Source: Brevundimonas lutea (GTDB lineage: Bacteria > Pseudomonadota > Alphaproteobacteria > Caulobacterales > Caulobacteraceae). From it: a stretch of DNA of 64,000 nt. Positions 1 through 64,000 of the stretch are shown piece after piece. Position 1 is the stretch's first letter. The number at the start of each line of letters is the position of its first letter. The notes beneath the pieces are model-generated. The model was not told the origin of the DNA and did no database searches. It saw only the letters and a list, made by a program, of their open reading frames with translations. The stretch spans positions 1 through 64,000 of the forward strand of contig NZ_QUOQ01000007.1 of assembly GCF_003704105.1 (NCBI RefSeq). The letters are read 5' to 3'. A program made the position numbers and the translations under genes.

Positions 1-809
1 TCATCCCCATCACCATCGCCGCGCTCGAGCAGCTGAGCATCGAATCGCTCACCGTTCCGGCCGTGGCCGTGCTGACCATGGTGCTGGCGGCCATTCCCCG
101 CGTCATCGTCGCCGCCATCCTGCTGGCTATCGGCTGGTTCATCGGCCGCTGGGTCGCGCAGCTGATCGAACGTGTCCTGCCCGCCACCGGGTTCGACCGG
201 TCGATCCAGAGCCTGGCGAACCTGTCGTCGGCCCGCTCCACCACCGAGCCGCCGCCCTCGACCCAGCCCTATGCGGGTGACGTCACCCCGGCGACCGCCG
301 CGGCCATGGGTGGCTCGGGCGTTCCGGCGCGGACAACCCCATCCAGGGTTGTCGGCTGGCTGGTGATGGCGGCCATCGTCGCCTTCTTCGTGGTCGAGGC
401 CGCGCACGTCCTTCAGTTCGCCACCATCGCCGAGATGGTCGAGACCGTGCTGGGCCTGGCGGTTCAGGTGATCGTCGGGGGCGTGATCATCGCCGCCGGG
501 GTGATCATCGGCGACCTCCTGGCCAACGCCATCGATCGGGGAACGGGTGGCGCCGATCGCTTCGCGTCCACCATCGTGCGCTGGGCGACCATCGCTCTCG
601 CCACGGCCATGGGCCTCAGCTTCATGGGCATCGCCGACGAGATCGTGCTGATCGCCTTCGCCCTGATCCTGGGCGCGGCGGCGGTGGCCACGGCTCTGGC
701 CTTCGGTCTCGGCGGTCGCGACGCCGCCGGTCGGGTGGCCCAGACCTGGGCCGACAAGGTGACCCGCAAGTCCGGCGACGGACCGCGTCCGCCCATGGAC
801 AAGGTCTGA
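1..809 (+). CDS. Conserved TM-helix-repeat membrane protein (MscS-associated type), 5'-truncated
   Basis: The reading frame is open from base 3, so the gene begins before the window; the GTG at 63 is internal. The visible part has at least four hydrophobic stretches: two paired helices near 80-170, one near 345-510, and two near 555-710. It ends with an AFGLGGRDAAGR-like motif and a short charged tail. That motif and the repeated TM helices are typical of proteins carrying the conserved TM-helix repeat found with small-conductance mechanosensitive channels. The MscS beta-domain itself is not visible. A role in membrane tension or ion flux is a family-based guess. A strong hairpin follows the stop codon. 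Confidence 0.75.
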   Translation, partial: IPITIAALEQLSIESLTVPAVAVLTMVLAAIPRVIVAAILLAIGWFIGRWVAQLIERVLPATGFDRSIQSLANLSSARSTTEPPPSTQPYAGDVTPATAAAMGGSGVPARTTPSRVVGWLVMAAIVAFFVVEAAHVLQFATIAEMVETVLGLAVQVIVGGVIIAAGVIIGDLLANAIDRGTGGADRFASTIVRWATIALATAMGLSFMGIADEIVLIAFALILGAAAVATALAFGLGGRDAAGRVAQTWADKVTRKSGDGPRPPMDKV

Positions 810-835
810 CAGAACCCATCGACGGTAACGTCTGG

Positions 836-866
836 AAGGGGCGGTCCATGCGGGCCGCCCCTTTTC
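836..866. terminator. Rho-independent terminator between convergent genes
   Basis: A 9-bp stem AAGGGGCGG/CCGCCCCTT closes a 10-nt loop and runs into TTTT at 862-865. It lies between the stop of the TM protein (+) and the stop of comM (-), so it can serve as a terminator for the forward gene. Confidence 0.8.
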
Positions 867-869
867 GCA

Positions 870-2450
870 TCACCAGGCCGGGAGTGTCGGCGCGGCCGCC
901 GTAGCCTGCGCCCGGTCGAACTCGCCCTGGGCCTGGGCGGTGGAGCGGCGATAGATCAGGGCCTCGGCGATGTGGCGGCGCAGCACGCCGGTCGAGCCCT
1001 CCAGATCGGCGATGGTGCGGGCCAACCTGAGCGTCCGCGTCCAGCCGCGCGCCGTGAGCGCGCCCGCCTCCCCCGCCCGCATCATCAGCGCCTTGCCCGC
1101 CTCGTCCGGCGCCGCGAAGCGATCGAGTGTTGAGCCCGACGCGCGGGCGTTGACCCCCTGGAGCGGATCGATCCCGGCCTCGCGCACCCGCTCGGTCTGC
1201 ATCTCGCGGGCCGTGGCGACGCGGGCGGCGACCTCGGCCGTGCCCTCGGCGGGTGGCGGCAGGGCCATGTCGGCGGCGGTCACGGGCGGGGTCTCCACCG
1301 TCAGGTCGATGCGGTCGAACAGGGGGCCGGAGATGCGGTTCTGATAGTCCCTCTGGCAGCGCGGAGCCTTGCCGCAGGCGCCCTTGCCCGCCCCGCCCAG
1401 GCCGCAGCGGCAGGGGTTCATGGCGGCGACCAGCTGAAATCGCGCTGGATAGCGCACATGGGCGTTGGCCCGGGCCACCACGATCTCGCCGGTTTCCAGC
1501 GGCTGGCGCAACGAATCCAGCGCCTGGGCCGAATATTCCGGCAGTTCGTCCAGAAACAGCACGCCGTTGTGGGCCAGGGACGCCTCGCCCGGCTTGGCGC
1601 GCATGCCGCCGCCGGTCAGCGCCGCCATCGAGGCGGAATGATGCGGGCTGCGGAACGGCCGCTCGCGGGTCAGGGCGCCGCGCTCGATCAGCCCCGCCAC
1701 CGACCAGACCATGGAGGTCTCCAGCAGTTCCTCGGCCGTCAGCGGCGGCAACAGGCCGGGCAGCCTCTGCGCCATCATCGACTTTCCCGAGCCCGGCGGG
1801 CCGATGAACAGGATGTTGTGGCCCCCGGCGGCGGCGATCTCCAGCGCCCGCTTTGCGCCCTCCTGCCCCTTCACCTCGTTGAGGTCGGCGTCGCGCCGGG
1901 GCGTGGCGACGGGACCGGGCTCGGGCGCGCTCAACACCTGGGTCCCCCGGAAATGGTTGATCAGCCCGATCAGGGAGCGCGGCGCGAGGATGCGCGCGCC
2001 GCCCGACCAGGCCGCTTCCGGACCATTGGCCTCGGGACAGATCAGGCCCAGCCCCAGGGCGTCGGCCGCCACCGCCGCCGGCAGGGCGCCGCCGACCGGC
2101 GCGATCGACCCGTCCAGCCCCAGCTCGCCGATCGCGGCCCAGCCGGCCGTCACGTCCGGCGGGATCACCCCCATCGAGGCCAGCAAGGCCAGGGCGATGG
2201 GCAGGTCGAAATGGCTGCCCTCCTTGGGCAGGTCGGCGGGGGCCAGATTGGCGATCACCTTCTTGGGCGGCAGGGCCAGACCGATGCCGGCGAAGGCGCC
2301 CCTGACGCGCTCGCGGCTCTCGGCCACCGCCTTGTCGGGCAGGCCGACGATGGCGAAGGCGCCGGCCGGCAGGGCGACCAGCTGGACCTCGACGTCCACC
2401 CGCCGCGCCTCGACTCCGTCGAAGGCCACCGTCACCACCCGCGCGACCAT
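870..2450 (-). CDS. comM: YifB/ComM family Mg-chelatase-like AAA+ ATPase
   Basis: The 526-aa protein has the full ComM layout. The N-terminal Lon-like domain covers about residues 1-170. An AAA+ module follows with Walker A GPPGSGKS near 216-223, Walker B GVLFLDELPE, and a Cys-rich NPCRCG segment before the sensor region. The C-terminal Mg-chelatase subdomain ends near 510. ComM is a hexameric helicase that promotes branch migration during integration of transformed DNA, so it is a recombination factor. A LexA-type box lies about 25 bp before the ATG (2474-2488), which suggests SOS control. It is transcribed divergently from gyrB. Confidence 0.93.
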   Translation of the reverse strand: MVARVVTVAFDGVEARRVDVEVQLVALPAGAFAIVGLPDKAVAESRERVRGAFAGIGLALPPKKVIANLAPADLPKEGSHFDLPIALALLASMGVIPPDVTAGWAAIGELGLDGSIAPVGGALPAAVAADALGLGLICPEANGPEAAWSGGARILAPRSLIGLINHFRGTQVLSAPEPGPVATPRRDADLNEVKGQEGAKRALEIAAAGGHNILFIGPPGSGKSMMAQRLPGLLPPLTAEELLETSMVWSVAGLIERGALTRERPFRSPHHSASMAALTGGGMRAKPGEASLAHNGVLFLDELPEYSAQALDSLRQPLETGEIVVARANAHVRYPARFQLVAAMNPCRCGLGGAGKGACGKAPRCQRDYQNRISGPLFDRIDLTVETPPVTAADMALPPPAEGTAEVAARVATAREMQTERVREAGIDPLQGVNARASGSTLDRFAAPDEAGKALMMRAGEAGALTARGWTRTLRLARTIADLEGSTGVLRRHIAEALIYRRSTAQAQGEFDRAQATAAAPTLPAW

Positions 2451-2473
2451 GCCGATCTCCCGTTCCCGAATGA

Positions 2474-2488
2474 GAACAAATCACGAAC
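2474..2488 (-). promoter_or_regulatory. Candidate LexA (SOS) box of comM
   Basis: Read on the plus strand the site is GAAC-N7-GAAC (2474-2477 and 2485-2488), which is GTTC-N7-GTTC towards comM. This is the established alphaproteobacterial LexA consensus. It sits 24 bp upstream of the comM start, where it could cover the promoter. LexA binding is inferred from the sequence only. Confidence 0.65.
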
Positions 2489-2630
2489 CATCCATGCGCG
2501 CAACCCTTCGTCGAACGGTGATCCGAAGAGCCCGGTTTTCCTCGCAATTCAGCCCGGAATTCCTATATGATCGGCCTCACGGCGCGGTCAGATTCGCGCC
2601 CGTCCCCCGGCGCCCGGCCGCGCCTGTTGA

Positions 2631-5060
<2,430 letters not shown>

Positions 5061-5086
5061 TCCGACGGAATGTGCTAGGAGGGACG

Positions 5087-5278
5087 ATGACCGACACTCC
5101 CAAGACCCCTCCCCCGTCGTCCGCCAGCGCCAATCTCAAGGCGGCGCTGGCCCGAAAGGCCGCGGGCGGATCGGCCCATGCATCGATCGACGGCGGCCGC
5201 GACGGCGAGCGTCAGGCTGCCGCCGCCTCGGCCGCCCGGTCAAAGCCGGCCGCCAAACGCCTGTCCAAGCGGGGCTGA
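5087..5278 (+). CDS. Small basic hypothetical protein
   Basis: The 63-aa protein starts at the ATG after a clear AGGAGGG Shine-Dalgarno (about 5075-5081); an upstream in-frame start at 5072 would lie before that site and is rejected. The product is rich in Ala, Lys, Arg and Ser, has no membrane segment and ends in KRLSKRG. It looks disordered. It follows gyrB by 26 bp and may be co-transcribed. No family is recognised. Confidence 0.6.
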   Translation: MTDTPKTPPPSSASANLKAALARKAAGGSAHASIDGGRDGERQAAAASAARSKPAAKRLSKRG

Positions 5279-5302
5279 CCGCGTCGTTGACGATGGCCGT
5301 CG

Positions 5303-5761
5303 CTAACGCTTGGCCATGAACCCCGCGAGGGTCGGATAGCCCTCTTCCGTATCCGCCTCGCCGCACGCCAGTTGCTTGGCGGCGGGGGCGATGCCCCCGG
5401 CCGGCACATCTTCCCAGGCGGCCTCGGGATCGTCGAACGGCGCATCCTCGGCGCCGTCGGCCAGAATGTCGACCGAGCGAACGATCCGGTATTCGGCCGC
5501 GGCGCAGCGGACTTCATAGGTGTCGAGCATATAGCTCTGGTCGCCGGCGTCCTCGGCCTCCAGAGGCACCGCCGCGACATTGACGCGGGTCACCCCGCCG
5601 GCCTCTGTCTTGCCTCCGATGTTGACGAAATAGGCGCGCGTGGCGCTGGACGCGATCCGTCGCCAGTTGTCGGCGGCCGGCGCGGGCGTCTCCGGTGCGA
5701 TCACGATGGCCTGGCCGGCATCCTGGAACGCGGCCAGCAGTAGCAAGGCGGTAAGCGTCAT
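5303..5761 (-). CDS. Secreted hypothetical protein, adhesin-E-like
   Basis: The start at 5761 is chosen because a GGGGAGGAAGGG Shine-Dalgarno directly precedes it and MTLTALLLLAAFQ makes a signal peptide. This gives 152 aa. The mature part has the pattern NWRRI...YFVN...YEVRC...YRIV, which resembles the surface-adhesin-E-like domain seen in many small periplasmic proteins, with a Cys near residue 85 and another near 130. The function is unknown. It is divergent from the serine hydrolase at 5880. Confidence 0.65.
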   Translation of the reverse strand: MTLTALLLLAAFQDAGQAIVIAPETPAPAADNWRRIASSATRAYFVNIGGKTEAGGVTRVNVAAVPLEAEDAGDQSYMLDTYEVRCAAAEYRIVRSVDILADGAEDAPFDDPEAAWEDVPAGGIAPAAKQLACGEADTEEGYPTLAGFMAKR

Positions 5762-5879
5762 CCCTTCCTCCCCAGCAATGGTGACGACCCCAGTCTTCCC
5801 CCATGACGCGCCGATGACAAGTCGTCGCATCACACCGATCCGCCCTGAACCGGTCACACCCGTCGCGCGTCTGGGATGA

Positions 5880-6932
5880 ATGCGCCCGACCTCCGCCCTT
5901 CTCGCCGCCGCCGTTCTCGTTCTCGCACCCCTCGGCTGTGACACTGCGCCCGCCGCGGGCGCTCAGGCCCGGAGCGTGGCCACCACCGGTCTCGACGCCG
6001 CCCTGGTCGCCACGGCGGTCGAGGAGGCCGCCGCCCTGCCCCGCCTCAACAGCCTGATCGTGGCGCGCGACGGAGAGGTGCTGGTCGAGCGGGTGTTCCG
6101 GGGGCCCGATCTCGACACCCCCGTTAACATCAAGTCGGCCTCCAAGTCGGTGCTGGCCGCCGTCGCCGGCGCCGCGATCGGCCAGGGCCTGCTGCCGGGG
6201 GTCGAGGCGCCGATCTCGACCTGGCTGGCCGATGACTTTCCCGTCGCCCCGGACCCGCGCCTGAACACGCTCACGGTCGAGAACCTCCTGACCATGCAGG
6301 CGGGACTGGGCTCGACTTCGGGCCGCAACTACGGGGCCTGGGTGTCAGGGCGCGACTGGGTCGGCTTCGCCCTGGCCCAGCCGTTCGAGGCCGAGCCGGG
6401 CGGCCGCATGGTCTATTCGACCGGAACTTCGCACATCCTGTCGGCGCTGCTGACCGAGGCGACGGACCGCTCGACCCTGGCCCTGACCCGCGACCTGCTG
6501 GGCGAACCGCTGGGCATCGACATCCCCGAGTGGCCGGCGGATCCCCAGGGCGTCTATTTCGGCGGCAACGACATGCTGATGGCGCCGCGCGACCTGCTGA
6601 CCTTCGGCGAGCTCTATCGCAACGACGGCGTTCATGAGGGCCGACGTGTCCTGCCCGAGGGCTGGGTCGAGACCTCCTGGCGCGGGCGCGGAACCTCGCG
6701 CTGGAGCGGCAACCCTTACGGCTACGGCTGGTGGATCAAACAGGTCGGGGAGCGCGAGGTCTATTTCGCCTGGGGCTATGGCGGCCAAATGGTCTTCGTC
6801 GTGCCCGACCTGGCCCTGACCGTGGTGATGACCTCCGACCCCTCGCCGGTCACACAGCGTGACGACCACGTCGACCGCCTGCACGCCCTGCTCGACCAGC
6901 GGCTGATCCCGGCGGCGGAACGGGGCGGCTGA
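5880..6932 (+). CDS. Beta-lactamase-family serine hydrolase (class C fold), exported
   Basis: The 350-aa protein has an N-terminal signal sequence with a Cys near residue 20 that could be a non-canonical lipobox. The serine nucleophile motif SASK (SxxK) lies in NIKSASKSVL near residues 82-90. The second motif is YSTGTS near 180, and a WWIK...WGYGGQ segment near 285-305 occupies the third-motif region. These features match periplasmic penicillin-binding-protein-like esterases or peptidases rather than true beta-lactamases. The substrate is unknown. It stands alone, with no partner gene. Confidence 0.82.
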   Translation: MRPTSALLAAAVLVLAPLGCDTAPAAGAQARSVATTGLDAALVATAVEEAAALPRLNSLIVARDGEVLVERVFRGPDLDTPVNIKSASKSVLAAVAGAAIGQGLLPGVEAPISTWLADDFPVAPDPRLNTLTVENLLTMQAGLGSTSGRNYGAWVSGRDWVGFALAQPFEAEPGGRMVYSTGTSHILSALLTEATDRSTLALTRDLLGEPLGIDIPEWPADPQGVYFGGNDMLMAPRDLLTFGELYRNDGVHEGRRVLPEGWVETSWRGRGTSRWSGNPYGYGWWIKQVGEREVYFAWGYGGQMVFVVPDLALTVVMTSDPSPVTQRDDHVDRLHALLDQRLIPAAERGG

Positions 6933-7179
6933 ACGACCCTGCGCCCTCGACCGTAGGGTCATCACAACGACCACGACGGGACACGACGGCCACGACGACT
7001 CAGCGATAGCCACACGGACCCTTGCCCTCGTCGATACCGTGCTGGAAAGGCGGCGAACGCCGCCATCTCGGCGCGCCAGATCGGGAAGCTCCGACCCGTC
7101 CCTCACGACAGATCCCGCTGTGTGCTTTGTGACCCCTCTGTGATCGCTGTGATGAACCTCCCCATCACCCGCCACCAAC

Positions 7180-7782
7180 TCAGGCCGGCCGTCGCGCCCG
7201 CATGGCCTGGATGATGGTGCCGTCGTCCAGCCAGTCGAGGTCGCCGCCCACCGGCACGCCGCGCGCCAGGGAGGTGATCTGCGCGCCAGACGGCCCAAGA
7301 CGCTCGGCGATATAGTGGGCCGTGGTCTGGCCATCGACCGTGGCCGGCAGGGCCAGCACCACCTCGCGCACCGCGCCGCCCTGACAGCGTCCGACCAGCT
7401 CGGCCACCCTCAGGGCGTCCGGCCCGACGCCGTCCAGCGCCGACAGCAGTCCGCCCAGGACATGATACTTGCCGCGAAAGGCGCCCGACCGCTCCATCGC
7501 CCACAGGGCGCCGGCCTCCTCGACCACGCAGACCAGACCGTTGTCGCGCGCCCCGTCCGAACAGATGGAGCAGGGGTCGCGGGTGTCGGGCGCACCGCAG
7601 ATCGAGCAGGACCGCACCTTGGCCGCCGTCTCCGCCAGCGACGCCGCCAGCGGCTCCAGCAACTGCTCGCGCCGTTTCAGCAGGGCCAGCGCCGCGCGCC
7701 GGGCCGAACGCGGTCCCATGCCCGGCAGCTTGGCCAACAGGCCGATCAGGCGCTCAATCTCGGGTCCGGCGGAGGCGGCCAC
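7180..7782 (-). CDS. recR: Recombination mediator RecR
   Basis: The 200-aa protein matches RecR in length and order. A helix-hairpin-helix segment (KLPGMGPRSARR) lies near residue 20. A four-Cys zinc finger, CSIC...CSIC, lies near 57-72. The TOPRIM domain begins at VCVVEEAGALWAME. RecR works with RecO and RecF to load RecA at gaps. The start is GTG, 13 bp after the ybaB stop, so the two form an operon. The usual upstream partner dnaX is absent here and sits at 17342. Confidence 0.96.
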   Translation of the reverse strand: MAASAGPEIERLIGLLAKLPGMGPRSARRAALALLKRREQLLEPLAASLAETAAKVRSCSICGAPDTRDPCSICSDGARDNGLVCVVEEAGALWAMERSGAFRGKYHVLGGLLSALDGVGPDALRVAELVGRCQGGAVREVVLALPATVDGQTTAHYIAERLGPSGAQITSLARGVPVGGDLDWLDDGTIIQAMRARRPA

Positions 7783-7795
7783 GGGCGGTCGGTCC

Positions 7796-8125
7796 TCAGA
7801 ACAGCTTGGGCATGCCCGGGATGTTCATGCCGGCCAGCGGCCCCGCCGCCTCCTGCATCAGCCGGTTGTTGACCTCGTCCAGCTTGCGTTTGGCGTCGGC
7901 GTGGGCGGCGACGATCAGGTCGGCCAGGATCTCGCCCTCGCCCGGGACCATCAGGCTGTCGTCGATGACCACGCGGGTGATCTCGCCCGGACCCTTCAGG
8001 CTCATGGTCACCAGCCCGCCGCCCGAGGAGCCCTCGGCGCTCGATTCGGCCATCCGCGCCTGGGCGTCCTGCAGCTTCTGCTGCATCGCCTGGGCCTGTT
8101 GCATCAATTGGTTCAGGTCTTTCAT
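7796..8125 (-). CDS. YbaB/EbfC family nucleoid-associated protein
   Basis: The 109-aa protein begins MKDLNQLMQQAQAMQQKLQ, a classic YbaB N-terminal helix, followed by a beta-rich centre with VVIDDSLM and a C-terminal helix containing KLDEVN. YbaB proteins form dimers that bind DNA and affect nucleoid structure. It precedes recR in the same operon, as in most bacteria. Confidence 0.95.
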   Translation of the reverse strand: MKDLNQLMQQAQAMQQKLQDAQARMAESSAEGSSGGGLVTMSLKGPGEITRVVIDDSLMVPGEGEILADLIVAAHADAKRKLDEVNNRLMQEAAGPLAGMNIPGMPKLF

Positions 8126-8177
8126 AGCCGGATAGATAGGGAGCTTTGCGTCCGCCTCCTAGTCATCGCGACGCTCA

Positions 8178-8969
8178 CTACTGCGCCAGCATGCCGCCGT
8201 CGATTTTCAGCTCGGTCCCGGTGATGAACCGGCTTTCGTCAGAGGCCAGATAGACCACGGCCCAGGCCACGTCGTCGGGCTCGCCGATGCGTTTCAGGGG
8301 GATGCCGCGCGCCAGCCGCTCGTGCGCCTTGGCCTCGTCGCCGCCGGCGAAGGCGACGAACGGGTCGAGGATCGGCGTCTTGATGAACACCGGATGGATC
8401 GAGTTGGCGCGAATGTCCCATCCAGCCTTGGCGCACTCCAGGGCGACGGTCTTGGTGTACATCCACACGGCGGCCTTGGTAGCGTTGTAGGCGCCCATGC
8501 CGGGCGCCGCCGCCAGTCCCGCCACAGACGAGATGTTGATGATCGAAGCCGGCTGGGCCTCGCGCAGGTGCGGCAGGGCGTGCTTGCAGCCCAGCATCAC
8601 CGATTCCTGGTTGATCGCCTGCATGCGGCGCCACGCATCGACCGTGTCCTGCTCGGCCCAGACCAGATCGCCGCCGATCCCGGCGTTGTTGACCAGCACC
8701 GACAGTCCGTCCAGGTCGCGCGCCGCGTCGGCGACGACCCGGACCCAGTCGGCCTCGGACGTCACGTCGTGGGCATAGCCAAAAGCCTGTTCCGGGTGGT
8801 CCGCGTTGATCTCCCGGGCCAGAGCGGCGACCGCCCCGCCGTCGAGGTCCGTCAGGGCCAGGCTCGCGCCCTCCTCGGCCAGCCGCTGCGCCATCGATCG
8901 GCCCAGTCCGCCGGCGGCGCCGGTGATCAGCACCCGCTTGCCGGCGACCCGGCCCGGGCGGGTGATCAC
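8178..8969 (-). CDS. SDR-family NAD(P)-dependent oxidoreductase
   Basis: The 263-aa protein is a classical short-chain dehydrogenase. It has the cofactor motif TGAAGGLG near 16-23, NNAG near 90, the catalytic Ser in INISSVAG near 145 and YNATK near 160. An Asp at the end of strand 2 (LTDLDGG) suggests NAD preference. The GTG start overlaps the phhB stop as GTGA, indicating translational coupling. The substrate is unknown. Confidence 0.9.
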
Positions 8970-9268
8970 GCCTTGCCCCCGGCGGCCTCGGCCGCGGCGT
9001 CGATGAAGCGTGCGAGCTCGAGGTCCTTGTCGGTCACCCCGCCGGCGTCATGGGTGGTCAGCAGGATTTCGACCTTGTCATAGACATTGGACCACTCGGG
9101 ATGGTGATCGCGCTTGTCGGCCTCGATGGCCACGCGGGTCATGAAGCCGAAAGCGGTGTTGAAATCGGCGAATCTCAGTGTGCGGACGATCGCCGGTCGG
9201 TCGCCCTTCGCCACGCCCCAGCCGGTCAGCTGCTTCGCGGTTTCTGCGGGGTCCAGGCGGTCGGTCAT
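8966..9268 (-). CDS. phhB: Pterin-4a-carbinolamine dehydratase
   Basis: The 100-aa protein starts MTDRLDPAE and contains the family motif [24 protein letters not shown], with the two adjacent His residues and Asp of the active site (near 54-56 and 74). It dehydrates 4a-hydroxytetrahydrobiopterin in pterin recycling, usually for phenylalanine hydroxylase, though no hydroxylase is visible nearby. Longer in-frame starts upstream run antisense to the Crp/Fnr gene and are rejected. It is the first gene of a pair with the SDR. Confidence 0.94.
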
Positions 9269-9333
9269 GGCGGCGTCTCCGTTCGCCTTTGGCGTAACGC
9301 GCGGCTCCGGCGGCGGCAAGGCGGCGCGAGGGC

Positions 9334-9358
9334 GGAACGGCAAAGCCAGACCGGCGTT
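9334..9358 (+). promoter_or_regulatory. EcfG/SigT-type general stress promoter
   Basis: GGAAC at 9334-9338 and CGTT at 9355-9358 are separated by exactly 16 bases, a perfect match to the alphaproteobacterial EcfG sigma factor promoter. The expected transcript would start near 9365, about 24 nt before the ATG of the Crp/Fnr gene. Confidence 0.75.
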
Positions 9359-9388
9359 CTCAAGCGTCACCGTTAACGAAGCCCGGCC

Positions 9389-10090
9389 ATGGACAATCTC
9401 TGGATCGCCTCGCTGCCCCCTGAAGACCAGAAGCGGCTCAAGCCGCATCTGAACGAGCGGCCGATCGAGCCCGGCGAGATCCTGTATGACGCCGGTGACG
9501 CCGTGGACGAGGTGTGGTTTCCCCACGACGGAGCCATCAGCCTGATGACCATCCTCGACGAGGACAGGATGGTCGAGACCGCCGCCATCGGTCGCGAAGG
9601 TCTGGTCGGCGTCACCTGCGGTCCCCTGAACGCCCGCGCCGCCAGTCGCGCCATCGCCCAGATTCAGGGCGTCGCCTCCTGCTGCCCGGCCGATGTCTTC
9701 GCCGACGCCCTTGCCCGAAGCGAAGCCATGCGTCACGCCCTGGCCACCTTCACCGAAGGCCTGATGGCCCAGGTGCAGCAGACGGCCGCCTGCAACGCCC
9801 AGCACCCCCTGGACGAACGCCTGGCCCGTTGGCTGCTGACCATATCGGACCGGGTTGAGACCCACCGCGTGGTCCTGACACAGTCCGACATCGCCCAGAT
9901 GCTGGGCGTGCGCCGCGCCACGGTGTCGGAAGTCGGCTCCGAGCTGGTCGATCGCGGCCTGATCCGGCGCGGGCGCGGCTGGATCGAGATCGTCGATCGG
10001 CCGCGGCTCGAGCAGTCGGCCTGCGGTTGCTACCGGATGATGCGGGGCGTGCTGGCCGATCTGGGCGTGCCGCAGGTGCGCCGCCGCTGA
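9389..10090 (+). CDS. Crp/Fnr-family transcriptional regulator
   Basis: The 233-aa protein has a cyclic-nucleotide-binding-like barrel (about 15-115, with [14 protein letters not shown]), a long dimer helix, and a C-terminal winged helix where [23 protein letters not shown] (about 170-192) is the recognition region. The FNR N-terminal Fe-S Cys cluster is absent. The tail CGCYR is common in this alphaproteobacterial subgroup. An EcfG-type promoter directly precedes it, so it may be a second-tier stress regulator. Target genes are unknown. Confidence 0.92.
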
Positions 10091-10134
10091 ACGCCTCAGG
10101 TGACGACCGGGCCGCGACCCGCTAGACCGCCGCC

Positions 10135-10899
10135 ATGACCGCCCAACCCGACACCTCCTCCTTCGGCTATCGCGACGTCGACGCGCGCGAGAAGGTGCGG
10201 CTGGTGCGCGGCGTGTTCGACAGCGTGGCCTCCAACTACGACCTGATGAACGACCTGATGTCCGGCGGTGTCCACCGGCTGTGGAAGGACGCGGCAGCGG
10301 CGCGGCTGAACCCTCAGCCGGGCGAGACCATCCTGGATGTCGCGGGCGGCACCGGCGACATGGCGCGGCGCTATGCGAAGATGGCGCGGCGGGCGCAACA
10401 GCGACGCGGCGGCGCGGACGCCCAGGTCATCGTGCTGGACTACAACGCCGAGATGATCCTGGCCGGGGTCGAGAAGGGCGGCGAGCCCGAGATGGTCTGG
10501 AGTGTCGGCGACGCCCAGAGCCTGCCCCTGCCCGACGCCTCGGTCGACGCCTATTCGATCAGCTTCGGCATCCGCAACGTGGCCCACATCCCGACCGCCC
10601 TGGCCGAGGCGCGGCGGGTGCTGAAGCCCGGAGGCCGGTTCCTGTGCCTGGAGTTCTCGCGCCCCCCGGCGGCGGCGATCCGCCGCGCCTATGACGCCTG
10701 GTCCTTCCACGCCATTCCGAGGATCGGCGGCTGGGTCGCCGGCGACCGCGACAGCTATCAGTATCTGGTCGAGAGCATCCGACGCTTTCCGGACCAGGCC
10801 GCCTTCAAGGCCATGATCGAACAGGCCGGCTTCTCGCGCGTCAGCTTCACCAACCTCTCCGGCGGGGTCGCCGCCATCCATCACGGGTGGGCGATCTGA
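10135..10899 (+). CDS. ubiE: Ubiquinone/menaquinone biosynthesis C-methyltransferase
   Basis: The 254-aa protein carries the SAM-binding motif [13 protein letters not shown] near 66-78, the UbiE signature SYDLMND near the start and ISFGIRNV near 142. It methylates 2-polyprenyl-6-methoxy-1,4-benzoquinol in ubiquinone synthesis. It overlaps ubiB by 13 bases, so the two are translated from one message. Confidence 0.96.
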
Positions 10900-12443
10900 A
10901 CCGCCTGCCGCCGCCCGCGCCGCCGAACCAGAAGGTGCGCGCCCCGCTGACGGCCTTCTTCCGGCTGGTCGGCTGGCTGTGGGTGCTGGCCCGCCACGAC
11001 GCCCTGATCCCGCGAGAGCTCAATCCCTATCTGCCCGGCTGGGCGCGAATGCTGGCGGCGATCGCCCGCCTGCCCAGCGGCCGCAAAGGCCGCGACGGGC
11101 GCCCGGGCCAGCGCGTCGGCCGGGCCTTCGAGCATCTCGGCCCTGTGGCCATCAAGCTGGGCCAGGTCATGGCCACCCGCGCCGACATCTTCGGCACGAC
11201 CTTCGCCGAGGACCTGGGCCGGCTCAAGGACAAGCTCCCGCCCTTCCCCCTGGATCAAGCCCGGGCCGAGATCGAACGCTCTCTGGGCCGACCGGTCGAG
11301 AGCCTGTTCACCGATCTGGCCGAGCCGGTGGCCGCCGCCTCCCTGGCCCAGGCGCATCCGGCATACCTGGCCGACGGGACCAAGGTGGCGGTCAAGGTGC
11401 TGCGCCCGGGCGTCGAGCGCCGCGTGGCGCGCGGCCTCGATTCCATGCGGCTGGGCGCCGTCTGGGTCGAGCGGATGGTCCCCGTCGCGCGCCGTCTGGA
11501 GCCTCGCGCCTTTGTCGAGACCATCGCCCGCGCCCTGCTGATCGAGCTGGACATGCGGCTGGAGGCGGCGGCGGCCTCCGAACTGGCTGACATCATGGCC
11601 AAGGACGGCCACATGAGCGCCCCCAGGGTGATCTGGGACGGCGTCGGCCGCCGCGTCCTGACCCTGGAATGGGCCGCCGGCCTGCCCATGACGGACCCGG
11701 CCTGCGCGACCCAGGAGGGGCTGGACCGCAACGCCCTGGCCGACAACATCGTGCGCGCCTTCCTGATTCAGGCGCTGGACCACGGTGCCTTCCACGCCGA
11801 TCTGCACGAGGGAAATCTGTTCGCCCGCGCCCCGGCCGAGGTCACCGCCATCGACTTCGGCATCGTCGGGCGGCTGGGCCCGGCCGAGCGGCGCTATCTG
11901 GCGGAGATCCTGTGGGGTTTCCTCAGCCGCGACTACGACCGCATCGCCCGGGTGCATTTCGAGGCCGGCTATGTGCCGCCCAACCACTCCGTCGAGGCCT
12001 TCGCCCAGGCCCTGCGCGCGGTGGGCGAACCGGTGATCGGCAAACAGGCCAGCCAGGTGTCGATGGGCCGGCTGCTGGGCCAGCTGTTCGAGATCACCGA
12101 CCTGTTCGACATGCGTCTCAGGCCCGAGCTGATCCTGCTGCAGAAGACCATGGTGTCGGTCGAGGGCGTGGCCCGCCGGCTGAACCCCGACCACGATCTG
12201 TGGGCCGCCGCCCGGCCGGTGGTCGAACGCTGGATCGGCCGCGAACTGGGTCCCGCCGCCCAGGCCCGCGATTTCCTGGAGGAGGCGCGCGCCACCCTCA
12301 AGGCCCTGGCCCGCTGGGCCCAGGAACCACACGCCTCGCAGACGGTGGTGGTCGAACGGCCCCGCCTGCCCGTCTGGGCGACGGTCGTGATCGCCGCCGC
12401 GCTGGTCATTTCGGCGACGGCCCTTATTCTGACCCTGGTCTGA
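10887..12443 (+). CDS. ubiB: Ubiquinone biosynthesis atypical kinase UbiB
   Basis: The 518-aa protein starts at a GTG inside the ubiE end. It shows the UbiB (ADCK) features: the KxGQ motif in [15 protein letters not shown] near 88-95, AQAHPA near 150, [10 protein letters not shown] near 305 and the metal-binding DFG in [10 protein letters not shown] near 325. A single C-terminal TM segment (about 492-516) anchors it in the inner membrane. UbiB supports coenzyme Q synthesis as an ATPase-like factor. Confidence 0.96.
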
Positions 12444-12478
12444 CCGACGCTGCCTGAAACCGAACGCGGAGCCCGACC

Positions 12479-12919
12479 ATGAACCTTCTGCCTCTGAGCC
12501 TGATCGCGCCCGCGGCCGCCGTGCTGGCGCTGGTCGACATGTCGTCGGCGCGGGCCCAGGACGTTCCCGTCCAGACCGCGCCGCAAGCGGTGGAGGAAAC
12601 CGACATGACCGCCGCCGAACCGACGCCTCAGGTGCGCCGCTCAGCCGAGGTTCTGAACGAGACCATCCGCCAGATGCAGGCGGGCACGCCGCCGTTCGAC
12701 CGCATGGCGCCCCAACTGGCCGAGGCCGTCCGCGCCCAGCAGGCCAATATCGGCCCGGCCCTCGTCGCCTATGGCGAAATCCAGGACATCGAATATCGCG
12801 GCCCCATGCAGGGCGCCGAGCATTTCCGGGTGATCTTCGCCAACGCCCAGACCGACTGGTTCATCGCCCTGGACGACCAGGAGATCATCCAGGGCCTGGT
12901 GTTCCGCCCGGCCGCCTGA
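12479..12919 (+). CDS. Exported hypothetical protein
   Basis: The 146-aa protein has a signal peptide ending near ARAQD (about residue 24). The mature part contains a helical region (RRSAEVLNETIRQM) and a beta-rich end with the pattern YRGPMQGAEHFRVIFANAQTDWFI. No family is recognised. A purine-rich CGGAG lies before the ATG. It follows ubiB by 35 bp but need not be functionally linked. Confidence 0.68.
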   Translation: MNLLPLSLIAPAAAVLALVDMSSARAQDVPVQTAPQAVEETDMTAAEPTPQVRRSAEVLNETIRQMQAGTPPFDRMAPQLAEAVRAQQANIGPALVAYGEIQDIEYRGPMQGAEHFRVIFANAQTDWFIALDDQEIIQGLVFRPAA

Positions 12920-12929
12920 CGCTTCAGGA

Positions 12930-13214
12930 TTACTGGCCGTCCGGGATCCGCGAGCCCTGCATGCGGCGGACCGCGCTCTGGGCTTCCCAGGTCGAATGCA
13001 TGTTGCTGATATTGCGGCGTGGACGGGGTTCGTTGGTGCAAACCCGGCGCTGCATCGACGAGCCGATGGTGCGCTCATAGCGGCACACGCGGCGGGGCTG
13101 CTCCTCGACCTGTTCCGCCGGCTCGGGCTGGGCCTCGGGCGCGCGGCCGCCGGCGGTGTCGTCATTCTGCGGCGCCTGGATCAGGGTCAGGGCGGCGATC
13201 AGTTCCAGGATCAT
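12930..13214 (-). CDS. Small hypothetical protein with signal-like N-terminus
   Basis: The 94-aa product starts at MILELIAALTLIQA, a short hydrophobic segment, with GGAG upstream; a longer in-frame start at 13286 is unlikely. The remainder has a Pro/Glu-rich linker and a Cys-containing part (CRYERTIGSSMQRRVCTNE) seen in short Caulobacterales and sphingomonad proteins of unknown role. It is convergent with the gene at 12479. Confidence 0.6.
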   Translation of the reverse strand: MILELIAALTLIQAPQNDDTAGGRAPEAQPEPAEQVEEQPRRVCRYERTIGSSMQRRVCTNEPRPRRNISNMHSTWEAQSAVRRMQGSRIPDGQ

Positions 13215-13282
13215 GGCGGGTCTCCGGTTGCGGACCGAAGAGTGCGCGCGAACAGCGTGTCTGGCAACCGCCGATCGCTCGC

Positions 13283-13696
13283 TCAATCCGTGGGCGACAC
13301 GCGGCCGCGCCCGCTCTTGATCGTGGCGCGCCCGGCCTTGGCCTTCAGGCGGCGCTCCTTCGAGGCCCGCGTCGGACGCGTCGCCACCCGTCTGACCGGC
13401 GCGACCGAGGCGCGGTCGATCAGGTCCTGGAGCCGTTCGAGGGCGTCGGCGCGGTTCCGCTCCTGGGTGCGAAAGCGCTGGGCGGTGATCTGCAAGACGC
13501 CCTCCTGGGTCAGGCGCGATCCCGCCAGCTTCATCAGCCGCTCGCGCACCGCATCCTTGAGCGACGGCGACCCGGCCACATCGAACCGCAACTGAAGCGC
13601 GGTCGAGACCTTGTTGACGTTCTGGCCGCCCGGTCCCCCGGCCCGAAAGAAGCGGTAGTCCAGCTCGCCCCGTTCCTCGAGGGTCTCCACCTTCAC
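13283..13696 (-). CDS. arfB: Alternative ribosome-rescue factor ArfB (peptidyl-tRNA hydrolase)
   Basis: The start is GTG at 13696, overlapping the yaiI stop as GTGA; the longer reading frame to 13909 only re-reads yaiI. The 137-aa product has the catalytic GGQ loop in RAGGPGGQNVNK (near 20-30) and a basic C-terminal tail (KERRLKAKAGRATIKSGRG) that enters the empty mRNA channel of stalled ribosomes. ArfB hydrolyses peptidyl-tRNA on non-stop ribosomes, a backup for tmRNA. Confidence 0.94.
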   Translation of the reverse strand: MKVETLEERGELDYRFFRAGGPGGQNVNKVSTALQLRFDVAGSPSLKDAVRERLMKLAGSRLTQEGVLQITAQRFRTQERNRADALERLQDLIDRASVAPVRRVATRPTRASKERRLKAKAGRATIKSGRGRVSPTD

Positions 13697-14148
13697 GGCG
13701 CGGCCCTCATCGCCCGGACCACGGCGGCGTCCAGGGCCTGGAGGAATTTCGACCGGTCGGCGGCCGAGAACGGCGGCGGCCCCGAGGTCGCCACGCCGAT
13801 GGAGCGCAGATGCTCGCCCACCATCCGCCCGGCCAGCGCCGAGCCGATCGAATCGGGGGTGAACAGCTGGCCATTGGGCTTGATCGCCTGGGCCCCCGAC
13901 TTCAGGCAACGGTCGGCCAGGGGAATGTCCGAGGTGATGACGACATCGCCCACGCCCGCCCGCTCGGCGATCCAGTCGTCGGCGATGTCCGGCCCGGCGT
14001 CGACCACCACCTGTTCGATCAAAGGCTCTCGCGGCGTGTTGATCCAGGCATTGGACACCACGAAGACCTTCAGCCCACAGCGCCGCGCCACGCGATAGAC
14101 CTCCTCCTTCACCGGACAGGCGTCGGCGTCGATGTAGAGGGTGGTCAT
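13693..14148 (-). CDS. YaiI/YqxD family (UPF0178) protein
   Basis: The 151-aa protein begins MTTLYIDADACPVKEEVYRVA and has DAGPDIADDWIAERAGVGDVVITSDIPLADR, the conserved acidic residues of this PIN-like family. A nuclease role is suggested by the fold but unproven. It is upstream of arfB and coupled to it by a 4-base overlap. Confidence 0.92.
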   Translation of the reverse strand: MTTLYIDADACPVKEEVYRVARRCGLKVFVVSNAWINTPREPLIEQVVVDAGPDIADDWIAERAGVGDVVITSDIPLADRCLKSGAQAIKPNGQLFTPDSIGSALAGRMVGEHLRSIGVATSGPPPFSAADRSKFLQALDAAVVRAMRAAP

Positions 14149-14166
14149 GGAAGCTGGCTCACGCAG

Positions 14167-14451
14167 TCAGAGCTCGGGCTTGTCATCTCGCCATTTGATC
14201 GTGAAGGCGTACAGCCAACTCACCGTGAGCACGAAGGTGAGTGCATACATGACGTAGAATCCAAACGACTCAAGCGGTGTCACGAACCTTGACGTCGCTC
14301 CCCAAAAGTACACATCGATTGTCTGGCTTGGTGTCGGTCGTGTTGGTGCGCTCTGATAGGCGAATGTCGCCCAGAACCCGATGATGAACAAAGGTACGGG
14401 TAGAGTGGCTAGCAGCCACTTCACAACCCGGATCGTGCTTTCCTCAGTCAC
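14167..14451 (-). CDS. Small two-TM hypothetical membrane protein
   Basis: The 94-aa product has TM helices at about 11-31 (VVKWLLATLPVPLFIIGFW) and 63-84 (FYVMYALTFVLTVSWLYAF), with a short charged C-terminus. Base composition is visibly less GC-rich than the neighbours, which suggests acquisition from elsewhere. The function is unknown. Confidence 0.6.
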   Translation of the reverse strand: MTEESTIRVVKWLLATLPVPLFIIGFWATFAYQSAPTRPTPSQTIDVYFWGATSRFVTPLESFGFYVMYALTFVLTVSWLYAFTIKWRDDKPEL

Positions 14452-14540
14452 GTTTGCTCAAACCTTAGTGCTTCCGCGCCCACTCCGTCAGGTCTTTTCT
14501 CGCCACCTTTCCATCCGCTAGGCGACGGGAAGGAGAGGTG

Positions 14541-14807
14541 TCACAGCCCCGGGTCATAGGCCCCGGCGTCGCGCATGCGGGTTTCCTGGGCGGCGCGGGT
14601 GCGGCCGCGCATCTCGTCGGCCATCTCGCAGACCCTGGTCGAGGCGGTGCTCTTGTGCACGCCCGGGATCAGCGCATGCAGAAACGCCGCGCCGGCGCAG
14701 CCCAGCATGCGAAAGCCATAGCGGGACGACGCCGCCATATGCTCGAAATAGCTCTCCTCGACCTCGCGCGGGTGGTCGCGGAACAGCCGGTCGAAGGATC
14801 GTTTCAC
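14541..14807 (-). CDS. DUF6356-type small protein
   Basis: The GTG at 14807 (product starting VKRSFDRLFRDHPREVEESYFEHM) fits the usual start of this family, giving 88 aa. An ATG at 14867 would add a 20-residue Arg-rich extension that looks non-native. A Cys and a hydrophobic GCAGAAFLHALIPG segment lie in the centre. The function is unknown; such proteins are common in Caulobacterales and sphingomonads. Confidence 0.68.
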   Translation of the reverse strand: MKRSFDRLFRDHPREVEESYFEHMAASSRYGFRMLGCAGAAFLHALIPGVHKSTASTRVCEMADEMRGRTRAAQETRMRDAGAYDPGL

Positions 14808-14961
14808 GCGCCCGCCCTGGACTGCGACCCGCCTGGCTCTGGCGTCGGGCCTACCGAAGACGCGCATTTTACCCTAAAGCCGGGGCCACACATCAAGCCC
14901 CCGTCGTCATTCCTGCGTGATCGGCGCGCGAGGCTGAGGAAACGTTCAGGAATCCAGACCC

Positions 14962-16152
14962 ATGGCCGACGGCTCGACCACTCCCGCCAAGACCTTCCGC
15001 TGGGACGATCCGCTGGATCTGGACGGGCGGCTGACCGACGACGAGCGGATGATTCAGGAGGCGGCCCGCGCCTATGCGCGAGACAAGCTGCTGCCCCGCG
15101 TCGTCTCCGCCTTCGAGGACCAGCGGTTCGATCGCGAGATCATGACCGAGCTGGGAGAGATGGGCTTCCTCGGCGCCACCCTGCCCGAGCAGTACGGCGG
15201 CGCGGGCGCCAGCCATGTCGCCTATGGCCTGATCGCCCGCGAGATCGAGGCGGTCGACAGCGGCTATCGCTCGGCCATGAGCGTGCAGTCGTCCCTGGCC
15301 ATGTATCCGATCTACGCCTTCGGCTCCGAGGAGCAGAAACTTCGCTTTCTTCCCAGGATGGCCACCGGCGAGCTGATCGGCTGTTTCGGCCTGACCGAGG
15401 CCGATGGCGGCTCCGACCCCGCCTCGATGAAGACCAAGGCCGAGAAAGTGGGCGGCGGCTATCGCCTGAACGGCGCGAAGTACTGGATCACCAACTCGCC
15501 GATCTCGGACCTCGCCATCGTCTGGGCCAAGCTGGACGACGCGATCCGGGGCTTCATCGTCGAGCGCGGCATGGACGGCTTCACCACCGACAAGATCGAC
15601 GGCAAGCTCAGCTTGCGCGCCTCCATCACCGGCGACATCGGCCTGAACGACGTCCTGGTGCCCGAAGAGAACCTGCTGCCGAACGTGAAGGGCCTGCGCG
15701 GGCCGTTCAGCTGCCTGAACAAGGCGCGCTACGGCATTTCCTGGGGCGCCATGGGCGCCGCCGAATTCTGCTTCCACGCCACGCGCGACTATGTCGGCGA
15801 GCGCATGCTGTTCGGCCGTCCGCTGTCCGCGCGCCAGCTGGTGCAGAAGAAGCTGGCCGACATGCAGACCGAGATCTTCCTGGGCTTCGAAGGCGCCCTG
15901 GCCCTGGGCCGCAGGCTCGACAACGGCGACTGGTGTCCCGAGGCCATCTCGATGATGAAGCGCAACAACTGCGGCAAGGCCCTGGCCATCGCTCGCGAGG
16001 CCCGCGACATGCATGGCGGCGCCGGCATCACCGGCGAGATGCACGTCATGCGCCACGCCATGAACCTGGAAACCGTCAACACCTACGAAGGCGCCCACGA
16101 CGTCCACGCCCTGATCCTGGGCCGGGCGATCACCGGACAGGCGGCTTTCTAG
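14962..16152 (+). CDS. gcdH: Glutaryl-CoA dehydrogenase (acyl-CoA dehydrogenase family)
   Basis: The 396-aa protein has the acyl-CoA dehydrogenase layout: an N-terminal helical domain, a middle beta domain with [13 protein letters not shown] near 140-152 and YWITNS near 174, and a C-terminal helical domain. The C-terminal motif [20 protein letters not shown] carries the predicted catalytic Glu (about residue 376) in the arrangement specific to glutaryl-CoA dehydrogenase. It oxidises and decarboxylates glutaryl-CoA to crotonyl-CoA in lysine and tryptophan breakdown, using FAD. It is followed at once by a repeat array. Confidence 0.93.
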
Positions 16153-16160
16153 GAAGAGTG

Positions 16161-16398
16161 GTCGCTAACGCTCGGCTCGCGGAGCCTCGCTGCCTGAGCG
16201 ACAGGCTTGGTCGCTAACGCTCGGCTCGCGGAGCCTCGCTGCCTGAGCGACAGGCTTGGTCGCTAACGCTCGGCTCGCGGAGCCTCGCTGCCTGAGCGAC
16301 AGGCTTGGTCGCTAACGCTCGGCTCGCGGAGCCTCGCTGCCTGAGCGACAGGCTTGGTCGCTAACGCTCGGCTCGCGGAGCCTCGCTGCCTGAGCGAC
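16161..16398. repeat. Tandem array of a 49-bp unit, about 4.9 copies
   Basis: Units start at 16161, 16210, 16259, 16308 and 16357 and appear identical; the last stops after 42 bases. Each unit begins GTCGCTAACGC and its 42-bp core ends TGAGCGAC, so the core has inverted ends (GTCGCT/AGCGAC), followed by a 7-base spacer AGGCTTG. The array starts 9 bp after the gcdH stop. It is not CRISPR because the spacers are identical. Confidence 0.92.
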
Positions 16399-16410
16399 GA
16401 AACCAACCCG

Positions 16411-16530
16411 CCTCCCCGGCGTAGGCCGGGGTCCAGATTGTAGGACGCCGGCCCCAACGCGTGAGGGGCCGCATAGCCAAATGGCCATCGCCGGCGTTCG
16501 AACCTGGGCCCCGGCCTTCGCCGGGGACGG
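16411..16530. repeat. Inverted pair of REP-like GC-rich palindromes
   Basis: CCCCGGC-N4-GCCGGGG occurs at 16414-16431 and again at 16509-16526. The flanks (GTCCAGATT and, inverted, AACCTGGGC) are related in opposite orientation, so the same element is present twice as a pair. Such TCCCCGGCGAAGGCCGGGGTCCAG elements are widespread in alphaproteobacterial intergenic DNA. Confidence 0.75.
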
Positions 16531-16587
16531 TGGGAATTGGCTCAGGCATCGAGACTTGATTCTCCCGCCCGCCCACGCGATATCCCC

Positions 16588-16686
16588 TCCCGGAGATCGG
16601 CGCGGGCGAAGGCTTCGCCAATCTGGTCAGGGCCGGAAGGCAGCAGCCACAACGAAATCCCCTTCGGGTCGCGTTCGGTCTCCACT
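16588..16686 (+). ncRNA. ffs: Signal recognition particle RNA, small bacterial type (4.5S)
   Basis: The universally conserved SRP domain IV is present: GGTCAGGGCCGGAAGGCAGC at 16625-16644, with the GGAA tetraloop at 16635-16638 and AGCAGCC on the 3' side. The flanks pair as a long hairpin: GGAGA at 16592-16596 with TCTCC at 16679-16683, then CGCG/CGCG, then GAAGG/CCTTC. This gives an RNA of about 97 nt, the normal size. Exact ends are estimates from the helix. It binds Ffh for co-translational membrane targeting. Its position upstream of dnaX resembles other bacteria. Confidence 0.9.
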
Positions 16687-16694
16687 TCCTCACC

Positions 16695-16790
16695 ATTTCT
16701 GGCGCTATCGCCGCGAACGCGGTTCGCGGCTGCTTGAGCGCGGATTTCTGGCGCTATCGCTCGCGACGCGGTCGCTCGCGGCTTGAGCGG
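16695..16790. repeat. Two-copy 49-bp-period palindromic repeat
   Basis: ATTTCTGGCGCTATCGC occurs at 16695 and again at 16744, exactly 49 bases apart. Each is followed by a different hairpin core (CCGCGAACGCGGTTCGCGG in the first; GCGACGCGGTCGC in the second) and then a shared CTTGAGCG. The plan (GCTATCGC, palindrome, TTGAGCG) resembles the 16161 array. Confidence 0.7.
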
Positions 16791-16843
16791 AACATCCGCG
16801 CACGCCGGCCGCTTGTTCGTCCGACCCCAACGGAGCGGATCTC

Positions 16844-17290
16844 ATGAGCATTCTCGGCAAAATTCTCGGCGGCATTTTTGGGCGCAAGAAGCCCGAGGCC
16901 GCGCCCCGGCCGGCTCCGTCCGCCACCGCTCCCCAGCCCGCGCCGGCCCCCACCCCCTCGCCCAGCGCCTCGCCGCCGCCGAATCCCGGGCAGCCGGGCG
17001 CGGCGGGCCTCGGCACATCGCCCCAGCCCCAGGACGTGGACGTCGCGGCCATGCTGGACGCCATGAACGACGAGGCCGGTCAACGGCTGAACTGGCGCAC
17101 CTCCATCGTCGATCTGATGAAGCTGGTCGGCATGGAGAGCTCCCTGGCCGAACGCCGTGAGCTGGCCGACGAGCTGGGCTATGACGGCGACAAGGGCGAC
17201 ACCGCCGCCATGAACATGTGGCTGCATCGTCAGGTGCTGACGCGGATTCGCGAAAACGGTGGACAGCTGCCGGCCGATCTCGCCGACTGA
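16844..17290 (+). CDS. DUF3597 domain protein
   Basis: The 148-aa protein has an amphipathic N-terminus (MSILGKILGGIFGRKK), a Pro/Ala-rich linker at about 20-60, and a conserved C-terminal helical domain (DVAAMLDAMN...LNWRTSIVDLMKLVGMESSL...RRELADELGY), which is the DUF3597 core. The role is unknown; related domains occur in LysM proteins. A GGAAC-N16-CGCT sequence at 16789-16813 is a weak stress-promoter candidate. Confidence 0.85.
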   Translation: MSILGKILGGIFGRKKPEAAPRPAPSATAPQPAPAPTPSPSASPPPNPGQPGAAGLGTSPQPQDVDVAAMLDAMNDEAGQRLNWRTSIVDLMKLVGMESSLAERRELADELGYDGDKGDTAAMNMWLHRQVLTRIRENGGQLPADLAD

Positions 17291-17341
17291 GGCGCGTGAA
17301 GGGGTGCGGACCGCGCCCGATCCGCGCTAAGGATCGGGTCG

Positions 17342-19213
17342 ATGAGCGACACCGACCCGCACCCCGACACCCCGCCGTGGGATGACGACGCGCCCGAGAA
17401 CGAGGCGCCGGTTCGCGACGAGAACACCGACGACATGTTCGGCGCCCCGGCTGCGGCGGCGCCCTCGGTCGATGCCGAAACCATCGATGAGCCTGTCGCC
17501 GCACCGACCTCGCCTGTTCAGGAGCCCGCCGCCCACGCCGACGACGGCGCCGCCTATACCGTCCTGGCGCGCAAGTACCGGCCGCGCACCTTCGAGGACC
17601 TGATCGGCCAGGAGGCCATGGTCCGGACCCTGACCAACGCCTTTTCCTCGGGCCGCATCGCCCACGCCTTCATGCTGACCGGCGTCCGCGGGGTGGGCAA
17701 GACGACGACGGCGCGTCTGCTGGCCCGGGCCCTGAACAACCAGACCGACACCATCGACCGGCCCAGCCTGGCCCTGACCGCCACCGGACGGCACGACGCC
17801 GCCATCATGGCCGGCCAGCACATGGACGTGATGGAGATGGACGCCGCCAGCCACACCGGCGTCGGCGACATCCGCGAGCTGATCGAGAGCGTCCGCTATG
17901 CGCCGGTCGAGGCCCGCTACAAGGTCTATGTGCTGGACGAGGTGCACATGCTCTCGACCGCCGCCTTCAACGCCCTGCTGAAGACGCTGGAGGAGCCGCC
18001 GCCCCACGCCAAGTTCATCTTCGCCACCACCGAGATCCGCAAGGTGCCGGTGACGATCCTGAGCCGCTGCCAGCGCTTCGATCTGCGCCGGGTCGAGCCG
18101 GAAATCCTGGTCGGCCATCTGGAGCGGATCGCCGAGCGCGAGGGCATGAAGGTCGAGGACGAGGCCCTGGCCCTGATCGCCCGCGCCGCCGAGGGCTCGG
18201 TGCGCGATGGCCTCAGCCTGCTGGATCAGGCCCTGGTCCAGGGCGAGCGCGGCGCGGTGGTCAAGGCCGAGGTGGTGCGCGACATGCTGGGCCTGGCCGA
18301 CCGCAGCCAGACCATCGCCCTGTTCGAGACGATCATGGCGGGCAAGACGCCCCAGGCGCTGGAGGCCTTCCGCACCCTCTACGGCTACGGCGCCGATCCG
18401 GTTCAGGTGGTGGGCGACCTGCTCGAACACTGCCACGCCGCCTCGGTGGCCAAGATGCTGGGGCCGCAGGCGACGCGCCTGCCCAACGATCAGGCCCAGA
18501 CCCTGGCGGGTCTCGGCGCGGCCCTGTCGGCGGGCACGCTGTCGCGCGCCTGGTCGATGCTGCTCAAGGCCCACGAGGAAGTGCGGCGCGCGCCCAACCC
18601 GGCCGACGCGGTCGAGATGGCCATCGTCCGCCTGGCCTACGCCGCCGACCTGCCGGGCCCGGAGGAGGCGCTGAAGGCGCTCAGGGATGGCGAGACGCCC
18701 GGCGGCGCCGGTCCGGCCGCGCCCCGAGGCGGCGGCGGCGGCGGTGGCGGTGGAGCCAGCGCCCAGCTGGCCCCGCGCCCGGCCGCTCAGCCCGCCCTGC
18801 CCGACCCCCAGACCTTCGAACAGACCGTCGCCCTGATCGGCGAGAAGCGCGAGATCACCCTGCAGCTGGACGTCCAGCGCTACGTCAAGCCGGTGTCCTT
18901 CAAGCCGGGCGCCATCGTCTATGAGAGCGGTCCCGGCGCCCCGGCCGACCTGGCCCGCCGCCTGGCCTCGCGGCTCAAGGAGTGGACCGGCCGCACCTGG
19001 CTGATCGCCGCCAACGGCCAGGGCGGCGGCGAGACCCTGATCGAACAGGAAAAGGCCGCCCGCCAGGCCGAGCGCGACGCCGTCGTCGCCGACCCCTTCG
19101 TCCAGGCCGTCATGGCCGCCTTCCCCGGCGCCGAGATCGGCGAAATCCGCTCGGTCGCCCCCGCGGTTGAGCTGCCTCCCATCCCCGACGAGGATTCCGA
19201 CCCGGACGCCTGA
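17342..19213 (+). CDS. dnaX: DNA polymerase III subunits gamma and tau
   Basis: The 623-aa clamp-loader ATPase has an acidic disordered N-terminal extension (about 1-65), then AAA+ motifs: Walker A GVRGVGKTTT near 115-124, DEVHMLSTAAFNALLKTLEEPP near 198-218, and the sensor 1 and SRC region ILSRCQRFDLRR. The zinc-binding Cys of E. coli-type DnaX are missing between Walker A and B, as in other alphaproteobacteria. A run of at least eight Gly (about 462-471) precedes the tau-specific C-terminus. In Caulobacter the short form arises by partial ClpXP proteolysis near a Gly-rich tract, and the same is plausible here. It is not linked to ybaB-recR. Confidence 0.96.
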   Translation: MSDTDPHPDTPPWDDDAPENEAPVRDENTDDMFGAPAAAAPSVDAETIDEPVAAPTSPVQEPAAHADDGAAYTVLARKYRPRTFEDLIGQEAMVRTLTNAFSSGRIAHAFMLTGVRGVGKTTTARLLARALNNQTDTIDRPSLALTATGRHDAAIMAGQHMDVMEMDAASHTGVGDIRELIESVRYAPVEARYKVYVLDEVHMLSTAAFNALLKTLEEPPPHAKFIFATTEIRKVPVTILSRCQRFDLRRVEPEILVGHLERIAEREGMKVEDEALALIARAAEGSVRDGLSLLDQALVQGERGAVVKAEVVRDMLGLADRSQTIALFETIMAGKTPQALEAFRTLYGYGADPVQVVGDLLEHCHAASVAKMLGPQATRLPNDQAQTLAGLGAALSAGTLSRAWSMLLKAHEEVRRAPNPADAVEMAIVRLAYAADLPGPEEALKALRDGETPGGAGPAAPRGGGGGGGGGASAQLAPRPAAQPALPDPQTFEQTVALIGEKREITLQLDVQRYVKPVSFKPGAIVYESGPGAPADLARRLASRLKEWTGRTWLIAANGQGGGETLIEQEKAARQAERDAVVADPFVQAVMAAFPGAEIGEIRSVAPAVELPPIPDEDSDPDA

Positions 19214-19266
19214 GCGTCACCTGGGTCTTATTGGGCCCTACCGCGCTTCGCGCTGTTTGGGGGCGA

Positions 19267-19665
19267 TCAGACCGCCATCACCGTGCCCAGCAGCACCCGC
19301 GCCCCCGCCCGCCCCAGCACCTGGTCGCAGGCGGCCTGAAGCTGTCGCCCCAGCCGGTCGACATCCGGCACGCCGCCGGGCAGCAGGCCTCGGCCCAGTT
19401 CCGACACCACCAGATTGAACGCCGCCCTCAGGCGCGGGACGGATTGCGCCGCGCGCCCGGCCAGGGCGGGATCGGGCGTGTGCAGCGCCGCCTCGACGGT
19501 CAGCACCCCGCGTCGCCCCCCGGGCCTGACGATGGTCGCGGTCAGGGTCTGGATCGGCAGATAGGCCTCTGCGGCCGGAGCGCCTTTCGACGGCGCCCCC
19601 GCCCGCGCGCTCGTCGCCGCCGTCGCGGCCATGGCCGCCAGTCCGATCAGGGCGCGTCTGTCCAT
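19267..19665 (-). CDS. Tat-signal exported protein, FliL-like pattern
   Basis: The start at 19665 gives MDRRALIGLAAMAATAATSARA, a short twin-Arg-like signal; the upstream in-frame ATG adds an Arg-rich tail and is rejected. The 132-aa product continues YLPIQTLTATIVRPGGRRGVLTVEAALHTPDP, a layout found in Caulobacterales proteins annotated only as Tat-signal proteins and vaguely like FliL periplasmic domains. The function is unknown. It is convergent with dnaX. Confidence 0.65.
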   Translation of the reverse strand: MDRRALIGLAAMAATAATSARAGAPSKGAPAAEAYLPIQTLTATIVRPGGRRGVLTVEAALHTPDPALAGRAAQSVPRLRAAFNLVVSELGRGLLPGGVPDVDRLGRQLQAACDQVLGRAGARVLLGTVMAV

Positions 19666-19756
19666 CCGCCGAGCATGACGCCGCCCGCTTAAGGCGCGGT
19701 TACGGCCGAAGCGCCGACCGGGCGCAAGCACGAGACCCGCCCGAGGACGGGCCTCC

Positions 19757-22700
19757 CTACAAATTCAGCAGCGCCGGGTCCCCGCCCTGGGCCGCGATAT
19801 TGATGCTGATGGCCTTTTCGGCGGCGTAGCGGATCAGGCTGTTGGGGCCGCCGGCCTTGGGGCCGGTGCCGCTGAGGCCCTCGCCGCCGAAGGGCTGAAC
19901 CCCCACCACCGCCCCGGTCATCGAGCGGTTCACATAGACGTTTCCGGCCGGGACCAGCCGCAGCACCTCCTCGGCGAAGGCCTCGATGCGGCTATGCACG
20001 CCCAGGGTCAGGCCATAGCCCCGCGCCGCCAGCTTGCCGGCCACCGACTTCAGATCGTCCGGGTCATAGCGATAGATGTGCAGGATCGGGCCGAAGACCT
20101 CCTTTTCCAGGAAGTCCGGCGTCGGAATCTCGGCGATGGTCGGGGCGAAATAGTCGCCAGGCCGCGCGCCGGAATTGGCGCTGTCGGCCAGGTCGGCGCG
20201 GGCGATGACCTTGGCCTCCTTGTTCAGCCGCGACAGGTGCTTCTCCAGGGTGACGCGGGACTGGGGATCGATCACCGGGCCGATGTCGGTGGAGGGATCG
20301 GCCGGGTCGCCGACCACCTGGGCCGCCAGCGCGCCCTTCAGTCCCTCGATCAGCAGGTCCGCCGAATCCTCCGGCACGAACAGCACGCGCAGGGCCGAAC
20401 AGCGCTGGCCCGCCGAGCCGAAGGCCGAGACGATCACATCGTCCAGCACCTGTTCCCTCAGCGCCGTGGTATCCACGAACATGCCGTTCAGACCGCCGGT
20501 CTCGGCGATGAAGGGCACGATCGGCCCCTTGCGCTCGGCCAGGCTCTTGTTGATCGCCCAGGCCGTGTCTGTGCCGCCGGTGAAGGCCACGCCGTCGATG
20601 CCCGGATGCGACACCAGGGCCGCGCCCACCGTCTCGCCGCGCCCGGGAACCAGGGCCAGCAGCTCGGGCTTCAGCCCCGCCTTGTGGAACAGCCGCACGG
20701 CCTCGGCCGCAACCAGCGGCGTCTGCTCGGCCGGCTTGGCCAGTACCGCGTTGCCGGCCGCTAGGGCCGCCGCCACCTGTCCGGTGAAGATGGCCAGGGG
20801 GAAGTTCCACGGGCTGATGCAGACGAACACGCCGCGGCCATGCAGCACCAGTTCGTTGGTCTCGCCGGTCGGACCCTTCAGCGTCTCGCGACCGGAAAAG
20901 TCTCGCTCGGCCAGCATGGCGTAGTAGCGGCAGAAATCCGCCGCCTCGCGCACCTCGGCCACCCCGTCGTTCAGGGTCTTGCCCGCCTCGCGGCTGAGCA
21001 GGGCGACGAACCGGTCCATATCGGCTTCCAGCGCATCGGCCATGGCGCGCAGGATCTGGGCGCGCGGCCCGCCCCCGGCCCGGTCCCAGGCGATCTGGGC
21101 CTTGGCGGCCAAATCGACGGCGCGGTCGATCTCATCCTTGGTGGCCTCGGACACATGGCCCAGGGTGCTGCCCCGGTCGGCCGGATTGGTCACGGCTTCG
21201 GGGTTTTCGCCGGCCTGCAGCACGCCACCGATGATCGGGCCGGAGTTCAGCCGTTCGCGATCGATAAGGTCCAGCGCGATGGCGTGGCGGTCGCGTTCGG
21301 CGGCCCGGGAATAGTCGCGGCCGAGGGAGTTCTGTCGATTGCCATACATGTCGCGCGGGACCGGAATCTTGGAGTGGGGGCCGGGGTTGGCCTCGAGGGC
21401 GGTGAAGGGATCGGCGGCCACGGCGGCGGCCGGGACACGCTCATCCAGCAGCGCGTGGACGAAGGAGGAATTGGCGCCGTTCTCGAGCAGGCGCCGCACC
21501 AGATAGGGCAGCAGCTCCTCATGGCCGCCGACGGGGGCGTAGGCCCTGACGACCAGCCGCTCGCCCTTCCACTTCTCGGCGGCGGCGTCGTACAGCGCCT
21601 CGCCCATGCCGTGCAGGCGCTGGAACTCGACCTTGACGTCCGCCGCCTTGGCCATGCGGTGCACGGCCGCCAGGGACACGGCGTTGTGGGTGGCGAACTG
21701 GCCATACAGATGCGGCGACGCTTTCAGGATGGCCTCGGCGCAGACCAGGAAGTTGACGTCGGTGGCCGCCTTGGTGGTGAACACCGGATAGTCCTCGCGG
21801 CCCATCACCTGGGCGCGCTTGATCTCGGTGTCCCAATAGGCGCCCTTCACCAGCCGCACCATGATGCGGCGGCCGGAATGACGGGCCAGGTCGGCGACGC
21901 GGGCGATCACTTCGGGCGCGCGCTTCTGATAGGCCTGGACCGCCAGGCCCAGCCCCTTCCACTCGCCTAGGTCGGGATCGTGGGCCAGGGCGTCCAGCAG
22001 TTTCAGCGAGATGACCAGCCGGTCCGCCTCCTCGGCGTCCATGCAGAAGTTCAGGTCGTGGCCCTTGGCCAGCATCGCCAGCCGCTTGATGCGGGGATAG
22101 AGCTCCTCCCACACCCGCGCCTCCTGGGTCGCTTCATATCGCGGCGTCAGGGCCGACAGCTTGACCGAGACGCCGTGGCCGGTCTGCGGCCCGGTCATGT
22201 CCGGGCGGTCCATGCGGCTGGTGCCGCCGACCATCTGGATGGCCTCGGCGTAGATCCGCTCATAGCGGGCGGCGTCGGCGTCGGTTCGGGCGCCTTCGCC
22301 CAGCATGTCGAAACTGCACAGCCAGCGATTCCGGTTGGCCCGCCTCAGCGCCGCGCCGATGTTGCGACCCACGACGAACTGCTCGCCCATCATGCGCACG
22401 GCGGCGCCCACCGCCTGACGGATCACCGGCTCGCCGACCCGGCCGGCGACACGCCGCAGGAAGCCGGGCAGGTCACGTCGTGCGTCCTCGTCAACGTCCA
22501 CCACGCGGCCGGTCAGCATCAGGCCCCAGGTCGAGGCGTTGACGAAGACGCTGTCGGACTGGCCCAGGTGCTTGGCCCAGTCGGCGGACTTGATCTTCTC
22601 GGCGATCAGCTTGTCGCGGGTGTCTTCGTCGGGCGTGCGCAGCAGGGCTTCGGCCAGGCACATCAGGGCCAGACCCTCCCGGGTGCCCAGCGAGAATTCC

Positions 22701-22918
22701 TGCAGGAAGCTCTCGATCACCCCCTGGCGTTCATTGTCCTTCCGGGCGCGCTCGACCAGGTCGATGGCCTCCTCGACGGCAGCCTCGCGAGCGGTGCGGT
22801 CCAGGGGGATCCGATCCAGAAGTGTCTGAACCGCCGAGGTTTCGTCGGCGTACTTGCCGGCGTCCAGGGCGTCCCAGTCCTGGGAGAGGGTGACGGGCGG
22901 GCGGGCGTGAAAACTCAT
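19757..22918 (-). CDS. putA: Bifunctional proline dehydrogenase / P5C dehydrogenase
   Basis: The 1053-aa protein fuses an FAD-dependent proline dehydrogenase barrel (about 160-480; CMDAEEADRL, RLVKGAYWDTEIKRAQ) to an NAD-dependent aldehyde dehydrogenase (about 540-1040; ISPWNFPLAIFTGQ, FTGGT, and the catalytic Cys in GSAGQRCSALR near 840). It oxidises proline to glutamate with channelled P5C. The length and N-terminus show no ribbon-helix-helix DNA-binding domain, so this is the non-autoregulatory type. No putP or PutR gene is adjacent. Confidence 0.97.
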   Translation of the reverse strand: MSFHARPPVTLSQDWDALDAGKYADETSAVQTLLDRIPLDRTAREAAVEEAIDLVERARKDNERQGVIESFLQEFSLGTREGLALMCLAEALLRTPDEDTRDKLIAEKIKSADWAKHLGQSDSVFVNASTWGLMLTGRVVDVDEDARRDLPGFLRRVAGRVGEPVIRQAVGAAVRMMGEQFVVGRNIGAALRRANRNRWLCSFDMLGEGARTDADAARYERIYAEAIQMVGGTSRMDRPDMTGPQTGHGVSVKLSALTPRYEATQEARVWEELYPRIKRLAMLAKGHDLNFCMDAEEADRLVISLKLLDALAHDPDLGEWKGLGLAVQAYQKRAPEVIARVADLARHSGRRIMVRLVKGAYWDTEIKRAQVMGREDYPVFTTKAATDVNFLVCAEAILKASPHLYGQFATHNAVSLAAVHRMAKAADVKVEFQRLHGMGEALYDAAAEKWKGERLVVRAYAPVGGHEELLPYLVRRLLENGANSSFVHALLDERVPAAAVAADPFTALEANPGPHSKIPVPRDMYGNRQNSLGRDYSRAAERDRHAIALDLIDRERLNSGPIIGGVLQAGENPEAVTNPADRGSTLGHVSEATKDEIDRAVDLAAKAQIAWDRAGGGPRAQILRAMADALEADMDRFVALLSREAGKTLNDGVAEVREAADFCRYYAMLAERDFSGRETLKGPTGETNELVLHGRGVFVCISPWNFPLAIFTGQVAAALAAGNAVLAKPAEQTPLVAAEAVRLFHKAGLKPELLALVPGRGETVGAALVSHPGIDGVAFTGGTDTAWAINKSLAERKGPIVPFIAETGGLNGMFVDTTALREQVLDDVIVSAFGSAGQRCSALRVLFVPEDSADLLIEGLKGALAAQVVGDPADPSTDIGPVIDPQSRVTLEKHLSRLNKEAKVIARADLADSANSGARPGDYFAPTIAEIPTPDFLEKEVFGPILHIYRYDPDDLKSVAGKLAARGYGLTLGVHSRIEAFAEEVLRLVPAGNVYVNRSMTGAVVGVQPFGGEGLSGTGPKAGGPNSLIRYAAEKAISINIAAQGGDPALLNL

Positions 22919-22980
22919 GGCGGCCCCTTACGCGTTCACCTCCATCGACGAAAGGGGGGCGGGCGAGACTGTCGAGCGCC

Positions 22981-23559
22981 CTACCCCAGCCGCGCGTCCA
23001 GCAACGCTTTCACCGCCGGCCAGTCATCTTCGGTGACCGCGAAAATCACCGTGTCGCGCACCCGCCCGGTGTGAGTCACCTTGTGCCGCCGCAACACCGC
23101 CTCCTCGACCGCGCCCAGCCGCGCCAGCGCCGCGCGGCTGCGTCCATTCAACGCATCGGTGCAGAACTCGACCCGGATGGCGCCCGCCTCAAAGGCCGCG
23201 CCCATCAGCAGCCGCTTGCAGGCCGGATTGACCAGACCGCCGCGGAATTCCGGCCGATAGAAGGTGCCGCCGATCTCCACCCGCCTGTGGGCGTCGACGA
23301 TGTCGAAGAAGCCGGTCACCCCCGCGATCGCCTTGGCCGCTTTGTCGATCACCACATAGGGCAGGCGGTGGCCCAGATGGACGCTGCGCATCGCGTCGGT
23401 CCACCAGTCCTCGAAATCCTCGCCATAGGCGGAGGACACCAGAATGTCCCAGGCCTCGGGATCGACGTTCAGCGCCTCGCGCACGGCCTTCTTGCGCGAC
23501 TCCCTCAGCGGCTCCAGCCGCACCTGGGCGTTCTCCAGCACCATCGGGTCCAGCTTCAC
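22981..23559 (-). CDS. GNAT-family N-acetyltransferase (RimJ/RimL type)
   Basis: The 192-aa protein starts [21 protein letters not shown], the usual RimJ/L-like opening, and has [44 protein letters not shown] (acetyl-CoA loop region) and a C-terminal IFAVTEDDW. It overlaps the aroB end by four bases, so it is the last gene of an aroK-aroB-GNAT operon. The substrate is unknown. Confidence 0.85.
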
Positions 23560-24674
23560 GACGCGCCCTCGTCCTTCAGGAACTGCTCCACCGCCGCCGC
23601 ATCAACGTCCTTGGCCACGAAGGCCTCGCCGATGCCCCGCGCCAGCACCAGGGTCAGCCGTCCGCCCTCTGCCTTCTTGTCCCCCCGCATCCGCTCGACC
23701 AGCCGCGCGGCGTCGAACCCGTCCGCCGGATCCAGCCGCGTCGGCAGCCCCGCCGCCCCGAACGCCGCCTCGGCCCGCGCCGCGGCCTCCGCCGTCGCCA
23801 GCCCCGTCCGCACCGAGAACCGGAACGCCAGGGCGCAGCCGACGGCCACCGCCTCGCCGTGGCTCAACCGCGCCTCGTCGAACGCCAGCTCGGCCTCCAG
23901 CGCATGACCGAAGGTGTGGCCCAGGTTCAGCAGGGCGCGGCGCCCCGCCTCCTTCTCGTCCTCGGCCACGATGGCCGCCTTGATCTCGACCGACCGCTCG
24001 ACCGCCCGCGTCAGGGCCACGACATCGCCCCGCGCCCCGACAGCCCCCTCGCCCTCCAGCCAGGCGAAGAACTCCGCATCGCAAATCAGCCCATGCTTGA
24101 TCACCTCGGCCCAACCCGAGCGCAATTGCCGCTCCGGCAGGGTCGCCAGCAGGCCGATATCGGCCACCACCAGCCGCGGCTGGTGAAACGCCCCGACCAG
24201 GTTCTTGCCGCGCGGCGTGTCGATCGCCGTCTTGCCGCCGACCGAACTGTCGACCTGCGCCAGCAGGCTGGTGGGAACCTGGACCACTCCGATCCCGCGC
24301 ATCCACAGCGCCGCCGCCAGCCCGGCCAGGTCCCCGACCACCCCGCCGCCCAGGGCGACCACGCAGTCCCCACGGTCCAGCCCCAGGGCGCCGAAGCCGT
24401 CCAGAACCCGCTCCAGCTCTGCGAAGCTCTTCGACCGCTCCCCCGCCGGCACGTCGATGACTTCGGCCTTCACCCCGGCTTCGCCCAGCACCGCCGCCAG
24501 GGCCGCCCCATGCAGCCCCCACACCGTCGCGTCGGCCACGACCACGCAGCGGTCCCGTCCGATCGCCGTCTTCAGCCGCCGGCCCGCGCGCCCCAGGGCT
24601 CCCGCCCCGATGACCACCTCATAGGGCGCGAAACCGCCCGAGCCGCCGACGGTGACAATCCGGTTCCCGCTCAT
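23556..24674 (-). CDS. aroB: 3-dehydroquinate synthase
   Basis: The 372-aa enzyme has the NAD loop [19 protein letters not shown] near 104-122, [21 protein letters not shown] with the metal-site and Lys residues near 130-150, and [11 protein letters not shown] near 248. It cyclises DAHP to 3-dehydroquinate in the shikimate pathway. Its ATG overlaps the aroK stop (ATGA), so the two are coupled. Confidence 0.96.
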
Positions 24675-25243
24675 CGGGCCTGCTCCCGCTCATAAGCCTC
24701 CAGCGCGGCGACGATGGCCGCCACCGCCTGGCCGTGCGGCCCGGAGCCGACCTCGACCGCCAGATCGGCCTCGGCGTAGATCGGATAGCGCGCCTCGGCC
24801 AGCGCCCCCAGCACCGCCCTGGGGTCCTTGCCACGCAGCAGGGGCCGCGTGTCGCGCCGGCCGACCCGCTCGGCGATCACCTCCAGGTCGGCCTTCAGCC
24901 ACACCGTGGTCGCTCGTTCCTTCAGCAGCGCCCGCGTCTCGACGTTCAGCATCGCCCCGCCGCCGGTCGCCAGCACCACGGGCGGCCCCTCCAGCAGGCG
25001 GCGGATCACCCGCGCCTCGCCCGCCCGGAACTCGGCCTCGCCCAGTTCGGCGAAGATGTCCGACACGCTGCGCCCCGCCGCCCGCTCGATCTCGTCGTCG
25101 GCGTCGACGAACGGCAGTCCCAGCCGCTGCGCCAGCCGCCGCCCCACGCTCGACTTGCCCACCCCCATCAGTCCGACCAGGGCGAGGGTTCGGCGGGCCG
25201 CGAAAGGGGGCTTGGCTTGGCGGGCGGGCGCGGACATGGTCAT
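24671..25243 (-). CDS. aroK: Shikimate kinase
   Basis: The 190-aa kinase has the P-loop [16 protein letters not shown] near 23-38, the shikimate-binding DADDEIE near 52, a GGGAM loop near 98 and the lid RPLLRGKDP near 136. It phosphorylates shikimate using ATP. An internal ATG six bases in (25237) is an alternative start. It heads the aroK-aroB-GNAT operon and is divergent from xerD with only about 40 bp between them. Confidence 0.95.
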
Positions 25244-25284
25244 CGCCTTATGACCCAGGTTCGCGCGGAAATCGCGGGGAAAGC

Positions 25285-26231
<947 letters not shown>

Positions 26232-26235
<4 letters not shown>

Positions 26236-26447
26236 CCGACGCGCAGAAGACCCCGCTCAAGCCCCTGCCCGACACCGGCGTCAGCCTGTCGAACAGCTCG
26301 GCTTCCGTCGCCATCTACGAATACGACGACGTGCTGGTCTTCCTGAAGCCGGGCGCCCAGATGCAGGCCGTCTTCACCGGCTCGGAAAAGCCCCCGACCT
26401 CAACCGGCACCGTCCCGGACTGGCCGAAGCTCACGCCCAAGAGCTGA
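26232..26447 (+). CDS. Small hypothetical protein coupled to xerD
   Basis: The 71-aa protein starts at an ATG overlapping the xerD stop (ATGA). The centre VAIYEYDDVLVFLKPGAQMQAVF is beta-prone, and the ends are Pro/Ser/Thr-rich. No family is recognised. A GGCGCGG/CCGCGCC hairpin follows at 26448-26464. Confidence 0.55.
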
Positions 26448-26480
26448 GGCGCGGTCACCGCGCCGTGCTAGAGGGTCGTC

Positions 26481-26675
26481 ATGACCCAGCCCGACGACAC
26501 CGACGCGACGCCGCCCATCGCCGAACCGGCCGACGAAACCCCCGTCCAGCGCGCCCTGCGCCTGAAACAGGCCGCCATCGACGCCCGCCCCAAACCGCCC
26601 CGGGGCGGCCGTTTCCAGCGCGAACAGGCCGCCCGCATCACCACCGGCAAATCCCGCCCCTGGATGAGCAAGTAG
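26481..26675 (+). CDS. Small conserved hypothetical protein
   Basis: The 64-aa protein ends with PKPPRGGRFQREQAARITTGKSRPWMSK, a pattern common to short Caulobacterales and sphingomonad proteins of unknown function. The N-terminal half is acidic and disordered. GAGGG stands before the ATG. Confidence 0.65.
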   Translation: MTQPDDTDATPPIAEPADETPVQRALRLKQAAIDARPKPPRGGRFQREQAARITTGKSRPWMSK

Positions 26676-26688
26676 GGCCTCAGCCCCC

Positions 26689-26901
26689 TCATTCCTTCCA
26701 CTGGAACACCTCCTCCAGCGGCTTGCCGAACACCCGCGCGATGCGGAATGCGGCCTCCAGGCTGGGCGCGTACTTGCCGGCCTCGATGGCGGCGATGGTC
26801 TGGCGGGTGACGCCGATGCGGTCGCCCAGCTCGGCCTGGGTCATCTCGCCGTTCAGGAAACGGAGCGTCCTGACCTGATTGTCGATGGGGCCGTCAGGCA
26901 T
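26689..26901 (-). CDS. Small Cro/CI-type HTH regulator
   Basis: The 70-aa product starts at MPDGPIDNQVRTLRF and is almost entirely one XRE helix-turn-helix: MTQAELGDRIGVTRQTIAAIEAGKYAPSLEAAFRIARVF, ending with EEVFQWKE. It resembles short YozG-like repressors that pair with an adjacent membrane protein. It overlaps the membrane gene upstream by 8 bases. Confidence 0.88.
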   Translation of the reverse strand: MPDGPIDNQVRTLRFLNGEMTQAELGDRIGVTRQTIAAIEAGKYAPSLEAAFRIARVFGKPLEEVFQWKE

Positions 26902-27319
26902 GCCAGCCCTTCCGATAGGCGCTGAGCACGGCCCAGTAGCGCACCACCTCGGCGATGACATAGGTCAGCAGCGCCGCGTGCACGATATGCCACCCCGCCT
27001 CGACGAACGGCAGATAGACGCCCGTGAACACCAGTCCGGCCATCATCACATAATAGGCGCGGCGCCCGGCGCGATTGGCGATGGCCCGGTCCCGCTCGTC
27101 CGGCTTGGCCCTGGCCTCCTTGCCCGAGGTCCTGCCGATATAGAGCCGCCCCACGCCCAGGATCACCAGTTGCAGCGCCATCGCCCCGGCATAGACCGCC
27201 AGCAGCCGCAGATTGGGCAGCCCCTCGATCGAGCCGCTATAGGCCACGGCGAAATACACCCCGAACGACACCACCAGGGCCCCCAGCATCAGCCAGGCCA
27301 GCTTCTCTCTGTAAGACAC
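26894..27319 (-). CDS. Four-TM membrane protein paired with an XRE regulator
   Basis: The GTG at 27319 follows GGAG and gives 141 aa (starting VSYREKLAW); a start at 27349 is less likely. Four hydrophobic segments are visible at about 6-26, 35-55, 85-103 and 108-128, with a charged loop between the second and third that includes PDERDRAIANRAGRRAYYVM. This arrangement is like DUF2178-type membrane proteins next to small HTH repressors. The function is unknown. Confidence 0.68.
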   Translation of the reverse strand: MSYREKLAWLMLGALVVSFGVYFAVAYSGSIEGLPNLRLLAVYAGAMALQLVILGVGRLYIGRTSGKEARAKPDERDRAIANRAGRRAYYVMMAGLVFTGVYLPFVEAGWHIVHAALLTYVIAEVVRYWAVLSAYRKGWHA

Positions 27320-27571
27320 GGCGCGATCTCCATGTTTGACGCAGCTCACATGATGTGAATATTTTCTAACATTGAGTCAAGCGTGGCGAACATCGTCGTT
27401 CGCAAAGCGGCACAGCGCCGGCAGCCGGTGAGCCGTCAACCGTGTCATGCGCGGTTTAGGAACTGACGGTGCGGACGTCAGCTAAGGGTGGAAAGCGGAC
27501 GTTGTCCAGGGGCGCGCCCCGGGGCACCGATGCCGCTCAGTCCCAAGTGTGACGTGCCCGCCTCTTTAGCT

Positions 27572-28060
27572 TCATGCGGCTTGCTTGAGCGCTTCACGAC
27601 CGTGGGCAGCACGCGCCACGATCACGACGAACCCGGCGAAATCGACAGGCTTGGCGGTATAGATGTCCGCGCCGGCGGCCAGGCCGACCTGCTGATCCTC
27701 CGCCCTTATGGACGCGGACAGCATGACGATCGGGGTGTCGCTGTTCGGCCCGGCCCCATCCCGGATCCGGCGCGTGGCGGCCAGCCCGTCCAGCACGGGC
27801 ATGTTCACATCCATCACGATCAAATCGAACAGCTGCACATCCGTGCAGTCGAGAGCGATTTGTCCGTTTTCAGCCGTGGAGACGGTGTGGCCGCACCCGG
27901 TGAGCGAGGTGACCAGGAGCAGGCGGTTCACGGGGTGATCCTCGACGACCAGTATCTGAAGGGCGGCGACGTCGGCCGGGGACGACTCGACGCTGGATGC
28001 GGCGTCCGGCTCATGCCAGGCGGCGACCGGGAACGTCGCCCTGAAGGTGAAGGTCGAAAC
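27572..28060 (-). pseudogene. Receiver-domain part of a frameshifted hybrid histidine kinase
   Basis: This stretch continues the kinase gene at 28011-29393 in the next frame. It reads STFTFRATFPVAAW, the expected end of a kinase ATPase domain, then a linker and a complete receiver: LVVEDHPVNRLLL with acidic pair, the phosphoacceptor Asp in IVMDVNMPVLDG, and the conserved Lys in TAKPVDF. No start codon with a ribosome site is evident in this frame, so as read the receiver would not be made. One extra base in the AAA run at 28057-28059 accounts for the shift. Confidence 0.75.
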
Positions 28061-29393
28061 CCTGTCCGGGGCAGGAGTCGATGGTGATCTCGCCTCCGAA
28101 CATGTGCGCGAGGCGGCGAGAGATTGCGAGGCCCAGCCCCGTGCCGCCGGCGCGGCGGGTGCTCGAGGCATCGACCTGTGCGAACGGCAGAAACAGGCGC
28201 GCCTGGTCGGTTTCAGAAATTCCAAGCCCCGTGTCGGTCACGGCGAAGCGCACCAATACGTCGTCGGGACCAACCTGTTCGCCGACAACGGACAGCCGCA
28301 CCGTGCCCTGCTCAGTGAACTTGGCGGCATTGCCCAGCAGGTTGTGGAGGATCTGGCCCGCACGCAGGGCGTCGGTGTGGAGGCAGTAGGGAATATCCCC
28401 TGCGACATCGAGCTCGAACGTGATGCCGCGCGCCTCCGTGGCGGCGCGTGCGGTGCCCGCGGCGCGCTCCCAAATGTCCGTGGTGCGCACCGATTGGGGA
28501 GAGAGCTCAAGTCGGTCAGCCTCCATCTTGGTCACGTCCAGAAGGTCGTTCAGCAGCGCCAGCAGGCCCTCGCCGCTCTTGCGAATGATCTGGACATAGC
28601 TGCTCTCCACGGGCGCAAGCGGCCGGGCCTCGAGCAGTTGCGCCGCGCCGAGGACGCCGTTCATCGGCGTCCTCAGTTCGTGCGAGATGATTCCCAGGAA
28701 CTCGGATTTCGCATGATTGGCCGCCTCGGCCTGATCGCGCGCCTGTTGCAGATTGACGATCAGCTCGCGTTGCCGGACCAGCGTCGCGGCGATCTCGATG
28801 TCCTTGGTCAGCGTGACGAGAAACTTTATCAGAATGGCAAGTCCCAGGACCGGTACGACCGCCGCGAACTGCCAGAACCCGGTCTGACCCCACACACTGA
28901 CGAGGATGACGCCGAGCACGATGCTGTAAGGTATCGAGATGATCAGGCCTTCGCGGGGCGCGGCGCGCAACTGCGTGAACACAAGGGTGTAGCCGGCGCA
29001 CAGCAGGCCGGTCGCCAGCGGCTCGCCGTGAACCGCGCCGCTGAACCAAGCCAGCAGGGGGGCCACCGCCCACGCGATGCAAGACACGGTGGCAACCGCC
29101 AGTCGAACGTTGCGAGCGCCTTCCGACCGCGGGTCAAGGAACGATCTCAGCAGGCCCAGGGCGGTCGTCCCGAGGAACCACCCAAGGGCGATCGGCCAGG
29201 GGACGGTCGTGGCGAGCGCAAGCGCCCAGATGCTGATGATCCAGTAGCGCAGGTTCCCGGCGACCACGAGCCGAAGCAGATGGGTGACCACGGGCCCAAT
29301 CGGTCTCCCGCCTATCTCAGGCTTGGCCTCGGTGTTCACAGGATATGCTCCAAGCGCATCGAACCAAGTCGAACTGACACGCGGTTCACCCAT
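28011..29393 (-). CDS. Membrane sensor histidine kinase (frameshifted hybrid; kinase half)
   Basis: The 460-aa frame begins MGEPRVSS and has about six TM helices (residues 38-190), then the H-box FLGIISHELRTPMNG with the phospho-His near 237. The ATPase domain has the N-box ILHNLLGNAAKF, G1 DTGLGIS and G2 GTGLGLAISRRL. The frame then reads GQGFDLHLQGDVPG and stops, whereas the next frame gives the normal GQG-STFTFRATFPV ending joined to a receiver (27572-28060). It is a hybrid kinase broken by about one base, either a real mutation or a sequence error. No sensory domain other than the TM block is recognised. Confidence 0.8.
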   Translation of the reverse strand: MGEPRVSSTWFDALGAYPVNTEAKPEIGGRPIGPVVTHLLRLVVAGNLRYWIISIWALALATTVPWPIALGWFLGTTALGLLRSFLDPRSEGARNVRLAVATVSCIAWAVAPLLAWFSGAVHGEPLATGLLCAGYTLVFTQLRAAPREGLIISIPYSIVLGVILVSVWGQTGFWQFAAVVPVLGLAILIKFLVTLTKDIEIAATLVRQRELIVNLQQARDQAEAANHAKSEFLGIISHELRTPMNGVLGAAQLLEARPLAPVESSYVQIIRKSGEGLLALLNDLLDVTKMEADRLELSPQSVRTTDIWERAAGTARAATEARGITFELDVAGDIPYCLHTDALRAGQILHNLLGNAAKFTEQGTVRLSVVGEQVGPDDVLVRFAVTDTGLGISETDQARLFLPFAQVDASSTRRAGGTGLGLAISRRLAHMFGGEITIDSCPGQGFDLHLQGDVPGRRLA

Positions 29394-29875
29394 AACATTT
29401 TGAGTAATGGGGCGCGTTAGCTGATCAGATGGCCAAATACGAGGACATGTTAGCTCTCACGCAAACTAACAGAGTCTTACTGTGAAGGTTCAATAAAAAT
29501 GGCGTTCAGCGTAATATTCGTAGCACTTTCGTTGCTGTGGGCCATAATCAATAACATATGTTGCTTCTTGACATAGGGAATTCAATTTTTCTGTCCGCCC
29601 TGATCCAAATAATCAAAGTTAAGCACAGAAGGACGCATCCTTCCGCGTCTTTGGGGGCGAGTGAGTTCGCGTGGCGACACGACTGCCGTCCCGGCACCAA
29701 TCTGTCCGCGGAATGCCAGAGGCAATAGTGCGTAGCGAATGTCCGCTACGGGTCGGGATCGGTCTTGGCCGTCCAGGCGGAAAACGGACATTCAACCCGC
29801 CGCCCGGAACCGGACCCACTCAGGGTCGGCTCGGGCTGGATTGCCGACCTTCGGCTTTGGGGCCAGTCTCCCGGA
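29394..29875. other. AT-rich intergenic stretch, 482 bp
   Basis: This gap is clearly less GC-rich than the genome, most strongly at 29450-29630. It has no protein-length reading frame with coding character. It holds one tiny hydrophobic ORF (29499-29576) and an inverted repeat, GAATGTCCG at 29737-29745 against CGGACATTC at 29785-29793. Otherwise nothing was recognised. Confidence 0.6.
29499..29576 (+). CDS. Possible 25-aa hydrophobic peptide
   Basis: An ATG at 29499, preceded by GAAGG ten bases upstream, opens a 25-codon frame reading MAFSVIFVALSLLWAIINN then ICCFLT and ending in TAG. The peptide would be a single membrane helix, similar in size and style to type I toxin or small regulatory peptides. 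Frames this short arise easily by chance, so this is tentative. Confidence 0.25.
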   Translation: MAFSVIFVALSLLWAIINNICCFLT

Positions 29876-30205
29876 ATGAGCGACGTCCCCAAAGTGAAGC
29901 TATCGCGCTTGCGCGAGATCGGCTGGTCCTTCTGGGACCCCATCGGTTTGCGGGAACTCAGCGACGGTGAGTGGCAAGATGGAGGAGCATGCGCTGACGA
30001 ATACGACGGTTATCTACTCCAAGTCGTGGGTCGATTGAGGCGCGGTGAGCCGCTTGCGGATGTGTCGGCTTACCTTGAGGACACCGAGGTCGGGCACATT
30101 GGACTGACCCGAAATCCAACGACCAGTTCTCGTGCGAGGGCGACGGTCGAGGCGATTTCCGACTACCTATCAAGCCTTCCGCCGGGCGCGTTGAAGGTGC
30201 GCTAA
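29876..30205 (+). CDS. Small orphan protein, DUF1871-like pattern
   Basis: The ATG at 29876 gives 109 aa starting MSDVPKVKLSRLREIGWSFW. The pattern WDPIGLRELSDG...DEYDGYLLQVVGRLRRGEPLADVSAYLEDTEVGHIGL resembles DUF1871-like or contact-immunity-type small alpha-helical proteins (WDPI..., EYD.Y...L). The match is by eye and weak. Its composition is less GC-rich than the core genes, and it lies in an accessory block. Confidence 0.6.
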   Translation: MSDVPKVKLSRLREIGWSFWDPIGLRELSDGEWQDGGACADEYDGYLLQVVGRLRRGEPLADVSAYLEDTEVGHIGLTRNPTTSSRARATVEAISDYLSSLPPGALKVR

Positions 30206-30401
30206 GGGTCGTAAGCGGTCATCAACTCCGTGCCGAAAACATGACTTCGAACGACGCCTCATGACCGCAAGCGCCGTTTCTCGCCTCCGCCATCGCGCGT
30301 AATCCTCTAACCGGCGGCGCCCGATCCCCGCCCCGCCGACCTCCCAGCCTCACCAGCGTCCAAATCTCCGACCCCCGTCCGGCAGGCCTCATGCTGGCGG
30401 C

Positions 30402-31505
30402 ATGACCTATGCCCTCCGATACATGCCCGACAGCCCGCCGCCCGACGATCTGGCGGAGCGCAACCGCCGAAGCCGCCTGCGCTGGGAGGCGGCCAAGAAG
30501 GAGTACCTGGCCGGCGAGACCGCCCGGGTGGTCTGCGCCCGCCACGACATGCCGCTGTCGACTTTCCGCCACCGCGCCAGCGTCGAGGGCTGGCGCCGCC
30601 GCGACGCCGACGATCTCCTGTCTTCTCCCCGCGTGCGGGGAGAAACCAACCCCTCTGGACCGAAGGGACAGAGGTCGATGAGGGGCCCCACCGACCGAGC
30701 CCCCATCACAGACATCCCCCCATCGTCTCCGGTCGCCGAGGCTCCCGGAGACACTTCCCCCCACACCGTGGGGGGAAGACAGGATGACGACCCCACCTAC
30801 GCCCGGCTCGCCGCCGACGCCCGGCGCCACATGGTCCGGGCCGTGCGCGCCGGCCGCCCGCTGGACGCCCAGCGCTGGCTGAAACTGACCCGCCAGTTCA
30901 CCGACCTCGCCGATCAGGAAACGAAAGCCGCCGAGCAGCAGGCCATCGCCTCGGCCGAGGCCGCCGACACCGCCGCCCGCGACGCCGGCGTCCTGATCGA
31001 CCTCGCCGGCCCCCTGCCCTTCGGCAAGCTCTCCGAGGACCAGCTGATCTACGCCGCCAACGCCCTCCGCCGCGCCATCGACAGCTGCGCCGCTCGCAAG
31101 CAAGCCGCTGAACGCGCGAGACAATCCGCCGAAATCCTGGACTCCCAACCCGAAAAAAGATTGGACTCTCCCCTTTCCTCCCCCGCCTGCGGGGGAGGGG
31201 GACCGCCCCCGGGTCCGAGCGAAGCTCGGCCCGAGGACAGGCTCCACGGTGGAGGGGGCGAGCCGCGCACGCCAGCGCCCGCCGCCCAGCCGCCGTCACC
31301 CTCGGGCTCGACCCGAGGGCCGGAAAAATCGCCCGCTCGTCCGCAGCCCCCCGAGCGCCGTCCTCTCCCCGGCGACGCCGAGGCGCCGCACACCCCGGCC
31401 CCCGCGCCGAGCCCTGCTGTGACGGCGGATCGCTTGCCTCCACCCCTCAACCGCGGCGTCGGCGCCTTCCGCCGGTCCGTCCCCCGCCCACCGCCGTTGG
31501 GTTAA
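30402..31505 (+). CDS. HTH-type hypothetical protein colonised by palindromic repeats
   Basis: The 367-aa frame (ATG 30402; 30423 is an alternative start) encodes an N-terminal HTH-like unit (RLRWEAAKKEYLAGETARVVCARHDMPLSTFRHRASVEGWRRRDADD), resembling terminase-small-subunit-type domains. A helical middle (YARLAADARRHMVRAVRAGRPLDAQRWLKLTRQFTDLAD...) follows at about 130-245. Between them lies a MITE-like element (30617-30783) read in frame. The Pro-rich C-terminus (from about 250) is mostly further repeats (31177-31256 and a CCCTCGGG hairpin near 31298). A related layout occurs at 49064-50221. The function is unknown. Confidence 0.65.
   Translation: MTYALRYMPDSPPPDDLAERNRRSRLRWEAAKKEYLAGETARVVCARHDMPLSTFRHRASVEGWRRRDADDLLSSPRVRGETNPSGPKGQRSMRGPTDRAPITDIPPSSPVAEAPGDTSPHTVGGRQDDDPTYARLAADARRHMVRAVRAGRPLDAQRWLKLTRQFTDLADQETKAAEQQAIASAEAADTAARDAGVLIDLAGPLPFGKLSEDQLIYAANALRRAIDSCAARKQAAERARQSAEILDSQPEKRLDSPLSSPACGGGGPPPGPSEARPEDRLHGGGGEPRTPAPAAQPPSPSGSTRGPEKSPARPQPPERRPLPGDAEAPHTPAPAPSPAVTADRLPPPLNRGVGAFRRSVPRPPPLG
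30617..30783. mobile_element. MITE-like palindromic element inside a coding frame
   Basis: The 167-bp element has terminal inverted repeats CCTGTCTTC (30617-30625) and GAAGACAGG (30775-30783). Next to each end is a strong hairpin: TTCTCCCCGC/GCGGGGAGAA at 30623-30644 and CTTCCCCCCAC/GTGGGGGGAAG at 30754-30778. It carries no gene and is translated as part of the surrounding ORF. No clear target duplication was seen. Confidence 0.72.
31177..31256. repeat. GGGGGAGG-type palindromic repeat inside the same frame
   Basis: CCTCCCCCGC/GCGGGGGAGG (31177-31198) forms a 10-bp hairpin, followed by a GGACCGCC...GGTGGAGGGGGCGA stretch. This layout is common in alphaproteobacterial intergenic repeats. Here it lies within the C-terminal half of the ORF at 30402. 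Confidence 0.68.
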
Positions 31506-31516
31506 CCGCGCCCTAA
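31502..31516 (+). promoter_or_regulatory. Candidate CtrA box upstream of the TPR protein
   Basis: TTAA-CCGCGCC-CTAA matches TTAA-N7-TTAA, the Caulobacter CtrA consensus, at seven of the eight fixed positions, 25 bp before the ATG at 31541. It overlaps the stop codon of the preceding frame. Confidence 0.45.
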
Positions 31517-31540
31517 CGCCTGATCGGCTCTAATCGCAGG

Positions 31541-34399
31541 ATGGCCGCCGCACCCGCCCGCCGGACGCTGCTCAGGACCACCGCGGCGCTGGGCGTCGCC
31601 GGTGCGGTCGCGCTCGCGCCCGCCACCCTGCCGGCCCAGTCGGGCGGCGGTCCGGTCGAGGTCCGGGTCGGCACCAACCCCGATTTCACCCGCGTCGAAT
31701 TCGCCGGCTCGGTCGGATCGCGGGCCGCCGTGCGCCGCGAGGGCCGGACCGTCGTCGTCCGCGTCGGCGCCACCGCCGCGCCCGATGTGGCCGAGCTCAA
31801 GATCAATCCCCCGGCCGGGGTCACGGCCGTCGCCACCCGCGCCGCCCCCGGCGGGTCGGAGGTGGTCTTCACCCTGGCCGAGGGTGCCGACGCGCGCAGC
31901 GGCCGGGCCGACGGCGCCGTCTATCTGAACCTCTACGCCACCGCCGCCGACGCGCCCGACGCCGGCGCCCGCCCGGCCGCGGTCACGGTCGCCGCCGACG
32001 CCTCGGCCGACCGCGTCAGCCTGGACTTCGACTGGGACCGGCCGGTCGGCGCCGCCGTGTTCCGGCGCGGCGAGGCGGTGTGGATCGTGTTCGACGCCGC
32101 CGCGCCCGCCGCCCTGCCCTCCGGCGCCTCCCTGGGCCCCGTGACCGACGCCAAGGTCACCCGGGGCGAGGACTGGACCGCCATTCGCCTGGCCGCGCCG
32201 AAGACTTTGGCTGTGGCGGCTTCGGCCGAGGGCGGCCGCTGGCGCGTGACCCTGGCCCCCACCGCCCTCGCCGCCTCGGGCGTGCGCCTGGTCCGCGACG
32301 ACGAGAGCGGCCCCACCGCCCTGGTCGCCCAGATGAGCGGCGCCGGCCGCGCCGTCTGGCTGACCGATCCGGTGATCGGCGACCGCTTCGCCGCCGTCAC
32401 CGCGCTCGGCCCCGCCAAGGGCCTCGGCGCCGGTCGGCGCACCGTGGACATGGCCCTGTTGCCGACCGCACAGGGTCTGGCCGTCCAGGCCGTGGCCGAC
32501 GATCTGACCGTGTCCGCCGACGGGGATCTGGTGCGTCTCGGCCGCCCGCGCGGCCTGACCCTGTCGGCCCCCTCCGCCGCGCTTGAGACGGCCGAGGCCC
32601 CCACCGACGCCCCGCGCCGCGCCGCCCTGCCCGCCCTGATCCTGACCGACTGGAGCGCGCTTCCGGCCGGGGGCTTCACCGCCCGTCACGATGCGCTTCA
32701 GGCCGCCGCCGCCGAAGAGACCATGCAGGCCCGCGAGGATCCGCGCGCGCCCATCGAAGCGCGGCTGGCGCTGGCCCGCTTCCTGGTCGGCTCGGGCCTC
32801 GGCTACGAGGCCATCGGCGTCCTGACCGCCCTGATCGAGGACAGCCCGGCCATGGCCGGCGAGGCCGAGGTGCGCGGCCTGCGTGGCGCCGCCCGCGTCG
32901 CCATCGGCCGCCTGGCCGAGTCCGAGACCGACTTCGCCAACGCCAGCCTGTCGGGCGACCCTTCGGCCAAGGTCTGGCAGGGCCATATCGCCGCCCAGCA
33001 GGGCGACTGGGCCGCCGCGCGTCAGGCCTTCGCCGCCGGCGCCCGCGCCGTGGACCAGTTCCCCGCCGCCTGGCGCGCCCGGTTCGCTGCGTCCCACGCC
33101 CTGGCCGCGCTGGAGACCGGTGACCTGGCCGCGGCTCATTCCCTGCTGGCCTACGCCTTCGCCCAGGACGCCCCGGCCCCGGACCAGCTGGCCGCCCGCC
33201 TGGTCCAGGCCCGACTGTTCGAGCTGGAGGGTCAGGGCGACCGGGCCCTGGCCGTCTTCGCCGCCGTGGCTCGCGCCCCGCTGGACGGCATCGCCACCCC
33301 GGCCAAGCTGGGCCAGACGCGGCTGGAGCTGGCCCGAAACGCCATCAAGCCCGAGGAGGCCGCCGCCCGGCTGGAGCCGCTGCGCTGGCGCTGGCGCGGC
33401 GACGCCACCGAACTGGCCGTGATCCGCACCCTGGGCGACATCTATCTGTCCCAGGGCCGCTATCGAGAGGCGCTGGAGGCGTTGCGCGGCGCCGGCCGTC
33501 GCCTTCCCGACCTGCCCGAGGCGGTCGAGCTGCAGAACGACCTCGCGGCCGCCTTCCGCGCCCTGTTCCTGGAGGGCGGCGTCGACGGGCTGGAGCCGGT
33601 CCAGGCGCTGGCCCTGTTCTACGACTTCCGCGAGCTGACGCCCGTGGGCGCCGAGGGCGACGACATGGTGCGGCGTCTGGCCCGCCGCCTGATCGACGTC
33701 GACCTCCTGACCCCCGCCGCCGAACTGCTGCAACACCAGGTCGACAACCGCCTGGACGGCGTGGCCAAGGCCCAGGTCGCCACCGATCTGGCCGGCGTCT
33801 ATCTGATGAACCGCCAGCCCGAGCAGGCGCTGCAGACCATCTGGGCGACCCGCACCACCCTCCTGCCTACCGCCCTGAACAGTGAGCGTCGCGCGCTCGA
33901 GGCCCGCGCCCTGGCGGATCTCGGCCGCTTCGATCACGCGCTGGAGCTGCTGGAGGCGGACAACTCCACGGCCGCCACCGCCGTGCGCGCCGACGTCCGC
34001 TGGCGGCGCCAGGACTGGGCCGAGGCCGCCGCCCTCTATGAACGCCTGCTGGCCGGTCGCGAGGGCGGAGCGCTGACGCCGGAGGAGGAGAGCCGCCTGA
34101 TCCGCGCCGGCGTCGGCTACACCCTGGCCCGCGATCCCAGCGGCGTGGCGCGGCTGTCGGGCCGCTATGGCGATCTGATCGAGGGGGCCCGATCGGCGCC
34201 GGCCCTGCGCATCGCGCTCGACACCGGCGGCGAGGTCTCGGTCGCCGATCTGCAACAGGTCACCGCCCGGGCCGACACCTTCACCGGGTGGGTCGCGGCC
34301 CAGAAGGCGGCCTGGCGCGAAAAGACCGGCGCGAGCGCTGAGCCCGGCCGGTCCTCGGATACCCGTCAGGCGGCGGCTGAAACCAGCGCGGCCGCCTGA
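31541..34399 (+). CDS. Exported TPR-repeat protein next to flagellar genes
   Basis: The 952-aa protein has a Tat-like or Sec signal (ARRTLLRTTAALGVAGAVALAPATLPAQ), then a beta-rich N-terminal part (about 35-350; VEVRVGTNPDFTRVEFAGSVGSRAAV) with AMIN-like character, then a long series of helical TPR-type repeats (about 390-900), many with A-L-G-D/Y spacing, and a disordered tail. It probably scaffolds an envelope complex. The location beside fliOP and flgBC-fliE and the CtrA-like box suggest a flagellar or polar role, which is inference only. Confidence 0.78.
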   Translation: MAAAPARRTLLRTTAALGVAGAVALAPATLPAQSGGGPVEVRVGTNPDFTRVEFAGSVGSRAAVRREGRTVVVRVGATAAPDVAELKINPPAGVTAVATRAAPGGSEVVFTLAEGADARSGRADGAVYLNLYATAADAPDAGARPAAVTVAADASADRVSLDFDWDRPVGAAVFRRGEAVWIVFDAAAPAALPSGASLGPVTDAKVTRGEDWTAIRLAAPKTLAVAASAEGGRWRVTLAPTALAASGVRLVRDDESGPTALVAQMSGAGRAVWLTDPVIGDRFAAVTALGPAKGLGAGRRTVDMALLPTAQGLAVQAVADDLTVSADGDLVRLGRPRGLTLSAPSAALETAEAPTDAPRRAALPALILTDWSALPAGGFTARHDALQAAAAEETMQAREDPRAPIEARLALARFLVGSGLGYEAIGVLTALIEDSPAMAGEAEVRGLRGAARVAIGRLAESETDFANASLSGDPSAKVWQGHIAAQQGDWAAARQAFAAGARAVDQFPAAWRARFAASHALAALETGDLAAAHSLLAYAFAQDAPAPDQLAARLVQARLFELEGQGDRALAVFAAVARAPLDGIATPAKLGQTRLELARNAIKPEEAAARLEPLRWRWRGDATELAVIRTLGDIYLSQGRYREALEALRGAGRRLPDLPEAVELQNDLAAAFRALFLEGGVDGLEPVQALALFYDFRELTPVGAEGDDMVRRLARRLIDVDLLTPAAELLQHQVDNRLDGVAKAQVATDLAGVYLMNRQPEQALQTIWATRTTLLPTALNSERRALEARALADLGRFDHALELLEADNSTAATAVRADVRWRRQDWAEAAALYERLLAGREGGALTPEEESRLIRAGVGYTLARDPSGVARLSGRYGDLIEGARSAPALRIALDTGGEVSVADLQQVTARADTFTGWVAAQKAAWREKTGASAEPGRSSDTRQAAAETSAAA

Positions 34400-34412
34400 T
34401 GATCAGGATCGC

Positions 34413-34688
34413 TTAGCCGTTGACGGCGTCTTTCAGGGGCTTGGACACGCGGAAGCGGACCGCCTTGGAAGCCGGAATCTTGATGGTGGCGCCGGTGGCC
34501 GGGTTGCGGCCTTCGCGGGCGGCGCGGTCGGCGGTGTCGAACACGCCCAGGTTCGAGATGCGCACGTCGCCGCCGGACTTTAGCGAGGCGTGAATGGACT
34601 TCACCAGCGAGTCGAGAACGCGGCCCGTGTCGGCTTGCGACACACCGGAGGCCTTGGCGACGGCGGCGATGAGTTCGGCTTGGGTCAT
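34413..34688 (-). CDS. HU-family DNA-binding protein
   Basis: The 91-aa protein starts MTQAELIAAVAKASGVSQ and has the HU arm with GRNPATGATIKIPASKAVRFRVSK, where the Pro that intercalates DNA lies at the arm tip. HU dimers bend DNA and package the nucleoid. It sits between the TPR gene (convergent) and fliP but is a housekeeping gene. Confidence 0.96.
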   Translation of the reverse strand: MTQAELIAAVAKASGVSQADTGRVLDSLVKSIHASLKSGGDVRISNLGVFDTADRAAREGRNPATGATIKIPASKAVRFRVSKPLKDAVNG

Positions 34689-34858
34689 GGTCGTTTCCAG
34701 TAGCGTCGCCGTCCCCGGCGATCAGGTTGCGTTTCCAGCCCGCCAGGCGCGGCGCCGAGGGCGAAACCTCGACTCGCCGGCGAGCGGACGCCCGATATTC
34801 CGCCGAAATCGCCGCGTGGCAAGGGTCCGGGCCGAATTGGGGCGCATTTCAGGCGTGG

Positions 34859-35668
34859 TCAGCCCGTCCCCGCCCCTCGTTGGAAGCTCTCGACCAGCGA
34901 TCCCGCCACCAGCCGCCAGCCGTCGACCAGCACGAAAAAGATCAGCTTAAACGGGAGGCTGACGATCACCGGCGGCAGCATCATCATGCCCATGCTCATC
35001 AGCACCGAGGCCACCACCAGGTCGATCACCAGGAAGGGGACGAACAGCAGGAAGCCGATCTCGAAGGCCCGTTTCAGCTCCGAGATCATAAACGCCGGGG
35101 TCACCACGCGAAGCGGCAGATCCTGGGCGCTCTCGGGAACCTCGACGTTGGACAGGCGGGTGAACAGGGCCAGATCGTCCTGATCCACCTGGCCCAGCAT
35201 GAAGGTCTTGACCGGCTCGGAGGCGGCGTCGAACGCCTGCGGCAGCTCCATCTGCTGATCCATCAGCGGCCGGATGCCGCTGTCGTAGGCGTCCTGCCAG
35301 GTCGGGGCCATGACGATGGCGGACAGGAACAGGGCCAGGGATACAAGCACGGCGTTGGGCGGCGACTGCTGAAGCCCCAGGGCGGTCCTGAGCAGGCTCA
35401 GCACCACCACGATGCGCACGAAGCTGGTGGTCATGATCACGATCGACGGCGCCAGCGACAGCACGGTCACCAGCCCCACCAGCTGCACCACCCGCTCGGT
35501 CAGGCCCGCCCCGGTGCCGAGATCGACATTGATCGCCGATCCGCCGGACTGCGCCACCTCCTGCGCCAGGGCGCCCAGCGGCCAGATCAGGCACAGGGCC
35601 GTGACGATCAGCGACAGCAGGGCGGCGCGCTTGAGCTCGGCGCGGGTGGGGAGCGCCAGCATGCTCAC
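34859..35668 (-). CDS. fliP: Flagellar type III export gate protein FliP
   Basis: The 269-aa protein has an N-terminal signal-type helix, then the FliP core: SLAPSIVIMTTSFVRIVVVLSLLRTALGLQQSPPNAVL, a periplasmic loop and a C-terminal pair of helices with GFLLFVPFLVIDLVVASVLMSMGMMMLPP. FliP, FliQ and FliR form the export channel. The GTG at 35668 overlaps the fliO stop (GTGA); an ATG at 35662 is the alternative start. It is co-transcribed with fliO. The fliQ and fliR genes are not adjacent. Confidence 0.95.
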   Translation of the reverse strand: MSMLALPTRAELKRAALLSLIVTALCLIWPLGALAQEVAQSGGSAINVDLGTGAGLTERVVQLVGLVTVLSLAPSIVIMTTSFVRIVVVLSLLRTALGLQQSPPNAVLVSLALFLSAIVMAPTWQDAYDSGIRPLMDQQMELPQAFDAASEPVKTFMLGQVDQDDLALFTRLSNVEVPESAQDLPLRVVTPAFMISELKRAFEIGFLLFVPFLVIDLVVASVLMSMGMMMLPPVIVSLPFKLIFFVLVDGWRLVAGSLVESFQRGAGTG

Positions 35669-35937
35669 GGCTTGCCGTCCCCGCGCGGCTCGATCAGCTC
35701 TTTGCCTTCGCCCAGCAGGATCAGCCGCTCCTCGGCGTCGACCCGAACCAGCACCAGACGGCGGGCCGGGTCGAGCACCAGGGTCTCGACCACCTGCATG
35801 CGGCGCTCGCCCTTGTGGGCGCTCATCCTGGCCATCAGCTGGGGCAGGTAACGGCGCGACGCCCAGGCGGCCAGGCCGATCAGGCCCAGGGTGATCGCCA
35901 GGCTCAGCACGCCGCGCAACAGGTCCAGAAAGGTCAT
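35665..35937 (-). CDS. fliO: Flagellar export gate assembly protein FliO
   Basis: The 90-aa protein has one TM helix at about 8-28 (VLSLAITLGLIGLAAWASRRYLP) and a short cytoplasmic domain with RMQVVETLVLDPARRLVLVRVDAEERLILLGEG, the FliO signature. FliO helps FliP fold. It is upstream of fliP and divergent from flgB; the shared region holds CtrA-type sites. Confidence 0.9.
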   Translation of the reverse strand: MTFLDLLRGVLSLAITLGLIGLAAWASRRYLPQLMARMSAHKGERRMQVVETLVLDPARRLVLVRVDAEERLILLGEGKELIEPRGDGKP

Positions 35938-36000
35938 CGCCGCCCCGGTCGGCGCGACCCTCGCGGTCGACGCCCTCGACCCTCCATCGACCGAACGTGG

Positions 36001-36036
36001 TTAACGGCGGGTTAGGGGAAACCCATTCTTAACCAT
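36001..36036. promoter_or_regulatory. CtrA-type sites between fliO and flgB
   Basis: TTAA-CGGCGGG-TTAG at 36001-36015 is one base away from the full CtrA consensus TTAA-N7-TTAA. A second half-site, TTAACCAT, lies at 36029-36036. In Caulobacter, class II flagellar genes including fliOP are CtrA-activated, so the shared region likely controls both clusters. Confidence 0.6.
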
Positions 36037-36091
36037 ACAGGCGGCAGTTTCTGCCGGGGCGCCACGTCGGGCGACCTGTGCGGGGACATCC

Positions 36092-36502
36092 ATGTCCATC
36101 ACCGATCTGCCGATCTTCGACCAGATTCGCGGCCGCCTGACCTGGCTGGGTGAGCGCCAGCGGGTCATCGCCCAGAACGTCGCCAACGCCGATACGCCCG
36201 GCTACGGCGCGCGTGACATCGCCGCCCCGTCCGATTTCGCCCAGGCGCTGCGCATGACCTCGTCCGGCGTCTCGCTGGCTCGCACCAGCGCCGCCCACAT
36301 CCCGGCCCAGTCGGCCTCCGCCCCGCGCATGGCCAATCAGGCCGCGCCGGATTCCGAGACCACCCTCGACGGCAACTCGGTCGTGGTCGAGGAGCAGATG
36401 CTGAAGATGGCCGAAAGCCGCATGGCCCACGACGCCGCCATCGGCCTGTATCAGAAGTCGCTGGCCATGATCCGCCTGGCCGCCAAGCCGCCCGGCCGCT
36501 GA
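36092..36502 (+). CDS. flgB: Flagellar proximal rod protein FlgB
   Basis: The 136-aa protein has the rod N-terminal motif RQRVIAQNVANADTPGYGARD (about 26-46) and a C-terminal helix VEEQMLKMAESRMAHDAAIGLYQKSLAMIR typical of axial proteins. It is the first gene of flgB-flgC-fliE with short gaps. It forms the proximal rod between the MS ring and the distal rod. Confidence 0.94.
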   Translation: MSITDLPIFDQIRGRLTWLGERQRVIAQNVANADTPGYGARDIAAPSDFAQALRMTSSGVSLARTSAAHIPAQSASAPRMANQAAPDSETTLDGNSVVVEEQMLKMAESRMAHDAAIGLYQKSLAMIRLAAKPPGR

Positions 36503-36517
36503 CCTTAGGAGACGCCG

Positions 36518-36937
36518 ATGCCCGATCCCGTCGCGCCCAACAATCCGACCATGGCGGTCGCCGCCTCGGCCCTGCGCGCTCAGCAGTCGCGTATGCGGGT
36601 CATCGCCGAGAACATCGCCAACGCCAACTCGACCGCCCGCACGCCCGGCGGCGAACCCTATCGGCGCCAGACCCCGGTGTTCGAGACCGCCAACGTCGCC
36701 GGCGCCACCGGTGTCGTCCTGGCCGAGGTCCGGCCGGACATGAAGGACTTCAAGAAGGAGTACGACCCCTCGCACCCGGCCGCCGACGCCGACGGCTATG
36801 TGCTGCGCCCCAATGTCGAGACCCTGGTCGAATCCATGGACATGCGCGAGGCCCAGCGCGCCTACGAGGCCAATCTGAACGTGATCGAGACGGCCCGGGC
36901 CATGGAGACCCGCACCCTCGACCTGCTGAAGCGCTGA
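36518..36937 (+). CDS. flgC: Flagellar proximal rod protein FlgC
   Basis: The 139-aa protein has RMRVIAENIANANSTARTPGGEPYRRQ near 25-50 (rod motif) and a C-terminal NVETLVESMDMREAQRAYEANLNVIETARAM helix. AGGAG lies before its ATG, 15 bp after flgB. It is part of the inner rod. Confidence 0.95.
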   Translation: MPDPVAPNNPTMAVAASALRAQQSRMRVIAENIANANSTARTPGGEPYRRQTPVFETANVAGATGVVLAEVRPDMKDFKKEYDPSHPAADADGYVLRPNVETLVESMDMREAQRAYEANLNVIETARAMETRTLDLLKR

Positions 36938-36948
36938 GGAGCTAGGCC

Positions 36949-37248
36949 ATGAACCCCTTGATGGCGGCCAAAGCCTATCAGGCGATCCAGGGCGGCGCCC
37001 TGCCGACCGGCGCCGCGACGCCCACAGCCGCGCCCGGCTTTGGCGAGATCCTTTCCGGCGTGATGGACCAGACCACGGCCGCCACCCGCGCCGCCGAGAC
37101 CCAGATGACCGCCCAGATCCAGGGCCGTGGCGAGCTGATCGACGTGGTCACCGCCGTGGCCTCGGCCGAGGCCTCGCTGGAAACCGTCATGGCCGTCCGC
37201 GACCAGGTCATCTCCGCCTATCAGGAGATCATGCGCATGCCGATCTGA
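36949..37248 (+). CDS. fliE: Flagellar MS-ring/rod adaptor FliE
   Basis: The 99-aa protein has a disordered N-terminus and the family C-terminal helix ELIDVVTAVASAEASLETVMAVRDQVISAYQEIMRMPI. FliE links the MS ring (FliF) to the rod. It is 11 bp after flgC, completing the usual order flgB-flgC-fliE. Confidence 0.95.
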   Translation: MNPLMAAKAYQAIQGGALPTGAATPTAAPGFGEILSGVMDQTTAATRAAETQMTAQIQGRGELIDVVTAVASAEASLETVMAVRDQVISAYQEIMRMPI

Positions 37249-37282
37249 TCGGCGAGACTCCCCAATCCCGGTTACGCCAGTC

Positions 37283-37307
37283 GGAACCTTGGCCATGGCG
37301 CGGCGTT
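37283..37307 (+). promoter_or_regulatory. EcfG/SigT-type general stress promoter
   Basis: GGAAC at 37283-37287 and CGTT at 37304-37307 with a 16-base spacer match the EcfG consensus exactly. It lies 41 bp before the ATG of the OmpA lipoprotein, an ideal position. Confidence 0.75.
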
Positions 37308-37347
37308 TCGGCGCGGGCTGGGTCGGGAACAAACAAGGGATTCTCTC

Positions 37348-38019
37348 ATGCGCAAGAATATCATCCTCGTCGCCGTCAGCGGCGCCGCCATGCTGGCCGC
37401 CGCCTGCACCACGACCGATCCCTACCGCTCGGACGCGCCGCGCAACAACACCGTCCGGGGCGGCATCATCGGCGCCATCGGCGGCGCGGCCCTGGGCTAT
37501 CTGACCAACACCAACAACTCCGAGGAAGGCCGCAAGAACGCCCTGATCGGCGCCGGCATCGGCGCCTTGGGCGGCGCGGCCGTCGGCCAGTACATGGACC
37601 GCCAGCAGCGCGCCATGGAGGCCGAACTGTCGGGTTCGGGCGTCGGCGTTGCGCGCCAGGGCGACAATCTGGTCCTGCGCATGCCGTCGGACGTGACCTT
37701 CGCCACCAACCAGTCGAACATCGATCCCCGCTTCCTGTCGACCCTGGATGACGTGGCGGGCATTCTTCAGGAATATGATCGCTCGGTCGTCGATGTCATC
37801 GGCCACACCGATTCGACCGGCGGCGACGCCATCAACCAGCCGCTGTCCGAGCGTCGGGCGCTGTCGGTGGCCGATTATCTGATCAGCCGCGGCGTGCTGC
37901 GCGACCGCCTGTACGTGGCCGGCAATTCCAGCCGCAATCCGGTGGCCAGCAACGACAGCCCGGACGGTCGCGCCCAGAACCGGCGCGTCGAAATCCTGAT
38001 CCGGCCGCTGACCGCCTGA
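37348..38019 (+). CDS. OmpA-family lipoprotein with glycine-zipper (YiaD-like)
   Basis: The 223-aa protein has a lipobox ending LAAAC (Cys near residue 20), a glycine-zipper segment GGIIGAIGGAALGYLTN...GAGIGALGGAAVGQYM (about 35-85) and a C-terminal OmpA/MotB peptidoglycan-binding domain with VVDVIGHTDSTGGDAINQPLSERRALSVADYL and NRRVEI. It anchors the outer membrane to peptidoglycan. The promoter before it suggests induction in stress or stationary phase. Confidence 0.92.
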   Translation: MRKNIILVAVSGAAMLAAACTTTDPYRSDAPRNNTVRGGIIGAIGGAALGYLTNTNNSEEGRKNALIGAGIGALGGAAVGQYMDRQQRAMEAELSGSGVGVARQGDNLVLRMPSDVTFATNQSNIDPRFLSTLDDVAGILQEYDRSVVDVIGHTDSTGGDAINQPLSERRALSVADYLISRGVLRDRLYVAGNSSRNPVASNDSPDGRAQNRRVEILIRPLTA

Positions 38020-38079
38020 CACGTGTCAGACCACGATCGTTCGGTCGAGGGAGCCTCGCTTCCTTAGCCGAGAGACAGG

Positions 38080-38110
38080 AGGGCGGCGTCCACGCGGGCG
38101 CCGCCCTCTT
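38080..38110 (+). terminator. Hairpin terminator after the OmpA lipoprotein
   Basis: A 9-bp stem AGGGCGGCG/CGCCGCCCT (38080-38088 and 38099-38107) with a 10-base loop is followed by CTT. The T-run is short, so strength is uncertain. Confidence 0.65.
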
Positions 38111-38181
38111 CACATCCGGGCGAGACCGCTTGCGCACGATCGCCAAACCATGTCCTGTCACCCTTCGCAGCGGGACGAGAC

Positions 38182-38361
38182 ATGGGACAGCGTGATCAGG
38201 ACGACGTTCGCGAAACCGACGAGTTGCGTCGGGCGGTCGGCCTGATCGGCGTCGCCGCCCTGTTCGCGGTGATCACCGGGGTCGCCGTCGTCGGCCTCGG
38301 TTCGCGCGCGCTGGAGGCCGCGACGCCAGACCGCCCCGTGATCCTGGTGGCGAACCGCTAG
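38182..38361 (+). CDS. Small single-TM protein, 59 aa
   Basis: An ATG at 38182, with GGGACGAGA upstream, opens a 59-codon frame with the GC-rich third positions expected of local genes. It reads MGQRDQDDVRETDELRRAVG, then a helix LIGVAALFAVITGVAVVGLG (about 21-40), then a short tail ending VANR. Its TAG overlaps the M16 protease stop tail to tail. The function is unknown. Confidence 0.55.
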   Translation: MGQRDQDDVRETDELRRAVGLIGVAALFAVITGVAVVGLGSRALEAATPDRPVILVANR

Positions 38362-41156
38362 AGACTGCCCGCCGCCCTCTCCTCGACCGGCAGACCCAGG
38401 GCCTCCAGCTGCGGACGCACGACCGAGGCGTCGCCGACCACCACCCAGACGAACTCGCCCTGGCCCAGAAGACGCCGCGCCTCGGCGTCCAGCTGTTGCG
38501 GCGTCAACTCGGCGTAGCGCGGGCCCAGCGTCTCCCAGTAATCGTCCGGCCGGTCGAAGAGGGCGTTGGAGCGTAGCGCGTTCAACACCGCCGCCGAGCT
38601 CTCGAACTGACCCGGAATCTGGCGAATATTGGCGTTGACGATGCGTTCGCGTTCCGCCGCCGTGACGCCCCGGTCGCTCAGGAAGCCGGCGTACTGGTCC
38701 ATCAGCACCTGGATCGATTCGCCCGTACGATCGGCCTGGACCGGCGCCTGGATCTGGTAATGCACCTGATGCTCCAGGTTCTGTGCCGCTCCGCCCAGAC
38801 CGTAGGACCAGCCCCGCGTCTCGCGGATGTCCTGATTGATGCGGGACAGGAAGCCCGAGCCGATCGCCTCATTGGCGGCGTTGAACACCACCCGATCCTC
38901 GGCGCCCGTGACCGGCAGCACCAGCCCCCCCAGGATCAACGATTGCGGCGACTGCGGCCGGTCGATCAGCACCACGCGCGGCGCGGTCTCGGGGATGGCG
39001 GCGTCGAAAGCCTTGGTCCCCTTGGACGCGTTCGGGGTCGCCCAGGCGCCGAAACGGGCGTTCAGCAGCGGGACCAATTCGGCCAGCGGCCGGTCAGAAA
39101 CCACGAACAGCTGGGCATTGTCGGGACGGATCCATGCCTGGTGGAAGGCCGTCAGGTCGTCTCGATCCAGCGCCGAAACCGCCTCGGTCCGTCCCAGTCC
39201 CAGGCCCAGCCGGCCGTAGGGATGCTGGTCCCCAAACAGCACCGCCGGCAGGGCCCGGCCGCCCAGGCCATTGGGCGACGCGAGCTCCTGGGCGATCAGC
39301 GCAAGCTGCTGATTGCGGCGGCGCGTCAGATCAGCCTCGCGGAAGGCCGGATCGCGGACCACATCCAGCATCAGGTCCAGCGCCGGCTCCAGATTGGCGC
39401 TGACGGTGGTCAGGCCCACGACCGTGCGGTCGGTGGTGGCGAAGGCGTTGATCGAGGCCCCCAGCCGCTCTTCCTGCTCGGCGATCTGGACGGCGGTCAG
39501 CTCGTCCGTGCCCTCGGTCAGCAGGTCCAGCATCAGCCGCTGGCTTCCCGGAGCGTCGGCCGGATCGGCGGCCGTGCCCGCGTCGAACTCCAGCGCCAGC
39601 CGGGTGGTCGGCACGGTTGTCGAGCGGGCGTAGATCACCTCCAGGCCGTTGGCCAGGCGCGCGCGCTCGACGTCGGGGAAGTCCAGTGGCTTCATCTCGC
39701 CGACGGCCGGGATGGGCTCGCGGGGCGTGACCGGCAAGGCCTCCGCTTCGGCCGGCGGCGGGCGGGTGGCGGCCGCTTCCTGATAGGGCTCGCGCTCACC
39801 CGGATCGATGCGCACGGCCACAACCGGCCGCGTCAGCCAGGTCTGCATGGCCGCCTGGACCGAGGCCGGGGTGACCCCGCCCAGATTCTGAAGATGGGTG
39901 CGATAGAAGCCCGGATCGTCCGAATAGAGCTCGCCTTCCGCCAGAACCACCGACTTGCCTTCGAACCCACCGACGGGCTCCAGCGCCTGGATGGTCTGGG
40001 AGATGTCGGTCGTCACGGTCCGGGCGATCTCGTCCTCGCTGGGCCCGGAGGCGACATAGTCGGCGATCAGCTGGTCCAGCCGCCGCGACACGGCGTCGGC
40101 GTCCTCGCCCGGCTTGACGTCGATCGAGACGCTGAACAGGCCCAGGCGGTGGAACGGCTGATAGCTGGCCGAGACGCTGGTGGCCGTCTGGTCGCCGCGT
40201 ACAAGTTCATTGTCCAGCCGCGAACTGGCCAGGCCGCCCAGCACCGAGGCGCCCACCTGCAGCGCGGCGGAGGCGTCGTCGCGCAGGCCGGGGACCGCCC
40301 AGGTGCGGGTCAGGCGCGTGTTCGGCACCCGGTCGTGCATCACCCGGTCGATGCGGACCGGCAGGGTCGGGATGTCGGCCTCGGCCGGCGTGTTCTGGGC
40401 GCCGCGCGGAATATGGCCGAACCAGCGCTCGACCTTCTGGCGCGCCGTGGCCGCGTCGATGTCTCCGGCCAGGACCAGCACGGCGTTGTTCGGCCCGTAG
40501 TTGTCCCGGTGCCACTGGCGCAGATCCTCCAGACTGGCCGCGTCCAGGTCGGCCATCGAGCCGATGGTCGAGTGGCGGTACGGATGGCCTTCGGGAAACA
40601 GCGCCTCGCTGATCTCGTAGAAGACCAGGCCGTAGGGCTGGTTGTCGCGCTGACGCTTCTCGTTCTGGACGACGCCGCGCTGATTATCGAGCCGCTCCTG
40701 ATTGAGTGCGCCCAGCAGGTGCCCCATCCGATCGCTCTCCATGTAGAGCGCCTGATCGAGGGCCGAGGTCGGCACGGTCTGGAAGAAGTTGGTGCGGTCG
40801 TACCAGGTGGTGCCGTTCCAGTCGGTGGCCCCCATGGCGCGCAGCGGCTCCATCAGGCCGCCCGGCAGGTTCTCGGTCGGATTGAACAGGCCGATGTGTT
40901 CGAACAGGTGAGCGAAGCCGGTGCGCCCCCGGGGCTCGTCCTTGGAGCCGACATTGTACCAGGCCTGGACCGCCACCACCGGCGCCTTACGGTCGGTGTG
41001 GACGACGACGCGCAGGCCGTTGTCCAGGGTGAACTCCTCGAACGGGATGTCGACGCTGCGGGCCAGTTCGGCCGGCGGAACCTGGGCGGCGACCGGCACG
41101 GCCCCCGCCGCCAGCACCAGCGCCACCAGCGCGACGACGGACCTGGAACGCGTCAT
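38358..41156 (-). CDS. M16-family zinc metalloprotease (two-domain, exported)
   Basis: The start at 41156 is chosen because GGAGGG precedes it and MTRSRSVVALVALVLAAGAVPVAAQ is a signal peptide; this gives 932 aa. The N-terminal M16 domain has the inverse zinc motif HLFEH (near 79-83) and the distal Glu region VVQNEKRQR. The second half is a catalytically inactive M16-like domain that forms the clam shell. Such proteins degrade small unfolded peptides in the periplasm. It is transcribed towards the 59-aa gene. Confidence 0.93.
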   Translation of the reverse strand: MTRSRSVVALVALVLAAGAVPVAAQVPPAELARSVDIPFEEFTLDNGLRVVVHTDRKAPVVAVQAWYNVGSKDEPRGRTGFAHLFEHIGLFNPTENLPGGLMEPLRAMGATDWNGTTWYDRTNFFQTVPTSALDQALYMESDRMGHLLGALNQERLDNQRGVVQNEKRQRDNQPYGLVFYEISEALFPEGHPYRHSTIGSMADLDAASLEDLRQWHRDNYGPNNAVLVLAGDIDAATARQKVERWFGHIPRGAQNTPAEADIPTLPVRIDRVMHDRVPNTRLTRTWAVPGLRDDASAALQVGASVLGGLASSRLDNELVRGDQTATSVSASYQPFHRLGLFSVSIDVKPGEDADAVSRRLDQLIADYVASGPSEDEIARTVTTDISQTIQALEPVGGFEGKSVVLAEGELYSDDPGFYRTHLQNLGGVTPASVQAAMQTWLTRPVVAVRIDPGEREPYQEAAATRPPPAEAEALPVTPREPIPAVGEMKPLDFPDVERARLANGLEVIYARSTTVPTTRLALEFDAGTAADPADAPGSQRLMLDLLTEGTDELTAVQIAEQEERLGASINAFATTDRTVVGLTTVSANLEPALDLMLDVVRDPAFREADLTRRRNQQLALIAQELASPNGLGGRALPAVLFGDQHPYGRLGLGLGRTEAVSALDRDDLTAFHQAWIRPDNAQLFVVSDRPLAELVPLLNARFGAWATPNASKGTKAFDAAIPETAPRVVLIDRPQSPQSLILGGLVLPVTGAEDRVVFNAANEAIGSGFLSRINQDIRETRGWSYGLGGAAQNLEHQVHYQIQAPVQADRTGESIQVLMDQYAGFLSDRGVTAAERERIVNANIRQIPGQFESSAAVLNALRSNALFDRPDDYWETLGPRYAELTPQQLDAEARRLLGQGEFVWVVVGDASVVRPQLEALGLPVEERAAGSL

Positions 41157-41427
41157 GACCGAACCCTCCCCAATAAACAGCGTTGCGGACGCTATCAGCG
41201 GCGCGGGCGCGGGCAAGTTACGCTTCGGTCACGAACCGCCGGTCGCCCGGAATCCATCGTCCGGATCAGGAGGAAATCTCGGCCAAGTCGTGGCCCCGTC
41301 ACGAAAAAACCGCTTTACATGACGGAGGCGTGACCCTATCTCCCCCGCTCCGGCGGACCCCGTGGTCTAACCGTTATGCGCTGCTAACGCCGGTCTGGGT
41401 TTAACAGTCAACAGGGGGTTACGTGAA

Positions 41428-42690
41428 TTGCGCACGTACCATCTTCCCCTGGACCTGGTCCGTGAGCGGCCTCCTGAACGTCCCGTCGCCCTGGTGCGAC
41501 CGCGTTCGGTTTCCGTAGCGGCGCGCTGGTTCCAGGACAATCTGAAGGCTGATGTCTTTTACGCGGTGAAGGCGAACCCTTCCGCCTGGGTCATCCAGAC
41601 CCTGGTGGACGCCGGCGTCACCGCCTTCGACGTGGCCTCCCTCGCCGAGATCGAACTGGTGCGTTCGGTCAGCGCCGACGCGCGCCTGGCCTTCATGCAT
41701 CCGGTCAAGAGCCGCCAGGCGATCACCCGGGCCTATTTCGAGCACGGCGTCCGCACCTTCTCACTCGACAGCCACGATGAGCTGCAGAAGATCCTCGACG
41801 CCACCGGCAACGCCCGCGATCTGAACCTGATCGTGCGCATGGCCGTGTCGGCCGACGGCGCGGCCTATACTCTGTCGGGCAAGTTCGGCGTCTCGCCGGA
41901 CGCGGCTCCGGCGCTGCTGCTCGCCGTCCGGCGCGCGGTTCAGGACGGGCTGATGGGCGTGTCGTTCCACGTCGGCAGCCAGTGCATGCGCCCGACCGCC
42001 TATCAGGCGGCGATGGCCCAGGTCGGCCGCTCGATTTCGCGCGCCGGCGTGATCGTCGACATCGTCGATGTCGGCGGCGGCTTCCCCTCGGTCTATCCGG
42101 GCATGGTCCCGCCGGACATGCAGGAGTACGCCGACGCCATCCATCGCGGCTTCAACGAAATGCCGGTGTCGGAAACCACCGAGCTGTGGTGCGAGCCCGG
42201 TCGCGCCCTGGTAGCCGAGAGCTCGTCGATCCTGTGCCGCGTCGATCTGCGCAAGGGCGACGCCCTGTATCTGAACGACGGCAGCTATGGCTCGCTGTTC
42301 GACGCGACACACTCGCGCTGGCCCTTCCCGGTCAAGCTGGTGCGCGACGGCGAGGCGGCGGACGATCTGCGCCCGTTCCAGTTCTATGGCCCGACCTGCG
42401 ATTCCATCGACCACATGCCCGGCCCCTTCTATCTGCCGGCCGATATCCGTGAGGGCGACTTCATCGAAATCGGCATGCTGGGCGCCTATGGCGTGGCCAT
42501 GACCACCGGTTTCAACGGCTATGGCGAGCACGACATCGCCGTGATGGAAGACGCCCCGATGGCCTCGCTCTATGGCCTCGCGCCCCGCTCCATCCCGACC
42601 GTGCGCACCACGGCCGAGGAGCAGGCGCGGAAAGTGGTTCGCCTCTCTCGTCCCAAGGGCAAGGCCGGGCAGCGGCGGCGCAAGCGTTGA
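41428..42690 (+). CDS. Type III PLP-dependent decarboxylase (ornithine decarboxylase type)
   Basis: The 420-aa enzyme starts at TTG, with AGGGGGTTA eight bases before it. It is an alanine-racemase-fold decarboxylase: the PLP Lys is K48 in FYAVKANP, SFHVGSQ (about 184) and DVGGGFPS (about 213-220) bind the phosphate, EPGRALVAES follows, and the GPTCDSID motif near 315 carries the active Cys as in ornithine decarboxylases. A C-terminal basic tail (SRPKGKAGQRRRKR) is unusual. It most likely makes putrescine. A DHS-like enzyme follows, so it probably feeds a polyamine route. Confidence 0.88.
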   Translation: MRTYHLPLDLVRERPPERPVALVRPRSVSVAARWFQDNLKADVFYAVKANPSAWVIQTLVDAGVTAFDVASLAEIELVRSVSADARLAFMHPVKSRQAITRAYFEHGVRTFSLDSHDELQKILDATGNARDLNLIVRMAVSADGAAYTLSGKFGVSPDAAPALLLAVRRAVQDGLMGVSFHVGSQCMRPTAYQAAMAQVGRSISRAGVIVDIVDVGGGFPSVYPGMVPPDMQEYADAIHRGFNEMPVSETTELWCEPGRALVAESSSILCRVDLRKGDALYLNDGSYGSLFDATHSRWPFPVKLVRDGEAADDLRPFQFYGPTCDSIDHMPGPFYLPADIREGDFIEIGMLGAYGVAMTTGFNGYGEHDIAVMEDAPMASLYGLAPRSIPTVRTTAEEQARKVVRLSRPKGKAGQRRRKR

Positions 42691-42695
42691 TCCGT

Positions 42696-42770
42696 CGCCA
42701 ACCCTTCGCGGGGTTGGCGCATTATAGTTGGCAGCGGCCCGTCGCTCCGTCCGGGCCGCTGCACTTCATT
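42696..42770 (+). terminator. Tandem hairpins between ODC and DHS-like genes
   Basis: Two hairpins occur in series: CGCCAACCC/GGGTTGGCG at 42696-42719 and GCAGCGGCCCG/CGGGCCGCTGC at 42731-42762. The second is followed by ACTTCATTT. They may terminate the first gene or form an attenuator; T-runs are weak. Confidence 0.6.
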
Positions 42771-42807
42771 TGACGACGGGCGCTCACCTGTAAGGGAAAC
42801 CAAACCG

Positions 42808-43863
42808 ATGAACGCACCCGTCCAGACGAACCAAAAGGCCGAGCTGCTCCAGAACACCGTCGAACACGTCGACATCACCTCGTTCGACGCCCGCCCGATC
42901 ATCGACAGCATGCGCAAGATGTCGTTTTCGAGCCGCGACACCGCCCGCGCCGCCGACATCTTCAACATGGCGCTGGAGGACGAGAGCTGCTCGCCCTGGC
43001 TGATCCTGGCCGGATCGACCTCGGCCGGCGGCTGCATGCACGTGTACCGCGACATGGTGAAGTTCGGCATGATCGACGCCGTGGTCGCCACCGGCGCCTC
43101 GATCGTCGACATGGATTTCTTCGAGGCGCTCGGCTTCAAACACTATCAGGCGGCCGGTCCGGTCGACGACAACGTGCTGCGCGAGAACTACATCGACCGC
43201 ATCTACGACACCTATATCGACGAGGAAGAGCTCCAGGCCTGCGACCACACCATCCTGGAGATCGCCAACCGTCTGGAGCCGCGCGGCTATTCCAGCCGCG
43301 AGTTCATCTGGGAGATGGGCAAGTGGCTGTCGGAGGGGAACGCCAAGAAGGAAGGCAGCCTGATCCAGACCGCCTATGAGATGGGCGTGCCGATCTTCTG
43401 CCCGGCCTTCGTCGACAGCTCGGCCGGCTTCGGGCTGGTCAAGCATCAGAAGGAGCGGGCCGCTGCCGGCCAGCCCTATATGATGCTGGACGCCATCGCC
43501 GACTTCCGCGAACTGACCGACATCAAGATCGCGGCCGGCACCACCGGCCTGTTCATGGTCGGCGGCGGGGTGCCGAAGAACTTCGCCCAGGACACCGTCG
43601 TCTGCGCCGAAATCCTCGGCGTCGAGGCCGACATGCACAAGTATGCGGTCCAGATCACCGTCGCCGACGTGCGCGACGGCGCCTGCTCGTCCTCGACGCT
43701 CAAGGAGGCGGCGTCATGGGGCAAGGTCGACACCACCTTCGAACAGATGGTCTTCGCCGAGGCGACCACCGTCGTGCCGCTGATCGGCTCGGACGCCTAT
43801 CATCGCGGCGCGTGGAAAGGCCGCGCCCCGCGCCGCTGGCAGAAGCTGTTCGAACAGGCCTGA
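42808..43863 (+). CDS. Deoxyhypusine-synthase-family enzyme (homospermidine-synthase type)
   Basis: The 351-aa protein is a DHS fold enzyme: GSTSAGGCMHVYRDMV near 70-85, NVLRENYIDRIYDTYI near 126-141, and the catalytic-type Lys in GGGVPKNF (K257), followed by DGACSSSTLKEAASWGKV. In eukaryotes DHS transfers aminobutyl from spermidine to eIF5A; bacteria lack eIF5A, and bacterial relatives act as homospermidine or guanidino-polyamine synthases. Its location after an ornithine decarboxylase supports a putrescine-using route. The exact acceptor is unknown. Confidence 0.9.
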   Translation: MNAPVQTNQKAELLQNTVEHVDITSFDARPIIDSMRKMSFSSRDTARAADIFNMALEDESCSPWLILAGSTSAGGCMHVYRDMVKFGMIDAVVATGASIVDMDFFEALGFKHYQAAGPVDDNVLRENYIDRIYDTYIDEEELQACDHTILEIANRLEPRGYSSREFIWEMGKWLSEGNAKKEGSLIQTAYEMGVPIFCPAFVDSSAGFGLVKHQKERAAAGQPYMMLDAIADFRELTDIKIAAGTTGLFMVGGGVPKNFAQDTVVCAEILGVEADMHKYAVQITVADVRDGACSSSTLKEAASWGKVDTTFEQMVFAEATTVVPLIGSDAYHRGAWKGRAPRRWQKLFEQA

Positions 43864-43878
43864 CGGCCCGGGCCCGGG

Positions 43879-43901
43879 CCCGGGTCAGTCCCTGACCCGG
43901 G
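43879..43901. terminator. Bidirectional hairpin between convergent genes
   Basis: A 10-bp perfect stem CCCGGGTCAG/CTGACCCGGG with a 3-base loop lies after the DHS-like stop. It overlaps the last codons of the lipoprotein gene at 43885. Preceding CCCGGG repeats add alternative pairings. Confidence 0.65.
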
Positions 43902-44112
43902 TCCAGCCCTTGTCGTCCATGCAGCGGACGAAGGCGGTCGAGCCCTCTCCGCCGCCGGTGCGGGCGCGGCAGTCATCGCGCGCGCCGTCGAAAGGCTGGG
44001 CGCCCTCGCCGGTCCAGCTGTAGCCGTCATTGGCGTCGATGACGGTGACGCAGGCTGACAGGCCGAGCATCGCGATGGCGGACAGGGCGGCGAGCGGGAT
44101 CGAGCGTTTCAT
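43885..44112 (-). CDS. Small lipoprotein
   Basis: The 75-aa protein has a signal with lipobox LSAC (Cys near 21). The mature part has two Cys (DDCRARTGG and FVRCMDDKGW), probably a disulfide, and ends WTRVRD. This form resembles small outer-membrane-associated lipoproteins of alphaproteobacteria. The function is unknown. Confidence 0.72.
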   Translation of the reverse strand: MKRSIPLAALSAIAMLGLSACVTVIDANDGYSWTGEGAQPFDGARDDCRARTGGGEGSTAFVRCMDDKGWTRVRD

Positions 44113-44222
44113 AAGGCGGATGTCTCCATGGGCGTAAGAGCCCGAGCTTTGCCGCAGCCTCCGCTCTGACGGCAGTTAAATCTCGGTCAGGTCGATGACT
44201 TCGCGGTAAGCTTCGCCGTCGC

Positions 44223-44247
44223 GGAACCGGCGGGTTCCTGATCCGCT
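44223..44247 (+). promoter_or_regulatory. Weak EcfG-type promoter candidate
   Basis: GGAAC-N16-CGCT differs from the EcfG consensus at one position of the -10 element. It is 27 bp before the ATG at 44274, the same spacing range as the two perfect sites. Confidence 0.35.
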
Positions 44248-44273
44248 TCTCTGACGTCGAGAAGGAGCCCGCC

Positions 44274-44618
44274 ATGTCCGATCAGGAAAAGCCCGAAACC
44301 ACAGAGGCCAGGGAAGCCGAAGCCGCCGGGGAGAAGCCGGATCTCGGGCACAAGCCCGACGCCCTGACCGAGGCCCTGACCGGCACCAACGTCGGATCGG
44401 ACACGCGAGCCGGATCGCTGCGCGGCGGCTCCGCGTCGGGCTCGGATGTCGATCCCGATCAGGAGGCGATCGACGAGAGCCTCGCCACCGAGGGCATGGC
44501 CTCGGCTGGCGGAGAGACGCGCGATGAAGGCGGCGCCAATGGCGAATCCAGCGTCAACAACGTCGGACGGCGCGCCAAAGACGGCGGCTCGACCAGCGCC
44601 GACGCCGCCAGCGGCTGA
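44274..44618 (+). CDS. Hydrophilic, disordered hypothetical protein
   Basis: The 114-aa protein begins MSDQEKPETTEAREAEAAGEKPD and is rich in Glu, Gly, Ser, Ala and Asp, with no hydrophobic core. AAGGAG precedes the ATG. Such sequences are common in stress-response proteins; an EcfG-like sequence lies upstream. No family is recognised. Confidence 0.62.
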   Translation: MSDQEKPETTEAREAEAAGEKPDLGHKPDALTEALTGTNVGSDTRAGSLRGGSASGSDVDPDQEAIDESLATEGMASAGGETRDEGGANGESSVNNVGRRAKDGGSTSADAASG

Positions 44619-44696
44619 GCCCGCCTTGCGGCCGAGCGCCGGCTCGTCCACGGTGACGTCAAGACGTTTGGGCCCGCTGGGCCTTTGAGGAACGCG

Positions 44697-45188
44697 ATGG
44701 GGATGAAAGCTTGGATGGCCGGCCTGGCCGTGGCCATGGTCCTCGCGGCCTGCGGGCAGGCCGAGCCCGAAGAGGCCGCCGCAGCTGAGGCGGAAGCGCC
44801 GGCCGACGACGCGAGCTCTCCCGGTGACGGCGAGACGGAGGCGGCGGTCGAAACGCCTGGCGCACCGGCCCAGGCCGCCGCTGAGGACGCGCCCGCCTTT
44901 GCCCTCATCTATCCCGGCGGCCAGATCGCGCCGCCCGTCGAGGGCGATGCGCCCACGACCGACCAGGTCGCCTATATGACCGACGCCAGCCCCGATCAGG
45001 TGCTCGATTTCTATCAGAGCGAAGCCGAAAAGGCCGGGCTCAGCCCAGTCATGGCCTTGCGTCAGGGCGAAAGGGGCGGCTTCGGCGCCCTGTCGGCCAC
45101 CACCGGCGAGAGCCTGGATGTCTGGGCCGAGCAGGTCGATGGGCAGACGCGGGTCACCCTGTCGTGGGAAACCGGCCGCGAGGGCTGA
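44697..45188 (+). CDS. Lipoprotein of unknown function
   Basis: The start at 44697 follows GAGGAA; 44703 is an alternative. The 163-aa product has a lipobox ending LAAC (near 20), an acidic Ala/Glu-rich linker to about residue 65, then a folded part with YMTDASPDQVLDFYQSEAEKAGL...DVWAEQVDGQTRVTLSW. This layout resembles small alpha/beta lipoproteins anchored by a flexible linker. The function is unknown. Confidence 0.72.
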   Translation: MGMKAWMAGLAVAMVLAACGQAEPEEAAAAEAEAPADDASSPGDGETEAAVETPGAPAQAAAEDAPAFALIYPGGQIAPPVEGDAPTTDQVAYMTDASPDQVLDFYQSEAEKAGLSPVMALRQGERGGFGALSATTGESLDVWAEQVDGQTRVTLSWETGREG

Positions 45189-45282
45189 GGCCGTCCCGCC
45201 CTGATGCGAAGCGTCGCATTGATCGCCCCATCAACGCTCGCTTGAATGGCGCCGCTTTCATCCTGACGCCGCCGGAGATCTC

Positions 45283-46890
45283 ATGACCCGTTCCGCCCTC
45301 ATGGCCTGCGCCGCCGCCCTGTGCCTGCTCGCCCCCGGTGAGGTGTACGCCCAGAACCGGGTGTCCATCGATCTGCCGGACAATGCGGCGCGCGCGGCGG
45401 CTCCGGCGGCTCGCGCGGTCAACTTCGCGGCCGAGGCCGGAGCGCCGGGCGGAACCCTGATCCTGCCGATGCGGCCGGGCGATACGGCAGCGGGACGCGC
45501 ACCGATGCTGTCGGAGGCCGAGCGCCGCATGGTCGACGCCGCCCTGACCTCGGCCGCGTTCGAAGGCCAGGCCCGCCGGACCGAAACCCTGCGCGGGATC
45601 GGCGAGTGGGATCGGATCATCGTCGTCGGCGTGGGGGACGCCTCGGACCTGGCGGCCGTTCAACTGTCGGGCGCCGTGGTCGGTCGCCTGCTGGTGTCGG
45701 ACATGGCCCCGGCCACCCTGTCGGTGCAGGGCCTGCCGGCCAGTGTGGCGGCCGAACTCACCACGGGTTTCGGCATCGGCCACTATCGCTCGGACCTCTA
45801 CAGCACCACGCGCGAGGCCGGGGTTCCGGGGGGCTTGAGCGTCGTCGGCGACGCGGCGGCGGGCGCCGAGCCGCTCTATCGCGGACGCGGCCAGCCCCTT
45901 GTCGAGGCCATGACCTGGACCCGCGACATCGCCAACGAGCCGGCCAATAGCGTCTATCCCCAGACTTTCGTGGAGCGCGCCCAGGCCGCCTTCCGGGGCG
46001 TCGACAACGTCTCGATCGAGGTGCTGGACGAGGCCGCCATGCAGCGGCTGGGCATGGGGGCGATCCTGGGCGTCGGGCGCGGCTCGCACCGTCCGCCCCG
46101 GATGCTGATCGTCCGCTATCAGGGCGCCGGCGGCCAGCCGGTCGTCCTGGCGGGCAAGGGCATCACCTTCGACACCGGCGGCATCTCGCTGAAGCCCGGC
46201 GCGGGCATGGGCAATATGAAGATGGACATGTCGGGGGCCGCCGGGGTGGTCGGCGCGACACTGGCCCTCGCCAAATCCCAGGCGCCGGTGAATGTCGTGG
46301 CTATCGCCGCCCTGGCCGAGAACATGCCGGACGGCCAGGCCATCCGCCCCGCCGACGTGCTGACCGCCATGGACGGCACCACCATCGAGATCATCTCGAC
46401 CGATGCCGAAGGTCGGCTGGTGCTGGCCGACGCCATCGCCTGGGCGGAGGCCAATCTCGATCCCGCCGTGATCGTCGATATGGCCACCCTGACGGGTTCG
46501 GTCGGCGGAGCCCTGGGCGGGGAATACGCCGGCTTGTTCAGCCGTCACGACGCCCTGGCGGATCAGCTGATCGCCGCCGGACGGGCGACCGGCGAGGGCG
46601 TGTGGCGGCTTCCGCTGCATCCCAGCTACGCCGCCGACATGGCGTCCAGCATCGCCGATCTGCAGAACACCGGCGGCTCCGGCGCGGGGGCCGGGACGGG
46701 CGCCCACTTCATCGGCCACTTCGTCGAGGAGGACACCCCCTGGGCCCACATCGACATGGCCAACATGGCCTATGGCGGAGCCAATGACTGGAAGCCGGAC
46801 GGCTCGTTCGGCTACGGCGTGCGTCTGCTGGAGCGTTTCGTCCGCGACTATCAACCGGTTCCGGCCGGGCGCGCCGAGGGCGGCCGCTAG
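45283..46890 (+). CDS. M17-family leucyl aminopeptidase with signal peptide
   Basis: The 535-aa protein has MTRSALMACAAALCLLAPGEVYAQN, a clear signal peptide, which is unusual because M17 enzymes are normally cytoplasmic. The catalytic domain is complete: GKGITFDTGGISLKP near 290-305, MDMSGAAGVVG, and STDAEGRLVLAD near 371-382, carrying the metal ligands and catalytic Arg. It should release N-terminal residues from peptides in the periplasm. It stands alone. Confidence 0.92.
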   Translation: MTRSALMACAAALCLLAPGEVYAQNRVSIDLPDNAARAAAPAARAVNFAAEAGAPGGTLILPMRPGDTAAGRAPMLSEAERRMVDAALTSAAFEGQARRTETLRGIGEWDRIIVVGVGDASDLAAVQLSGAVVGRLLVSDMAPATLSVQGLPASVAAELTTGFGIGHYRSDLYSTTREAGVPGGLSVVGDAAAGAEPLYRGRGQPLVEAMTWTRDIANEPANSVYPQTFVERAQAAFRGVDNVSIEVLDEAAMQRLGMGAILGVGRGSHRPPRMLIVRYQGAGGQPVVLAGKGITFDTGGISLKPGAGMGNMKMDMSGAAGVVGATLALAKSQAPVNVVAIAALAENMPDGQAIRPADVLTAMDGTTIEIISTDAEGRLVLADAIAWAEANLDPAVIVDMATLTGSVGGALGGEYAGLFSRHDALADQLIAAGRATGEGVWRLPLHPSYAADMASSIADLQNTGGSGAGAGTGAHFIGHFVEEDTPWAHIDMANMAYGGANDWKPDGSFGYGVRLLERFVRDYQPVPAGRAEGGR

Positions 46891-46897
46891 GTCGGGG

Positions 46898-47101
46898 TCA
46901 GAACCAGCGCTCCGAGACGCCCTCGTCGTTCCAGTCGCCGCCGGTATCGAGCACCGAGTCGAGCTGGATCAGGCGGTGCAGCAGCACCCCGACGGCCACC
47001 CCCATCAGGCCGACCGCCAGCAGGGTCGCGCCCGAGCCGACGCCGATCTTTCCGGCGCGGGTCAGGTGACGCTCGTCATCGAGAAAGCGGATCCGGTCCA
47101 T
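46898..47101 (-). CDS. Small single-TM protein downstream of def
   Basis: The 67-aa protein has an N-terminal cytoplasmic part ([20 protein letters not shown]), one helix VGSGATLLAVGLMGVAVGVLL (about 20-40) and an acidic end. Its ATG overlaps the def stop by one base, so it is in the def operon. The role is unknown. Confidence 0.6.
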   Translation of the reverse strand: MDRIRFLDDERHLTRAGKIGVGSGATLLAVGLMGVAVGVLLHRLIQLDSVLDTGGDWNDEGVSERWF

Positions 47102-47658
47102 CAGGCGGCTTCCTTTGCGCGCATGACCTTCTTGACCTTGGTCATGGCCCGGTCGCGGCGCAGGCGCGACAGGTGGTCGATGAACAGCACGCCGTTCAGG
47201 TGGTCGATCTCGTGCTGGATACAGGTGGCGAACAGGCCGTCGGCCTCGCGTTCCTGCCGCTGGCCGTACAGGTCCAGCCAGGCGACCCTGACCCGCGCCG
47301 GCCGCTTCACCTCGTCGAAATAGTCGGGGATGGACAGGCAGCCTTCCTCATAGGTCGACAGCTCGTCCGAGGCCCACAGGATCTCCGGATTGACGAAGAC
47401 CATGGGATTGCGCGCCGGCTCGGCGTCTTCGGAGGCGTCGTCCGGTTCGCCGTCGCCGACATCCATCACCACCACGCGGCGCAGATCGCCGATCTGGATC
47501 GCGGCAAGGCCGATGCCCGGCGCGTCGTACATGGTCTCCAGCATGTCGGCGGCCAGCGTCTTCACGTCCTCGTCGATCGCGGCCACGGGGGCGCAGACCT
47601 GTTTCAGCACCTGCAGATCGGCGGGCTTGTCGACGGTGAGGATACGGCGAAGGGACAT
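47101..47658 (-). CDS. def: Peptide deformylase
   Basis: The start at 47658 ([18 protein letters not shown]) gives 185 aa. The three deformylase motifs are present: [10 protein letters not shown] (near 49-58, motif 1), EGCLSIP (near 104-110, the Cys ligand) and QHEIDHLNG (near 146-154, two His ligands). It removes the formyl group from nascent chains. An Asp/Glu-rich insert lies between motifs 1 and 2. The partner fmt is not next to it. Confidence 0.96.
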
Positions 47659-47717
47659 GCGGCGGAGGTAGGCCCGGCGCCCGCGCCGGTCAAGCGAGGC
47701 GACGCGTCGCGCCGAGG

Positions 47718-47876
47718 TCAACCCGCCGCCGGCGCGCCGGACATGAGCGCCACGCTCAGGATCTGCCAGGCCGCGAAGAGCAGACCGGCCAGGGCGACGG
47801 CCAGTCCGGTCATCATGCCCTTGCGTCGACGATCCAGCATGGCGTCGAACCGCTCGGGGTCCTCGGCGCGAGACAC
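47718..47876 (-). CDS. Small membrane protein, possibly 3' half of a frameshifted gene
   Basis: The GTG at 47876 opens a 52-aa frame [20 protein letters not shown] followed by one TM helix ([22 protein letters not shown]). The same frame is open upstream and reads [21 protein letters not shown]. Just before that, a different frame starts at an ATG (48013) with GGAGGG and encodes MIGILAALGALLAGLYLALRDGL, another TM helix. The two halves may be one two-TM protein split by a frameshift. Confidence 0.5.
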
Positions 47877-48162
47877 GGTGCGGGCCCGGTCGCCGGGGCG
47901 CCGGGGCGCCGGATCAGGCCCGTTCGGCGCGCTGCCGTCCAGGGCAGTCCATCGCGCAGCGCAAGATACAATCCCGCCAGCAAGGCGCCGAGCGCGGCCA
48001 GAATTCCGATCATGGGACCCTCCGATCGTCCGTCCCTATCACGAAAGGGATGCCCCCGTAACGCATAAGGCGCACCGGGCCGTTCCGACACACGCGGGAG
48101 TGGCGCCATAGATGCATCCGCCCCCTCGACCACGCTCTGTGGTTGTATCAGGAGGGGACATC

Positions 48163-48624
48163 ATGTCCAAGTTCATCATCGCGGCGGCCGTGGCCGTCAT
48201 CGCCGCCTCGGCTTCGGTTTCGGCGGAGGCCGGCGACCGGGGTCGCCACAACGACCGCCATCAGGCCCGCTCCAGCGGCGGCCTGCTGGGTCTGGGCCTG
48301 AACGTCGGCGGCCGCGGCGGCCTGCTCGACCTCGACGCCCGGGTCGGCGGGAACCGGCGGGGCGGCCTTGTCGATCTCGATGTCGATGTCGGCGGGCGCG
48401 ACCGGGATCGCGGTCAGCGCGGCCGCCAGTCCGGCGGCCTGATCGACGCCGACGTCAATGTCGGCGGCGGGCGCGGACTGATCGACGCCGACGTCACTGT
48501 CGGCGGACGCGACCGTCGCGATCGCCACGACAGCCGCCGCAACGACCGTCGCAATGATCGTCGCGGCGGGTCGGCCATCGATCTGGACGTCGGCATCCTG
48601 CAGGGCGGCGTCGGCGGCTACTGA
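48163..48624 (+). CDS. Exported Gly/Asp repeat protein
   Basis: The ATG at 48163 follows AGGAGGGG and gives 153 aa with signal MSKFIIAAAVAVIAASASVSAEA. The mature protein has repeats of about 12-20 residues on the theme GGLIDADVNVGG (GLLGLGLNVGG, GLLDLDARVGG, GLVDLDVDVGG, GLIDADVNVGG, RGLIDADVTVGG), with Arg/Asp-rich spacers. The repeats could form a beta-roll or filament-like structure. No family is recognised. Confidence 0.72.
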   Translation: MSKFIIAAAVAVIAASASVSAEAGDRGRHNDRHQARSSGGLLGLGLNVGGRGGLLDLDARVGGNRRGGLVDLDVDVGGRDRDRGQRGRQSGGLIDADVNVGGGRGLIDADVTVGGRDRRDRHDSRRNDRRNDRRGGSAIDLDVGILQGGVGGY

Positions 48625-48656
48625 ACCGCCCACCCCTGCCCCCGGCCAGGCCCCGT

Positions 48657-49055
48657 CTATTCCCGCCCGGGAAGCAGGCGGGGCCTGCGCTCGGCGTCGA
48701 TCGCCACATAGGTGAAGACGCCCTCGGTCACCTTGATCGACTCCTGGCCATAGCGCGGCCGCTTCCAGGCCTCGACACGTACCCCGACGGAAGTCCGGCC
48801 GGTGCGCACCACCCGGGCGTAGATCGAGACCTCGTCGCCCACCGACACCGGCTGGTGGAACACCATCCCGTCCACCGCCACGGTCGAGCACCGCCCCTGG
48901 GCGACCTGAAACGCCGGGGTCGCCCCCGCCAGGTCCATGTGCGCCAAGAGCCAGCCGCCGAAGATGTCGCCCTCGGGGTTGGTGTCGGCCGGCATGGCGA
49001 TCACCCGTCCGACGGGTTCGCCCTCGGGCAGGGTGGGAGATGAGGCGTCGGTCAT
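48657..49055 (-). CDS. Acyl-CoA thioesterase, hotdog fold (YciA-like)
   Basis: The 132-aa protein has MPADTNPEGDIFGGWLLAHMDLAGA near 20-44, the conserved N-P-x-G-D-I-F-G-G-W active-site motif, and later beta strands ending FTYVAIDAERRPRLLP. It hydrolyses acyl-CoA thioesters. It is 8 bp upstream of the HTH gene that ends at 49064 and runs on the same strand. Confidence 0.93.
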   Translation of the reverse strand: MTDASSPTLPEGEPVGRVIAMPADTNPEGDIFGGWLLAHMDLAGATPAFQVAQGRCSTVAVDGMVFHQPVSVGDEVSIYARVVRTGRTSVGVRVEAWKRPRYGQESIKVTEGVFTYVAIDAERRPRLLPGRE

Positions 49056-49063
49056 CCCGCCTC

Positions 49064-50221
49064 TTAGGCCGCGTCGTCGTCGAATGACAACGGCTCGCCG
49101 TCAGGCCCCAGATAGGTCCACAGCGGCCGGCCGTGCTGGTCCCGCGGCGGCGGCGCCACCGGCTCGCCGCGCCGGGCCTTCTCCACCTCCTCGTCGCGCC
49201 ACTGCTCGCCCTGCGGCCCGATCCAGCCGCCGCGCAGCAGCACCGCCCGCTCCATCTGGTACCAGTCGCCGGGCAGGGGCTCGACCCGCACGCCCGTCTC
49301 GATCTCGCGCGCCACGGCCCAGCGCGCCCACGACAGGATCGCCTCGCGGATGTCGCGCGCCACCAGCACCGTGGCGTTCCAGTGCTCCTTGCGCTGCTCT
49401 TCCTTCCACTGCCAATAGCGGCTCTTGGCCGGATGCGAATGTCGGCCGTCGGGGTCGATAGCCAGAAGCGCTCTCAGAACCGCCTGATCCCCGGTGATGC
49501 AGTCGACCAGCTGGTCCAGCGTCACCGTCCCCCGGCCACCCCGCCCGCCGCCGCTCGCGGCCGCCTCCCGCGCCTTGGCCGCCTGGCTCAGGCTCGCGGC
49601 CAGCGCCGCCAGCGTCCTCGCCTCGCCCAGCCGGTTCTGCCGCATCGCCTCGGCCACGCCACTCAACGCCTGCCGCGCCAGCACCGCCGGATCGCCCGCG
49701 TCGTCGAACGGGTCCAGCGGCGGGACCAGCAGGTCCTCCAGCACCACCCCCTGGCCCTTGGCCCGCTCCCGCGCCCGCGCCTGTCGCGGCCGAGACCAGC
49801 CATGCCGACGCGCGCGGCGCCAGATATTGTCCGCCGTCACCCCATAGCGTTCGGCCAGCACCCGCGCCGGCGCTCCCGCCAGATACAGCTCCGCGATCAA
49901 ATCCCAGGTCTCCGGCCCCTTGCGCTTGTACGGCGCGGGCCGCCGCCGCCGCGTCTTGGCCGGAGCGGCAGCCTCGGCCTCAGCCTCCGCCTCCCCGGCC
50001 TCCACCCGCGCAGCATGCTCCCGAGCCCGAGCGTCCCCCACCGCCGCCTTGGTGAACCCGTCCAGACAGGCCCGCCGATAGACCGACCCCGCCGACACCT
50101 TCCACTTCGCCGCCACCTCCTTCGCGCTGGCCCCGCCCGCATACTCCTCCGCGATCAAGGCCCAGGTCTCGGCCGACAGCCGATAATGCGTGGCGCGAGC
50201 AGGCGGAACGGCGCGGGACAT
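49064..50221 (-). CDS. Double HTH hypothetical protein
   Basis: The 385-aa protein has two HTH-like units: RLSAETWALIAEEYAGGASAKEVAAKWKVSAGSVYRRA (about 13-50) and PETWDLIAELYLAGAPARVLAERYGVTADNIWRRARRHGW (about 103-142). Between them is an Ala/Glu linker, and after them a helical segment (RLGEARTLAALAASLSQAAK) and a Gly-rich stretch. The C-terminal 150 residues (RHSHPAKSRYWQWKEEQRKEHWNATVLVARDI...) match nothing recognised. The domain style recalls terminase small subunits and the gene at 30402. It lies next to the island at 50.3 kb. Confidence 0.7.
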   Translation of the reverse strand: MSRAVPPARATHYRLSAETWALIAEEYAGGASAKEVAAKWKVSAGSVYRRACLDGFTKAAVGDARAREHAARVEAGEAEAEAEAAAPAKTRRRRPAPYKRKGPETWDLIAELYLAGAPARVLAERYGVTADNIWRRARRHGWSRPRQARARERAKGQGVVLEDLLVPPLDPFDDAGDPAVLARQALSGVAEAMRQNRLGEARTLAALAASLSQAAKAREAAASGGGRGGRGTVTLDQLVDCITGDQAVLRALLAIDPDGRHSHPAKSRYWQWKEEQRKEHWNATVLVARDIREAILSWARWAVAREIETGVRVEPLPGDWYQMERAVLLRGGWIGPQGEQWRDEEVEKARRGEPVAPPPRDQHGRPLWTYLGPDGEPLSFDDDAA

Positions 50222-50367
50222 GCCGAGGAGGTTGGCGCGCGCATGCGTCAGAAGCGGTCGGGGGTTAACCGTCTCTGACAGTGGCAGCTTAGAACCGATA
50301 CTTGGCGAGAGCGCTTTCGTTGTTTCATGCTGTCGAAGCCGGCTTTAAGGTACGTCGGTCAGCCGAC

Positions 50368-51213
50368 ATGGACTGGCATCTTGAAGCGGCTGAGAAGAGG
50401 CTGAGGGCCATGTTTAGGCGATGGTTTGATCTGACGCTCGACCCAGATCACCATACCCATGACACTGACGGGCTTTATCGCCTTTTTGTGACCGCGGCAC
50501 TGGCGATCATCGTTGTTTTCGCGGCCACCGTCTGGCTGGGGACGTGGGGTGAGCCAGGCCAGTTAGGGGATTTCTTCGGGGGGTTTCTCAACCCGATACT
50601 GACCTTCATCACGTTTATGGGTGTGCTTGCAACGATCCTGCTTCAACATCGCGAACTTAAAGAGACACGAGGTGAGCTCGCCAAATCAGCCGAGGCGCTC
50701 GCTACCCAGAACGATATATCTGGACGCCAGTTATTTGAGTCGTCATTTTTCCAGATGCTTTCACTTCACAACAGCATCGTGACGAGCATAGATCTTAATT
50801 TGGGAGATAGTAAGCAAAGACACGGACGAGACTGCTTCAACAACTTTCTTTCGCACCTCCAACGCGCGTATTTTTCAAAAAAGCGCGAAATGTCCGGAAG
50901 TGATGAGATAGACATTATAACTGAGGCATATAACGAATATTGGTCGCGAAAAAATACCGAGCTAGGACACTATTATAGACATCTATTCAATATCACACGC
51001 TACATCATAGCTCACCGCTACTTTCAGCCATATCACGGGAAGATGCTCAGATCGCAGCTATCGGATCAAGAACTCGTGCTGTTATACTACAATTCACTGA
51101 CCACGCGAGGAGCGGCATTCAAAGATCTGGCGAAGAAAATCGATCTGTTCGACAATTTACCTAAAGAAATGCTTTTGGACCCTAGCCACATTAAATGGCT
51201 CTCAGACTTCTAG
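50368..51213 (+). CDS. Putative phage abortive-infection membrane protein (AbiC-like)
   Basis: The ATG at 50368 (MDWHLEAAEKRLRAMFRRW) gives 281 aa; a TTG at 50302 is a longer alternative. Two TM helices lie near 36-60 and 72-92. The core reads GDFFGGFLNPILTFITFMGVLATILLQHRELKETR, a short coiled coil, QLFESSFFQMLSLHNSI, then HYYRHLFNITRYIIA and LRSQLSDQELVLLYYNSLT. This order matches the putative AbiC family (Pfam putAbiC) as known to me. The gene is AT-rich compared with its neighbours. It is convergent with the ATPase at 51210, with 4 bases of overlap. Confidence 0.8.
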   Translation: MDWHLEAAEKRLRAMFRRWFDLTLDPDHHTHDTDGLYRLFVTAALAIIVVFAATVWLGTWGEPGQLGDFFGGFLNPILTFITFMGVLATILLQHRELKETRGELAKSAEALATQNDISGRQLFESSFFQMLSLHNSIVTSIDLNLGDSKQRHGRDCFNNFLSHLQRAYFSKKREMSGSDEIDIITEAYNEYWSRKNTELGHYYRHLFNITRYIIAHRYFQPYHGKMLRSQLSDQELVLLYYNSLTTRGAAFKDLAKKIDLFDNLPKEMLLDPSHIKWLSDF

Positions 51214-52370
51214 ACAACAATTACTCGCTCGTGATCATTTTTTGCCAGCCGCGATCGTATCGCCATACGAAATTTTGGCGACACAAGCCGATAGGCGTTA
51301 TTTTTAGGCGTTCTGCGAATCATAGGGCTGGATTCTTTGCTGAAGCCAGCCAGAATTTGTATTACATTTAGTCCTACATTCGCAGTGCTGACCGGAAATT
51401 CGTCCCGAACAATCCGTTCAATGTCGGTCGATGTGAAATCCTCAGTTTCGCACTGACCAAGAGCAAAGATGACCTGATTCTTGCGTCCTGCGCGCGTCTC
51501 TCGAGCGTTCATTATCCCGTCAATGATGGCCCAATCCGCCGAGAGATACTCATCCATCCACTGCCTCTCCGCGATTGATACTACCTCGTTAGAAATTTCT
51601 CCATCGTTTTTAATGGCTTCATAGGCAATATTAAGACAAAACTCATGAATATGCTGAGCGATTCTGTCAGTCTTCCAGGATATATCATGGAGCAACTGCG
51701 TTTTATCGACAGTTATATTGAGTCCAATCTCTCTTTCTAATCCTCTCTCAATAAGATCAACGGCCTCCGCCTGACTCATTCTTGCTACCTCAGGAATCTC
51801 CGTCAATCGATTTGAGATCGTAGACCCGCTTGCAAGCTTCGAAATCATGGCGCGAATGTCATTGGGCGTGCCGACGATAACGATTTTTACATTAGCGGCC
51901 GCGACCGATTCATCGTCAGCGGATATTATCGCAGCCGCGATTTCACGAAGTATTTTATCATTGTCCACCACCTGTTCAAAGTTATCTAAAACAAGGACGG
52001 CTTGGCGAGACCCCGCCTGATGGCGAATATATTGCACAAAACGGAGCAACGAACTGACAGAACCAAAGTCAGGTTCGATACCAGACTCGGCCATCTTGCT
52101 TTCGATTGCAGCAGAAAGGCTCCCCATCGAGTCAGCGGTCGAGAGGTTCATCACCTGTGTGAAGACGTCGAGTTCACGGAAAATCTTTTTGTAAAGCCAA
52201 GTCTTACCGTTTCCACTTTCGCCATGGATAACAATAAATTTTGTGGAGCTCAAAGCACGACGAAGCTTTTCTTCTAACTCTTCACGCCGAACATACATCC
52301 GATCATTGATGTCAGATGCTCTGGGCGTGAACACCCTTGCTGGCGGGTTCGTAGGTGTAAATTTCGGCAT
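51210..52370 (-). CDS. Orphan P-loop ATPase, putative defence protein
   Basis: The ATG at 52370 is preceded by AGGGAG; the GTG two codons upstream is less likely. The 386-aa product has an N-terminal RVFTPRASDINDRMYVRREELEEKL segment, Walker A IHGESGNGKTWLY (near 46-58), Walker B AVLVLDNFEQ (near 123-132), an IVIVGTPNDIRAMI sensor-like strand, and a C-terminal part that could be a winged helix (YRLVSPKFRMAIRSRL). It fits AAA_16/STAND-like ATPases. No nuclease or sensor domain is recognised. It is AT-rich like the AbiC-like gene it faces. Confidence 0.7.
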   Translation of the reverse strand: MPKFTPTNPPARVFTPRASDINDRMYVRREELEEKLRRALSSTKFIVIHGESGNGKTWLYKKIFRELDVFTQVMNLSTADSMGSLSAAIESKMAESGIEPDFGSVSSLLRFVQYIRHQAGSRQAVLVLDNFEQVVDNDKILREIAAAIISADDESVAAANVKIVIVGTPNDIRAMISKLASGSTISNRLTEIPEVARMSQAEAVDLIERGLEREIGLNITVDKTQLLHDISWKTDRIAQHIHEFCLNIAYEAIKNDGEISNEVVSIAERQWMDEYLSADWAIIDGIMNARETRAGRKNQVIFALGQCETEDFTSTDIERIVRDEFPVSTANVGLNVIQILAGFSKESSPMIRRTPKNNAYRLVSPKFRMAIRSRLAKNDHERVIVV

Positions 52371-52401
52371 GCCCACTCCCTAAGGTAGATCGGCCAAACC
52401 C

Positions 52402-54210
52402 TCAATCCCCATCCATCTTCAGCGCCGCGATGAAGGCTTCCTGCGGGATCTCGACCTTGCCGAACTGGCGCATCCGCTTCTTGCCTTCCTTCTGTTTCTC
52501 CAGAAGCTTCTTCTTTCGCGTCGCGTCGCCGCCGTAGCATTTGGCGGTGACGTCCTTCCTCAGCGCGCGGACCGTCTCGCGGGCGATGATCTTGCCGCCG
52601 ATGGCGGCCTGGATCGGGATCTGGAACAGGTGCGAGGGGATCAGCTCCTTCATCTTCTCGACCATGCCCCGGCCGCGCGTCTCGGCGCGTGAGCGGTGGA
52701 CCAGCATCGACAGGGCGTCCACCGGCTCGGCGTTGACCAGGATGTTCATCTTGACCAGGTCGCCGACGCGGTAGTCGGCCAGCTCGTAGTCGAAGCTGGC
52801 GTATCCCTTTGAGATGGATTTCAGCCGGTCGTAGAAGTCGAACACCACCTCGTTCAGCGGCAGCTCATAGACCACCATGGCGCGGCTGCCGACATAGGAC
52901 AGCTCCTTCTGCTCGCCGCGGCGGTCCTGGCACAGCTTGATCACCCCGCCCAGATACTCGTCCGGGGTCATGATGGTGGCCTTGATCCAGGGCTCGGAGA
53001 TTTCCAGGATCTGCATCACGTCGGGCAGGTCGGCCGGGTTGTGCAGGTCGACGTCCGAGCCGTCGCGCAGCTTCAGCTTATAGACCACCGACGGCGCGGT
53101 CGCGATCAGGTCCAGATTGAATTCGCGGCTGAGACGCTCCTGGATGATCTCCAGGTGCAGCAGCCCCAGGAATCCGCAGCGGAAGCCGAAGCCGAGGGCG
53201 GCCGAGCTCTCCATCTCATAGGTGAAGGAGGCGTCGTTCAGGCGCAGGCGGCCGATGGCGGCGCGCAGGTCCTCGAAATCGGCGGCGTCGACCGGGAACA
53301 GGCCGCAGAACACCACCGACTGCACCTCCTTGAACCCCTTCAGCGGGGCGTCGGTGGGCTTCTTCTCGTCGGTGATGGTGTCGCCGACGGCGGCGTGGGC
53401 GACCTCCTTGATCTGGGCGGTGATGAAGCCGATCTCGCCGGGCCCCAGGCTCTCGACCGGGGTGTTCTTGGGCAGAAAGACCCCGACCCGGTCGACCAGG
53501 TGGGTCGAGCCGTTCTGCATCATCTTGACCCGCATCCCGGCCTTCAGCCGGCCATCGAAGACGCGGACCAGCAGCACCACGCCCAGGTACGGGTCGTACC
53601 AGGCGTCGACCAGCATGGCCTTCAGCGGCTTGGTCTCGTCGCCCTGGGGCGCGGGCAGGCGGGTGACGACGGCCTCCAGCACGTCGGCGATGCCGATGCC
53701 CGACTTGGCCGAACACAGCACGGCGTCGGAGGCGTCGATGCCGATGACGTCCTCGATCTGGGCGCGGACCCGCTCGGGCTCGGCGGCCGGCAGATCGATC
53801 TTGTTCAGGACGGGGACGATCTCGTGATTGTTGTCGATCGCCTGATAGACATTGGCCAGGGTCTGGGCCTCGACCCCTTGCGACGCATCCACCACCAGGA
53901 TCGAGCCCTCGCAGGCGGCCAGGCTGCGGCTGACCTCATAGGCGAAGTCCACATGGCCCGGCGTGTCCATCAGGTTCAGGACATAGGTTTCCCCATCCTG
54001 GGCGGTGTAGTTCAGACGCACGGTCTGCGCCTTGATGGTGATCCCCCGCTCCTGCTCGATCTCCATATTGTCGAGCACCTGGGAGCTCATCTCGCGCGCC
54101 GTCAGCCCCCCGGTTTCCTGGATCAGCCGATCGGAAAGCGTTGATTTCCCATGATCAATATGGGCGACGATCGAAAAGTTGCGGATGCGCTGGAGGGGGG
54201 TGTTCGACAT
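52402..54210 (-). CDS. lepA: Elongation factor 4 (LepA)
   Basis: The 602-aa GTPase has [18 protein letters not shown] (G1, about 12-29), the G2/G3 region [15 protein letters not shown] and G4 NKIDLP, EF-Tu-like domains and the LepA-specific C-terminal domain ending [16 protein letters not shown]. LepA acts in back-translocation and ribosome assembly. It starts next to the AT-rich island. Confidence 0.97.
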
Positions 54211-54379
54211 GGCGCCCGGCGCCTACCACGCCCGGCCCCCGCGCGCGAGGCCCGGACCCCATTGGCGCCGCCGAGATTAAACCTTGGTCATTCGGCGCTC
54301 CGCCGGTTTTCGGACACGCGGCCGTGATCTAAGGGGGTTCGATCGGCCTCCCCGCCGCCGTTATCAGGGACGTCTCCGC

Positions 54380-55519
54380 GTGCTGACCCGCCCCTCTCGC
54401 CTGCCGCTCCGCCTCGCCATCCTCGCCGCCGTGCTCGGCCTCGCCGCCTGTCATGGCGGGCAGGAAGCGGGTGCGGAAAAGGAGGGCGCCGCCTCCAGCC
54501 AAACCGTCACCGTGAGCACCGCCCGAACCGCGGCGCTGGACCGCACCGTCACGGCGTCCGGCGCGATCTCGGCCTGGGAAGAGGTGCCGGTCGGCGCCGA
54601 GGCCGGAGGCCTGACCGCCGTCGCCGTGCTGGCCGACGAGGGCCAGTATGTGCGCCAGGGCCAACCCCTGGTGCGGATGAACGACACCCTGTTGCGAGCG
54701 CAACTGACCCAGCAGCAGGCGTCGGTCGAGGCCGCCGAAGCCAACGCCGACCGCGAGGCGGGCGACCTGTCGCGGGCTCGTGAACTGAACGGACGGGGCT
54801 TCCTGTCCCAGGCGTCGCTGGATCTCGCCATCTCCGAGGAGCGCTCGGCCCAGGCCCAGCTCAGCCAGAGCCGGGCCGCCTTGGCCGAGACCCGCGCCCG
54901 TCTGGACCAGGCGGTAATCCGTGCGCCCGTGTCCGGCCTGATCATCAGCCGCAGCGTCACCCGAGGCCAGATCGTCGACGCCGGGGTCGAACTGTTCCGC
55001 CTGGTGCGCGACGGCCGGCTGGAGCTGGACGCCCAAGTTCCCGAGACCGAGCTGAATCTTGTCCGCGCCGGACAATCGGCGACGGTCAGCTCCGACCAGG
55101 TCGGCCAGGCGGCGGGCCGGGTGCGCATCGTGACGCCCGAGGTCGACGCCGAGACGCGCCTGGGGGTGGCGCGCATCGCCCTCGCGGCACCCGGATCCTT
55201 CCGTCCCGGCATGTTCGGCCGCGCCGAGATCGCCGTGGGGGCCCAGCCTGCCGTGGTGGTGCCGACAGCCTCGGTGCTGTTCCGCGAGAACCGCGCCGGC
55301 GTCTATGTGCTGGGCGCCGAGAACCGCGTCCGCTTCCAACCCGTGCGGGTGTTGGCCAGGTCCGAAGCCGAGACCTCGGTCGACGGCGTGGCCGAGGGCG
55401 CGCGCGTCGTGGTCGAGGGCGCCGGCTTCCTCGGCGAGGGCGATGTGGTGCGCGTGGTCCAGCCGACCGCCGCACCGGCTCGCCCCGCTCCCGCCCCGGC
55501 CGCCAAGACGGCCGGCTGA
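54380..55519 (+). CDS. RND efflux membrane-fusion (adaptor) lipoprotein
   Basis: The GTG at 54380 has AGGGA ten bases before it and gives 379 aa; upstream frame is Arg-rich and not coding. The lipobox is LAAC (near 24). The adaptor plan is complete: a barrel-sandwich hybrid (GAISAWEEVPVGAEAGG), a coiled-coil hairpin (QLTQQQASVEAAEANADREAGDLSRARELNGRG), a second lipoyl half (VIRAPVSGLI), a beta-barrel and a membrane-proximal domain. It works with the permease at 55529, 9 bp away. Confidence 0.93.
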   Translation: MLTRPSRLPLRLAILAAVLGLAACHGGQEAGAEKEGAASSQTVTVSTARTAALDRTVTASGAISAWEEVPVGAEAGGLTAVAVLADEGQYVRQGQPLVRMNDTLLRAQLTQQQASVEAAEANADREAGDLSRARELNGRGFLSQASLDLAISEERSAQAQLSQSRAALAETRARLDQAVIRAPVSGLIISRSVTRGQIVDAGVELFRLVRDGRLELDAQVPETELNLVRAGQSATVSSDQVGQAAGRVRIVTPEVDAETRLGVARIALAAPGSFRPGMFGRAEIAVGAQPAVVVPTASVLFRENRAGVYVLGAENRVRFQPVRVLARSEAETSVDGVAEGARVVVEGAGFLGEGDVVRVVQPTAAPARPAPAPAAKTAG

Positions 55520-55528
55520 GGTCCGGCC

Positions 55529-58500
55529 ATGAACCAGATTTCCTCCTGGTCGATCCGCAACCCGATCCCGATCATCCTGCTGTTCGTGCTGCTGACCCTC
55601 GCCGGGGTGATCAGCTTCATGGGCATGCGGGTGAACAACAACCCGGACATCGACTTTCCGCTGGTCGCCGTCACGGCCGCCCGGCCGGGCGCCGCACCGG
55701 CGGAGATGGAGGTGCAGGTCACGCGCCTGATCGAGGATTCGATCACCGGCCTGGCCGGGGTGCGGCGGGTCTATTCCAACATCACCGACGGCGTGTCCTC
55801 GACCACCATCGAGTTCGAGCTGGGCACCGACACCGAGCGCGCCACCAACGATGTGCGCAACGCCATGTCTGGCCTGCGCGCCGACCTGCCCCAGGACATG
55901 CAGGAGCCGGCGGTCCAGCGCATCGACATCACCGGCGACGCCCTGATCACCTATGTGGTTCGCTCGCCGACGATGAGCCCCGAGGAGATCAGCTGGTTCA
56001 TCGACAACGACATGAGCCGAGCGCTGCTGGCGGTGGGCGGGGTTGGCGAAGTCAACCGCTCGGGCGGCGTGGATCGCGAGATTCGGGTCGAGCTGGATCC
56101 CGACCGGCTGGCCTCTTACGGCGTCACGGCGGCGGCGATCAGCCAGGCCCTGACCAGCGTCAATTCCGACCTGCCGGGCGGCCGCGTCACCGTGGCCGGG
56201 TCCGAGCGGGCGATCCGCACCCTGGGCTCGGCCGATTCCGTCGAGCAGCTGGGTGAGACTCTGATTCCGCTGCAAAGCGGACGCACCGTCAGGCTCGGCG
56301 ACTTGGGCGCAGTGACCGACAGCTGGTCCGAGCCGCGCCGCCTGGCCCGCTACAATGGTCAGGAGGCGGTGACCTTCAGCTTCCTGCGGTCGCGCACGGC
56401 GTCCGAGGTGACCGTGGCGCAGCGCGTTCGCGAAGTTGTGGCCGACATCGACGAAGCCCGCGACGACCTGACCATCGAACAGGTCACCGCCAGCGTTGAA
56501 TATATCGAGGAGAGCTATCTGGCCTCGATCGAGGCGCTGCTGCTGGGCGCGGCTCTGGCCGTCGTGGTGGTGTTCATCTTCCTGAGGGACTGGCGAGCCA
56601 CGGTGATCGCGGCCACGGCCATGCCGCTGTCGCTGATCCCGACCTTCATGATCCTGGGCCCACTGGATCAGTCCCTGAACGTAGTGACGCTGCTGGCGCT
56701 GTCGCTGACCATCGGCATTCTGGTCGATGACGCCATCGTCGAGATCGAGAACATCGTCCGACATATGCGAGGCGGGAAGTCGCCGTATGACGCCTCGATC
56801 GAAGCGGCCGACGAGATCGGCCTGGCGGTGGTCGCCACCACCTCGACCATCATCGCCGTGTTCGCGCCCGTCGGATTCATGCCCGGCATCGTCGGCCAGT
56901 TCTTCAAGGCCTTCGCCCTGGCGGCTTGTGTGTCGGTGGCCTTCTCCCTGCTGGTCGCGCGTACCCTGACGCCTCTGATGGCGGCCTATATGCTGCGCCA
57001 CACCAAGCACGAGGACCGCGATCCGCCGTGGATGGGCGGCTATCTGCGCGCGCTTTCCTGGTGCCTGAAGAACCGCTGGAAGGTGTTCGGCCTGGGCATC
57101 GCCCTGTTCGCCGGCTGCATCGTACTGGGCTCGCGCCTGGCCTTCGAGTTCCAGCCGACCGCCGACCAGTCGCGGGCCGCCTTCCAGGTCGAGCTGCCGC
57201 CGGGATCGACCCTGCGCCAGACCGACACGGTGGTGCAGCGGGTGACCCGCGAGCTGCAGGCCCGTCCCGAGGTGACCTCGGTCTATGCCGCCGTCGGCGG
57301 TCAAGACGTCAATCAAGCAAACGTCTACGCCGACATGGTCCAGCCGGGCCAGCGCGACCTGACCCAACAGCAGTTCGCCCGCGAGATGGTCGATCAGTTC
57401 GACGCCATCCCCGGCGCGCGCATCGCCGCCGGCATCGCCCAGCAGGGTGGCGGCCCGTCGGACGGCACCCGCTACACCTTCTCCATCCTGTCGGATGATC
57501 CCGAGGCGCTGGAGGAGGCGGCGAGGCGCATCGAGTCCGAGATGCGGGGCGTCCCCGGACTGGCCAATGTGGTCAACTCCGCCGCGATCGCCCGGCCCGA
57601 GATCCTGGTCACTCCCCGCCCGGATCAGGCCGCACTGGTCGGAGTGTCCACCGGCGCTATCTCCCAGGCGGTGCGGGTCGCCACCATCGGCGACGTCGAT
57701 CAGAACCTGCCCAAGTTCAATCTCGGCGACCGTCAGATCCCGATCCGCCTGGTGCTGACGGAAGACGCCCGCTCCGACCTGTCGGTGATCGAGACCCTGC
57801 GCGTGCCGACGGCGTCGGGCGCGACTGTGCCGCTGTCATCGGTCGCCACGATCGAATTTGGCGCGGGCCCGGCGACGGTCAGCCGCCAGGACCGCGCCCG
57901 TGTCGCCTCCATCACTGCGGAATTGGACGGCATCCTGACGGGAGAAGCCTCGCGCCGGGTGCAGCAACTGGCGTCGGTCCAGAACCTGCCCGCCGGGGTG
58001 CGCCAGGTCCCGGCCGGCGACGCCGAGTTCATTCAGGAGATGGTCACGGGCTTCGCCATCGCTTTCGCCACGGGCATCCTGCTCATGTATGCGGTGCTGG
58101 TCCTGCTGTTCAAAAGCTTCGCCTATCCGATCACCATCATGGCGGCCCTGCCCCTGGCCATCGGCGGCGCCTTCGTCGGTCTGGTGCTGATGGGGTCCAG
58201 CTTCTCGCTGTCGTCCCTGATCGGCGTGCTGATGCTGATGGGCATCGCGGCCAAGAACTCCATCCTGCTGGTCGACTACATCATCATGGCCGAGAAGGAC
58301 GGGATGAGCCGCTGGGACGCCATCATGGACGCGGCCCACAAGCGGGCGCGCCCAATCCTGATGACCACCTTCGCCATGGGCGCGGGGATGGTGCCGGTGG
58401 CGGTGGGCTGGGGCGCCGATGTCGAGTTCCGCTCGCCCATGGCTATTGCCGTGGTCGGCGGTCTGATCTCTTCGACCTTCCTGTCGCTGCTCTACATCCC

Positions 58501-58612
58501 GGCCATCTTCACCATCGTCGACGACATCGCCGGCTGGCTGAAGCGCCGCATCGGCGGCCGGTTCACCGGGCATCGCCGGGTTGAGGGCGAGGCGCCAGCG
58601 CCGGCGGAGTAG
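55529..58612 (+). CDS. RND efflux permease, HAE1 type
   Basis: The 1027-aa inner-membrane proton antiporter has 12 TM helices in the RND pattern: one N-terminal (about 10-30), two large periplasmic loops (about 40-335 and 560-870), and TM4 with the proton-relay motif [13 protein letters not shown] near 395-407. [15 protein letters not shown] in the C-terminal half is another RND signature. It exports drugs or lipophiles with the adaptor; the outer-membrane channel is not adjacent. The substrate is unknown. Confidence 0.95.
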
Positions 58613-58618
58613 AAACGC

Positions 58619-60457
58619 TCAGCCCGGCCGACCGCCGCCGGCCGCGATCCAGGCGTCCACGCGGTCTTCCAGCACGCCCAGCGGCACGGCGCCGCCGCCC
58701 AGCACCACGGCGTGGAAGTCGCGGATGTCGAAGCGGTCGCCGAGGGCGTCGCGGGCCCTGGCGCGCAGCTCGAGGATCTTGAGCTGTCCGATCTTATAGC
58801 TGGTCGCCTGGCCGGGGTTGGTGATGTAGCGCTCGACCTCCTTGACGATGTCGCGCTCGGACAGAAGCGTGTTCTGCTGGAAGTATTCGATGGCCCGTTC
58901 GCGGCTCCAGCGCTTGGCGTGCAGGCCGGTGTCGGTGACCAGCCGGGCGGCGCGCCACAGCTCCAGCGACAGGCGGCCGAAGTCCGCATAGGGGTCCTGA
59001 TAGAAACCCATCTCCTTGCCGAGTAGCTCGGAGTAGAGGCCCCAGCCTTCGGAAAAGGCGCCGTAGCCGCCGAAGCGGCGGAAGCGGGGCAGGCCTTCGA
59101 TCTCCTGTACCAGGGCGATCTGGAAATGGTGGCCGGGCGCGCCCTCGTGATAGCTGATGGCCTCGACCTGGGGCTTCAGCACCTGGGTCATGTCGGCCAG
59201 ATTGACGTAGTAGATGCCGGGCCGTGAGCCGTCCGGCGCCGGGCGATTGTAGAAGGCGACGGAGGCCGTCTCCTGGCGCCATTCCTCGACGGCGCGGACC
59301 TCCAGCTCAGCGCGCGGCAGGGTGTGGAACCACCGGGGCGCCACCTCCATGGCGTCGGCCACGGCGGCGCGGGCGTCGACAAGATAGGTTTCGCGGCCCT
59401 CGGCGGTGTTCGGATACTGGAAGCGCGGATCGGTCTTGATGTGGGCGAAGAAGTCCTGAAGCGAGCCGGTGAAGCCGACCCGGGTCTTGATGGCCTCCAT
59501 CTCGCCCTGGATGCGGGCGACCTCGTCCAGGCCGATCTGGTGGACCTGGTCCGGGGTCAGGTCAGTGGTCGTGGATTGCCGCACCCGCTGGGCGTAGTAA
59601 GCCGCGCCGTCGGGCAGCCGCCACACGCCGTCGTTGGAGGTCGCCATCGGCTGAAGACGCTGGATCGTCGCCAGGATCTGGTCATAGCCTCGCTTGAAGG
59701 GGCCGGTCAGGGCGGCGCGGCCGGCCGCCATCAGGCGAGTCTTTTCGGCCTCGGGCGCGTCGAGGGCGGCGACCTTTTCGGAGAAATCGGCCCAGACCGG
59801 ATTGTCCCCTCCCCCGTCGAAGGGCGCGCCGGAGATGACGTTTCGGGTATCGGTCAGGGTGATCGGGAAAACGAAGGCGGGCGACACGAAGCCTTCCGCC
59901 GCGCGGCGTTCGGCGTCCGTCGAAATTTCACCCAGCACGCGCTCGAACTCGACCAGACGCGCGACATAGGCCTCGGCGTCGGCGACGCTGTCGATCCGGT
60001 GCGAATTGATCATGAACACCGGCAGGCTGGTCGCCGGATTGCCGTTGGCGGCGAAGACATAGCCGTGGTCGCGCCAGCGCTGGTTGGCGATCTGGCGCTC
60101 AACCTGCTCTTCGAACAAATCCCAGGAGAGCTGGCCCTGCGGCGACAGGGCGTCGCGGTCGAACCCGGCGGTCATCCGCGCCAGCTGGCTGCGCGCCAGG
60201 TCAAGCTCACGGTCGTCCGCAGCGGCGGTGTAGTCGTCGAGCCGGTCGTAGTGGGTCTTGATGCCGAGGGACGTCATCTGCTGCGGGCTCAACGCCACCC
60301 GCTCGTCGAAGGCCTGGTCCAGGAAGGCGGTGAATTGCGCGTCTTCGGCCCCGGCTGTCGGCGCCGCGACGTCAGGGTTCGGCGCGGTCGCGGCGGGCGC
60401 GGTGGCGCATCCGGCCAGCAGGGCGAGGGCGGCGGACGAGATCAGCAGACGGCGCAT
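58619..60457 (-). CDS. DUF885-family lipoprotein, putative metallopeptidase
   Basis: The start at 60457 follows AAGGAG and gives 612 aa; a longer start at 60514 adds an unlikely Arg-rich leader. The lipobox is LAGC (near 16). The DUF885 core has [16 protein letters not shown] (near 430-445), a gluzincin-like HExxxHH motif, and [17 protein letters not shown] (near 463), whose Glu may be a metal ligand. The family is thought to act as carboxypeptidases. It is convergent with the RND permease. Confidence 0.88.
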
Positions 60458-60518
60458 TCGGGCGCTCCTTGGCGACGGGACGGGGACCGTCCGCGAAGCG
60501 CGCCCTCGATGCAAGCGG

Positions 60519-62192
60519 TCAGCCGTTGCGCAGCCCGCTGATCGTCCGGTTGGGGGCGATGTCCTCGGCGGAGGTGATCAGGTGCAGCAGGGCCGGCTGG
60601 CCGGCGCGGGCGGCGGCGCGGGCCTGATCCAGGGCGTCGGGGAAGGCCTCGGTGGTTTCGCAGCGCACCCCGAAGGCGCCGAAGGCGCGGGCATAGGCGA
60701 CGAAGTCCGGGTTCTTCAGGTCGGTGGCGATGACGCGGCCGGGATAGTGGCCTTCCTGGTGCATGCGGATGGTGCCGTAGGTGCCGTTGTCGACCACGAT
60801 CACGACGCAGCCGAGACCATGTTGGACGGCCGTGGCCAGCTCCTGGCCGGTCATCAGATAGTCGCCGTCGCCCGCGACGCAGATGGCTTCCCGATCCGGA
60901 TGGACGGCCTTGGCGGCCAGGGCGGCGGGATAGCCGTATCCCATGGCGCCGGAGGTCGGGGCCAGCTGGGTGCGGCACGAGCGGTGGCGGTAAAAGCGGT
61001 GCAGCCAGGCGGCGAAATTGCCCGCGCCGTTGGTCAGGATGGCGTCATGCGGCAGGGCCTCGGCCAGGTGGGCCATGCAGCGGCTCATGTTCACCGCGCC
61101 GGTGACCTCGACCTCGGCGGAGAAGGCCTCGTAGTCGGCGCGGGCCTGTTTGCCGAGGTCGGCCCAGGTGCGGCCCGGATCGATGCCGGCGATGGCTTCG
61201 GCGGCGAGGGAAACATCGGCGGCGGCGCTCATCAGCGTCGGCCACACCCGGTCCAGCTCCTCCGGCCCCGGGTGGATGTGGACCAGGGTCTCGGCCGTCT
61301 TCGCGCGGTCGAACAGGGTGTAGCCCTGGGTCGGATTCTCGCCAAGCCGCGCGCCGATGGCGATCAACAGATCGGCCTCTCGGGCGCGGGCCATCAGCTT
61401 GGGATTGCAGCCCAGACCCAGGTCGCCGGCGTAGTTCGCGCGGTCATTCGACAGGATGTCCTTCCTGCGGAACGACAGGGAGACCGGCAGGCCCAGGCGC
61501 TCGGCCCAGTCGCCGACGGCGCCGGCCGCCGCATCGGTCCAGCCTGATCCGCCGAGCACCAGCAGCGGCCGCTCGGCCCGCGACAGGCGCATGCGCAGAT
61601 CGTCGAGGAAGGTCGACGGCAGGGCGGAGCGCGCCGGGGTCACCGGCCGGGTCGGGGCCGGGCCGCCATCTTCGTGCAGGATGTCCTCCGGCAGAGCGAT
61701 GACCACGGGGCCCATGCGGCCCTGCAGCGCCGTGGCGAAGGCGCGCTCGACGATCTCGACCGTGCGCTGGGGGCTCTCGATCTCGGTCGCCCATTTGGCC
61801 AGGCCGCCGAACACCTGGCGGTAGTCGACCTCCTGAAAGGCGCCGCGGCCCCGGTCGGTCAGGGCGATCTGGCCGACGAACAGGATCATCGGCGTCGAGT
61901 CCTGATGCGCCGTATGAACCCCGATGGACGCGTGGGTGGCGCCCGGCCCGCGCGTGACCATGCAGACGCCGGGCTTGCCGGTCAGCTTGCCATAGGCCTC
62001 GGCCATGTTGGCGGCCCCCGCCTCGTGCCGACAGGTGATGACCCGGATGCGGTCCTCCACATCGGCCAGGGCGTCCAGCACGGCCAGATAGCTCTCGCCC
62101 GGCACGCAGAAGACGGTGTCGATCCCGTTCATCACCAGGGTGTCGACCAGGCGGCGGGCGGCGGTGTTCCGGGGTTGGGACGCTTTCGTCAT
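60519..62192 (-). CDS. Thiamine-diphosphate enzyme, acetolactate-synthase-like
   Basis: The ATG at 62192 (MTKASQPRNTAARRL) gives 557 aa. It has the three domains of the family: a PYR domain with the catalytic Glu in RHEAGAANMAEAYG (near 52-65) and GPGATHASIG, a central domain, and a PP domain with GDGDYLMTGQELATAVQ...VVIVVDNGTYG near 430-455, the ThDP/Mg site. It resembles the catalytic subunit of acetolactate synthase; no small subunit is adjacent, so a different 2-oxoacid substrate is likely. Confidence 0.87.
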   Translation of the reverse strand: MTKASQPRNTAARRLVDTLVMNGIDTVFCVPGESYLAVLDALADVEDRIRVITCRHEAGAANMAEAYGKLTGKPGVCMVTRGPGATHASIGVHTAHQDSTPMILFVGQIALTDRGRGAFQEVDYRQVFGGLAKWATEIESPQRTVEIVERAFATALQGRMGPVVIALPEDILHEDGGPAPTRPVTPARSALPSTFLDDLRMRLSRAERPLLVLGGSGWTDAAAGAVGDWAERLGLPVSLSFRRKDILSNDRANYAGDLGLGCNPKLMARAREADLLIAIGARLGENPTQGYTLFDRAKTAETLVHIHPGPEELDRVWPTLMSAAADVSLAAEAIAGIDPGRTWADLGKQARADYEAFSAEVEVTGAVNMSRCMAHLAEALPHDAILTNGAGNFAAWLHRFYRHRSCRTQLAPTSGAMGYGYPAALAAKAVHPDREAICVAGDGDYLMTGQELATAVQHGLGCVVIVVDNGTYGTIRMHQEGHYPGRVIATDLKNPDFVAYARAFGAFGVRCETTEAFPDALDQARAAARAGQPALLHLITSAEDIAPNRTISGLRNG

Positions 62193-62296
62193 GCCCCGCT
62201 CTAGCAGCCTCAAGCGCGCTTGCCATCAAGCCGCCGCAACCAAAGCCAAGCTAGACCGTATTAGCGGCGGCATTCGCCCACTTCAGGAGATATCCC

Positions 62297-62431
62297 ATGC
62301 GCAATATTCTGGTTCTGGCGGTGTGCGCCGCCGCCCTGGCCGTTTCGGCCTGCAACACCGTTCGTGGCGTCGGCGCCGACGTCGAAGCCGCCGGCGAAGG
62401 CATTCAGTGCGGCGCCCAAGGGCGCTGCTGA
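62297..62431 (+). CDS. Entericidin-like small lipoprotein, 44 aa
   Basis: The ATG at 62297 has a strong AGGAGATAT Shine-Dalgarno just upstream. The 44-aa peptide reads MRNILVLAVCAAALAVSAC with the lipobox Cys, then NTVRGVGADVEAAGEGI and a Cys-containing end. The NT-x-G-x-G-x-D pattern is the EcnA/EcnB entericidin family, whose products are membrane-acting peptides. It stands as a single gene before rmuC. A separate antidote gene is not obvious. Confidence 0.85.
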   Translation: MRNILVLAVCAAALAVSACNTVRGVGADVEAAGEGIQCGAQGRC

Positions 62432-62517
62432 GCCACTGTCGAAGCCGTCAGGTTCGGACGTGATCCGAGCCTGACGGCCAGTTTGCCCTGGCGGCGACTC
62501 CGCGTAAAGAACGGAGC

Positions 62518-63726
62518 ATGAACGCTGTCACCATCGCTTCCCTCCTGTTCGCCGTCGCTGCGATGGGCGGTTTCGTCTGGGCCTTCATGGGCTGGCAAGA
62601 GGCGCGGTCGGAGTTGGCCGCCGGCGCCCATAGGCTGGCGCTGATGGAGGAGAGCCGCGACGCCATGGGCGAACTGGTTCGGGCTCAGGCCGGGGAGACC
62701 GCACGCGCGGTCGCCGACCAGCTGGTCACCCGGGCCACCGAAACCTTTCAGGCTCAGGACCGCCTGGCGCGCGAGCGGATGGAGGCCCAGCTGAAGCCGG
62801 TGGCGGAACAGCTGACCAAGTTTCAGGAACATGTCGCCGCGCTGGAGAAGTCCCGCGTCGAGGACACCGGGGGTCTCAAGGCCCAGATCGCCGCCCTGAT
62901 GCAGGCCTCGGTCGACACCCAGGGCGAGGCCCGCAAGTTGTCGGCGGCGCTGCGGCGTGGCGCCGGGGTCCAGGGCCGCTGGGGCGAACAGACCCTCAGG
63001 AACGTGCTGGAGGCCGCCGGCCTCGCCAACCGGTTCGACTTCGAGGAACAGTTCTCGCTGGACACCGAGGAGGGGCGCCGGCGACCCGACGTGAAGGTGA
63101 GGATGCCGGGGGGCGGCGTCTTCGCCATCGACGCCAAGGCCTCGCTGAACGCCTTTCTGGAGGCGCAGGAATGCCCGGACGACGCCACGCGCGACCAGTG
63201 TCTGGCGCGTCACGCTCAGTCGCTGCGCAGCCATATGCAGGGGCTGTCGGCCAAGGCCTATTGGGATCAGTTCAAGGCCGAGGGTTCGCCCGACTTCGTG
63301 GCCATGTTCGTGCCGGGCGACGGCTTTCTGGCCGCGGCGCTGGAGCGCCAGCCCGACCTGATGAGCGAGGCGATGGACCGCCGCGTGCTGATCGTCACCC
63401 CGACTACCCTGTTCGCTCTGTGCAAGGCGGTCGCCTATGGCTGGCGGGCCGAGGAGCAGACCAAAAACGCCGACAAGGTCGCGACCCTGGGCAAGGAGCT
63501 CTACAAGCGCCTGTCGGTCATGGGCGGCCACGTCGCGGCGCTGGGCAAGGCGCTTGAGACCGCCAGCGGCAAGTACAACCAGTTCGTCGGCTCGCTGGAG
63601 AGCCAGGTGATGGTCTCGGCCCGGCGCTTTGAAGATCTGCAGGTCGATCATGAAGGCAAGGAGCTGCCCGAGCTGCCGGCCGTCGAAACCGCCCCGCGCG
63701 CGCTGAGTCGGCCGGAGTTGGCCTGA
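62518..63726 (+). CDS. rmuC: DNA recombination protein RmuC
   Basis: The 402-aa protein has an N-terminal TM helix (about 4-24), a coiled coil to about 150, and the RmuC core with GRWGEQTLRNVLEAAGL, RRPDVKVRMPGGGVFAIDAKASLNAFLEAQE and FVPGDGFLAAALERQPDLMSEAMDRRVLIVTPTTLFALCKAVAYGW. The core is related to restriction-endonuclease-like folds. RmuC limits recombination at DNA inversions. Confidence 0.95.
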   Translation: MNAVTIASLLFAVAAMGGFVWAFMGWQEARSELAAGAHRLALMEESRDAMGELVRAQAGETARAVADQLVTRATETFQAQDRLARERMEAQLKPVAEQLTKFQEHVAALEKSRVEDTGGLKAQIAALMQASVDTQGEARKLSAALRRGAGVQGRWGEQTLRNVLEAAGLANRFDFEEQFSLDTEEGRRRPDVKVRMPGGGVFAIDAKASLNAFLEAQECPDDATRDQCLARHAQSLRSHMQGLSAKAYWDQFKAEGSPDFVAMFVPGDGFLAAALERQPDLMSEAMDRRVLIVTPTTLFALCKAVAYGWRAEEQTKNADKVATLGKELYKRLSVMGGHVAALGKALETASGKYNQFVGSLESQVMVSARRFEDLQVDHEGKELPELPAVETAPRALSRPELA

Positions 63727-63796
63727 GTCGGCCCAGGCGGTGGTCTTACCCGACGACGCGCCGTAAGGATCGGGAGTTCAGGAGAGTCCACCGCCC

Positions 63797-64000
63797 ATGC
63801 TGATCCCCTTTTCCACCTGGCTCGAGATCGAGGAGCGGATCGAGCGCGGCGACGTCCTGGCGCGGACGGTGGTGGTGCCGATCGGCTCGAACGAGCAACA
63901 CGGGCCGACGGGTCTGCTGGGCACCGACTGGATGTGTCCGCAGATCATCGCCGAGGCCGCCGAGGGACTGGACGGCGACCTGATGGTGGCCCCGACCTTC
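63797..64000 (+). CDS. Creatininase-family amidohydrolase, 3'-truncated by the window
   Basis: An ATG at 63797 with GGAGAG upstream starts a frame open to the end. It reads MLIPFSTWLEIEERI and VVVPIGSNEQHGPTGLLGTDWMCP, where Glu, His and Asp are the first metal ligands of the creatininase/MftE family. The substrate cannot be told from 68 residues. Confidence 0.88.
   Translation, partial: MLIPFSTWLEIEERIERGDVLARTVVVPIGSNEQHGPTGLLGTDWMCPQIIAEAAEGLDGDLMVAPTF

Follow-up and report, generated by a model that had tools for sequence, protein, structure and literature searches.

The combination of a membrane effector with an ATPase is a known layout in anti-phage defence. Single membrane-anchored proteins are also described. 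PdpSau, encoded by a Staphylococcus aureus prophage, is membrane-anchored and, according to PMC10127798, lets phage DNA enter, halts replication and disturbs the membrane; PdpSau's own authors compare it there with AbiP. The membrane anchor of AbiP, from Lactococcus, serves here as an analogy, the AbiP paper being represented by its title in the references of PMC3231927. A literature search found no paper naming 'putAbiC', 'putative phage abortive infection' or 'PF16872', and PDC-S59, a PADLOC defence candidate model, is not mentioned among the papers listed for it. For lepA-linked islands, nothing relevant was present among the matches listed and, as far as these search listings go, no report of a hotspot at the lepA tail was found.

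The locus described here lies in a window of 64,000 nucleotides from Brevundimonas lutea, the term denoting the whole stretch of DNA that was analysed. In it, two adjacent AT-rich genes (50368-51213, plus strand; 51210-52370, minus strand) occupy the interval between an HTH gene and lepA. The overall best explanation, and on balance a likely one, is that they would be two independent passengers, each acquired horizontally, in a variable cargo slot that starts at the lepA stop codon. The features of the island and its borders are as follows.

49064..50221, minus strand: HTH protein, the island's other border
50368..51213, plus strand: putAbiC-family membrane protein, 281 aa (PF16872, phrog_8999, PADLOC; GC 48.1%; model pLDDT 91.0)
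50470..50652, plus strand: pair of predicted membrane helices, near aa 35-58 and 69-95, separated by a conserved GxxGDxxxG loop (hydropathy, model)
50950..51168, plus strand: Pfam putAbiC domain, aa 195-267, containing the motifs HYYR and QLS..EL
51210..51213, no strand assigned: CTAG common to both stop codons (4-base convergent overlap)
51210..52370, minus strand: Cdc6/Orc1-like AAA+ ATPase, 386 aa, directly downstream of lepA on the same strand
51249..51485, minus strand: C-terminal winged-helix-like region (aa 296-374; our reading of the model), helix-strand-helix-helix-strand-strand
52200..52223, minus strand: Walker A, GESGNGKT (aa 50-57)
52371..52401, minus strand: 31-bp gap from the lepA stop to the ATPase start, with an SD-like AGGGAG by eye
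52402..54210, minus strand: lepA (EF4), a core gene whose 3' end is the border of the variable slot

The island and its two proteins

The sharp AT-rich composition on which a sequence-only reading of this DNA had remarked is borne out (47-48% GC against 69%), the plus-strand gene having 48.1% and the minus-strand gene 46.9%, compared with 68.9% in the window and 64.6% in lepA. The genes are convergent, as that reading also had it, and their stop codons overlap by four bases in CTAG. Since it lies on the same strand as lepA, downstream of it and 31 bp from its stop codon, the ATPase gene is better viewed as following lepA than as one member of a convergent pair. No terminator was reported by the scan between the two (52371-52401), and the ATPase is probably expressed via read-through from lepA. 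The promoter and terminator scan was uninformative (four promoter-like sites against 2.3 expected, three terminator-like against 2.9); Rfam gave no match at gathering thresholds over 49000-54500 and the window contains no tRNA genes. Two two-copy families of short repeats in the island, 79% and 88% alike, were taken as chance.

The plus-strand product, which an in-frame TTG at 50302 could lengthen by 22 aa, scores above the Pfam cut-off for PF16872 (putAbiC; E 4.9e-13, 49.8 bits against a cut-off of 22) and matches phrog_8999 at 2e-30. Its hydrophobic stretches span residues 33-63 and 69-95, and the loop between the predicted helices is formed by G64, G67, D68 and G72, the last three being present in 40 of 40 sequences with a letter there and G64 in 90%. 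Across the family alignment of 41 sequences, E124, F127, F128 and E235 are invariant, and H201 and Y202 are kept in 85% and 95%; the FFQML, HYYRHLF and ELVLLYYNSLT motifs from which an AbiC-like family had been proposed hold conserved positions in these 41 members. The features of membership, two N-terminal membrane helices together with conserved E..FF, HYYR and QLS motifs, are thereby present. The model (mean pLDDT 91.0, pTM 0.67, built on the 41-sequence alignment) consists of a first helix, a membrane helix, a second membrane helix contained within one 77-residue helix and a helical C-terminal domain, with model helices at H33-57 and H63-139. An HEPN-type R-x4-H motif seen by eye (RYIIAH) was dropped, as the three other sequences compared do not keep RYIIAH.

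Solved structures yielded no convincing match to this model, the best Foldseek hit having an E of 0.76 and the best VIA comparison a Z of 7.7, which falls within that tool's range for unrelated helical models. PdpSau was not detected as a sequence relative (HMM score -9.3 bits, hhalign probability 0.3%) and, for this reason, the proposed mechanism can be described as working like that of PdpSau and not as being the same. The protein is probably anti-phage, and may act alone, anchored in the membrane, in abortive infection or superinfection exclusion. From the two N-terminal membrane helices, the chain would lead through the long helix into the conserved helical domain, and this domain would respond when phage replicates; as in AbiP and PdpSau, which are likewise membrane-anchored and serve as analogues, the protein would then stop that replication or disturb the membrane.

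For the minus-strand product, the earlier assignment to the STAND-like ATPases held in part. The protein is an AAA+ ATPase (Pfam AAA_22, 1.1e-12) and a Pfam scan at E <= 1 revealed no effector or repeat domain, whereas nSTAND1 was just missed (26.7 bits against a cut-off of 27.1), and its model is Cdc6/Orc1-like. The Walker A residues G50, S52, G53, G55 and K56 are invariant across six aligned homologues. The structural model (pLDDT 82.7, built from four sequences only) resembles Cdc6 1fnn, both by Foldseek (E 3.4e-10, TM 0.45) and by VIA (Z 13.8, rmsd 6.2 over 314 residues, model residues 4-378), and the archaeal ATPase 2qen (VIA Z 15.5, rmsd 9.9, 317 residues); the AAA+ core and the C-terminal winged-helix-like region both align to Cdc6. 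In the PADLOC search, AbiP (E 1.8e-5, 22.9 bits, residues 111-257 only) and AbiC (0.0027) matched the membrane protein weakly, and PDC-S59 matched only the N-terminal part of the ATPase, covering model positions 13-61 of 428, which is short of most of the model. All six family members scanned, the window's included, carry this N-terminal match.

Whether the ATPase is anti-phage is an evenly balanced question. As a Cdc6/Orc1-like AAA+ protein that stands alone, its Walker A intact and its C-terminus winged-helix-like, it would be likely to bind DNA in an ATP-dependent manner and to hinder the replication or establishment of invading DNA.

Distribution of the two families

Relatives of the putAbiC gene were found at 75 viral-contig loci, some near-identical to one another, and in 12 plasmid and six phage records. 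Their neighbours on viral contigs include integrases, repressors and tail proteins. In a scan of 124 of 138 neighbour proteins (14, mostly from near-copies of other loci, were omitted by choice), tail fibre J, one repressor family and two families of integrases were each matched by eight proteins, among the 25 of 160 families listed and with one protein able to match several. Judged from these contexts, putAbiC is a family that travels in prophages as an accessory gene, because its neighbours match tail, repressor and integrase families. One relative, in the Vibrio phage vB_VipaK of the Inoviridae (L032, 3977-4825), lies downstream of an annotated zona occludens toxin gene, placing a membrane defence-type gene in a filamentous phage (inovirus). 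Within the genus, two of 51 genomes carry a putAbiC gene, the window's among them. The sole other copy (L027, 1144-2526, minus strand, genome G057) is not at lepA and lies near integrase-like and GIY-YIG-like ORFs, both recognised by eye.

Homologues of the ATPase are rare. A family-level search of 390 genomes returned only the window copy as a strong match; the class search found it in one of 385 genomes (the window's), the phylum search in two of 398 (the window's and G971) and a search of the order of G971 in three of 361, these genome sets partly overlapping and the cut-offs differing between searches. Elsewhere, two plasmid records and three viral contigs carry homologues and no phage record does. 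Five genomes of the family-level search with weak ATPase-domain matches (E 3.6e-5 to 9.9e-4) and 19 genome-contig loci with weak matches (23-31% identity) were not counted as family members. One of the viral contigs bears a second, weaker homologue about 3.3 kb from the first (L038, 9682-11037, minus strand, 4.5e-7).

The neighbours of the ATPase vary from locus to locus. On a 1.19-Mb Tritonibacter plasmid (L029), the homologue (5001-6248) lies about 300 bp from a gene (3408-4688) that matches the PADLOC dGTPase model at 9.9e-140, in a stretch that looks prophage-like by eye; on a MOBP plasmid, a relative adjoins a ParA-family gene and a gene that is ParB-like by eye.

That the island genes are native members of the lepA operon that have turned AT-rich, without a defence function, is barely credible. 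The ATPase does lie on lepA's strand and 31 bp from it, but the closest other match in the 390-genome search is the E of 3.6e-5 given above, putAbiC is confined to two genomes of 51 and the GC content of the genes is about 20 points under that of the window.

The sequence-only reading had instead joined the two genes into one defence system, in which the ATPase would sense infection and activate the membrane protein, with convergent transcription. The genes are indeed adjacent and alike in composition, their stop codons overlap and the layout of a membrane effector with an ATPase has precedents in defence. The co-occurrence of the families was examined by running profiles of both over the ORFs of 252 loci (115 at an earlier stage). 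The window alone held both: within the flanks examined, of which some are short (L037 has less than 500 bp on one side), none of eight other ATPase loci (two plasmids, three viral contigs and genomes G971, G1430 and G1161) had a putAbiC gene, and none of 79 other putAbiC loci (75 viral, together with L027, L030, L031 and L032, the remaining plasmid and phage matches lying outside the count) had the ATPase. Each family is found alone: putAbiC occurs in prophages and on plasmids, the ATPase on plasmids, on viral contigs and downstream of lepA. The convergent orientation also speaks against a joint unit. The pair as a single system was rejected on the lack of co-occurrence in the loci examined and is an improbable reading; the absence of the pair elsewhere, as far as examined, is an outcome that had been set beforehand as counting against it. 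It is highly likely that the putAbiC protein and the ATPase work independently.

The variable slot behind lepA

A search of 61 genomes of the genus identified LepA in 56. Its downstream side was taken for 40 of the 55 other genomes, mostly short or end-lying contigs being left out by judgement, and two of the 40 are cut by contig ends. Neither island gene occurs in the slot in any of these 40, and 20 of them have an ORF of less than 60% GC that starts within 2.5 kb of the lepA stop, slot ORFs being called mechanically. The flanks were compared by tblastx over 1.2 kb at the 30 loci with the best LepA score, the window included. Upstream of lepA, each flank has a median of 22 similar partners and four of 30 have none; downstream, the median is 0 and 24 of 30 have none. 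At 29 loci of the single control gene used, def, the flank medians are 25 and 27. This supports the accessory hotspot that had been suspected beside lepA, and the comparison of the neighbourhood that had been proposed to reveal a variable insertion revealed hypervariability, with the island genes themselves confined to the window among the slots compared.

Proteins were scanned individually at 18 of the 40 loci, most of them selected because their GC was low, and in 12 of these a protein of restriction or defence type lies no more than about 3.6 kb from lepA. These comprise GmrSD_N (L148), HEPN_Swt1 (L149), NgoMIV (L150), MrcB_N/NOV_C (L152, 2.5 kb off and not adjoining lepA), HSDR_N (L157), Vsr (L158), HNH_2 (L159 and L163), EcoRII (L165), a methyltransferase (L166), NaeI (L180) and Beta protein (Beta_protein, L181). 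Gene clusters with HNH genes are common to L164 and L163, and to L172 and L159. A broader collection, taken without selection for GC, comprised 118 proteins of the slot at the 40 loci (ORFs of at least 100 aa starting within 2.6 kb). Its commonest Pfam families are DNA_methylase (6), Vsr (5), NOV_C (4) and HNH_2 (4), with no integrase among the 25 of 73 families listed. It also contains HgmA, glucokinase and M16 peptidase, three each; as metabolic families are present, the slot is not purely one for defence. Against PADLOC at 1e-10, the 118 proteins matched 98 families, many being overlapping methyltransferase models on the same proteins, compared with five families of one member each for 110 control proteins (both def flanks and the lepA upstream flank, some cut by locus ends). 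The region behind lepA is therefore hypervariable in the genus and, in relatives, often holds genes of restriction-modification or defence type; that the slot often takes defence genes is very probable.

Across the class, using the 24 of 28 loci with enough flank, the GC content falls at least 7 points below that of lepA downstream in three and upstream in none. Such a clear drop behind lepA being uncommon, the slot is not equally active everywhere and the hotspot may belong mainly to this genus.

The borders of the cargo were examined in nine pairs of relatives. In seven, similarity stops within four bases of the lepA stop; it continues 58 bases past it in L157 versus L175 and 41 in L178 versus L168. 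In three of the 40 genus loci, the 3' end of lepA is repeated on the far side of the insert: L151 has a 29-bp copy, L164 two copies of 210 and 64 bp, and L166 one of 165 bp. Because lepA 3' ends are duplicated and similarity ends at the lepA stop, the junctions suggest that cargo enters at the lepA tail, either site-specifically or with a lepA tail of its own that serves for homologous recombination. The two successive fragments in L164, at 760-969 and 1725-1788 bp past the lepA stop, look as if two insertions had occurred in succession at one site. No duplicated tail was found in the window or in G971, G1430 and G1123.

On the far side of the island, the HTH protein (49064-50221) went unmatched at E <= 1e-40 across 130 further genomes of the genus. 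Its N-terminal HTH part finds a match in the compared stretch downstream of lepA in 11 of 40. The thioesterase that neighbours the window's island is present in 58 of 61 genus genomes and is absent from the relatives' lepA-downstream stretches that were compared. As the HTH gene lacks a strong genus match and the thioesterase gene is located elsewhere in relatives, no empty site could be demonstrated for the window.

The slot also recurs in the distribution of the ATPase. Of its four copies in genome assemblies, three stand immediately behind lepA and share its strand, namely those of the window, G971 (L115) and G1430 (L251); in G1161 (L252) it is located away from lepA. G971 and G1430 belong to one family in another order of the same class. 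The gap between lepA and the ATPase is 292 bp in G971 and 3 bp in G1430, where the start is GTG by a mechanical call. The reading frame of the G971 ATPase is interrupted close to a run of G (L115, around 8876-8904), which may denote a pseudogene or a sequencing error. G1123, a congener of G971, has a different ORF, of 45% GC, in its lepA slot. The LepA proteins of G971 and G1430 are 90% identical and their ATPases 34% (compared over the initial, uninterrupted part of the G971 gene), and in the ATPase tree G971 pairs with the copy from Tritonibacter and G1430 with that of G1161, both groupings at 100/100; for these reasons, the two arrivals were most likely separate. The count of three includes the window, the other two having come from searches not aimed at lepA, and, on a rough estimate with 50 equal slots, two of three further genome copies would lie behind lepA about once in 850 cases.

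These placements also bear on whether the ATPase is a replicon-derived, Orc1/Cdc6-like initiator or regulator left behind by a plasmid or prophage and not a defence protein. The Cdc6/Orc1-like model fits such an origin, as do the MOBP plasmid relative beside ParA-family and ParB-like genes, the latter by eye, and the other relatives in viral contigs. However, the protein is far from the Orc1/Cdc6 initiator model TIGR02928 (19.5 bits against a cut-off of 181.3), the relatives have no constant neighbour, the gene lies directly behind lepA in three genomes with no recognised replication genes beside it, and the slot that it occupies often receives defence genes. An initiator remnant is possible, if unlikely, and the account of a separately acquired passenger is preferred. 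A further proposal goes beyond that account and is doubtful enough to be offered as speculation. In it, small defence cassettes would land specifically at the lepA 3' end, in two or more bacterial families from different orders. The Cdc6-like ATPase would be a new immune family consisting of one gene, which returns to this site again and again. Its expression, and in one genome perhaps also its translation, would be from the lepA transcript, the reason possibly being that a link to this translation factor contributes to the mechanism of the ATPase.

Comparison with described systems

What deserves following is the lepA-tail slot together with the lone Cdc6-like ATPase that recurs in it. A slot that can be located through one highly conserved gene offers a cheap harvest of new defence genes across a genus, and the apparently repeated, independent arrival behind lepA makes an effector-less ATPase a directly testable defence candidate.

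In common with other PF16872 proteins, the window's putAbiC protein has a C-terminal domain that clears the Pfam cut-off and is preceded by two membrane helices, and it has relatives in prophages and plasmids; it differs in that its gene sits in a chromosomal slot behind lepA. With AbiP and PdpSau it shares a membrane anchor and a soluble domain in one gene, the weak PADLOC match to AbiP falling in the soluble part. PdpSau has one membrane helix and differs also in having no detectable sequence relation, and the comparison with AbiP was made through the PADLOC model. The ATPase shares a near-full-length fold, AAA+ plus a winged-helix-like end, with the Cdc6/Orc1 initiators (PDB 1fnn, 2qby) and with archaeal ATPase 2qen, but at about 15% identity and a TM-score of about 0.45, and it is an accessory bacterial gene product that neither family model nor context marks as an initiator. 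The PDC-S59 model has in common with the six scanned members the N-terminal segment around Walker A; only 49-86 residues match, and the remainder of the ATPase constitutes a separate family. Finally, the slot resembles the defence hotspots of P2 phages and P4 satellites, as presented in PMC9122126, in joining a fixed flank to small defence cassettes that are swapped, whereas here that flank is the 3' end of lepA, with duplicated tails in three of 40 genomes.
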